Assembly: GCA_012523305.1 (NCBI GenBank)
Contig: JAAYIV010000058.1
Span: 1-35,379 of the forward strand
DNA: 35,379 nucleotides
From: Spirochaetales bacterium
GTDB lineage: Bacteria > Spirochaetota > Spirochaetia > Sphaerochaetales > Sphaerochaetaceae
Direction: 5' to 3'
Below, one piece after another: positions 1-35,379 of the stretch. The notes beneath the pieces are model-generated. The model ran no database searches and was not told the origin of the DNA. It was given only the letters and a program-made list of their open reading frames with translations. Within the stretch, counting starts at the first letter, position 1. Each line of letters begins with the position of its first letter. Both the position numbers and the translations under genes were made by a program.

Positions 1-16
1 AAATAATAGTTTTAAT

Positions 17-165
17 CACTTCAGAGTAGGCAGAAGCTTGCCAAGAATTTTGTAGGCTACCTAGACTGTGGGAAGCCTAATCCGCTGGAAGGTTTACTGC
101 TGGTGAGCCCGCTCGCAAACCTCGGAAGCCTAGCCATATGTTAATGACCCTTCATCTTCTGAGTA
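17..165 (+). ncRNA. ssrS: Candidate 6S-like structured RNA
   Basis: This stretch folds into nested pairs I can see. The apical stem is TCCG (81-84) with CGGA (123-126), AGGTTT (90-95) with AAACCT (117-122), and GAGC (105-108) with GCTC (111-114). Below it GGCTA (55-59) pairs with TAGCC (131-135), and an imperfect closing stem joins ACTTCAGA (18-25) with TCTGAGT (158-164). The apical run GGTGAGC-nn-GCTCG followed by GAAGCCT resembles the same segment of E. coli 6S RNA, as I remember it. 6S RNA binds the sigma-70 holoenzyme in stationary phase. A small extra hairpin, GGCA/TGCC (29-42), is not typical. The ends are approximate and any promoter lies outside the window. It could be another structured RNA. 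Confidence 0.42.
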
Positions 166-172
166 AGGGGGT

Positions 173-680
173 CTAGAAGAGTTTGCGATCACTCCTTGAT
201 ATGTGTTTGCCTGTGTTTTGAAAGAGATGCGGTAAAGGCCAATACCAGACAAGTGTTTTCCGGGATTTGTTACCATCGTGGGTTAGAAGTTCTTTGAATC
301 CCTTTAAAAATGAACCTTTTTCTTTCTTTCCGAGTGGTTTGTCATGTTCCTCCAGGATGCGATTGGCTATCAGTTCCGGAGAATCAGGATTCCTTATAAG
401 TTGTGCCTCACCATCGCTTTCAGCTTCATCAAAGAGGGCCTTATAGTATTTCAAGGTGTCAGCAATTTCTTCTTCTACCAGTTGGCCATCAAGTCTTGAT
501 CTTATTCTTTTGAGAAAGGATGCACGGCGTATGATTTGTCCTCCAATAAAGCTTCAATACGAGCTTTGGATATCCTGCCATTGAACATGGTAGTATTCTA
601 ATAAATCCCTTCCTTTGTGATGTGATAAGACCGTCAAAAGCGGCTCTGATATAGGACGTCATTGGTTTCCAGACAATCAC
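173..680 (-). pseudogene. Decayed minus-strand gene of unknown family
   Basis: On the minus strand, two coherent protein stretches lie in different frames. The upstream one reads MFNGRISKARIEALLEDKS and runs into a stop near 507. The downstream one continues through RSRLDGQLVEEEIADTLKYY to a stop at 173. A single frameshift near 510-530 would join them into one helix-rich, charged protein of more than 120 residues. No start codon with a ribosome binding site is visible upstream. I do not recognise the family. It lies just beyond the 3' end of a tRNA gene, where integrated elements often leave remnants, but no integrase motif or repeat was seen. The rest of 165-820 holds nothing else I can support. 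Confidence 0.3.
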
Positions 681-823
681 TTTTCGGTGATTTGGCTAGA
701 TGTCTTGTCAATTTGTATAAGCTGTACGGTTTTCTGGTTCTCTTGGTGTCTCCTGAATCTCTAAGATTCATAACATGCACACAAGGCTTTTTCGAACTAA
801 AAGCAGGGTTCAAAAGGAACAAT

Positions 824-854
824 AAAAAAAGAGAAGTAATTTGTTTACCTCTCT
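824..854 (-). terminator. Intrinsic terminator of the tRNA-Leu gene
   Basis: Read on the minus strand, a 10-bp stem AGAGAGGTAA / TTACTTCTCT with a 5-base loop (one G-U pair) is followed by a run of seven T. It begins six bases beyond the end of the tRNA, so it should end the tRNA transcript. Confidence 0.85.
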
Positions 855-859
855 CGATT

Positions 860-943
860 TGCCCAGAACAAGACTCGAACTTGCACAGTGTTGCCACCAC
901 TAGGACCTGAACCTAGCGCGTCTACCAATTCCGCCATCTGGGC
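860..943 (-). tRNA. tRNA-Leu (anticodon CAG)
   Basis: The minus strand gives a complete 84-base class II tRNA. The acceptor stem is GCCCAGA / TCTGGGC with discriminator A. The D-arm contains GGCGGAATTGGTAGAC. The anticodon stem CTAGG/CCTAG holds the loop TTCAGGT, so the anticodon is CAG and it decodes CUG. There is a long variable arm typical of leucine tRNAs, and a T-loop TTCGAGT. The CCA end is not encoded; the next bases are AAT. It appears to be a single tRNA followed by its own terminator. Confidence 0.95.
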
Positions 944-986
944 GCAATGTGGACTATATCGTACGATTCGATAACTTGTCAATGTG

Positions 987-1015
987 TTGTCGTATCGTGA
1001 TACCTTGAGTATATT
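987..1015 (+). promoter_or_regulatory. tpx promoter with internal palindrome
   Basis: A -35 box TTGTCG (987-992) and a -10 box TATATT (1010-1015) are separated by exactly 17 bases. A 12-base perfect palindrome, GTATCGTGATAC (992-1003), lies between them, where a bound repressor would block RNA polymerase. A second palindrome, ATCGTACGAT, is at 958-967. The predicted transcript starts near 1022 and the ribosome binding site AGGAAGG is at 1033-1039. Confidence 0.6.
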
Positions 1016-1044
1016 TCTGAAACCATTTCAAAAGGAAGGTAGAT

Positions 1045-1530
1045 ATGAACGTAACATTTGCCGGAACACCGGTTGAATTACACGGTACAGAGATAAAAGT
1101 CGGTGTAACCGCTCCTGACTTTAGTGCAGTTGCCAATGATCTGAGCACGTTTAGATTAAGCACCATCAAGGGACGTAAACTATTGGTTGCTGTTCCATCA
1201 TTGGATACTTCGGTGTGTGATGCCGAAGTACGCAGGTTTAATGTTGAAGCGACCAAATATCCAAACACGACCGTAATCACGATTTCGATGGATTTACCAT
1301 TTGCTCAAAAGCGATGGTGCGGGGCGGCGGGAATTGATAAGGTCATTACTGTAAGTGATCATAAAGATCGCAGTTTTGCCCACAGCTATGGGACTTATCT
1401 GCCGAATGTAGGATTATTGGCAAGAGCAATATTCGTTCTTGATGAGCACAACAAGGTAACCTATGTGGAATATGTACCTGAAGTGACCAGTCATCCAAAT
1501 TACGAAAAAGCTCTTGCGGCATTAGCATAA
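1045..1530 (+). CDS. tpx: Thiol peroxidase Tpx (atypical 2-Cys peroxiredoxin)
   Basis: This 161-residue protein reduces hydrogen peroxide and alkyl hydroperoxides in the cytoplasm, using thioredoxin as electron donor. The peroxidatic cysteine is C58 in PSLDTSVCD and the resolving cysteine is C92 in RWCGAAG, the usual pair for Tpx. Length and the N-terminal motif (TFAGTPVELHG) match the family. The ATG at 1045 follows a good ribosome binding site (AGGAAGG) and its own promoter, so it is probably a single-gene unit. A palindrome inside the promoter suggests redox or peroxide control, although I cannot name the regulator. The last nine bases overlap the end of the convergent glycosidase gene. 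Confidence 0.95.
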   Translation: MNVTFAGTPVELHGTEIKVGVTAPDFSAVANDLSTFRLSTIKGRKLLVAVPSLDTSVCDAEVRRFNVEATKYPNTTVITISMDLPFAQKRWCGAAGIDKVITVSDHKDRSFAHSYGTYLPNVGLLARAIFVLDEHNKVTYVEYVPEVTSHPNYEKALAALA

Positions 1531-3684
1531 GCTTCGATTAATTTCTATTTTCGTTGACAACCTGATATCACGGGAACTTGAACCGATGCGGATGGTGTAG
1601 AAACCCGCATCGGTGTTCCATGTACCGGCATTGACATCAAAATAACCAAAATCATTAACACTCAACATGAACTTGACCGTCACCTCTTCATCAGGTTCGA
1701 GAAAAACTTTCTCGAATCCTTTTAACTCCTGATCGGCTTTGACAATCTTTGGTGCGTTGTCATGGATATATAACTGGACGACTTCCGCAGCAGTATACTC
1801 ACCGCAATTTTTTATCTTACAAGACACTTCAAGGTCAGCTTCATTCCATTTCGCAAACAGGTCACGATATGAAAATTCTGAAATGCTAAGTCCATGACCG
1901 AAACAGAACCTTACGTTTTTTTGCTCAGTATCAAACTGTCGGTATCCGACCATTAACTGCTCCGCATAAGGATCATCCTGTACCTTACGTTTGGTCGGAT
2001 CTCCCTGTCCTTTCATTATCCTAGCCATTGAGATCTTGGCATAATCACTCGGATAATGGTGCCCGGAGGCATAATCCGTAAAGTTTTCGGCAATGCTAAA
2101 TGGCAATTTACCCGAGAATGAAACTTTGCCGAGCAGTAATCGAGCCAACGCCCTGTGGGCTTGTTCTCCCAAATACATCGATGCAACGATAGCTTGGGGG
2201 AATGCTGACCAGGACGCTGTTTCCATCGCACCTCCCCCGCTATACACGACTATGGTTCTTTTGTTTAACTCGCATGCGATCTTGATTCCCATCGCTTCAT
2301 TTTTTGGGAGTTCCCATATCCTATCATATGCTTCACTTTCATACACATTGTCATACCCGGTGCAGACTATCACGACATCTGCCTCACGTACTGTTTTTCT
2401 AGCTACGGAAGAACGGTACCAATGCGTGGTGTACGTATCAATCACCACCTGTTGCGACAGTTCTTCTTTCAACCCGTCGGCCAAACTCTTGTTGGGTAGG
2501 TTTTGAAGAATATAACTTGAACCGCCGCCACCTGAGGGTAGGCTTTTGGCGTGTCTTCCGACAATTGCTATCCGTTTCGTGGTTTCAGGTGTAATTGGTA
2601 AACAATTCTGATCGTTTTTAAGTAAAACGGGAGCTTCACATGCGAGTCGTAATGCGAGTGATTTTATCGTTTCAGATCCCATCTGGGCATTACAATCAGT
2701 AATCGGACGATCAAGAATTCCCATTCTCGAACACGTATCCAGTATGTGGAAGATCTTCTTTTCGATGTCTTCTACGTCTATCAGCCCTTCCCCTATTAGC
2801 CTTGTGAGTTTCTCGGGAGTCATCCATTTCGCCTTTGGCATTTCGATATCGACACCATGTTTCACAGGACCGACAGTGTCGTATAATGAATTCCAATCAC
2901 TGACGACCACACCATCAAATCCCCATTCTTCACGTAGAACCTTTTCCAACAGATGATTATTCTCACTTCCGTAGCTGCCATTTATTTGGTTATATGAGGA
3001 CATCAGGGCCAATCCTCCTGAGGAGATTACTTTCCTGAAGGCTTCTAGGTAGATTTCTCTCAGTGTGCGTTCATCAACGATGACATTGGTTTTATGTCGA
3101 TCATATTCACTATTATTGCAGGCAAAATGTTTTATCGTTGGCAACACCTTTGCATTTTGCACTCCCTCTACATACGATGAAGCAATCTCACCGGCAAGAA
3201 AAGGATCTTCTCCCATGTATTCAAAATTCCTTCCGCATGTAGGAATCCGTGCGATATTCACCCCAGGCCCTAAAAGAATCGAAATCCCAACTGCCCTACA
3301 TTCATGCCCGATGGCATTTGCAACCTCTATAATCAATGACCTATTCCAACTTGAAGCCATCGCAACACCACAGGAAAATGTTGTGATAGGCGCATCGACT
3401 CCACGAACCCCGCTTGTCGCATCGGCCATCCAGATCGGCGGCAACCCGAGACGAGGTATGCCTCGAATGCAGAAGGAATCAACGCCTGTGATGTAGGACA
3501 GCTTCTCTTCGAGCGTCATTGCTTCGATGATTGCCCTTGCTCGTCGTGCATGACTGTCTTGATCATCGCCTTCTAATGGAATCAAGCAAGTGACGGCATT
3601 GCAATCTGTTACTGCAACCCGTGGAGCCATATTAACAGAATTCATAATCCAGTGTAGTAATCGAGCCAATAGATGATTAAACAC
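1522..3684 (-). CDS. Glycoside hydrolase family 3 (beta-glucosidase-like)
   Basis: The product, about 720 residues, hydrolyses beta-linked glucosides or related sugars from the non-reducing end. The N-terminal barrel starts at about residue 50 (AMTLEEKLSYITG). It contains KHFACNNSE and the nucleophile motif VVVSDW with D263. The second alpha/beta domain holds the glycine-rich loop after AIVGRHAK. A C-terminal fibronectin-like domain ends the protein, and there is no PA14 insert. No signal peptide is evident, so it is probably cytoplasmic. I chose the GTG at 3684 because GGGAGG sits five bases upstream; the GTG at 3690 directly abuts that site. ATG at 3642 is another option. The exact substrate cannot be told from sequence. 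Confidence 0.9.
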   Translation of the reverse strand: MFNHLLARLLHWIMNSVNMAPRVAVTDCNAVTCLIPLEGDDQDSHARRARAIIEAMTLEEKLSYITGVDSFCIRGIPRLGLPPIWMADATSGVRGVDAPITTFSCGVAMASSWNRSLIIEVANAIGHECRAVGISILLGPGVNIARIPTCGRNFEYMGEDPFLAGEIASSYVEGVQNAKVLPTIKHFACNNSEYDRHKTNVIVDERTLREIYLEAFRKVISSGGLALMSSYNQINGSYGSENNHLLEKVLREEWGFDGVVVSDWNSLYDTVGPVKHGVDIEMPKAKWMTPEKLTRLIGEGLIDVEDIEKKIFHILDTCSRMGILDRPITDCNAQMGSETIKSLALRLACEAPVLLKNDQNCLPITPETTKRIAIVGRHAKSLPSGGGGSSYILQNLPNKSLADGLKEELSQQVVIDTYTTHWYRSSVARKTVREADVVIVCTGYDNVYESEAYDRIWELPKNEAMGIKIACELNKRTIVVYSGGGAMETASWSAFPQAIVASMYLGEQAHRALARLLLGKVSFSGKLPFSIAENFTDYASGHHYPSDYAKISMARIMKGQGDPTKRKVQDDPYAEQLMVGYRQFDTEQKNVRFCFGHGLSISEFSYRDLFAKWNEADLEVSCKIKNCGEYTAAEVVQLYIHDNAPKIVKADQELKGFEKVFLEPDEEVTVKFMLSVNDFGYFDVNAGTWNTDAGFYTIRIGSSSRDIRLSTKIEINRSLC

Positions 3685-3712
3685 GGTCACCTCCCGATTG
3701 ATGATCCTCCAT

Positions 3713-3741
3713 ATGATAGCCGGTTAAAGAGCAAAGCACAA
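3713..3741 (-). promoter_or_regulatory. Promoter of the family 3 glycosidase
   Basis: On the minus strand, -35 TTGTGC (3736-3741) and -10 TATCAT (3713-3718) are separated by exactly 17 bases. The predicted start near 3706 gives a leader of about 20 bases carrying the GGGAGG site. It lies back to back with the promoter of the YmdB-like operon. Confidence 0.5.
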
Positions 3742-3760
3742 AACAAATTCCCTTGGAAAC

Positions 3761-3789
3761 TTGAAAAAGGTTGCAAAGACATCTACATT
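3761..3789 (+). promoter_or_regulatory. Promoter of the ymdB-lpt-rpoN operon, predicted leaderless
   Basis: The -35 box TTGAAA (3761-3766) and -10 box TACATT (3784-3789) have a 17-base spacer. The ATG at 3796 begins seven bases after the last -10 base, where transcription would normally start. No ribosome binding site precedes that ATG. Confidence 0.55.
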
Positions 3790-3795
3790 GAAGTC

Positions 3796-4629
3796 ATGAG
3801 TATCCGAGTACTGTTTTTAGGTGAAATTGTCGGTCGGCCAGGCATATATGCCATCAAAGCCGGATTGAAAGAGCTCAAACTAGCTTGCCATGCTGATTAT
3901 GTTGTGGCAAATGGTGAAGGTGCCACCAATGGATTTGGCATCGGTCGAAATCATGCGCTCCAATTGCAAAAGCTAGGTATCGATCTCATCACTACCGGTG
4001 AAAAGACATATTACAAACTGGATATGGTCGAACATATCGTGAAAAACTCTAGAATCATCCGCCCGGCGAATTATCCTCCCGGGAATCCAGGTAGGGCATT
4101 CCGCATATGTACCATCAACGATAAAAAGGCTGCCTTCATCGTTTTATTGGGTAATTCTGATTTTCCAAGGACTCATTTGGCTAATCCATACCATACGATC
4201 CAAAACCTCATCGACAAAATTTCTGGAGAAACCCGAACAATCTTTCTACAGTTCCATGCATCAACAACTGCAGAAAAGCAAACGATGGCCTTCCACATAA
4301 ACGGAAAAGCTTCAGCGATGATCGGCACCCATACGAAAGTTCTTTCGGCTGATGCAAGAGTATTGACCGGTGGCACCGCAATGATTACGGATAACGGGCG
4401 GTGCGGAAGCAGCGTGAGTGTCGGAGGATTCGAGCCGAAACACGAATTACAGCGGTATATTACCCAGATACCGAATCGTTCACGTGAATGTTGGGATCAA
4501 TTGGAACTTCAAGGAGTTGTGGTTGAATGCGATGATGACGGCAAGGCCATTTCAATCGAAACCATCCGTCACAAGGTAGCCGCACCCGAAGACCTCGATG
4601 CAATAAGGAGTAATGCACATCATGTATGA
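3796..4629 (+). CDS. YmdB-like metallophosphoesterase with altered active site
   Basis: The 277-residue protein belongs to the TIGR00282/YmdB family. Characterised members are 2',3'-cyclic nucleotide phosphodiesterases with a two-metal site. Family landmarks are clear: LGEIVGRPG at 8-16, RPANYPPG at 89-96, FHA at 153-155, GTHT at 177-180 and GGTAMITD near 192. However, many metal or catalytic positions differ from B. subtilis YmdB: D8 is E10, N40 is G42, N67 is E69, H68 is K70 and H177 is K181. E41, H154 and H179 are kept. Activity may be lost or changed. The start ATG is where homology begins; the upstream open frame from 3673 is not homologous. It heads the lpt operon and overlaps the next gene. 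Confidence 0.88.
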   Translation: MSIRVLFLGEIVGRPGIYAIKAGLKELKLACHADYVVANGEGATNGFGIGRNHALQLQKLGIDLITTGEKTYYKLDMVEHIVKNSRIIRPANYPPGNPGRAFRICTINDKKAAFIVLLGNSDFPRTHLANPYHTIQNLIDKISGETRTIFLQFHASTTAEKQTMAFHINGKASAMIGTHTKVLSADARVLTGGTAMITDNGRCGSSVSVGGFEPKHELQRYITQIPNRSRECWDQLELQGVVVECDDDGKAISIETIRHKVAAPEDLDAIRSNAHHV

Positions 4630-5032
4630 ACATGCGATAATTATAGCAACAGACAATAATGGCAAGGTGACTGTAAGTTGCGATACCGGAGCCTGTACAT
4701 CATGTAAGGGCAGTGCTTTCTGTAAGGCAAAAGGAAAGACATTTCCTGCCAAACTCACAGAACAAGTGCAAGTTAGTATCGGTGATACTGTTGAATTGTA
4801 CCTTCCTCCTGGAAAAACTGTCGCCTCAAGCTTCATCGCATTATTGCTTCCGATACTATTATTTCCAATCGGATACTATATTCCGAGTCTGTTTTCATCC
4901 ACTGTTACTGAAACGATCCGTATAATAGCCGGTTTTATCGGAATAGCGATCGGTTTCGGATTCGCAAGGATATTTACAAAATTACGGGGCGATCAGTTTA
5001 TGCCAACCGTAGTACGCGTGATCGAAGAATAA
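4622..5032 (+). CDS. RseC/MucC-like membrane protein with cysteine cluster
   Basis: This 136-residue protein resembles the RseC/MucC (SoxR-reducing) family. An N-terminal soluble part has the cysteines C20, C25, C28 and C34, which could hold an iron-sulfur cluster. Two hydrophobic segments follow at about 67-88 and 99-118. Relatives include RseC, a modulator of sigma-E signalling, and RsxC/Rnf-associated proteins; the role here is unknown. The ATG at 4622 lies 11 bases after AAGGAG; an ATG at 4613 is only two bases from it. The gene overlaps the end of the ymdB-like gene by eight bases and is followed 15 bases later by lptC, so it belongs to the same operon. Confidence 0.75.
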   Translation: MYEHAIIIATDNNGKVTVSCDTGACTSCKGSAFCKAKGKTFPAKLTEQVQVSIGDTVELYLPPGKTVASSFIALLLPILLFPIGYYIPSLFSSTVTETIRIIAGFIGIAIGFGFARIFTKLRGDQFMPTVVRVIEE

Positions 5033-5047
5033 TTGAGGGACCCGACG

Positions 5048-5614
5048 ATGATGAGAATCAGAATGCCAAAAGCTCTTATCTTCATCATTTGCCTTATCAT
5101 ATGCGTAACGGTCTCCTGTGAAATTAATTCGACAGGACAAGAAGAATCTTCTCGAGAAGTAGAGTTTCCGGATATGATCTTCCGTGATGCAGACTACCTG
5201 TTGGGAATGGCAGGGAACAATCCGATAAAAATTCATGCTGAAACGATCGAGATTTTCAATGATGTAAAAAAAGCTTTGTTATATGATGCTACATTCAGAC
5301 AAGACGACAATGTTGGAATCGAGATAATCTCGGGATCTGCAGAATTCATCCAGATAGACTTGGAAACCAACGATGCCATGCTTGAAGGATCCGTCGCCAT
5401 ATATAATCACAAAGATCAGCTGCACATTCTCGCTGACAGTCTTCAATGGCATCATGAAGATCGTTTGTTGTCGAGTAAAGCCCAAGATGTTGTTATACTC
5501 AATTATGATGGGCGATATACGATTGAAGGCTTGGGATTCTCAGGAAAATTCGATCAGGCCACATATGAATTTTTATCGGTGGTAGAGGGGGAGATTTCTG
5601 ATAATGACACATAG
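5048..5614 (+). CDS. lptC: LptC-like LPS export protein
   Basis: A 188-residue protein with an N-terminal hydrophobic segment (about 8-23) and a beta-rich periplasmic part (HAETIEIF, ASGSAEF-like strands, AIYNHKDQLHILADSLQW) typical of the LptC/LptA fold. LptC receives glycolipid from the LptBFG transporter and passes it to LptA. The anchor ends in VTVSC, so it may be a lipoprotein with a relaxed spirochaete lipobox at C24, whereas proteobacterial LptC keeps a membrane helix. The first in-frame codon is TTG at 5033, but ATG at 5048 is better placed after GAGGG. It overlaps lptA by 11 bases. The assignment rests on fold-like sequence plus context, because LptC is poorly conserved. Confidence 0.75.
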   Translation: MMRIRMPKALIFIICLIICVTVSCEINSTGQEESSREVEFPDMIFRDADYLLGMAGNNPIKIHAETIEIFNDVKKALLYDATFRQDDNVGIEIISGSAEFIQIDLETNDAMLEGSVAIYNHKDQLHILADSLQWHHEDRLLSSKAQDVVILNYDGRYTIEGLGFSGKFDQATYEFLSVVEGEISDNDT

Positions 5615-6257
5615 GCGATCACGGCTGAATAAAATAGTTGCCATCACTGTCCTCATTATGATCATCGCTGTCCCGCTATTTTCCGTACAACAAGAAAAAA
5701 TCACATTCAAAGGTGGATATACCAAAGCTTCGACGAAAGACGGCAAACAAGCTATTATGCTTTCCGACGGGGCTGTTGTGACTGTGGGAAGCATTGTGTT
5801 CGAAGCTGATTCGATCGAACTATCCGGAGAAGATTTCCGTTTCCTTAACGCTTCCGAGAAAGTAGTGGTGGTGGATACGGATAAAAAACTTCAAATCGAA
5901 TCATCGACTCTCACCTATGACCGTCTTGAAAAACAGCTTATTATCGATGATTGGGTGGAAATCCAAGACTTGAATCATCAGATTATCGCAACAGGTGCGT
6001 TTCTTACCTATGAAGAGACCAATGGAGTTATCCTACTGCAAATAGAAGCTCGTCTTTCTCGCCATACTGATTCGGGAGCGATGGTCTGCAGGGCTGACAG
6101 TATCCGGTATGACAGGGCGAACCAAAAACTTATCCTTACGGGGAATTCATCGGTATATTGGAAGAACGATCGCTATCAGGCGCATACGATCACTGTTGAT
6201 CTCAACACAGAACAAATCGTAATGGAAGGAGCTATACAAGGAATTATTCATGGATAA
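5604..6257 (+). CDS. lptA: LptA/OstA-like periplasmic LPS transport protein
   Basis: This 217-residue protein has a signal sequence (about 1-27, hydrophobic core IVAITVLIMIIAVPLF) and then repeated beta strands of the OstA type, such as VVTVGSIVFEADSIEL and SGAMVCRADSIRYD. LptA forms the periplasmic bridge that carries lipopolysaccharide from LptC to the outer-membrane LptD. The ATG overlaps the end of lptC, and GGGGGAG lies nine bases upstream. The last eight bases overlap lptB. The protein is slightly longer than E. coli LptA (185 residues). Confidence 0.82.
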   Translation: MTHRRSRLNKIVAITVLIMIIAVPLFSVQQEKITFKGGYTKASTKDGKQAIMLSDGAVVTVGSIVFEADSIELSGEDFRFLNASEKVVVVDTDKKLQIESSTLTYDRLEKQLIIDDWVEIQDLNHQIIATGAFLTYEETNGVILLQIEARLSRHTDSGAMVCRADSIRYDRANQKLILTGNSSVYWKNDRYQAHTITVDLNTEQIVMEGAIQGIIHG

Positions 6258-7002
6258 TCTGAAACTGCCTAACACCTTGCAAGTCGAACATCTCGTAAAG
6301 TCATATGGTCGGAAGACCGTTGTGAAAGATGTTTCTTTTGCTATGGAATCTGGCCAGATTATCGGATTGTTAGGACCTAACGGAGCAGGCAAAACCACTA
6401 TGTTTTATATGATAGTGGGATTCATTAATTCGGATGAAGGTACAATCCTGTTGAATAATCTTGATATCACCAAATTGCCTATGTATCGACGATCCAAACT
6501 CGGCCTTGCCTATCTTCCCCAGGAACCATCAATTTTCAGGAAGCTGACGGTCGAGGATAATATCAGATTGGTCGCTGAAGCAAGGGAAGGCCTTGATAAA
6601 GCAGCGGTCAGCAGGATTGTTGAGAGTCTGCTTGAAGAGTTTGGTCTGATCAATGTAAGGAAGCAACATGGCTATACCCTATCCGGTGGTGAAAGGCGGA
6701 GGACTGAAATTGCCCGCAGTCTTGCCTGTAACCCGAAATTCTTGCTATTGGATGAGCCTTTCGCAGGAATCGACCCGAAAGCAGTCTATGAGATAAAATT
6801 ATTGATCAAAGCGTTGGCAAAAAGAAATATCGGGGTATTATTGACCGACCATAACGTTCGTGACACACTGGCGATAACTCACCAATCATATATCATCAAT
6901 GAAGGTGAAATCCTAGCTTCCGGGGGAAAGGCTGATCTATTGGCCAACGAAGAAGCACGTAGGATATATTTTGGTGAAGACTTTTCCGGAGGGGATGGCT
7001 AA
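6250..7002 (+). CDS. lptB: LPS export ABC transporter ATP-binding protein LptB
   Basis: The 250-residue ATPase powers extraction of lipopolysaccharide from the inner membrane with LptF and LptG, which are not in this window. It has Walker A GPNGAGKTT (42-50), a Q-loop (YLPQEPS), the signature LSGGERRR, Walker B FLLLDEP followed by FAGIDP, and the switch histidine in LLTDHNV. The LSGGERRR and FAGIDP variants are characteristic of LptB rather than other ABC ATPases. It overlaps lptA by eight bases and its TAA stop shares a base with the rpoN start, so the genes are translationally linked. Confidence 0.93.
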   Translation: MDNLKLPNTLQVEHLVKSYGRKTVVKDVSFAMESGQIIGLLGPNGAGKTTMFYMIVGFINSDEGTILLNNLDITKLPMYRRSKLGLAYLPQEPSIFRKLTVEDNIRLVAEAREGLDKAAVSRIVESLLEEFGLINVRKQHGYTLSGGERRRTEIARSLACNPKFLLLDEPFAGIDPKAVYEIKLLIKALAKRNIGVLLTDHNVRDTLAITHQSYIINEGEILASGGKADLLANEEARRIYFGEDFSGGDG

Positions 7003-8414
7003 TGGACACCTCATTGGGTTTGACCCAATCATTAAAACAACAACTCACCCTCTCCCCCCAACTCATTCAAACACTCGAAATTCTGGCGATGTCCACACTT
7101 GAGTTGCAACAACGGATTAAAAATGAGATTGAGATAAACCCCGCCCTAGCTATCCCAGCTGAGAGAAACGTTTCTCTGGAACGGCTTGCTGCCCGCCAAG
7201 ACTCTCACGTGGATGATGATTTAGGAGATTCTCCTCGGTATGGGAGATCGATGGACGGCTTTACACGATTATCATCTTCATACGACCAAGAAGCTGCCGA
7301 TCGAAACGCCCGATTCATCGACGGAGCTCTTTCACGTTCTGAGACACTTCAGGAACACTTGATAAGACAGTTAGGATGTTTAAAACTTTCTGACGAACAA
7401 ATGGAATTGGGTACGTTGATCATCTCTAATCTTGATCATAACGGCTTTTATCGAGTGGATCCCGTATCGTTGGTTCCGGATTCCCGCATGAAGCAATTAA
7501 TGGAAATGATACCTATCGTCCAAAGTCTCGATCCGGCAGGAATCGGAGTCCCTGATTTTCGTCAGTCATTGATATTGCAGGCAAAAATGGATCAGTTGGA
7601 TCCAAAAGATTTTGAAATCTTTTCCCGTATTGTCCAAGACTATTTGGAGAAGTTGCGGTTAAACAAATTCAAAGAAGTTGCAAAAGAACTAGGAATCAGC
7701 GAGGATGAACTTTCTAATTTATATGGGTACTTGCAGACACTCAATCCATATCCTGGCCTTCAGTATTCAGATAGTGAGATTCAGTATGCGATTCCTGATT
7801 TGTTTGTACATTTTGAAGATGGGAAATTGCAGCTGAAACTCAATAACGAGGCTGTCCCTAGTCTTTCAATTGACAGTGAATTCCTTGAACTTGAAATAAA
7901 TCCTAAAGATACGAATTACAAAGAGACCACTAGCTATATAAATAATGCCATCAGATCAGCCAATCAACTCATTTCTCAGATCCATATGCGCAATGAGACA
8001 ATAAAAAAAATCGGCTTGCAGTTGATAAAACACCAACATGAATTTTTTATCAAAGGTCCGAGGTATCTCAAACCGCTTACATATCGAACCATATCAGAAG
8101 AATTGTCATTGCATGAAACTACTATCTCAAGGGCAGTGCAAGGTAAATATATCGATACGGATTGGGGTATCCTTCCAATAAAAGAATTGTTCAGCTCAGC
8201 TATCCAGACTACCATTCCAGGTAAAGAGGAAGTTTCAAAGACGGCCGTGATGGATTTGTTGAAAGAAATCATTGAGACCCATACTGGTGACAAACCTCTT
8301 TCAGACCAAAAACTTTCCGATATGCTTAACGAGCGAGGTATTAAAATAGCACGTCGGACCGTGTCAAAATATCGCCAGGCTTTGAATATTGACTCATCTT
8401 ATATCCGGTCCTGA
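7002..8414 (+). CDS. rpoN: RNA polymerase sigma-54 factor RpoN
   Basis: This 470-residue protein directs RNA polymerase to -24/-12 promoters and depends on AAA+ activators. Region I, rich in glutamine and leucine, is at the N-terminus (LTQSLKQQLTLSPQLIQ). The core-binding domain follows, then a helix-turn-helix (ISEELSLHETTISRAVQGKY) and the RpoN box ARRTVSKYRQ at 450-459, close to the family consensus. The ATG overlaps the lptB stop by one base, with GGAGGGG just upstream. Placement of rpoN right after lptB is common in Gram-negative bacteria. Its last 16 bases overlap the convergent GGDEF gene. No activator or obvious -24/-12 promoter was seen in the window. Confidence 0.95.
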   Translation: MDTSLGLTQSLKQQLTLSPQLIQTLEILAMSTLELQQRIKNEIEINPALAIPAERNVSLERLAARQDSHVDDDLGDSPRYGRSMDGFTRLSSSYDQEAADRNARFIDGALSRSETLQEHLIRQLGCLKLSDEQMELGTLIISNLDHNGFYRVDPVSLVPDSRMKQLMEMIPIVQSLDPAGIGVPDFRQSLILQAKMDQLDPKDFEIFSRIVQDYLEKLRLNKFKEVAKELGISEDELSNLYGYLQTLNPYPGLQYSDSEIQYAIPDLFVHFEDGKLQLKLNNEAVPSLSIDSEFLELEINPKDTNYKETTSYINNAIRSANQLISQIHMRNETIKKIGLQLIKHQHEFFIKGPRYLKPLTYRTISEELSLHETTISRAVQGKYIDTDWGILPIKELFSSAIQTTIPGKEEVSKTAVMDLLKEIIETHTGDKPLSDQKLSDMLNERGIKIARRTVSKYRQALNIDSSYIRS

Positions 8415-10078
8415 TTCCATGTCTTTTTTTGTTTATCCTTATGGCAATACATCGCAGCATCTGCGCTTCTAAAGGCATGATCGAATTCATCTGTCATACA
8501 GTTCCAGACAGAAGAACCCCATGCAACTATGGGATAGTCATCCGAAGTTCTTTGTTCATACGCCCATTTCGTAAAACGATTATCAAATGATTGTAAGCGT
8601 TCCTCATCACAATTATCAATAATCACAGCAAATTCATCACCGCCGATCCGATACGTATGCCCATATCCGTCCACACAGCCAGCCAATCCTGATGCTACGG
8701 TTTTTAAAAGTTCATCTCCCGCTGAATGGCCACTCTTGTCATTTTTTGTTTTTAAATTATTGACATCAAACAGGAACAGCCCGATCCGATTATGCGGATT
8801 GCTCTTATGCTTCAATTCGGCAATCCTCTCATCAAAAGCCATCCTGTTCCCTACTTGAGTGAGTGAATCAACATGGGCAAGGGCATACATGTACTCGGCC
8901 TTACCCTGCTTTCGTATGTAACGAATTGAGATATGAACGACCTGAATGAGTAATATGACAGAGAATCCAAGCATTCCACTGTTCATGATTATAGCGTTGG
9001 TAAATGTTTGATAGGGCAACAACAGCAATACCATTTCACCCAGGACCGCTGCGAGTAAGAACATCATTGCTCCGATAAAGAACTTTGCATCCTTATTACC
9101 ATCTTTCAAACAGATGATCGAAAGAATGAAAAGCGCAATGATATCCATGAACAATAGTATCGCCGCAGGAATAAACACATCATTGTAGGTTAACAAACCA
9201 CATATCTGGAGCATCGAGACGACAAAAAAGGCAAACGGGAACATCATCGAAATCCATGTCATTGCTTTTTCATAACGGATATGAATCGTTTCGACGACGT
9301 AGCGTGTAAGAAAATAGGAAAGCATGAACATCGCTGCTACTCCTGAGGTGAGCAGCACTAATTGATTGGGTATGAAAAGTTGGGTGGACATCGATCCGCT
9401 GGCAACCCACACACCGACGCACAACTCCAATAATCCGAAATGTATAGCCACAGAATGGGTCGACAATCCTTTCATGACGGTAAGTGCCATCAATAATGAT
9501 AATAATCCGATGACAAACAGGATAAATGAGAATATAAGGGAAATACCATCATAGCGGAGCAACCAACTGATGGTGGAAGTTCTCGTTCCCACCAGTACTT
9601 CATATAAACTACCAGCAGAATCAGGAGACCAGGAGGTCATCTCGATCTCGATCAAGGCTCCTTCGCTTCCTTTTGGTATCCATATGAAATGATTGATGTA
9701 CCCAGCCACTTTAATATTCCGTTCTGACATCGAAGCATCGTAGCTGTACACTATTTCGTTATCGATGTTTACCTTCACCGTTTTTTGGGACGTTCTAAAC
9801 AGCAGGCTGTTCATCAATTCGATGTCTGTCGGCAATGTTCGTGATATGGTGATTGTTTTGTTGTGAAGATTTTTATCATCCACATACACTGGAAGCGTTA
9901 TGGTCGAAACTGCCTGGCCATCAAGAGCCAGAGTCCAATTGTCGGCAAGAGGTGTTGGTTGAGCTTCCCACACTGAATCAAACTTGATGCGACATACATC
10001 AACTAGCGTGATAATTATTGCCAAGATGACCAACAACAGCAACGGCAACCGTAATAAGCTCAGTAAAGACTTCTTCAA
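8399..10078 (-). CDS. Membrane diguanylate cyclase (GGDEF) with extracytoplasmic sensor
   Basis: The 559-residue protein probably makes cyclic di-GMP from GTP. An N-terminal anchor helix (about 9-28) leads to a beta-rich extracytoplasmic domain (about 40-180). About seven membrane helices follow, to about residue 390, an arrangement like 7TM-DISM receptors. The C-terminal GGDEF domain has an intact GGDEF at 479-483. The usual inhibitory RxxD motif five residues before it is missing (D-G-Y-G there), so product feedback through that site is unlikely. It is transcribed against rpoN and separates rpoN from hpf. The ribosome binding site (AAGGA) is about 14 bases upstream, longer than usual. The ligand is unknown. 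Confidence 0.88.
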   Translation of the reverse strand: MKKSLLSLLRLPLLLLVILAIIITLVDVCRIKFDSVWEAQPTPLADNWTLALDGQAVSTITLPVYVDDKNLHNKTITISRTLPTDIELMNSLLFRTSQKTVKVNIDNEIVYSYDASMSERNIKVAGYINHFIWIPKGSEGALIEIEMTSWSPDSAGSLYEVLVGTRTSTISWLLRYDGISLIFSFILFVIGLLSLLMALTVMKGLSTHSVAIHFGLLELCVGVWVASGSMSTQLFIPNQLVLLTSGVAAMFMLSYFLTRYVVETIHIRYEKAMTWISMMFPFAFFVVSMLQICGLLTYNDVFIPAAILLFMDIIALFILSIICLKDGNKDAKFFIGAMMFLLAAVLGEMVLLLLPYQTFTNAIIMNSGMLGFSVILLIQVVHISIRYIRKQGKAEYMYALAHVDSLTQVGNRMAFDERIAELKHKSNPHNRIGLFLFDVNNLKTKNDKSGHSAGDELLKTVASGLAGCVDGYGHTYRIGGDEFAVIIDNCDEERLQSFDNRFTKWAYEQRTSDDYPIVAWGSSVWNCMTDEFDHAFRSADAAMYCHKDKQKKTWNQDRI

Positions 10079-10187
10079 GTTTACGCTGTCCTTCTTTATT
10101 ATGATTTTCTAATTATAATACAGGATATTGATAAAATAATATTAGAAAGATTGCAAATTATCGATTACTCATATACCCCCATATTAT

Positions 10188-10216
10188 TTGACTTTTCAAG
10201 TTCCGGGTCGTATCCT
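10188..10216 (+). promoter_or_regulatory. hpf promoter
   Basis: A -35 TTGACT (10188-10193) and a -10 TATCCT (10211-10216) are separated by 17 bases. The predicted start near 10223 gives a short leader with a strong AAGGAGGA ribosome binding site before the ATG at 10245. Confidence 0.6.
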
Positions 10217-10244
10217 TTAATAAAGACCTTTTCAAGGAGGACTT

Positions 10245-10544
10245 ATGAATCTGGAAATTAAAGGAATCCGGTACAATCCTAGCGATGCAACAAGGGAATT
10301 CTTTGATAAGAAGCTCCAAAAACTAGCATTTGCTGAGAATTACATCCACGACCTCACAATTACAGTGACAAGAGAAACACTTGGACAAGGATTTCATCTT
10401 GATGGGAAAATCCATTTTTCATGGGGTCCTGTCAAAGTTGTAAGTACTGATTGTTACGAATTGTATGAGGGTATCGAATTACTAGTTGATAAGATTGAAG
10501 CTACAGCCAGGAAGGAGAAAGGAAAGATACAAGAACATCAATGA
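10245..10544 (+). CDS. hpf: Ribosome hibernation promoting factor (short HPF)
   Basis: This 99-residue protein matches the short HPF/RaiA family, which binds the decoding centre of the 30S subunit in slow-growing cells and favours inactive 100S or 70S ribosomes. The family pattern is visible from MNLEIKGIRYNPSDATREF through VTRETLGQGFHLDGKIHF to DLYEGIELLVDKIE-like sequence near the end. There is no long C-terminal dimerisation domain. It has its own promoter and an intrinsic terminator, so it is a single-gene unit, although its position after rpoN follows the arrangement known from proteobacteria. Confidence 0.9.
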   Translation: MNLEIKGIRYNPSDATREFFDKKLQKLAFAENYIHDLTITVTRETLGQGFHLDGKIHFSWGPVKVVSTDCYELYEGIELLVDKIEATARKEKGKIQEHQ

Positions 10545-10572
10545 TACGATAAGGTTCTAGTTCAAAATTCAT

Positions 10573-10598
10573 AAGCGCCTCGAAATGAGGTGCTTTTT
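10573..10598 (+). terminator. Intrinsic terminator of hpf
   Basis: A 9-bp stem AAGCGCCTC / GAGGTGCTT (one G-T pair) around the loop GAAAT is followed by a run of five T. It isolates hpf from the hprK operon. Confidence 0.88.
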
Positions 10599-10652
10599 AT
10601 GGTATTTCACACATATACTACTTAACAAACGCTAACATATATTTATATTATA

Positions 10653-10661
10653 TGGTATAAT
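10653..10661 (+). promoter_or_regulatory. Extended -10 promoter of hprK operon
   Basis: TGG followed by the perfect -10 box TATAAT (10656-10661) makes an extended -10 element. The region 17 bases upstream (TAACAT) is a poor -35, as is usual for extended -10 promoters. AGGAGG (10667-10672) follows closely; the predicted leader is only about nine bases. Confidence 0.5.
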
Positions 10662-10676
10662 CTTTCAGGAGGTTCC

Positions 10677-11657
10677 ATGACCGATTTTTCAGTTCTCGAT
10701 CTGCTGGACCTGGATCTAAAGGAACACAATCACCTACAGCTAACTTGTATCGCAGGGCGCTCGGGATTATCGAGAAAAATTACCAATACAAAGATTAGTC
10801 GCCCTGGATTGCCTTTAAGTGGGTTTTTTGAAGAATTTAGTCACGAAAGTATCCAAGTATTCGGACGTGGCGAACAGCAATATGTGAAAATGCTCGAATC
10901 ACAAAACATGATGGATTCCCTAGAGAAAATATTCTCCTACCCGATTCCTGCCTGCGTTTATTGTGATAAAGGTTTCCCAAGCTCTCGTTTCATTGAAATT
11001 GCCGAACGATCAGGCTGCGCCGTACTACAAACAGCACTGGCCTCAGCTGATTTTTCCCGAGGCCTGTATCAAATGCTTGATGAGATTTTTGCACCGACAA
11101 TCACTATCCATGGCGTACTGGTTGAAGTATATGGCATCGGGGTCTTGATAACAGGTGATAGTGGAGTCGGAAAAAGTGAAACAGCGTTGGAACTAATTGA
11201 ACGAGGACATCGCCTTATCAGTGATGATACTGTCAAATTACGCAATATTAGCGATATGTATCTCATAGGGACCGGTGAAAATCCGCTGTTAGCCCATCAT
11301 ATGGAGATCCGAGGGTTGGGGATCATAAATTTAGCCAACCTGTTCGGAGTCGGATCAATCAGAGACAAGAAACAGGTGCAATTGTTGGTTCACCTGGAAG
11401 AGTGGGATCCTGAAAAAGCATATGACCGGATCGGAGAGGAACTCAATGAGACTCTTCTTGGTATTTCCGTTCCAAAACTCCAAATTCCAGTCAAACCAGG
11501 AAGAAACGTCCCCATCATTATTGAAACAGCTGCAAGAAATGAACGATTAAAGAAATTGGGGTATTACTCTGCAAAGGAATTTGACCAGAGCGTACTTAAA
11601 TGGCTTGAAAGTGAATCCGCTAGAAATTTGTACTATAGCAATGAGGAGACGTTCTGA
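10677..11657 (+). CDS. hprK: HPr kinase/phosphorylase
   Basis: This 326-residue bifunctional enzyme phosphorylates HPr on Ser46 with ATP or pyrophosphate and removes the phosphate with inorganic phosphate. The C-terminal catalytic domain carries the P-loop GDSGVGKSE (160-168) and the family signature around HHMEIRGLGIIN (207-218). The conserved H146 lies before the P-loop domain. Its substrate HPr is encoded two bases downstream, so the pair is translated together. A strong AGGAGG site precedes the ATG. No PTS enzyme I or sugar permease is present in the window, so a purely regulatory role is possible. Confidence 0.95.
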   Translation: MTDFSVLDLLDLDLKEHNHLQLTCIAGRSGLSRKITNTKISRPGLPLSGFFEEFSHESIQVFGRGEQQYVKMLESQNMMDSLEKIFSYPIPACVYCDKGFPSSRFIEIAERSGCAVLQTALASADFSRGLYQMLDEIFAPTITIHGVLVEVYGIGVLITGDSGVGKSETALELIERGHRLISDDTVKLRNISDMYLIGTGENPLLAHHMEIRGLGIINLANLFGVGSIRDKKQVQLLVHLEEWDPEKAYDRIGEELNETLLGISVPKLQIPVKPGRNVPIIIETAARNERLKKLGYYSAKEFDQSVLKWLESESARNLYYSNEETF

Positions 11658-11659
11658 AG

Positions 11660-11923
11660 ATGGTTACGAAAGAAGTGGAGGTCCTCAATCGGGCAGGGAT
11701 TCATGCAAGACCTGCAGCATTGATAGTAAAGGTAGCTAACAAGTACAAAGCAAATTTGTATATGGAAAAAGACCGGATGAAAATTAATGGCAAATCGATC
11801 ATGGGCATTATTACATTGGGGGCTGCATATAAATCAAAGTTGAGGATTCATACCGACGGTCCTGATGAAGATGAGGCAGCCGATGCGATCGAGCAACTAT
11901 TTCTCAATCGGTTCGAGGAGTAA
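11660..11923 (+). CDS. ptsH: Phosphocarrier protein HPr
   Basis: An 87-residue HPr with both regulatory sites: H15 in AGIHARPAA, phosphorylated by enzyme I, and S46 in NGKSIMGI, phosphorylated by HPr kinase. In Firmicutes, Ser46-phosphorylated HPr governs carbon catabolite repression; other hprK-bearing bacteria use the pair more loosely. The ATG lies a few bases after GAGGAG, which is inside the end of hprK. lexA starts 24 bases beyond its stop, and no terminator separates them. Confidence 0.95.
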   Translation: MVTKEVEVLNRAGIHARPAALIVKVANKYKANLYMEKDRMKINGKSIMGIITLGAAYKSKLRIHTDGPDEDEAADAIEQLFLNRFEE

Positions 11924-11947
11924 GATTTTAAAGATCGAGGTACATGT

Positions 11948-12565
11948 ATGAAAGCACTTACGAACAGACAAAAAGAGGTTCTTGATTTTATCAAGTCGTT
12001 CATTGAAGAAAACTCCTACTCGCCTGCTGTAAGGGATTTGGCACGACATTTCGGAATCACTGTGAAAGCTGCCCACGATCATTTAAAGGCACTTGAACGT
12101 AAAGGTGTAATACATAGTACTGAAGGAATTTCACGTTCAACGGGTGTAGTCGGGTTCAGTGCGGGACAGACCATTGAAACCATCCAAGTTCCAGTATTGG
12201 GATCGACTGCTGCAGGAGTTCCCATCCTTGCGGAAGAAAACTATGAATACGAACTGTCTATCCCTACGAATCTGCTTTCCAGTCAAGGACAATTTTTTGC
12301 CCTCCATGTTGAAGGTGACAGTATGATCAATGCCGGAATCCTTGATGGCGATCTGGCAATAGTAAAAAAAGCTGAGCTAGCCCACAATGGTGAGATTGTC
12401 GTCGCACGTGTCGGAGAAGACAATCGGGTTACCATCAAACGGATATTCATAACACAGAATTCCGTTGAATTGAGACCGGAAAATCCAAAATATGGCTCGA
12501 TGTTTTCTCAAGACATCACGATTCTTGGTAAACTCCATATGATTATCAGGGATTACGGACATTGA
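11948..12565 (+). CDS. lexA: LexA SOS repressor
   Basis: This 205-residue repressor binds SOS operators and cleaves itself when activated by RecA filaments. A winged helix-turn-helix spans about 1-65 (LTNRQKEVLDFI, then ITVKAAHDHLKALERKG). The cleavage site is A89-G90 in STAAGVP. The catalytic dyad is S125 (GDSM) and K164 (VTIKR). I saw no palindromic operator just upstream of lexA, unlike the self-regulated lexA genes of many bacteria. It sits between ptsH and holA in an operon, so it may be expressed mainly from the hprK promoter. Confidence 0.95.
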   Translation: MKALTNRQKEVLDFIKSFIEENSYSPAVRDLARHFGITVKAAHDHLKALERKGVIHSTEGISRSTGVVGFSAGQTIETIQVPVLGSTAAGVPILAEENYEYELSIPTNLLSSQGQFFALHVEGDSMINAGILDGDLAIVKKAELAHNGEIVVARVGEDNRVTIKRIFITQNSVELRPENPKYGSMFSQDITILGKLHMIIRDYGH

Positions 12566-12566
12566 T

Positions 12567-13637
12567 ATGGATCGTGTAACTGTCATTCACCGTGTTTATT
12601 TTTTGCTTGGTCCGGAACTTGGAGATAAAGGGCAACGAATAAAGGATATCCGAAATAGTATCAGAGCCCAATACGATTGCGAACCGGAATTGTATCGTTT
12701 CTATCCTTTCGAAACGGATAACGGGGAAATATTCACCGTACTACAGAATGATTCGCTCTTCAGCGATTATCGGCTTGTCATATTGAGTCAGGCAGAAAAC
12801 CTCTCAACACAGTTGATGCATGGTCTTGTAGATTACATAAAGAGACCGAATGATACCGCAACATTACTGATAGTGAGCAATGAAACATCATTGCCTGCAA
12901 AGTTGATGAATACGGTACCGAAAGACCACATCGAGATATTTTGGGAGATGTTTGAGAACCGCAAATCCCAGTGGGTCCGCGATTATTTCAGGCGGTCGGG
13001 ATTCAATATAGACGAAGACGCTATCCAACTCCTACTCGAATTAGTCGAAAACAACACCCAAGAATTGCGCAACATCTCCAATCAAATCTTCCAGTTTACT
13101 AAAATCGAACATCCTGACGAACGAACAATTACAATCAATGAACAAGACATTGAGACGTATGTTCACCATACACGACAGGAAAGTCCATTTTCTCTTTTTG
13201 AAGCGATGAGCGTTGATTCATTTGATCGGGCATTGTCAATTCTTCATGCTTTGCTTGGTTCGGGCGAAACTGATAGCGTTCCCTTGCTTGCGTTGCTCTT
13301 ATGGCAATTCAGAAGATTACAATCATACTCCTTGCTTATCGCACACGGGGAATCACACGAAGAAGCTTGCAGAAGCATCAAGATCGCAGGAAAATCCTCT
13401 CCGATACGCCGAAAGAAAGATCAACAGATAGTGGAAAGGGCCTCTCAACGATATCCGTTGGAGAGTATCGGGCACATTATTGCTCGTATCGGCGAATATG
13501 ATAAACAAACTCGTGAAACTTCGGGAGACTTACAACGGCTGTTGTTAGAGCAATTCGTCTATGTGTGCATGATAAGAAAAGGGAAACCCTTGCAAACACC
13601 CTCCTTCCCGTCATTGCTCAAAGTCGCAAGGTTTTAA
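12567..13637 (+). CDS. holA: DNA polymerase III delta subunit HolA
   Basis: The 356-residue delta subunit opens the beta sliding clamp as part of the clamp loader. It shows the expected layout: an N-terminal AAA+-like fold without ATP-binding motifs (VYFLLGPELGDKGQRIKDI), a middle region with LVELVENNTQELRNISNQI, and a helical collar domain (LFEAMSVDSFDRALSILHALL). The start is two bases after the lexA stop, so the two are probably co-translated. Its last 20 bases overlap the convergent uvrC gene. Confidence 0.88.
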   Translation: MDRVTVIHRVYFLLGPELGDKGQRIKDIRNSIRAQYDCEPELYRFYPFETDNGEIFTVLQNDSLFSDYRLVILSQAENLSTQLMHGLVDYIKRPNDTATLLIVSNETSLPAKLMNTVPKDHIEIFWEMFENRKSQWVRDYFRRSGFNIDEDAIQLLLELVENNTQELRNISNQIFQFTKIEHPDERTITINEQDIETYVHHTRQESPFSLFEAMSVDSFDRALSILHALLGSGETDSVPLLALLLWQFRRLQSYSLLIAHGESHEEACRSIKIAGKSSPIRRKKDQQIVERASQRYPLESIGHIIARIGEYDKQTRETSGDLQRLLLEQFVYVCMIRKGKPLQTPSFPSLLKVARF

Positions 13638-15396
13638 GCAATTTTTCAGCAATCGCTACAGGCACTTTGGCTTGTTCGGCAATCTGTTGGGGGAAAGCTG
13701 ATAATAATGCATCCAGCGTCCCGAATGCCTGCATAAGACGCCTGCTACGGGTACTGCCAATCCCGTCAATCGATTCAAGAAGAGCGAATGTCGCTTCTTT
13801 TGATCGCTGAAGCTGGTTTAATGATGTGGCGAATCGGTGTGTTTCGTCACGAACACTTTGCAACAGTTTCAATGCCACGGAATCTTCTGATAATCGCAGT
13901 GCGGGCCTCTCGTCCGGGAAGTGTATCTCTTCGAATTCTTTCGCCAAGCCGATGACGGGAATATCATCAATTCCTAGCGCTATCAAGGCTTCTTTGGCAC
14001 AATCTACCTGGCCTTTTCCTCCATCAATCAAAATGAGATCGGGCAAAGGTTGTTTTTCATTCAACTGCCTTGTGTAACGGCGTGTAACCGCTTCCGTGAT
14101 CGCTTTGTAATCATCTATTCGTCCTTCAAGGCTTTTAATATTAAATCTTCGATACTGCCCGGGAGATGCCACAGCGTCTATAAACACTATCAACGAAGCA
14201 ACGGTAAACTTCCCTGATAATTGGGCGATATCGAAACCCTCTATCCGTTTGGGTAATTCCTCCAAGTCCAGGACAGTTTGCAATTCTTCGAGGGCTTCGG
14301 GATTTTCCTTGGTTTTCAGGCGTTTTTCAACATCACGTGAAGCATTTTCCATAGCCATCCGCAAAATTCTGTAATGGCGGCCCTCCATAGGAACTTCGAC
14401 TTCAATCTTACCTTTCATATGTTCTTCAAAGTAAGTGCGTACCATTTCAACATCCACATCATGGGAGATGTAGATATGTTGTGGCATGTTTGCTCCTTCG
14501 CTATAGTACTGGATGAGGAAGTTTAAAAGCGTATCAGTCTCATCACCAAAAGTTTCGGCTCTGTAAAGAGCTTTACCCATTAATTTCCCGTCACGCATTT
14601 GCATGATTGAGACCGTGGCAAGGTGCATTCTCATAACACATGCGGCATAATCGCGGCTTTCAACGGCAAAATCTTGTACCTGTTGCGATTTCGTCACGTT
14701 TTCCAATGCAATGAGAAGATCTCTTTTTTCAATCGCATGTTCATAATCCTGCTCTTTCGAGGCCTTGAGCATCTCTTCTTTAACTTGATTGATCAGTTCA
14801 TCGCTTTTTCCTTGTAAAAAAGCTCGGATCTTATCGATGTGCTTCCGGTATTCTTCTTGGCTGACCAACGGTATGCAAGGAGCACAACACCTGCCGATAT
14901 GGTAATACAAACAAGGCGAATACCGTTTTTTAAGGGGAATGCCACACTTACGTAAAGGGAAAAGACGATCAATCAAATTCAGATATTGTGCCAAGCTCGC
15001 GCCGTCAGGATACGGACCGAAATATTCCGAACCGTCCTTGATGATTCTTCGTGTTTTGAAAACTTTGGGATATGGTTCGTTGGTTATCCGAATCAATGGA
15101 TAACTCTTTCCATCCTTCAAAGAAATATTATAATGGGGATTATGTTTTTTTATAAGGTTGTTCTCAAGAATCAAGGCTTCGTATTCATTTCCCGTTATGA
15201 TGTATTCGATCGTAGCGATCTTGCCGACGAGAAAACTTGTTTTAATATCGCGTCCGCTTAAGAAATATGAAGTGACTCGATTACGTAAATCTTTGGCTTT
15301 TCCAACATATATGATTTTCCCATTGGAGTCTTTCATCAAGTAGACACCAGGTGCATGCGGAAGTGCTTTTGCTTGTTCTTTCGGAGAATATTCCAT
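13618..15396 (-). CDS. uvrC: Excinuclease ABC subunit C
   Basis: The 592-residue UvrC makes both incisions in nucleotide excision repair after UvrAB finds a lesion. The N-terminal GIY-YIG nuclease is at about 15-95 (PGVYLMKDSNGKIIYVGKA). A UvrB-binding UVR segment lies near residue 205. The RNase H-like second nuclease domain has FDIAQLSG and LILIDGGKGQ. Tandem helix-hairpin-helix motifs (IDGIGSTRSRRLM) end the protein. The family length is about 600, so it is complete. The ATG lacks a ribosome binding site but lies eight bases after a -10 box, so the mRNA may be leaderless. A radical SAM photoproduct-lyase-like gene diverges from the same intergenic region. Confidence 0.96.
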   Translation of the reverse strand: MEYSPKEQAKALPHAPGVYLMKDSNGKIIYVGKAKDLRNRVTSYFLSGRDIKTSFLVGKIATIEYIITGNEYEALILENNLIKKHNPHYNISLKDGKSYPLIRITNEPYPKVFKTRRIIKDGSEYFGPYPDGASLAQYLNLIDRLFPLRKCGIPLKKRYSPCLYYHIGRCCAPCIPLVSQEEYRKHIDKIRAFLQGKSDELINQVKEEMLKASKEQDYEHAIEKRDLLIALENVTKSQQVQDFAVESRDYAACVMRMHLATVSIMQMRDGKLMGKALYRAETFGDETDTLLNFLIQYYSEGANMPQHIYISHDVDVEMVRTYFEEHMKGKIEVEVPMEGRHYRILRMAMENASRDVEKRLKTKENPEALEELQTVLDLEELPKRIEGFDIAQLSGKFTVASLIVFIDAVASPGQYRRFNIKSLEGRIDDYKAITEAVTRRYTRQLNEKQPLPDLILIDGGKGQVDCAKEALIALGIDDIPVIGLAKEFEEIHFPDERPALRLSEDSVALKLLQSVRDETHRFATSLNQLQRSKEATFALLESIDGIGSTRSRRLMQAFGTLDALLSAFPQQIAEQAKVPVAIAEKLLKTLRL

Positions 15397-15404
15397 ATGT
15401 AACC

Positions 15405-15433
15405 AGAATACATTTCCGGAACAGAAAAGGCAA
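15405..15433 (-). promoter_or_regulatory. uvrC promoter, predicted near-leaderless
   Basis: On the minus strand, TTGCCT (15428-15433) and TATTCT (15405-15410) are separated by 17 bases. The predicted transcription start, near 15398, is two bases before the uvrC ATG. The -35 box is only 11 bases from the -35 box of the divergent gene. Confidence 0.55.
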
Positions 15434-15444
15434 TAAAGCTACGA

Positions 15445-15473
15445 TTGCCTACATACGGTCATTCGGTTACAAT
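15445..15473 (+). promoter_or_regulatory. Promoter of the radical SAM gene, predicted near-leaderless
   Basis: The -35 TTGCCT (15445-15450) and -10 TACAAT (15468-15473) have a 17-base spacer. The -35 hexamer is identical to that of uvrC on the other strand. The ATG at 15484 begins 11 bases after the last -10 base, giving a leader of about four bases. Confidence 0.55.
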
Positions 15474-15483
15474 CGACTCTGCT

Positions 15484-16761
15484 ATGAATGATGTACAATT
15501 GCTATATGACAATCCTCTCTTCTCCGTATTACCGCTTGAAGAACAACTGTTTATCTCAGAAAAACTCAAACAATATTCATTAACATTTCAACAAGCACGA
15601 TATCTGATCGAACAAGCAGCTGATTTGAGGCTATGGCAAGAAACACCTATTTCAATGTTATGGAATGATAGTGTTAGCAGTAATTTACATGGAAAACAGA
15701 GAAATAAGGCTATCATTGATAATATCAAGACCCACATAGATGCACTACGATCACAACCGACCGATTACAAAACATTCAGTATTCCTCCTGGTATTACCCC
15801 AACAAAAGATATCAGCGTAATTCCTGATTCATCAGATATTACCTTGATAGGACGCTGTCCTTGTCCGATTTCAGGGGAAATTACCAGATGTTGTAATCTG
15901 ACCACACTCGACGCGGTCCAACAATGCGCGTTTGCATGTTCATACTGTTCAATCCAATCGTTCTACCACAGCCAAGAAGTTCGCGTATGTGGTGATCTGG
16001 CAAAGCGTTTGGACGCCTTGGATATGGATGAATCGGTGTGGCATATCGGTACAGGCCAAAGTTCTGATTCGCTGTTACTTGGAGATGACTGGGGAACATT
16101 ATCGGCAATCGCCGGTTTCGCTAAAGCACATCCTGAAAAGATTATCGAATTGAAAACCAAGTCTATGAGGACTGATTGGATCGATTCAGTCAAACTACCT
16201 CGCAACGTATTTGCTACTTGGTCTCTCAATGCCCGTAGTATCATCGACAATGAGGAACATCTTGCAGCATCCTTGCCACAACGATTGGATGCTGCCCGTA
16301 AAACTGCAGATTCGGGGCTGCTCGTAGGGTTCCATTTCCATCCCATGGTTTATTTCATGGGCTGGGAACAAGAATATGGTGAGGTGGTGGAGCAAGTTTG
16401 TGAACGATTCAAGCCACATGAAGTCGCTTTAATTTCTATGGGGACCCTGACCTTTACCAAAGCTGCTCTAAGACAAATGCGGACTTCAGGTCGTTGTACG
16501 AGGGTTACTGAGATGCCGCTTGAAGAGATAGCCGGTAAGTTCAGCTACCCGGAGGAGGTAAAAAGAACCCTTTTTTCTTACCTCTATCACTGTTTCCCGG
16601 CATCATGGAAACAAGAGGACTGCCCTTTTTATTATCTATGCATGGAGTCGCCGTCCCTATGGAAACCGGTATTTGGTTGGGAATACGCTCATAACAATGA
16701 ATTTGAAATAGCTATGAAACATGCGTATTTTGAAAAAATCAATAGGAAAACTCCGGGTTGA
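15484..16761 (+). CDS. Spore-photoproduct-lyase-like radical SAM protein
   Basis: A 425-residue protein with a radical SAM cluster C148-x3-C152-x2-C155 (CAFACSYC) binding a 4Fe-4S cluster and S-adenosylmethionine. Overall sequence suggests the spore photoproduct lyase family, which reverses a UV-made thymine dimer in spores. Four more cysteines (C125, C127, C136, C137) lie just before the cluster and C169 just after, which could hold another metal site. Spirochaetes do not sporulate, so another thymine lesion or an unrelated substrate is possible. Start: the open frame reaches TTG at 15445, but that codon lies in the -35 box; ATG 15484 is preferred despite no ribosome binding site. It diverges from uvrC. 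Confidence 0.7.
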   Translation: MNDVQLLYDNPLFSVLPLEEQLFISEKLKQYSLTFQQARYLIEQAADLRLWQETPISMLWNDSVSSNLHGKQRNKAIIDNIKTHIDALRSQPTDYKTFSIPPGITPTKDISVIPDSSDITLIGRCPCPISGEITRCCNLTTLDAVQQCAFACSYCSIQSFYHSQEVRVCGDLAKRLDALDMDESVWHIGTGQSSDSLLLGDDWGTLSAIAGFAKAHPEKIIELKTKSMRTDWIDSVKLPRNVFATWSLNARSIIDNEEHLAASLPQRLDAARKTADSGLLVGFHFHPMVYFMGWEQEYGEVVEQVCERFKPHEVALISMGTLTFTKAALRQMRTSGRCTRVTEMPLEEIAGKFSYPEEVKRTLFSYLYHCFPASWKQEDCPFYYLCMESPSLWKPVFGWEYAHNNEFEIAMKHAYFEKINRKTPG

Positions 16762-16786
16762 CAACAACAACTGTCAAGATGATAAT
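16758..16786 (+). promoter_or_regulatory. Promoter of the acyltransferase-like gene
   Basis: A perfect -35 TTGACA (16758-16763) overlaps the stop region of the previous gene. The -10 GATAAT (16781-16786) follows after 17 bases. A second TTGACA at 16786-16791 has no good partner. Confidence 0.65.
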
Positions 16787-16817
16787 TGACAAAAAGCATT
16801 TTAGTGTAAGGTAAATG

Positions 16818-17750
16818 ATGAAGCGAAGAAACGATGCCACATATGTAGCCGATCTCGATCCTTATAAAAGGATATTCCCATATATCATGAAAAGACGAAG
16901 CGATTCTGTCGTCTATCATCAATTTTCCCTAGATCTCACGCATGGAGTCAAATTTATTAAAGAGCTGAATAAAACTTCACCGGGAGATCATCCGTATCGT
17001 GTGTTCGAACTGTTCTTGGCTGCATTATTAAGGACTTTCGTATTACGTCCTCATTTGAATCGGTTTTGGATGAACTGTGATTGCTGGCAACGGAATGAGC
17101 TCTCATTAAACTTTGTAGTAAAAGAAGATTATACCGATGAGGCTCCCGAACATAGTGCGATAGTATATTTCAAAGAAAACATGACGTTGCCTGAAATTGC
17201 TGAACGTATCAATAAGACAATCGAGAACAGTCGAAGCGGCGGTACTGAAAATGATACTGATGCTGCGATCGAGTTTTTCTTAAAATTTCCCAAATGGATA
17301 ATTCGTCTGGTCGTATTAGTGGCAAGGATATTGGACCGTTATGGAATTGCGCCGAAAGCTTTACGAGATGCCGATGGTCTGCATGCAACAGCATTCATTG
17401 CCAATCTAGGAAGCATCAATCTAGCCGGAAGTCCGCACCATCACCTTTACGAATGGGGGACCACATCAATTTTTATCACAATGGGGATGATGCGTAGAAA
17501 GCGAATCATTGATGAGAATGAAAACTATTCATATATCGATACGATGGAAATCGGAGTTTCACTTGATGAACGTATCGCTGATGGATTCTATTTCATCAAG
17601 TCCATCGGAGTATTGCAAAATTTACTTAAGAATCCGGAACAATTGATGGAGCGACCGGTAATTCCATCTCCTGGACCGACGTTAAAAGAAGTACGACATA
17701 GCAAGAAAATTGCAAAAAGAAAACGACGGAAAGAACGCAAATCAGCTTAA
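16818..17750 (+). CDS. E2-acyltransferase-like protein lacking the catalytic histidine
   Basis: This protein of about 310 residues resembles the catalytic domain of 2-oxoacid dehydrogenase E2 acyltransferases (chloramphenicol acetyltransferase fold). It has no lipoyl or subunit-binding domain. The family's FIANLG strand and the C-terminal region are recognisable. The active-site motif DHRxxDG reads DERIADG at about residue 250, so the general-base histidine is glutamate. A hydrophobic stretch near 160-175 (FPKWIIRLVVLVARIL) may touch the membrane, and the tail is very basic (KKIAKRKRRKERK). Function is unknown; classical acyl transfer is doubtful. ATG 16818 has better spacing from TAAGG than ATG 16815. 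It converges on thyX with seven bases between stops. Confidence 0.7.
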   Translation: MKRRNDATYVADLDPYKRIFPYIMKRRSDSVVYHQFSLDLTHGVKFIKELNKTSPGDHPYRVFELFLAALLRTFVLRPHLNRFWMNCDCWQRNELSLNFVVKEDYTDEAPEHSAIVYFKENMTLPEIAERINKTIENSRSGGTENDTDAAIEFFLKFPKWIIRLVVLVARILDRYGIAPKALRDADGLHATAFIANLGSINLAGSPHHHLYEWGTTSIFITMGMMRRKRIIDENENYSYIDTMEIGVSLDERIADGFYFIKSIGVLQNLLKNPEQLMERPVIPSPGPTLKEVRHSKKIAKRKRRKERKSA

Positions 17751-17757
17751 GATTCTG

Positions 17758-18579
17758 TTACTTTAATTTTTCATTGAACAAATCAAGCTCCCGCCCTTTT
17801 AACGGATTATCATTGCCTGCAAGGAGTTCTTTAACCGCGGATAATTCATTTCTTGTTAATGAAACTCCATCCAGGATGTGATTTCTAAAAGCTTCGCATG
17901 CTAAAGGGCAAACCGTATCGACGATATCTAAGATGACCTGTGCATATGCTCGTATTTCATACTGTGCGTGACGATCCAATCTTAATTTCAAAAAATGGAA
18001 AAGATTGTGAAGGTCCATCTGCCAGTACCATTGGGTATACAGGCTCAAGGGCAGGTCAATTCTTGCCAGCTCTCTGGCAATTCCCATGTCCAGCAGTTCC
18101 TTATACGTTTCAAACGCTCTTTTTTGGTCTTCCTGCAATAGTTTGGTTACATTCTGGGCAATTTCAGGAGATACAGGTTCATCAATCCTTCCTTGTTTAT
18201 TATCTTCACTTTGGCAATTGATATGTTGTGCATCGGGTATGTACGCCTCATCCGGCATGACGCTATAACGACCTGAGACTTCATTGATCCGTGCGGTCCG
18301 ATGGCGTATCCACTGTCGGGCTACAAATATCGGCATTTTGATGTGGAAGGTAAATACCACCTGCTCAAAAGGAGATGTATGCTCATTTCTCAATAAATAG
18401 TTTATCAACCCTTTATCTTGACGATAAGTTTTCGTTCCCTCGCCATAGGAAACTCGTGCAGATTGGACAATACGTGCATCTGAACCGAGATAATCAACAA
18501 GGCGGACGAAGCCTTTATCTAGAACGGGAAATTCTTTATCTAATATCTGTTCAGCTTCAGGAACAGTACAATGAGCCAT
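17758..18579 (-). CDS. thyX: Flavin-dependent thymidylate synthase ThyX
   Basis: The 273-residue enzyme methylates dUMP to dTMP with methylenetetrahydrofolate, FAD and NADPH. The ThyX signature RHR-x7-S is present as RHRTARINEVS followed by GRYS. The LSLYTQWYWQMDLHNLFHFL region and RLDRHAQYEIR near the C-terminus match the FAD- and dUMP-binding parts. The ATG at 18579 has an excellent GGAGGAA site three bases upstream; an upstream in-frame codon at 18633 would put 18 residues inside the promoter. Presence of ThyX suggests this organism lacks or does not need ThyA. Confidence 0.95.
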   Translation of the reverse strand: MAHCTVPEAEQILDKEFPVLDKGFVRLVDYLGSDARIVQSARVSYGEGTKTYRQDKGLINYLLRNEHTSPFEQVVFTFHIKMPIFVARQWIRHRTARINEVSGRYSVMPDEAYIPDAQHINCQSEDNKQGRIDEPVSPEIAQNVTKLLQEDQKRAFETYKELLDMGIARELARIDLPLSLYTQWYWQMDLHNLFHFLKLRLDRHAQYEIRAYAQVILDIVDTVCPLACEAFRNHILDGVSLTRNELSAVKELLAGNDNPLKGRELDLFNEKLK

Positions 18580-18604
18580 AAGTTCCTCCAATACGTGTTG
18601 CCTT

Positions 18605-18633
18605 ATAGTGCCATAAATAGGGCTGATGGGCAA
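18605..18633 (-). promoter_or_regulatory. thyX promoter
   Basis: On the minus strand, TTGCCC (18628-18633) and CACTAT (18605-18610) have a 17-base spacer. The -10 box is weak. It lies between the rsmE stop and the thyX start. Confidence 0.4.
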
Positions 18634-18645
18634 CTTGTCACAGTG

Positions 18646-19362
18646 CTACATTATTCCCATTCGAGAGAGAAGGATCGACAGACCTGCACTGCATGCTGTC
18701 TCTGTGCGTAACACCCTCGTTCCTAACAAGCGCGATTCAAACCCTTGGTCCGCAAATAAACGACGTTCACGGGCGGACCATCCACGCTCAGGACCGATTG
18801 CACAAATTACTTCACCTTCGGTGTAGTCAAATTCTGAGAGCTTACTGGTGCTCTCAATATTATCCAATACGATGCGATGATTATAATGGTTTTGCAGACG
18901 AACGATGTCATCGACTCTATTGAAGAATGTTATTTCAGGTATTCCCGTACTGGCAGATTGCATCGCTCCATCCAACACATATTTTTTATATTCTCCTGTC
19001 GACCATAACTTTGCTTCACGATATGACTTTTCTCCCGTATCGGTACCGACAATAATTATTGCTTTTACCCCCAAACTTACCGCTTCACGCAAGATTCTTT
19101 TCATGCAAATCGGACGGATTTGGGCAACTAAAAGTGTTAGGGGATACAAAGGAGAATACTCTTGCTTCTTCTTCCACACAAAAGTCAGGTTTTCACCGGC
19201 AAGATCTGTTATTCTGGCCTCCCCGCCGGGTCCGTTGATGATTCCCGCCAAAAACGAATCCCCAACCGTAAGGTGTAGCACGTTCACGATGTGGTCGTAA
19301 CGAATATCAGAACTGTCTATTGTTACACTTTCTTGAATTTGTTCAAAAAGGATAATATTCAT
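18646..19362 (-). CDS. rsmE: 16S rRNA m3U1498 methyltransferase RsmE
   Basis: The 238-residue SPOUT-class enzyme methylates N3 of U1498 in 16S rRNA, at the subunit interface. It has the N-terminal PUA-like domain (SDIRYDHIVNVLHLTVGDSF) and the knotted C-terminal domain, with GPERGWSARERRLF and LGTRVLRTETA, the S-adenosylmethionine-binding loops of RsmE. No ribosome binding site precedes the ATG; a TATACT box (19370-19375) ends seven bases before it, but its -35 partner is poor (TTGTAG with a 19-base spacer). It diverges from lplA, whose promoter overlaps this region. Confidence 0.93.
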   Translation of the reverse strand: MNIILFEQIQESVTIDSSDIRYDHIVNVLHLTVGDSFLAGIINGPGGEARITDLAGENLTFVWKKKQEYSPLYPLTLLVAQIRPICMKRILREAVSLGVKAIIIVGTDTGEKSYREAKLWSTGEYKKYVLDGAMQSASTGIPEITFFNRVDDIVRLQNHYNHRIVLDNIESTSKLSEFDYTEGEVICAIGPERGWSARERRLFADQGFESRLLGTRVLRTETACSAGLSILLSRMGIM

Positions 19363-19388
19363 GCGTTGGAGTATATCACATTGTACTG

Positions 19389-19417
19389 TTGCAACTACAA
19401 GTACATCACGGTACTAT
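19389..19417 (+). promoter_or_regulatory. lplA promoter
   Basis: TTGCAA (19389-19394) and TACTAT (19412-19417) have a 17-base spacer. The predicted start near 19424 leaves a leader of about 22 bases containing GAGGAG. Confidence 0.55.
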
Positions 19418-19445
19418 TTGTCCATTCCAGAGGAGATGTCGTCGT

Positions 19446-20453
19446 ATGGCAAAAATCAGGGTCTTTACCGCAGAACACCACAATCCTTACTTCAACCTGG
19501 CAACCGAGGATTGGCTATTTCGCTCTACCGATCCTTCCGAATACGTATTGTTCCTTTGGCGTAATCAAAAATGTATCGTCATCGGACGCTTTCAGAATCC
19601 GTGGGAAGAATGTAATCTCTTTGCCATGGATCGTGACGGGGTATTGCTAGCGAGAAGGCAAAGCGGCGGCGGAGCCGTGTATCATGATCTCGGTAATACA
19701 AACTTCACGTTTATGTCACCAAAGCAAAGTTATTCGAAAGAAGAAAATTTTTCAATCATCGTGGACGCATTGGCTAAGTTTGGAATTACGGCCCAGACAT
19801 CGGGTCGTAACGATATCGTCGTCGATAATAAAAAAATTTCAGGAAGTGCTTTCCGGTTAACCTCCGACAGGGCGTTTCATCACGGGACACTTCTTATCGA
19901 TACAGAGTTGGGTTCAATTTCCGAATACCTTACCCCCGATAAGGAAAAACTCCAGTCAAAAGGTATTAAATCAGTTGCTTCAAGAGTGGCAAATATCAGT
20001 TCATTCAACCATGAAGTTACCCATGAGCGTTTATGTGATTCCATAGTTGAAACTTTTTTTGCTAAGTATGGCGTTCGTTGTGAAATTGAAGAACTCACAT
20101 TCGAACGACTTTCAGCGGAGAAAGAACTCGAGGCGACGTATAAACAATATGCTGATTGGAAGTGGAGATTCGGGTTGACACCAGAATTTTCACATATTGT
20201 GAAACATAGGTTTGCCTGGGGAGGAATTTCTTTGCATCTTGATGTTAAGGACGGAGTGATAAAGAAAGGATATGTATTCAGTGACGCTTTGGACGTGGCT
20301 TTCATCGAACAGATGCAACCTTTGTTCGCAGGTCATCTTTATAACGGCCCGTTACTTGCACGAACGATTATTGATTCATTTAGTGATTCTGATGAAGAAC
20401 GGAAAAACATGGCTGCGCAGGTAGCCGATTTCATCACAAAAGAGTTGTGTTGA
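19446..20453 (+). CDS. lplA: Lipoate-protein ligase A
   Basis: The 335-residue ligase attaches free lipoate, through lipoyl-AMP, to lysines of lipoyl domains such as GcvH or E2 subunits. The large domain has the lipoate-binding motif RRQSGGGAVYHDLGN and the catalytic region NDIVVDNKKISGSAF, where the lysine after NKK acts in adenylate formation, then HHGTLLIDT. A small C-terminal accessory domain is present (residues about 240-335). The ATG at 19446 lies ten bases after GAGGAG; the longer frame from 19389 would start inside the promoter. No lipoylated partner is encoded nearby: the E2-like protein upstream lacks a lipoyl domain. Confidence 0.93.
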   Translation: MAKIRVFTAEHHNPYFNLATEDWLFRSTDPSEYVLFLWRNQKCIVIGRFQNPWEECNLFAMDRDGVLLARRQSGGGAVYHDLGNTNFTFMSPKQSYSKEENFSIIVDALAKFGITAQTSGRNDIVVDNKKISGSAFRLTSDRAFHHGTLLIDTELGSISEYLTPDKEKLQSKGIKSVASRVANISSFNHEVTHERLCDSIVETFFAKYGVRCEIEELTFERLSAEKELEATYKQYADWKWRFGLTPEFSHIVKHRFAWGGISLHLDVKDGVIKKGYVFSDALDVAFIEQMQPLFAGHLYNGPLLARTIIDSFSDSDEERKNMAAQVADFITKELC

Positions 20454-20478
20454 GATTTACAATACGAACTGTTACAAT
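20450..20478 (+). promoter_or_regulatory. Promoter of the peptide-binding protein gene
   Basis: TTGAGA (20450-20455) overlaps the lplA stop, and TACAAT (20473-20478) follows after 17 bases. The predicted start near 20485 would place GGAG right at the transcript's 5' end. Confidence 0.5.
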
Positions 20479-20496
20479 AATTGAATGGAGAGTTAA

Positions 20497-22107
20497 TTGA
20501 AATTGAACAATATCAAGACTTTTATTCTCCTCCTTATGTTGTCCTTTTTAAGCTTTGGTACGGCATTTGCTCAAGGCTCTTTACAACGCGATCCTAAGCA
20601 ACCATCAAGAATATTGGATAGTTCGAACACATTCACTATCGTTCTCGAAGATTCACAAGATCCCTTAGAGTTCAATCCGCTTTTGGCTACTGATTCGAAT
20701 TCATTGATCATTCTCCAAAGCCTCTACGAAGGATTGTATGGTTATGATCGGGTTCAGAATGCTCCGGTACTTGCAGCGGCTCAATCGGTCGATGTAAGCG
20801 AAGACGGCCTGATATGGTCGTTTACTATCAGAAAAACATTAAGATTCTCAAATGGAGAGACCATAACCGCCCAGACTTATGTTGATTCGTGGCTCTGGCT
20901 CTTATCACATAATAACAATCCCGCATCTAGTTTTTTTGATGCGGTTGCCGGAGCCAAAGCATATCGATTACATAAAGGTTCTTCACAAAATGTGGGAATC
21001 AAGGCGCTTGACGATTATCACTTAGAGATTCGGTTACATGCACCGGCTCCGTATTTACCCGACGTACTGGTGCTTCCCTACTTTGCACCGATGCATTCTG
21101 AACAACGACAACTGCAACCATCCGATGATCCGCTGACGATTCCTGTTCCTGGTCCATTTCGAGTAAGCGCCCTCGGATCAAACACCATCACCCTTGAAAA
21201 GAATCCCTGGTATTGGGATTATGATAATGTTGATAGCGATTACATTAGACTTATCCAAGGATTTCCAGCTGAAAAGTTATCGATGGAATACGCTAACGGA
21301 ACTATCGATTGGTCTGCAGCATTCATTCCCCTACAAGCCCTTAGTGATAAAAGAGATTTACGTCTGGCTGCTCAATATGCGACTGCTTTTTTCTATTTTA
21401 GTGCTGATTCCGGTCCTTATGCGAATCCAAAGATAAGAAAGGCTCTCTCATTATTAATTGATTGGAACAGCGTGCGAGATGAAAGTGGCCAGCTCTTCAT
21501 AACAGATAGACTGTTACCGGATCTTGATAAAAGGCAAATCGACCGATCTAATGGAGTCGATATCCAAAAAGCATTCGAGTTACTACGAGAAGCCGGATAT
21601 GAAAATGGAAAAGGATTACCAGCGATCAATATCGCCATTCACCGTGGTACGCAAGTCGAGACCGCGGCTCACACGATCGCAGAAGCTTGGAGTTCAATCC
21701 TACAAATTACGGTCGTTCTCGATATCGTGCCTTTAGGTGTATATGCGGCAACACCCAGCAATTCTCCCTATGATTTCGCCTTCATCACATGGATAGGTGA
21801 TATCTACGATCCTTATGCCTTCCTCTATCTTTGGGAGAGCCAAAGCAGTCATAATCTAGGTCGCTTAAAAGATCCGGTATTCGATGCATTGCTTGACGAT
21901 GCTATGAAAGAATCAAGTAAAGAGAAACGTTTGGAATTGTATGCTATCGCGGAACAACGGCTTCTCGATGAAGCCGTTGTGTTTCCGATGTATCATGGTA
22001 TTTCAAGCAATGTGGTGGCTACCGATCGGGTAACTGGATGGAATGCCAATATACTTGATATCCATCCTCTTAAACATCTTAAATCGACTAAATCAGTTCA
22101 ACCATAA
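20497..22107 (+). CDS. Extracellular solute-binding protein family 5 (oligopeptide-type)
   Basis: A 536-residue periplasmic binding protein of the OppA/DppA type, delivering peptides or similar solutes to an ABC importer. A signal peptide spans about 1-26 (FILLLMLSFLSF, then TAFA as a likely type I cleavage site), with no lipobox cysteine. Family landmarks include FNPLLATDSNS, LYEGLYGYD, SFTIRKTLRFSNGE and NPWYWDYDN. The start is TTG with GGAG six bases upstream; no ATG is nearby. No permease or ATPase genes accompany it, so it is an orphan binding protein. Its end overlaps the convergent malQ by 15 bases. Confidence 0.92.
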   Translation: MKLNNIKTFILLLMLSFLSFGTAFAQGSLQRDPKQPSRILDSSNTFTIVLEDSQDPLEFNPLLATDSNSLIILQSLYEGLYGYDRVQNAPVLAAAQSVDVSEDGLIWSFTIRKTLRFSNGETITAQTYVDSWLWLLSHNNNPASSFFDAVAGAKAYRLHKGSSQNVGIKALDDYHLEIRLHAPAPYLPDVLVLPYFAPMHSEQRQLQPSDDPLTIPVPGPFRVSALGSNTITLEKNPWYWDYDNVDSDYIRLIQGFPAEKLSMEYANGTIDWSAAFIPLQALSDKRDLRLAAQYATAFFYFSADSGPYANPKIRKALSLLIDWNSVRDESGQLFITDRLLPDLDKRQIDRSNGVDIQKAFELLREAGYENGKGLPAINIAIHRGTQVETAAHTIAEAWSSILQITVVLDIVPLGVYAATPSNSPYDFAFITWIGDIYDPYAFLYLWESQSSHNLGRLKDPVFDALLDDAMKESSKEKRLELYAIAEQRLLDEAVVFPMYHGISSNVVATDRVTGWNANILDIHPLKHLKSTKSVQP

Positions 22108-23631
22108 TCCTTTACCGGTTCGTCCGAACAACCTTATCATCATTGCAGTAGAATCAGCCAACGCAGGAGTCAATTCCTCTTGCTTGACTCGCCAGGTCCA
22201 GTTATGGGAGCCACACGTACCGGGGAGGTTCATTCTTGCATCGCTGTCGAGAAACAGTAAGTCCTGGATGGGGATGATCACATGTCGTGAGCCTGAGGCC
22301 AACACAGCGCGCATCAAATGCCACACGACTTGATCGTCTGAACATGCAAGATACCGACGCACCATATCTCTCAGCCGTTCATCCAAAGAACGGTACCATC
22401 CTTTAGTGGTATCATTATCATGAGTTCCAGTGTATGCGACAGTTTCATAAGCATAGTTATGTGGCAGATATTGGTTTTGGGCATCTAAAAATCCATCTTC
22501 ACCCAGTGCAAAGGCAAATTGTGCAACTTTCATCCCCGGCAAGCCTTGTGCGTCTCTCAAAGCTTCGACTTCTTCGGTAATTACCCCCAGGTCTTCGGCA
22601 AAGATGGGTAATTCTCCCAATGATGCTCTCAATACTTCAAATAATTTTTGACCGGGTGCGGGTACCCAAGCTCCATGTTCGGCTGTCAATTCACCGGCAG
22701 GCACTTCCCAATAGGATTCGAATCCTCTGAAATGGTCGATACGAATGATATCAGTCATTTCCAATACGCGTCGAATCCGATGTACCCACCATGTGAAATC
22801 ATCTTTCTCTATCGCTTTCCAATCATAGACGGGATTTCCCCATAACTGACCTGTTGCACTGTAAGCGTCCGGTGGAACCCCCGAAATCGCACTGAGATTT
22901 CCAAGTGCGTCCATCTTCAAATATTCTTTATTGCACCAAGCATCCGCACTGTCATGAGCAACAAAAATCGGGATATCGCCTATGATTGAGATTCCTTTGG
23001 CATTGGCATGCCGACGTAAACGAAGCCATTGTTCGTTAAAGAAAAATTGAAGAACTTTATAAATTGAAACTTCCTTTTCCAGCTTTTTATTCCATGCGCT
23101 CAAAGCACTCTTTGTGCGCTTTGCAAGGCTCTTATCCCATAGTTGATACCATCTGGTATCGCTATGATAGTCACAAAGCGCAGCATAGAGGGCATAGTCA
23201 TCCAGCCAAAAAGCTTGTTTGGAACAAAATTCCTCATACGCCAATCGAGAATTTTGATCAGCTGTTCGTAAGAAATTGATTGCCGCCTTATGTAATAGAG
23301 GTCGTTTGAATTGTTCGACAGAAGCAAAATCAACCGTCCGCGCAGGAAAGTGTGGAAGCAGGAAAAGCTCTTCCAAATCCAGATACCCCAGCGTAGCGAG
23401 CGAGTCCAGGTCTATCAGCAGTTCGTTACCTGCGAAAGCACTGCGGCTTGCATACGGAGAATTTCCAAAACCAACCGGACCGAGTGGCAATACTTGCCAC
23501 ATTCCCATCTGTGCTTGTTCTAAGAAATCAACAAATTGGAGAGCCGAATCTCCCAAATCTCCGATACCATGTTTTGAAGGTAAAGAGGTGGGATGTAGCA
23601 ATACTCCACAATAGCGTATTTTTTTATTCAT
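22093..23631 (-). CDS. malQ: 4-alpha-glucanotransferase (amylomaltase)
   Basis: The 512-residue family GH77 enzyme transfers alpha-1,4-glucan segments during maltodextrin and glycogen use. Family motifs are plain: GVLLHPTSLPSKHGIGDLG at the N-terminus, LPLGPVGFGNSPYAS, IIGDIPIFVAHDSADAW, IRIDHFRGFESYWEVP with the nucleophile aspartate, and AYTGTHDNDTTKGW. ATG at 23631 is preferred because homology starts there; the frame extends to ATG 23655. Neither has a ribosome binding site. A TATATT box (23638-23643) ends six bases before ATG 23631, but no good -35 is seen. It diverges from carD. Confidence 0.95.
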   Translation of the reverse strand: MNKKIRYCGVLLHPTSLPSKHGIGDLGDSALQFVDFLEQAQMGMWQVLPLGPVGFGNSPYASRSAFAGNELLIDLDSLATLGYLDLEELFLLPHFPARTVDFASVEQFKRPLLHKAAINFLRTADQNSRLAYEEFCSKQAFWLDDYALYAALCDYHSDTRWYQLWDKSLAKRTKSALSAWNKKLEKEVSIYKVLQFFFNEQWLRLRRHANAKGISIIGDIPIFVAHDSADAWCNKEYLKMDALGNLSAISGVPPDAYSATGQLWGNPVYDWKAIEKDDFTWWVHRIRRVLEMTDIIRIDHFRGFESYWEVPAGELTAEHGAWVPAPGQKLFEVLRASLGELPIFAEDLGVITEEVEALRDAQGLPGMKVAQFAFALGEDGFLDAQNQYLPHNYAYETVAYTGTHDNDTTKGWYRSLDERLRDMVRRYLACSDDQVVWHLMRAVLASGSRHVIIPIQDLLFLDSDARMNLPGTCGSHNWTWRVKQEELTPALADSTAMMIRLFGRTGKGLWLN

Positions 23632-23669
23632 CGATAAAATATATCTTAAATCCATTCTTTTAGCTACTC

Positions 23670-23698
23670 TTGTTGGAACCTCGTTTTTGCGATATAAT
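23670..23698 (+). promoter_or_regulatory. carD operon promoter, predicted leaderless
   Basis: TTGTTG (23670-23675) and a perfect TATAAT (23693-23698) have a 17-base spacer. The carD ATG at 23705 is seven bases after the last -10 base, so transcription should start at or next to the A of the ATG. There is no ribosome binding site. Confidence 0.7.
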
Positions 23699-23704
23699 AG
23701 TCAT

Positions 23705-24229
23705 ATGGATTCATCTGAAAAAGCGAATATTTTCTCTCTTGGCGAGCATGTTGTCTACCCTTTGCAAGGTGTTGGAATCATCAAAAAAATTGAGGAAAAA
23801 ACACTTCGGGGACACACTTCTCTCTATTACGAAATATTCCTCGACATATCTGACATGACTGTCATGGTCCCTGTCGATAAGACCGATGAACTCGGAATTC
23901 GTCCGATTGTCCAACCGAAAGAAGCTCTTAAAGCTATTGAAGGTATCTCAAATAAACTCGAACAAGTTCCTGTGGATTGGAAAGCCCGTTATCAGATGAA
24001 TGTTGATTTATTGAAGCAAGGGTCCATTTCTTCGATAGCCAAGGTTGTCCAAATTCTTTACCATCGTAGCAAAATTAAAGAATTGCCCGTCCAAGAACGA
24101 AAACTTTACGATAGTGCACTGAGAATCCTCATCGATGAATCCTCCTTATCGCTCGAACGACCCCGAGAAGTATTGGAAGCAATGATCTTCAGTAAACTTG
24201 AAAAGGATCCAAAAGGACAGGAGGCATAG
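23705..24229 (+). CDS. carD: CarD family transcriptional regulator
   Basis: This 174-residue protein matches the CarD_CdnL_TRCF family, which binds the RNA polymerase beta subunit and stabilises open promoter complexes. The N-terminal RNA-polymerase-interacting domain has SLGEHVVYPLQGVGIIKKI and ends near LGIRPIV (about residue 65). A helical C-terminal domain follows (residues 70-174), including KVVQILYHRS and ERKLYDSALRIL. It heads an operon with ispD and ispF; its TAG stop overlaps the ispD GTG by one base. The only alternative start is TTG at 23687, before the TATAAT ends, which favours the ATG. Confidence 0.93.
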   Translation: MDSSEKANIFSLGEHVVYPLQGVGIIKKIEEKTLRGHTSLYYEIFLDISDMTVMVPVDKTDELGIRPIVQPKEALKAIEGISNKLEQVPVDWKARYQMNVDLLKQGSISSIAKVVQILYHRSKIKELPVQERKLYDSALRILIDESSLSLERPREVLEAMIFSKLEKDPKGQEA

Positions 24230-24960
24230 TGTCCTTTCCCTCACATGCGGTTATCGTAACCGCTGCAGGTTCCAGTGAGCGTTTCAAGCAATCGGGAACA
24301 AAACTACAAAAAAAAGAATTCGTACTCATCGATGACCGTTCAGTGTTGTACCATGCAGTTGAACCTTTCATGCAAACGCCTCAGTTGAAAGCCGTTATCG
24401 TTACCTATGCTCCCGATTATCTGGAAGAGACGGAAGCGGCCTTGGACAATTTGATGTTTGCATTTCCAGTCCCGTTGCTTTTGGTTGAAGGCGGCCAAAC
24501 AAGGCAACAATCGGTATTGAAGGCATTGGAGCAATTATCCTTTATGGAACTAGCCATTGATTATGTCGCTATTCATGATGGTGCGCGACCATGGGTGAGT
24601 CCGGAACTCATCATTAACACGCTAGCTACCGCAACAGTGTTCGGAGGAGCTGCTCCTGCATTGATCATTCATGATGCGTTAAAGAAAATTGATGAACATG
24701 GATGTATCTCCCAACATGTTATCAGGGATGGTATAGTCGCTATCCAGACTCCTCAGGTTTTCAGATTCCCATTGATTCTAGATGCTCATCGAAAAGCTTC
24801 CGGTGCAAAGAAAACATATGTGGACGATACGGAAATATTCTCTGACTTTGGTGGTATGATCGCAATATGTGAAGGATTGCTTGAGAATCGTAAACTCACT
24901 ACATTTGCTGATTTGAACATTTCAGTCACCAAAGTAGCCAATCAAAAGGATGAAGTGTAA
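24229..24960 (+). CDS. ispD: 2-C-methyl-D-erythritol 4-phosphate cytidylyltransferase
   Basis: The 243-residue IspD joins CTP and methylerythritol phosphate in the non-mevalonate isoprenoid pathway. The CTP-binding loop reads TAAGSSERF at the N-terminus (family form AAGxGxR), then a conserved lysine-rich segment KKEFVLIDDRSVLYH. HDGARPWVS and QTPQVFRFPLI are typical signatures. The start is GTG with AGGAGG a few bases upstream, overlapping the carD stop. Its TAA stop shares a base with the ispF ATG, so carD, ispD and ispF are one transcription unit. Confidence 0.95.
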   Translation: MSFPSHAVIVTAAGSSERFKQSGTKLQKKEFVLIDDRSVLYHAVEPFMQTPQLKAVIVTYAPDYLEETEAALDNLMFAFPVPLLLVEGGQTRQQSVLKALEQLSFMELAIDYVAIHDGARPWVSPELIINTLATATVFGGAAPALIIHDALKKIDEHGCISQHVIRDGIVAIQTPQVFRFPLILDAHRKASGAKKTYVDDTEIFSDFGGMIAICEGLLENRKLTTFADLNISVTKVANQKDEV

Positions 24961-25466
24961 TGAGAATCGGGACCGGTTGGGATATACATCGTTTAGTGAA
25001 AGACAGAGCTTTGGTACTCGGTGGAGTAACGATACCTCATCAACTAGGAGAAAGTGGTCATTCTGATGGCGATGTTGTGATTCACGCCATCATTGATGCG
25101 CTGTTAGGTGCTGCATCCCAAGGTGATATCGGTACCCATTTCCCCTCTTCTGATCCGCAATGGAAAGATATTTCCAGTCTTGAGCTACTTGCAAAAACTC
25201 TCGAACTGTTAAAGCGATATGTAATCTTACATATTGATTGCACCATTATTTTAGAAAAACCAAAGCTGCAACAATATATCAGCACCATACGAGTTTCTCT
25301 TTCTGAAGCTTGTCAGATTCCTTTGGAACATATTTCAGTGAAAGCTAAAACCGCAGAAGGGTTGCTCGGTGAAGTCGGAGAGGGAACAGCGGTTATTGCC
25401 CAGGCTTCGGTGTTGATGGATGACTCAGAAGAAACGGATACCATTGGCATTGATCCATGGCTGTAA
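24960..25466 (+). CDS. ispF: 2-C-methyl-D-erythritol 2,4-cyclodiphosphate synthase
   Basis: The 168-residue IspF cyclises the CDP-methylerythritol phosphate intermediate, using a trimeric zinc site. Metal ligands D8 and H10 are in GWDIHRL and H42 is in SDGDVVIHAI. FPSSDPQWK, KPKLQQYI and VKAKTAEGLLGEVGEGTAVIAQA follow the family pattern. It overlaps the ispD stop by one base, with AAGGATG as ribosome binding site. The C-terminal tail after VLM (DDSEETDTIGIDPWL) is a little longer than usual. No clear terminator follows. Confidence 0.96.
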   Translation: MRIGTGWDIHRLVKDRALVLGGVTIPHQLGESGHSDGDVVIHAIIDALLGAASQGDIGTHFPSSDPQWKDISSLELLAKTLELLKRYVILHIDCTIILEKPKLQQYISTIRVSLSEACQIPLEHISVKAKTAEGLLGEVGEGTAVIAQASVLMDDSEETDTIGIDPWL

Positions 25467-26109
25467 ACTAAAACAAAGAATTTCTAATTTACAGCAATTT
25501 TTGAACTTTACATATTGTATGTACAGGGTCATATCGAATATTTCAACTCCATGGTTGATGGATTTTCGAATGTTTCAAAGACTGTGAACGAACAACCCTC
25601 TTGTTATTGGGTCCTCAAATAGTGATGCACGTATAAAAAACAACCATATCTGAGGTATGAATCGGATCCAGGGATTTCTCTTGATGACTGTCATGCAATG
25701 GCTTTACAAAATAGAACAAATGAGAGATGTGGGATCGCCGTAAAAATGAACGAGCACATCAGGAAGGAAGTAAAGATTTCGGTCCAGATGCGATAGGTAA
25801 AGCACTAGCCGTTGTGAATCCCGATAACAGGCTTGTAAATATTCTGGCAACAACCTGCACCATCGCGTCCTAATCAAACTATCTCAATTATCGAATTTTT
25901 CATGCACACTTCGATTTGATCGATTCAATGGTTGAATCTGCAAATAAGCTGATCGGATGATCCCCGGAAGTATCATTTGGCAAAGTAAGATAAGGACTTA
26001 CTCAGTGACACACACGGCCAAAGACAAACAACATCATGCTTCTGCATGATCCGTCATATAACATTAGGCCGGGTCATCCCCAGCCTTAGTTCATTTATGT
26101 TAGCATAGC
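25467..26109. other. Long non-coding stretch, possible decayed coding DNA
   Basis: About 640 bases without a supported gene. On the plus strand there are short protein-like runs in different frames: RYESDPGISLDDCHAMALQ (from about 25660) and a 48-codon frame from ATG 25727 to a stop at 25873 containing DFGPDAIGKALAVVNPDNRL. These could be remnants of one broken gene. Two perfect inverted repeats are seen: GATTCAA/TTGAATC (25922-25938) and ATCATGC/GCATGAT (26033-26050). Neither has a T run, so they are weak terminator candidates. No tRNA, insertion sequence or CRISPR repeat was found. Confidence 0.35.
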
Positions 26110-26817
26110 TTAATTTGTGATAAGCATCGTTTTCGGATCCAAAGAGACTCGCATCGGTAAAGGATCGAGGATATCATGGTTCTTCACCAAAGTCATGATG
26201 ACCTTATCCATCGATTCGTTGTATTTGAGTCCAATGAGAACGTCAATCAATTCCTTGTATTTCATAATCGTGCTAGGAACACCGTTTTCATCGAATATAA
26301 CATCCGGCCGAACCGGAGAGACGGAAAACCACACCTCAAGACGCATATCCAATGCAAACTGTTTAATCTTTCTCACATCATCTTCCGAAGCTACGGTCAA
26401 TTTGTATCCGTCAAACATTACCGCATCAGCTTCAAATGATCCTTGGCGAATCAATGTTTCCAAACTAGAAAGTACTTTGTCAACCGAAACATTCTCCTGA
26501 CTAAAATTCATCACTACCCTGTTTGACAGTAAACTGTTATACACAGTAGCAGCATCAGAAAGCGAACGGCCGTCAGAAATCTGCCTGAACACTTCTTTAT
26601 ACCAATTGATCACATGCTCAACATTACCAGAGAACGATACATGGATGACATGTTCGTTGCGAAATAATTTGTCGGTTGAAAGATGGACTAAACAAGCAGT
26701 CTTTCCGATTCCATGCCGAGAAACTAACACTCCCAGATTTCCCTTCCCAAGACCCCCATTCAACGATTGATCGAATGCCCTTAACGGGCTCAAGGCATTT
26801 AACTCTTGTATTTCCAT
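26110..26817 (-). CDS. RecA/KaiC-like ATPase of unknown role
   Basis: A 235-residue protein with the layout of RecA/KaiC-type ATPases. SLNGGLGKGNLGVLVSRHG resembles the KaiC lead-in, with the P-loop SRHGIGKT at 33-40; its first position is serine instead of glycine or alanine. A Walker B-like strand ADAVMFDGYKL lies near residue 130, followed by a conserved-looking beta-strand region (VWFSVSP). It is a single ATPase domain with no DNA-binding or zinc motif. The ATG at 26817 is nine bases after GGAGG. It lies downstream of EF-G on the same strand but behind a terminator, so it probably has its own promoter. Function is unknown. Confidence 0.65.
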   Translation of the reverse strand: MEIQELNALSPLRAFDQSLNGGLGKGNLGVLVSRHGIGKTACLVHLSTDKLFRNEHVIHVSFSGNVEHVINWYKEVFRQISDGRSLSDAATVYNSLLSNRVVMNFSQENVSVDKVLSSLETLIRQGSFEADAVMFDGYKLTVASEDDVRKIKQFALDMRLEVWFSVSPVRPDVIFDENGVPSTIMKYKELIDVLIGLKYNESMDKVIMTLVKNHDILDPLPMRVSLDPKTMLITN

Positions 26818-26886
26818 ACTCTGCATCCTCCGCGATGTGGCTGTCCAATAAGTATAACATGGAATTTTGCCATCGCACATAAACTT

Positions 26887-26923
26887 CAAAAAAAAGGGGG
26901 AGATGAACTATAATCCCCCCTTT
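26887..26923 (-). terminator. Intrinsic terminator after EF-G
   Basis: Read on the minus strand, an AAAAGGGGGGA arm pairs with TCCCCC plus T residues around an 11-12-base loop, and a run of T follows. It starts about 20 bases past the EF-G stop and separates EF-G from the ATPase gene. Confidence 0.85.
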
Positions 26924-26943
26924 TGAAATATCAACTTCTACAA

Positions 26944-29043
26944 TTATCGTCCTTGTTCTTTTTTGCGTTTCTCTTGATATTCTTTCTTCAATTCTTCACC
27001 GATAGAAATAGGAACTTTACCATATTTACTAAGTTCCATGGTAAATTCTGCTTTCCCCTGAGTGAGAGAACGCAATACGGTAGAATACCCGAACATCTCT
27101 GAAAGAGGGACTTCAGCTTCGACCACACATCCATTTCCATCTTCAGTAGAACTAATAATGACACCTCGTCGTTGGTTGATGCTACCGAAAATATTCCCTT
27201 GGAATTCTGTCGGACCAGCCACACTGACTTTCATGATAGGTTCCAGTACAATTGGTTTAGCCTTCTCATAAGCCTCTCTGAAAGCACCTAACGCTGCGGT
27301 CTGGAACGCTTGGTCAGAGGAGTCTACGGGGTGATACGCACCATCATTGATCGCACAACGAACTCCTACTACAGGAAATCCCAACTGGGTACCCTTTTTA
27401 ATGGCAGTTTGAAAGCCTTTATCACATGACGGGATAAATTCATTGGGAATCGTACCGCCTTTGATCATATCAACAAATTCGTATTCTTTTACTTCTTCGC
27501 TTTCTTCAATCGGTTCTATATAACCTGCGACTCGCGCATATTGGCCAGAACCACCGGTTTGCTTTTTATGGGTGTAATTGAAATCGGCACGTTGGCTGAT
27601 TGCTTCACGATAAGCTACTTCTGGCCTACCGGTAGTAACATCAGCCTTATACTCGCGTCGCATTCTTTCCACATACACATCAAGGTGTAATTCTCCCATC
27701 CCTTGGATGATCGTCTGATTCGATTCTGGGTCGACATACGTATTAAATGTCGGGTCCTCCTTAACGAATCGATTGAGTGCTTTACCCATATTATCAGCAG
27801 ATTTTTTATCAGCGGGTAGGATCGCAAGGCTGATTACAGGCTTTGGAACATACATCGAAGTCATGGAGTAATTTAAACTCGGATGACAAAAGGTATCTCC
27901 AGATGCGCAATCAATCCCAAACAAAGCGGCGATATCACCACACCCGGCTTCAGTGATGTCTTCCATCGATGAAGCATGCATTCTCACGAGCCGCCCTACC
28001 TTGAACTTCTTCTTGGTGCGGATATTTATTAGTTCATCGCCCTTTTTCAACTTACCTTGATAGATTCTGATATAAGTGAGCTGACCGTACTGACCATCTT
28101 CCAATTTGAATCCGAGAATTACTGCCGGCATGTCCGGATGAGATGTTAAGATAACCGGTTTCTCATCGTTATTGAGATCAAGCGCGGTATTAGTTACTTC
28201 TGTCGGATCGGGCAAATAGTTTACAACTCCATCGAGCAACGCTTGGATACCTTTGTTCTTGTAAGCTGAACCCATCATCACAGGAACTAATTGCAGAGAA
28301 ATCGTACCTTTCCGAATCGCTGCTCTCAGTAATTCTTCAGTAACATTCTCATCTAGCATCGCTTCCATCAAATCATCTGATATCAATGATACCGCATCGA
28401 GTAATTCTTCGCGTTTGGTTTCAGCTTCGCTTTGCAATTCAGGTGGGATTGATTCAATCCGAATGACATCCCCATTGGGACCGTCAAAATAGAGTGCTTT
28501 CATCGTCACCAAGTCAACGACACCCTGAAGGCGATCTTCCAGACCAATCGGAATTTGCACCAAGACAGCATTCAAACCGAGCTTATCAACCAATTGTTGC
28601 TTTACTCGGTATGGATTGGCTCCCGTTCGGTCGCATTTGTTTACGAATGCGATTCTAGGTACGCGATACCGTTTCATTTGTCGATCTACGGTAATGGACT
28701 GGCTTTGGACGCCAGCAACCGAACACAACACCATGATAGCCCCATCGAGAACACGTAATGAACGTTCTACTTCGATAGTAAAATCAACGTGTCCCGGAGT
28801 ATCGATCACATTAATATCATAATCTTTCCATGTGACATGGGTAGCTGCAGATGCGATTGTAATACCACGTTCACGTTCTAATTCCATAGAATCCATTGTC
28901 GCACCGACACCGTCTTTACCACGGACTTCATGGATTTGGTGGATTCGGTTGCAGTAATAGAGAATACGTTCGGAAAGAGTAGTCTTGCCAGAATCGATGT
29001 GGGCACTAATTCCAATATTTCTCATGTAACGTAATTCAGACAT
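26944..29043 (-). CDS. fusA: Elongation factor G, mitochondrial EFG1-like (spdEFG1 type)
   Basis: The 699-residue GTPase drives ribosomal translocation. The P-loop is AHIDSGKTT (14-22), followed by [11 protein letters not shown] (switch I), [16 protein letters not shown] (switch II) and NKCD in place of the usual NKxD. Domains II to V are complete to the KKEQGR end. Serine in the P-loop, [21 protein letters not shown] and [22 protein letters not shown] match mitochondrial EFG1 more than ordinary bacterial EF-G. This fits the spdEFG1 group of spirochaetes, planctomycetes and deltaproteobacteria. ATG 29043 follows AAGGAA; the extension to 29100 is unrelated to the family. It is a single-gene unit without the usual rpsL-rpsG-tuf neighbours. 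Confidence 0.93.
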
Positions 29044-29214
29044 ATATAAGTTCCTTTTGTAAAAATCACCATCAACACACCAGCGCACATCACAATACAT
29101 GCCGCCGGTCCAACTAACAGTGTCCCCAGCGACCTCCCCACAAGCGACTGCAAGTTAAAACCTGTCAGGAAAACACTTAGGAAGGACCAATCAGCACGCA
29201 GTCATTAGCGTGAC
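29044..29214 (-). other. Long structured 5' leader of EF-G
   Basis: The predicted transcript start near 29214 leaves a leader of about 170 bases, the longest in this window. At its 5' end two pairings compete: CAGTCA with TGACTG (29199-29216), or CACGC with GCGTG extended by TCAG with CTGA. Runs of G (GTGGGGAGG, CTGGGGACA) lie in the middle. A regulatory role is possible but unproven. Confidence 0.35.
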
Positions 29215-29220
29215 TGACGG

Positions 29221-29249
29221 ATTTTATTATATTCTCGAATTTTGTTCAA
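29221..29249 (-). promoter_or_regulatory. EF-G promoter
   Basis: On the minus strand, TTGAAC (29244-29249) and TAAAAT (29221-29226) have a 17-base spacer. An overlapping TATAAT (29226-29231) lacks a -35 partner. Confidence 0.55.
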
Positions 29250-29315
29250 TCCTATTCCAACTATATGATTAGAAAAAATTTACAGACATCTACGATAGAA
29301 CACCACAAAAAAACC

Positions 29316-29324
29316 TGCTAGAAT
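29316..29324 (+). promoter_or_regulatory. Extended -10 promoter of the HIT gene
   Basis: TGC followed by TAGAAT (29319-29324) forms an extended -10 box. No clear -35 is visible. The strong AGGAGGG ribosome binding site lies at 29341-29347. Confidence 0.4.
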
Positions 29325-29352
29325 AAGAAAAGTTTTCCCAAGGAGGGTTCCA

Positions 29353-29760
29353 ATGGCAACAATCTTCACCAAAATCATCGACGGCACAATCCCTTCGATT
29401 CGGATATATGAAGATGAGTTATGCATCGTGATTCTTGATATAGCACCGGTGGCAAAAGGACACGCATTGGTAATTCCGAAACAGTGTTGGTCGTCAGTGG
29501 TTGAGTGTCCCGAAGAAGTCTTCGCTCACATCATGAAGATAGTCCAAAAAGTCGATAAACGCCTTCGGGAAGTTTTAGCTGCGGATGCTACGAATATTGT
29601 CATCAACGACGGTCCGGCAGCAGGACAGGAAGTTCCTCATCTCCATGTGCATGTAATCCCTCGTTATGTTAAAGACGGACTAAAACTCCAGATGCCCAAA
29701 ACTTCTTATGGCCAGGGAGAGATCGAAGTGGTCGGGGAAAGTCTTAATCTGTCGAGATAG
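29353..29760 (+). CDS. HIT (histidine triad) family protein, Hint-like
   Basis: A 135-residue HIT-superfamily nucleotide hydrolase or transferase. The histidine triad HLHVHVIPR is at 96-104, and the N-terminal FTKIIDGTIPSIRIYED and KGHALVIPK are standard for the bacterial branch. Members usually hydrolyse adenosine phosphoramidates or dinucleoside polyphosphates. AAGGAGGG precedes the ATG. The next gene has its own promoter, so this may be a single-gene unit. Confidence 0.92.
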   Translation: MATIFTKIIDGTIPSIRIYEDELCIVILDIAPVAKGHALVIPKQCWSSVVECPEEVFAHIMKIVQKVDKRLREVLAADATNIVINDGPAAGQEVPHLHVHVIPRYVKDGLKLQMPKTSYGQGEIEVVGESLNLSR

Positions 29761-29790
29761 TCCAATTCCGGTTCAAAATACAGATTACAC

Positions 29791-29819
29791 TTGCTCGAAG
29801 GCATTCGCATTGATACACT
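29791..29819 (+). promoter_or_regulatory. Promoter of the zinc-ribbon gene, predicted leaderless
   Basis: TTGCTC (29791-29796) and TACACT (29814-29819) have a 17-base spacer. The ATG at 29827 starts eight bases after the last -10 base and has no ribosome binding site. Confidence 0.5.
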
Positions 29820-29826
29820 ATCGTCT

Positions 29827-30111
29827 ATGGGAAGTTGTCATTTTTGTGGAACAAAAGTTCCTACAGGATTGGTAATCGGTAATGCTACTCTTTGTTCATT
29901 TTGCGGTAGGCCGTTGAAGGTATGCCTGAATTGTCGCTTCTATGATAAAAATGCCTATCACGAATGTCGCGAAGAAATAGACGAACCGGTCATCTATAAG
30001 GATTTGGCAAATTTTTGTGATTTTTTCGTTTTAAACGAAGGATCTTCTGAAGCAAGCGTAAAATCACAAGAGGAAGCCCGCTCAAAATTTTTATCTCTCT
30101 TTAATGACTGA
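29827..30111 (+). CDS. Small cysteine-rich zinc-ribbon-like protein
   Basis: A 94-residue conserved-looking protein with cysteines C4-xx-C7, C23-xx-C26, C33-xx-C36, C47 and C64. The first two pairs could form one zinc ribbon and the rest a second site. The stretch CLNCRFYDKNAYHECRE followed by KDLANFCDFF resembles an uncharacterised bacterial family I have seen in other genomes, but I know no function. The ATG at 29827 is preferred; the longer frame begins with TTG at 29791, inside the -35 box. The stop at 30111 is 17 bases before bcp, so it is probably transcribed with bcp and the lipoprotein gene. Confidence 0.65.
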   Translation: MGSCHFCGTKVPTGLVIGNATLCSFCGRPLKVCLNCRFYDKNAYHECREEIDEPVIYKDLANFCDFFVLNEGSSEASVKSQEEARSKFLSLFND

Positions 30112-30128
30112 TACCAAGGGGGTATACA

Positions 30129-30596
30129 ATGTTAGCTCTCGGCTCATCACTTCCTGTGGGAACGGTACATGATGATTATGGAAATACGGTTCGGTTAACA
30201 GATTTTCTCGGTTCCTACATCGTGTTATATGTTTATCCAAGAGACAATACTCCTGGTTGCACTGCCGAAGCTTGTTCATTCCGCGACCAATCAAAAGACA
30301 TAGTCGCCACAGGAGCTACGATCTTGGGTATTAGTCCCGATACTGCTCAATCACATAAAAAATTCAAAGACAAATTTGAACTGAATTTCACACTTCTTGC
30401 GGACCCGGACCGCGTGATCATTGAACAACTAGGTGCATGGGGCGAGAAAACTAGTTATGGAAAGACCTCTATGGGAGTACTTCGAAGTACATTTGTATTT
30501 GATAAAAAAGGTACGCTAATTAAAGTTTGGCCGAAAGTATCTCCAGCTACCCATGGAGAAGAAATAGCCGATTATCTAAGGGAGTTGAAAGCCTGA
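30129..30596 (+). CDS. bcp: Thioredoxin-dependent thiol peroxidase Bcp (PrxQ)
   Basis: The 155-residue peroxiredoxin reduces hydroperoxides. The peroxidatic cysteine C44 and resolving cysteine C49 are in TPGCTAEACSF, the Bcp/PrxQ spacing. Fold landmarks include VLYVYPRDNTPG, GATILGISPDT and LRSTFVFDKKG. GGGGG lies about eight bases upstream of the ATG. It is the second peroxiredoxin of the window besides Tpx. Its TGA stop overlaps the start of the lipoprotein gene by one base. Confidence 0.94.
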   Translation: MLALGSSLPVGTVHDDYGNTVRLTDFLGSYIVLYVYPRDNTPGCTAEACSFRDQSKDIVATGATILGISPDTAQSHKKFKDKFELNFTLLADPDRVIIEQLGAWGEKTSYGKTSMGVLRSTFVFDKKGTLIKVWPKVSPATHGEEIADYLRELKA

Positions 30597-31735
30597 TGCG
30601 AATTCGTAGGATTGGAATAGGTCTTTTATGTAGTATCTTCATTGTGTTTGGGTATTCTTGTAAAACTTATAGTTACCCTGAAGCCCGTCTTATTATCCCC
30701 TCCACACGGTCTATACCTGAGACGCCTCCGATTTCAACCTATGGTCCTCAAAAAGAGGTGGAAATCGCCGAAACAATTATTACTCCCGCATCGGTACAGC
30801 CTGTAGAGGTAACAACAGCTGAAGATTCTCAGCGAGTAGTATACGAGGTTATCGTAGAAGAACCACGTCTGAGCCTCCCTGAAGAACCGATGGCAGTAAA
30901 ACTATCAGGTACGGCCCCTACTCAAACATTGCCGAAGTTGTTCGGAACAATCGATCCCCCGATGTATTTGAAAACAGATATACACCAAGTGAAGGCCCTT
31001 TTGATCAGGTTGCCTCCGATCGATTCTGCATTGCTTGATACAATCGTACAGCAAGTTGAACCTTATATCGACCAATGCTCGGCGGATATCGTGGTAATAT
31101 TCGGCGCTACAAAAGAATTGGAAGATCTGATTATCGCAAAAGGAGTGCAGGGTGTCGCGTATGCTAATGGCACGCTGGCCCTTACCTGTTTACCCATAAA
31201 GGAAATAAATAACAACAGTCTTTTGCTTGAGTTAGTGCCTGAGAAGACACTGGCTATTGCCCTTGCAAATCTTGATGATCAACATTCGATTATTAGTGCG
31301 CTGAAACAGCGGGATGTTGAACTGGAACAATGGGAAGATGAGGTGAAAGCCACTTCTGATGACCGATTGCATCAACTGGAAGGTATCATCGGTGAAACCA
31401 AAGATGTACCCGCCCTTTTATTTGCATCTTTAGGCGAACCGTCACATCTTGATTGGACAGGTGCGGATAAAGAAGTACCCTATCGCTCTGATTACAGCTG
31501 GCCATTGAGTACGCGTATCGAAACGCTTGGATTTGACGATAGCTATCGGATTACCCATTACAGCGTGCACAGCGATCCCGGAACGACAGTAGAATTGATA
31601 CTCGATGATCTTACCTTAAACGAGCGGGTTGATTATCTTTATACACGTGATATCATCCCTGTCTCGACTGAAGTAATACAACTTGAAGATTATAGCGAAC
31701 GTAAGGCTGTGTTCGGGACATTCTTGATTCCGTAA
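30596..31735 (+). CDS. Lipoprotein with catalytically degenerate EEP phosphatase-like domain
   Basis: A 379-residue protein with a relaxed lipoprotein signal (hydrophobic core then FGYSC, C22), a proline-rich linker to about residue 115, and a C-terminal domain resembling the endonuclease/exonuclease/phosphatase (EEP) fold. EPSHLDW at 281-287, WPLSTRIETLGFDDSYR and NERVDYLYTRD match EEP proteins closely. Catalytic motifs are lost: GDFN is ASLG (277-280), SDH is SER (367-369), and the N-terminal glutamate motif is not found. It is probably a non-enzymatic envelope protein. ATG 30596 overlaps the bcp stop, with AGGGAG about ten bases upstream. The EEP assignment is my pattern reading, not a search result. 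Confidence 0.7.
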   Translation: MRIRRIGIGLLCSIFIVFGYSCKTYSYPEARLIIPSTRSIPETPPISTYGPQKEVEIAETIITPASVQPVEVTTAEDSQRVVYEVIVEEPRLSLPEEPMAVKLSGTAPTQTLPKLFGTIDPPMYLKTDIHQVKALLIRLPPIDSALLDTIVQQVEPYIDQCSADIVVIFGATKELEDLIIAKGVQGVAYANGTLALTCLPIKEINNNSLLLELVPEKTLAIALANLDDQHSIISALKQRDVELEQWEDEVKATSDDRLHQLEGIIGETKDVPALLFASLGEPSHLDWTGADKEVPYRSDYSWPLSTRIETLGFDDSYRITHYSVHSDPGTTVELILDDLTLNERVDYLYTRDIIPVSTEVIQLEDYSERKAVFGTFLIP

Positions 31736-31740
31736 GCAGC

Positions 31741-31770
31741 AGAGGCTGGTGCCGATAGACAACAGCCTCT
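31741..31770. terminator. Hairpin between convergent genes
   Basis: A perfect 8-bp inverted repeat AGAGGCTG / CAGCCTCT with a 14-base loop sits between the lipoprotein stop and the pheT stop. T runs are poor on both sides, so it may act as a weak bidirectional terminator. Confidence 0.45.
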
Positions 31771-31777
31771 TCATGTA

Positions 31778-33475
31778 TCATTGATTCAATAGGTCGAGAT
31801 CCACTTCACAAGCTATGGTTGGCATCGAACAACCCCAGCTTTCCAGTACTGCCGGATGAACCTCACCGAATACTCCAACGGGAGTCTGGTTGACTATCAG
31901 CTTACCACTTCGACCTTCTATGAACCGAGGATCGATCAATTCTACCATCGTGTATTCCTTATTCAAGAAATAAAACAATGTTGAAATCATGCTATTGAGT
32001 TGATTGAAACCCATATCGCTCGCCGAGGCCATGAATCCGAGATAATTACGCGTCGTTGTCCCGGAGTCATCGGTATCATCCAAAAAGGCAACTTTTCCGA
32101 CTTCGAAAATTTGATGCGGGTACGTTGCATAACCAGAAACGCTCTCAGATTCAAGGAGGGAAGGAATGATCGAAGGACGTACATATTCATAATTTTCACT
32201 CATCGGATTGGCGATTTTTATATAGTTCTTGCCATCGACATGCATGTTATCGATATACTCACGTTTCGAGCCCAAATAGTTGTACATCATCTCTTGGAAA
32301 CCAAGGCCCACCATCAGATCTTTAACTTTTCGAGCGAACGCTTCGATATCGGTAATCCGCCCGACCGTCGAATCATTGGGCATCTCAGGCTCGAAGCGTT
32401 CCAACCCATATCCGATCATTACATCCTCGACAATGTCCACAGGATGCAAGTAATCATTCCGATACTCGGGAACAGTGATGTAAACAGATGTCTCGTCAAC
32501 TACGGAGTACACTCCCATGTTTTTCAAGGCAGACACAACCTGTTCACCCGATAGGTCAACACCTAACATTTTCTTCACATACGAAAGCTCACATGCTACC
32601 GGCTTTTGGAAATAAAAGGGGACTGTAATTTCTTTGCCGTATGCGGTTTCTTCAGAAAATTCACAGCGAACAGGAAGGATGGTAAATCCCATATCCGCAC
32701 AGTCACAGGCAAGAATTGCAGCACTGAGCAATAATGTATCCAATTCAGTACCTGAAAATTCAAAAAACAGGTTTTCATCGCCGACTTCGACAGCGCCTAT
32801 CCGGGCACTGTTGATCACCGGGGGAAAACTCAGCACATCATTGTTATTATCATACAAAAATGGAAAAACTGGTTTGTCTGCAACGATATGGCCATACTCC
32901 AATCCCTTAGGATGTCTTTCACATATTTGACGCAGAGTGAGATCTTCTTCCATATGCAACGGGACGAAATGAGCCTTGTCGGGATCAGCTCCTTCAAAAT
33001 GAACCGGATATGCAATCAGATCGCTTCGATATACCCCCAAGGCAATTGTCTTACGTTTTCGACCATAGTTATTACATATCTTCTCTTGCGATTGAATCAG
33101 ATTGAGCAAAATAGTCTCGTCTACTATTTTCCCGGTTGCCGCGAATCCAATTGAGTAAGGCCGGACCATCTTTGCTGATTCATGAATGATAAGACGCCGT
33201 CCTTCTGAATCACATGTTTCTTCTTCAGTAGAAAAGAAATCATAAAATGGAAGAATGTTATCACGGTAAGCTCGCAATTGACGGACGACACCGGCAGCAG
33301 ACCATAAATCAGGTCTATTGGTATCATTTAGCTCGATTTTCAACACATGCTCATCGAGATCATGTCCGTCAAGCTCAGCCTTCGCAACGGGGAATATGTT
33401 CTCAAGTTGTTCGTCAGTAAGTTCGGTCCCTAGCAATTCATACAAGAACCGATCCTGGACTTCAATCTTTGGCAT
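31778..33475 (-). CDS. pheT: Phenylalanyl-tRNA synthetase beta subunit, archaeal type
   Basis: The 565-residue beta subunit works with PheS to charge tRNA-Phe. It is much shorter than the roughly 800-residue bacterial form and lacks the N-terminal tRNA-binding OB domain and C-terminal anticodon domain. It begins with the archaeal/eukaryotic-type N-terminus (EVQDRFLYELLGTELTDEQLE). A B3/B4 editing region (residues about 110-240) and a B5 region (KKMLGVDLSGEQVVSALKNMGV, then VDIVEDVMIGYGLERF) follow. The ATG directly abuts the pheS stop, with GGAGGGG upstream. An archaeal-type PheRS is known in spirochaetes and attributed to ancient gene transfer. Confidence 0.93.
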   Translation of the reverse strand: MPKIEVQDRFLYELLGTELTDEQLENIFPVAKAELDGHDLDEHVLKIELNDTNRPDLWSAAGVVRQLRAYRDNILPFYDFFSTEEETCDSEGRRLIIHESAKMVRPYSIGFAATGKIVDETILLNLIQSQEKICNNYGRKRKTIALGVYRSDLIAYPVHFEGADPDKAHFVPLHMEEDLTLRQICERHPKGLEYGHIVADKPVFPFLYDNNNDVLSFPPVINSARIGAVEVGDENLFFEFSGTELDTLLLSAAILACDCADMGFTILPVRCEFSEETAYGKEITVPFYFQKPVACELSYVKKMLGVDLSGEQVVSALKNMGVYSVVDETSVYITVPEYRNDYLHPVDIVEDVMIGYGLERFEPEMPNDSTVGRITDIEAFARKVKDLMVGLGFQEMMYNYLGSKREYIDNMHVDGKNYIKIANPMSENYEYVRPSIIPSLLESESVSGYATYPHQIFEVGKVAFLDDTDDSGTTTRNYLGFMASASDMGFNQLNSMISTLFYFLNKEYTMVELIDPRFIEGRSGKLIVNQTPVGVFGEVHPAVLESWGCSMPTIACEVDLDLLNQ

Positions 33476-35014
33476 TTAATTTCCCCTCCTCATACGCACG
33501 CTTTCGATATCGGGAGTGAACAATTCTCGCAAGTCATTCAATCCCAAATGCATCAATGCCATCCGGTCGATTCCCAATCCCCAGGCGAGTACCGGCACGT
33601 CGACTCCCAGAGCTTTTGTTACCTCAGGTCTGAATATTCCGCTCCCGCCAAGCTCGAACCACCCCAACACAGGGTGTTTGATATGAACTTCGATTGATGG
33701 TTCGGTAAATGGGAAATATCCTGGAACATATTTAACTTCTTCAGCTCCGGCAACCTCTTCGGCGAACATTTTTAATAATCCGAGCAATGTTCTGAGGTTT
33801 ACATCCTTACCCAAAACTATACCTTCAGTCTGATAGAAATCAGCGCCATGAGTCGCATCGACTTGGTCATATCTGAAACAACGGACAACGCCGAAATATT
33901 TACCTGGAACCCTGGCTTGGGGAAGCGTCTTAGCTGAAAGCACTGTCCCTTGACTTCGCATCACCTGCCTTCGGGTAAATTCATGGTCAAATTCATATCC
34001 CCAGCCTCGACTTCCAGTAGTCCAGCCATTTTCATGAGTCGCTGCGACTTGATCCAGGTATGGTTGAGCGATTTTTTTGGTATGGCGCGGGTTCTCAACA
34101 TAATAGACATCATGAATATCACGAGCACTATGAAACTGTGGCATGAACAATGCGTCGCCATTCCAGAATTCATTCTCAACCAAAGGTCCGTCAAACTCTT
34201 CAAATCCTAATGAACATAATTTGTCTTTTACCCATTGAAGATAGGAGGCATAAGGATTTTTTCTTCCAGGGATCATTCTTGCCGGGGGAGTATTCAAGCT
34301 GTAAGCACGGAATGAGGAAGTTTTCCATTCTCCATTAGCCAAAAGAGCTGCTGTGACAGCACCCAGTTCTTCTCCCGTGATATGCTTTTCTTCAAGTATC
34401 TTCTGAGCTGCCGATCCGGTTTCAGTCAAAGAATAGACCACATCCTCGCGCTCAACGATTTTAAACGGAGACAATGCAGCGCCTCTTTTTTTGCTGTTTT
34501 TGATCATGAATGATTTTTCATCGTCAGAAAGGTCGGCATCGTCGATAAGAACTGTAGTTGCTTTATTTAAAAGCACCCTTCCCGCAACGATTTCACCGGG
34601 AAGTTGGCCAGAAGCGATTATCGCTTTATTACCTTCTGCCATTTTGCATGTCCCCGCCTTTGAAAGCAGACCGAATGCAGAACCGACATCTGATTTATCT
34701 AGGTTGAGTTTTTCGGCAATTTCAGGAAGTGACAATGCCCCTGCTGCCGTAAGCAATTGAACGATACGTTCTGCCGGTGTTCCGAGCTGTTGTTGTTGTT
34801 TGCCTGTATCTGTCAATTCATAGAGTGTTTTACTGGTTCTCCCTGTCTCTGAAATATAACCTTTTGCCATCAACCAACTAAAAGCTTGGTTACATTGACC
34901 AATATTATAACCAAGTTGTTCTATCATAGCTTGGTTTGTAATCGGTTCGTCAAGTGATACGTGGCGAAGCAATCGTATCTCAAGCGGATGCAGATTCCGT
35001 ACATCGATATCCAT
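33476..35014 (-). CDS. pheS: Phenylalanyl-tRNA synthetase alpha subunit, archaeal type
   Basis: The 512-residue catalytic subunit has the archaeal/eukaryotic arrangement. Winged-helix DNA-binding-like domains lie at about 1-200 (LHPLEIRLLRHV, LSLPEIAEKLNLDKSDVGSAFGLL). A class II synthetase core follows, with motif 2 (GVVRCFRYDQVDATHGADFYQTEG) and motif 3 (GLGIDRMAL). Bacterial PheS is about 330 residues with an N-terminal coiled coil, absent here. ATG 35014 is ten bases after GAGGAG; the longer frame to 35068 lacks such a site. It is followed directly by pheT. Confidence 0.94.
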   Translation of the reverse strand: MDIDVRNLHPLEIRLLRHVSLDEPITNQAMIEQLGYNIGQCNQAFSWLMAKGYISETGRTSKTLYELTDTGKQQQQLGTPAERIVQLLTAAGALSLPEIAEKLNLDKSDVGSAFGLLSKAGTCKMAEGNKAIIASGQLPGEIVAGRVLLNKATTVLIDDADLSDDEKSFMIKNSKKRGAALSPFKIVEREDVVYSLTETGSAAQKILEEKHITGEELGAVTAALLANGEWKTSSFRAYSLNTPPARMIPGRKNPYASYLQWVKDKLCSLGFEEFDGPLVENEFWNGDALFMPQFHSARDIHDVYYVENPRHTKKIAQPYLDQVAATHENGWTTGSRGWGYEFDHEFTRRQVMRSQGTVLSAKTLPQARVPGKYFGVVRCFRYDQVDATHGADFYQTEGIVLGKDVNLRTLLGLLKMFAEEVAGAEEVKYVPGYFPFTEPSIEVHIKHPVLGWFELGGSGIFRPEVTKALGVDVPVLAWGLGIDRMALMHLGLNDLRELFTPDIESVRMRRGN

Positions 35015-35089
35015 TGTATTGTTACTCCTCAATCCGGATGCTGAAGCATCTGAGAATGTGGGGTTCATTGTATCCGCTCGTTAAAAAAA

Positions 35090-35118
35090 ATTAAAGGGGC
35101 TATGTTGCTATGTATCAA
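35090..35118 (-). promoter_or_regulatory. pheST promoter
   Basis: On the minus strand, TTGATA (35113-35118) and TTTAAT (35090-35095) have a 17-base spacer. The predicted leader is about 70 bases. Confidence 0.55.
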
Positions 35119-35233
35119 CAGAAGACGACCGGAAACGAGAAGCATGATTTGAATTGAAAATTTGGGTTATTGAAATACAAAGCAGCATATCATAGGGTAG
35201 TTTCTTGAACGGTTATGTGATACACATTTTCAT

Positions 35234-35379
35234 ATGAACACACAACCAACAACCATTAAGAAAGCCTTGCTTTCTGTCTCGGACAAACGGGGAATAGTGG
35301 AGTTTGCGAGTAAACTTGTCGCAGCTGACGTTGAAATCATTTCTACCGGAGGAACAGCCAAAATACTTCAGGAGTCAGG
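35234..35379 (+). CDS. purH: Bifunctional purine biosynthesis protein PurH (5' part)
   Basis: The first 48 codons of a gene running off the window. [18 protein letters not shown] and [12 protein letters not shown] are the start of the IMP cyclohydrolase (MGS-like) domain of PurH, which makes the last two steps to IMP. A longer tail (IDFs of 500 residues in the family) would lie outside. No ribosome binding site precedes the ATG; upstream there is TTGAAC (35205-35210) but no -10 box at 17 bases, so its promoter is unresolved. It diverges from pheS. Confidence 0.85.

Follow-up and report, generated by a model that had tools for sequence, protein, structure and literature searches.

A putative lipid-anchored EEP-fold pseudoenzyme encoded beside HinT in Sphaerochaetaceae

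Introduction

Besides the protein family described here, the only bacterial EEP-fold pseudoenzyme that we have encountered is Crc, the catabolite repression control protein of Pseudomonas. According to the available part of its description, Crc is a member of the EEP/AP endonuclease family in which catalysis has been lost, with Ser in place of Asp210 and Tyr150 in place of Asn212, the tyrosine occupying the place of the scissile phosphate (PMC3662782), and the accessible portion of another paper has it working together with Hfq on mRNA (PMC6422490). With reference to HinT, the available parts of two reports on Mycoplasma hominis place this protein and the P60/P80 membrane complex in one operon and describe the binding of HinT to P80 (PMC539234, PMC1173108). 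Among the open-access titles listed for pseudoenzymes and lipoproteins of the EEP kind or of spirochaetes, those on Sphaerochaeta lipoproteins included, nothing to the point was found.

In this study, a lipoprotein gene and its relatives were investigated, starting from a stretch of 35,379 nucleotides of spirochaete DNA, which is called the window throughout. The reading that we favour, with a probability of roughly 0.55, is that the gene encodes a lipid-anchored pseudoenzyme in a gene row with HinT: a domain of the EEP phosphatase/nuclease fold would have lost its catalytic residues before the compared members diverged and would have been retained for binding or as a scaffold, without catalysis, being fixed to the cell envelope through a conserved anchor peptide and a tether whose length varies.

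Results

The gene and its protein

The features of the locus are collected in Table 1. The window protein carries the lipobox GYSC/KTY, from which it is predicted to be exported and lipidated and, on the same basis, to be an envelope protein. The lipoprotein anchor and the proline-rich linker named in the preliminary description were both seen, the linker being rich in proline and acidic residues, and the landmarks EPSHLDW (281-287), WPLS..E..GFDDSYR (302-318) and ERVDYLY (343-349) are likewise present in the sequence. The start of the lipoprotein gene sits within the Bcp stop codon (TGATG, 30594-30598), which makes translational coupling to Bcp plausible, and its frame stops 42 bases short of the end of the convergent pheT gene; the inverted repeat found there was not reported by a scan for consensus terminators. 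In four other loci (L022, L024, L033 and L131), the tether between anchor and domain expands into long, coiled-coil-like stretches rich in Glu, Gln and Ala, reaching about 435 residues at most (L131).

Table 1. Features of the pseudo-EEP lipoprotein locus in the window and, in the last row, the anchor-only forms in other genomes
Feature	Position	Strand	Remarks
HIT/HinT gene	29353..29760	+	PF01230, E 5.5e-30; conserved upstream partner (synteny)
Zinc-ribbon gene	29791..30111	+	Start codon uncertain; variable neighbour
Bcp/PrxQ peroxiredoxin gene	30129..30596	+	PF00578, E 7.4e-35; variable neighbour; stop shares one base with the lipoprotein start
Pseudo-EEP lipoprotein gene, P0001	30596..31735	+	379 aa; ORF and family alignment A1
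Lipoprotein signal peptide and lipobox (predicted)	30596..30661	+	Cys22 codon 30659-30661; lipobox Cys in 17/17 members of A1
Conserved anchor module, residues 22-48, C..Y........I.............T	30659..30739	+	The one part kept in seven genomes
Low-complexity Pro/Glu-rich linker, residues 49-110	30740..30925	+	Length highly variable among members; low pLDDT over 37-109
Pseudo-EEP domain (predicted), residues 111-379	30926..31732	+	hhalign, AlphaFold model, Foldseek, VIA
ASLG-EPSHLDW, residues 277-287	31424..31456	+	EPSHLDW kept; ASLG in place of GDFN
THYS, residues 320-323	31553..31564	+	Thr320 and His321 conserved among pseudo-EEPs, not in the four intact EEPs
ERVDYLY, residues 343-349	31622..31642	+	RID motif retained (Asp346)
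SERKAVFGTFLIP, C-terminal strand	31694..31732	+	SDH lost
Inverted repeat	31741..31770	.	Arms of 11 nt (91%); lies where the lipoprotein and pheT genes converge; may be a terminator
Short forms in genomes G029, G423, G363, G570, G593, G416, G564	L061 1501-1671; L062 1501-1668; L063 1459-1710 (-); L139 1823-1990; L141 1433-1561 (-); L076 from 1893; L145 1171-1317		Coordinates within each locus

Homology to intact EEP proteins and the predicted fold

Searches with the window protein by itself were uninformative, as Pfam and NCBIfam gave no significant match, phmmer against PDB sequences gave no match, and a scan of the genome contigs with P0001 alone confirmed no relative. The family profile A1, made of 17 members, gave a single weak ribosomal match against PDB sequences (E 0.033), which was judged to be chance and rejected, and Crc was absent from the matches of that search. 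Against genomes, the same profile reached intact EEPs in another spirochaete family (E 4.5e-9), namely secreted proteins of genome G357 that read GDFN(E/S)PSHLD, GF.DS(F/Y)R, RIDF(I/V)Y and (S/T)DH. Four of these intact secreted EEPs made up alignment A4, to which A1 aligned by hhalign with a probability of 99.0 (E 6.2e-18, 203 columns), and in the reverse search the A4 profile matched the window gene at E 2.5e-13. These reciprocal profile matches, together with the hhalign result, indicate sequence homology to EEP proteins beyond chance. PF03372 matched all four intact EEPs (4/4) and, at E <= 1, none of the A1 members (0/17).

Weak matches to the A4 profile were also noticed in genomes G438 and G518 (L142 and L143; E 1.8e-6 and 3.1e-6, respectively). 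In G357, the locus L064 (491-2468, minus strand) holds a tandem pair of intact secreted EEP genes with GDFNEPSHLDW. The window's genome itself encodes a second lipoprotein of EEP type (L019, 1450-2502, minus strand), which retains GGDWN and SDHHPV and lies above the PF03372 cut-off; as it aligned poorly, it was excluded from the counts of intact EEPs.

An AlphaFold model was built from the window protein and 15 named relatives, all of which are spirochaetes, several labelled Sphaerochaeta or Sphaerochaetaceae. It has a mean pLDDT of 67.9 and a pTM of 0.64, with the lowest values over the linker (37-109). Compared with the PDB by Foldseek, the model matched EEP structures with a probability of 1.00, the best being mouse Tdp2 (E 2.0e-9), and two Crc entries stood beside other EEPs among the first 50 matches. 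VIA-align, which is a re-scoring of Foldseek's own hits, gave for model residues 125-379 a Z of 20.3 against human neutral sphingomyelinase (rmsd 2.8, 223 residues aligned) and a Z of 19.2 against a Bacteroides EEP protein. The lipoprotein domain, as predicted in this model, is thus of the four-layered alpha/beta EEP fold, and the earlier proposal that an enzyme fold of this kind was recycled, which a lack of structural matches would have spoken against, is borne out by the predicted structure.

Distribution

Of 61 near genomes, 17 contain a relative. The window's own family accounts for 37 of the 61 and for every one of these 17, with none in the other 24. Searched through that family, profile A1 matched 102 of 139 genomes, 59 of 75 high-quality genomes and 14 of 22 genera, some of the 102 matches being short or partial. 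A phylum-wide profile search matched 31 of 392 genomes; 29 of these belong to the family, and the other two are G346, with a weak match in the N-terminal region, and G357, with its intact EEPs. The existence of seven genomes without the domain, together with other genomes of the family without the gene, indicates that the domain is not essential to the group.

Loss of the catalytic residues and maintenance of the domain

The catalytic positions of EEP proteins are in part those generally ascribed to the fold and in part those given in the available part of the Crc paper (PMC3662782). The residues were counted in 54 distinct members, covering part of the 102 matching genomes, and set against the four intact EEPs. 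These 54 are what remained of 68 representatives that differ in their last 150 residues once the 4 intact EEPs, 7 short proteins (one of them, L140, truncated at the end of a contig) and 3 fragments had been set aside; of the fragments, L069 and L132 are one gene and L088 is truncated at a contig end.

In the window protein, ASLG (277-280) takes the place of GDFN and SER (367-369) that of SDH, exactly as had been reported for it. Across the 54 members, the position of the GDFN aspartate (Ser278) is always Ser (54/54), and that of the GDFN asparagine is Phe (14), Tyr (14), Ser (12), Gly (6), Ala (4), Asp (2), Trp (1) or Gln (1) and never Asn (0/54). The histidine of SDH is likewise never found, the position being Arg in 37, a gap in 16 and Gln in 1, and the VHL histidine is kept in 1/54. 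At the first catalytic asparagine, Pro predominates (46), with Thr in 3, Asn in 2, His in 2 and Arg in 1. The catalytic glutamate of the intact EEPs was paired by hhalign with Gly170, which is Gly in 54/54, whereas the MAFFT alignment has a gap at this column, so that the pairing of Glu with Gly170 rests on hhalign. A missing glutamate motif had been described earlier, and neither alignment shows a glutamate there. The aspartate of RID (Asp346) remains Asp in 52/54, with Glu in the other two.

With 0/54 distinct members having GDFN or SDH at these places, the loss claimed for one protein extends through all the members read, which speaks against the refuting case of orthologs with intact motifs and a sequencing error in the window. 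The best explanation of these sequences is that the catalytic residues would have been lost, in all 54 members read, before those members diverged. Selection was examined by the Nei-Gojobori method over the last 255 residues, and dN/dS lay between 0.073 and 0.204 in the 24 close pairs listed of 46 found, these pairs not being independent of each other; such values indicate purifying selection and a maintained domain, not decay or error. A sequencing error or a decaying pseudogene is therefore hardly credible as an account of the gene. The eroded-looking lipoproteins of two genomes, G021 (230 aa, EPSHLDW core missing) and G608 (altered EPSHLDW region), do suit decay, but for the family as a whole it is contradicted by losses common to 54 distinct members and by the dN/dS values.

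Several polar residues are conserved among the pseudo-EEPs and not in the four intact EEPs, namely Arg297 (52/54), Thr320 (50/54), His321 (52/54) and Asp327 (46/54), and Asp286, Asp315, Glu343 and Arg344 are also kept in the family. Since Asp346 and many polar residues are still conserved, another activity is possible, and these newly conserved and retained residues could have built a new catalytic activity at the reshaped EEP site. We regard this as unlikely, given that the hhalign and MAFFT alignments show no EEP-type Glu/Asp pair for metal binding in the 54 members; moreover, we know of no precedent for a new activity at such a reshaped EEP site. The fixed replacements (Ser278 and Gly170, 54/54 each), taken with the newly conserved residues, lend support to a maintained pseudoenzyme.

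Gene neighbourhood and the HinT partner

The HIT/HinT gene, which is the true start of the row, had been overlooked in the preliminary description. Each distinct protein was given one row, and since L069 and L132 were entered separately, the 64 rows stand for 63 genes. In 55 rows, HIT lies upstream and on the strand of the lipoprotein gene; 6 rows were without data, and in 3 rows HIT was inverted. The inverted rows come from two genomes, G021 and G608 (L132, L133), in which the order of zinc ribbon, Bcp and lipoprotein is unchanged. The zinc-ribbon and Bcp genes are present in the closer relatives of the window and missing from many others, and where they are missing, the lipoprotein gene often begins right at the end of HIT or overlaps it. 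Bcp or the zinc ribbon as the main partner was considered and rejected, both being missing from many lipoprotein-bearing loci. HinT is the steady, conserved partner of the lipoprotein gene, and Bcp and the zinc ribbon are variable.

A functional link of the lipoprotein to HinT may lie behind this gene order. An alternative, to which we give an even chance, is operon inertia, whereby the position would be historical and HinT would have no part in the function of the lipoprotein. It fits with HIT being present in all 20 genomes of the family that had at first been counted as having no lipoprotein gene (in three of these, G021, G030 and G416, an eroded, truncated or short form came to light later) and with the inversion of HIT in two genomes; besides, HinT is expected in the cytoplasm and the lipoprotein outside. 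The steadiness of HIT upstream while zinc ribbon and Bcp vary counts against inertia, as does the binding of HinT to the membrane protein P80 within one operon in Mycoplasma hominis, as given in the available parts of the reports (PMC539234, PMC1173108).

As judged by eye, a zinc-ribbon gene follows HIT in 10 of the same 20 genomes (L068, L070, L071, L072, L075, L077, L079, L081, L084 and L087), and the HIT-zinc-ribbon pair may have its own link.

Short forms with the anchor and without the domain

In seven genomes, corresponding to the six short proteins other than L140 and to G564, a lipoprotein of 42-83 aa directly follows HIT and consists of the anchor module only (Table 1). For six of the short forms, the translated downstream DNA was searched for leftovers of the domain, and there were none (best E 1.3). 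A HIT tree (56 rows, 133 columns) requires 4 changes for the short form, a number that falls to 2 when well-supported branches alone are counted. G029, G423 and G570 group together within a supported clade that also has full-length members, and there loss fits better than an ancestral short form. In 20 genomes searched with the anchor-module profile, the matches outside the lipoprotein locus were all weak and fell mostly on the signal peptide; the strongest (E 2e-4) is to another lipoprotein of the window's own genome, which by eye resembles a hydrolase.

These short forms raise a possibility to which we attach rather low weight, that the anchor peptide does the work, as a small HinT-coupled envelope lipoprotein, and that the dead EEP domain is a spacer or cargo dropped more than once. 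Anchor-only proteins right after HIT, the lack of a downstream remnant in the six short forms examined and the repeated changes on the tree all agree with it. Nevertheless, purifying selection on the EEP domain is clear and most members retain it, and the short genes, with pN/pS of about 0.39-0.50 in three pairs and hence weak constraint, may themselves be disappearing.

Discussion

The pseudo-EEP lipoprotein is a new, family-wide case of a known phenomenon; what it adds is the HinT gene as a neighbour and an anchor that, more than once, is kept without the domain. As the catalytic residues are gone in every relative compared while selection keeps the domain, the favoured pseudoenzyme probably binds rather than cuts. 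Its binding surface would be the former pocket or its rim, formed by Ser278, Gly170, residue 280, Arg297, Thr320-His321 and Asp346, and plausible ligands are a phosphate- or sugar-bearing component of the envelope or a partner protein. The replacements of Crc type, with Ser in 54/54 and an aromatic residue in 29/54 (Tyr 14, Phe 14, Trp 1), suggest that the pocket may be plugged as in Crc.

A more elaborate proposal, which we consider speculative and quite improbable, joins these elements into a HinT-coupled envelope device, in which the anchor would be a functional lipopeptide standing alone and the dead EEP domain, with its catalytic site plugged as in Crc, would act as a detachable sensor or adaptor, binding either a phosphorylated ligand in the envelope or a partner protein and reporting the state of the envelope in Sphaerochaeta-type spirochaetes.

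If the pseudoenzyme reading is true, the lipoprotein family would be a second bacterial case of an EEP pseudoenzyme after Crc, distributed over a bacterial family and, by prediction, positioned across the membrane from Crc. Because the replacements are of the Crc kind (Asp to Ser, Asn to aromatic), this family could test how a phosphatase fold turns into a binding domain, and the anchor-only genomes would serve as natural deletion mutants of the EEP domain. Caution is also called for in annotation, as the EPSHLDW and RID landmarks alone are insufficient for naming genes endonuclease/phosphatase.

Compared with known systems, the pseudo-EEPs have the EPSHLD, GF.DS(F/Y)R and RID landmarks in common with the intact secreted EEPs of PF03372 (e.g. 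L064-L066), which, however, retain GDFN, the glutamate and (S/T)DH and pass PF03372, whereas the pseudo-EEP lipoproteins do not. Crc, as far as its available description goes, resembles the lipoprotein family in its dead EEP fold with Asp replaced by Ser and Asn by an aromatic residue; it retains the histidine of the catalytic site, which the lipoprotein family has lost, and the lipobox of the pseudo-EEP speaks against a Crc-like role with Hfq on cytoplasmic mRNA. The hitABL loci of Mollicutes, in the parts of the reports available, combine HinT in an operon with a lipoprotein-bearing membrane complex, and the likeness to the present locus is that of a membrane or lipoprotein gene beside HinT. 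Their gene order differs from that of the pseudo-EEP locus, and the binding of HinT belongs to them, whereas the pseudo-EEP partnership is one of gene order.
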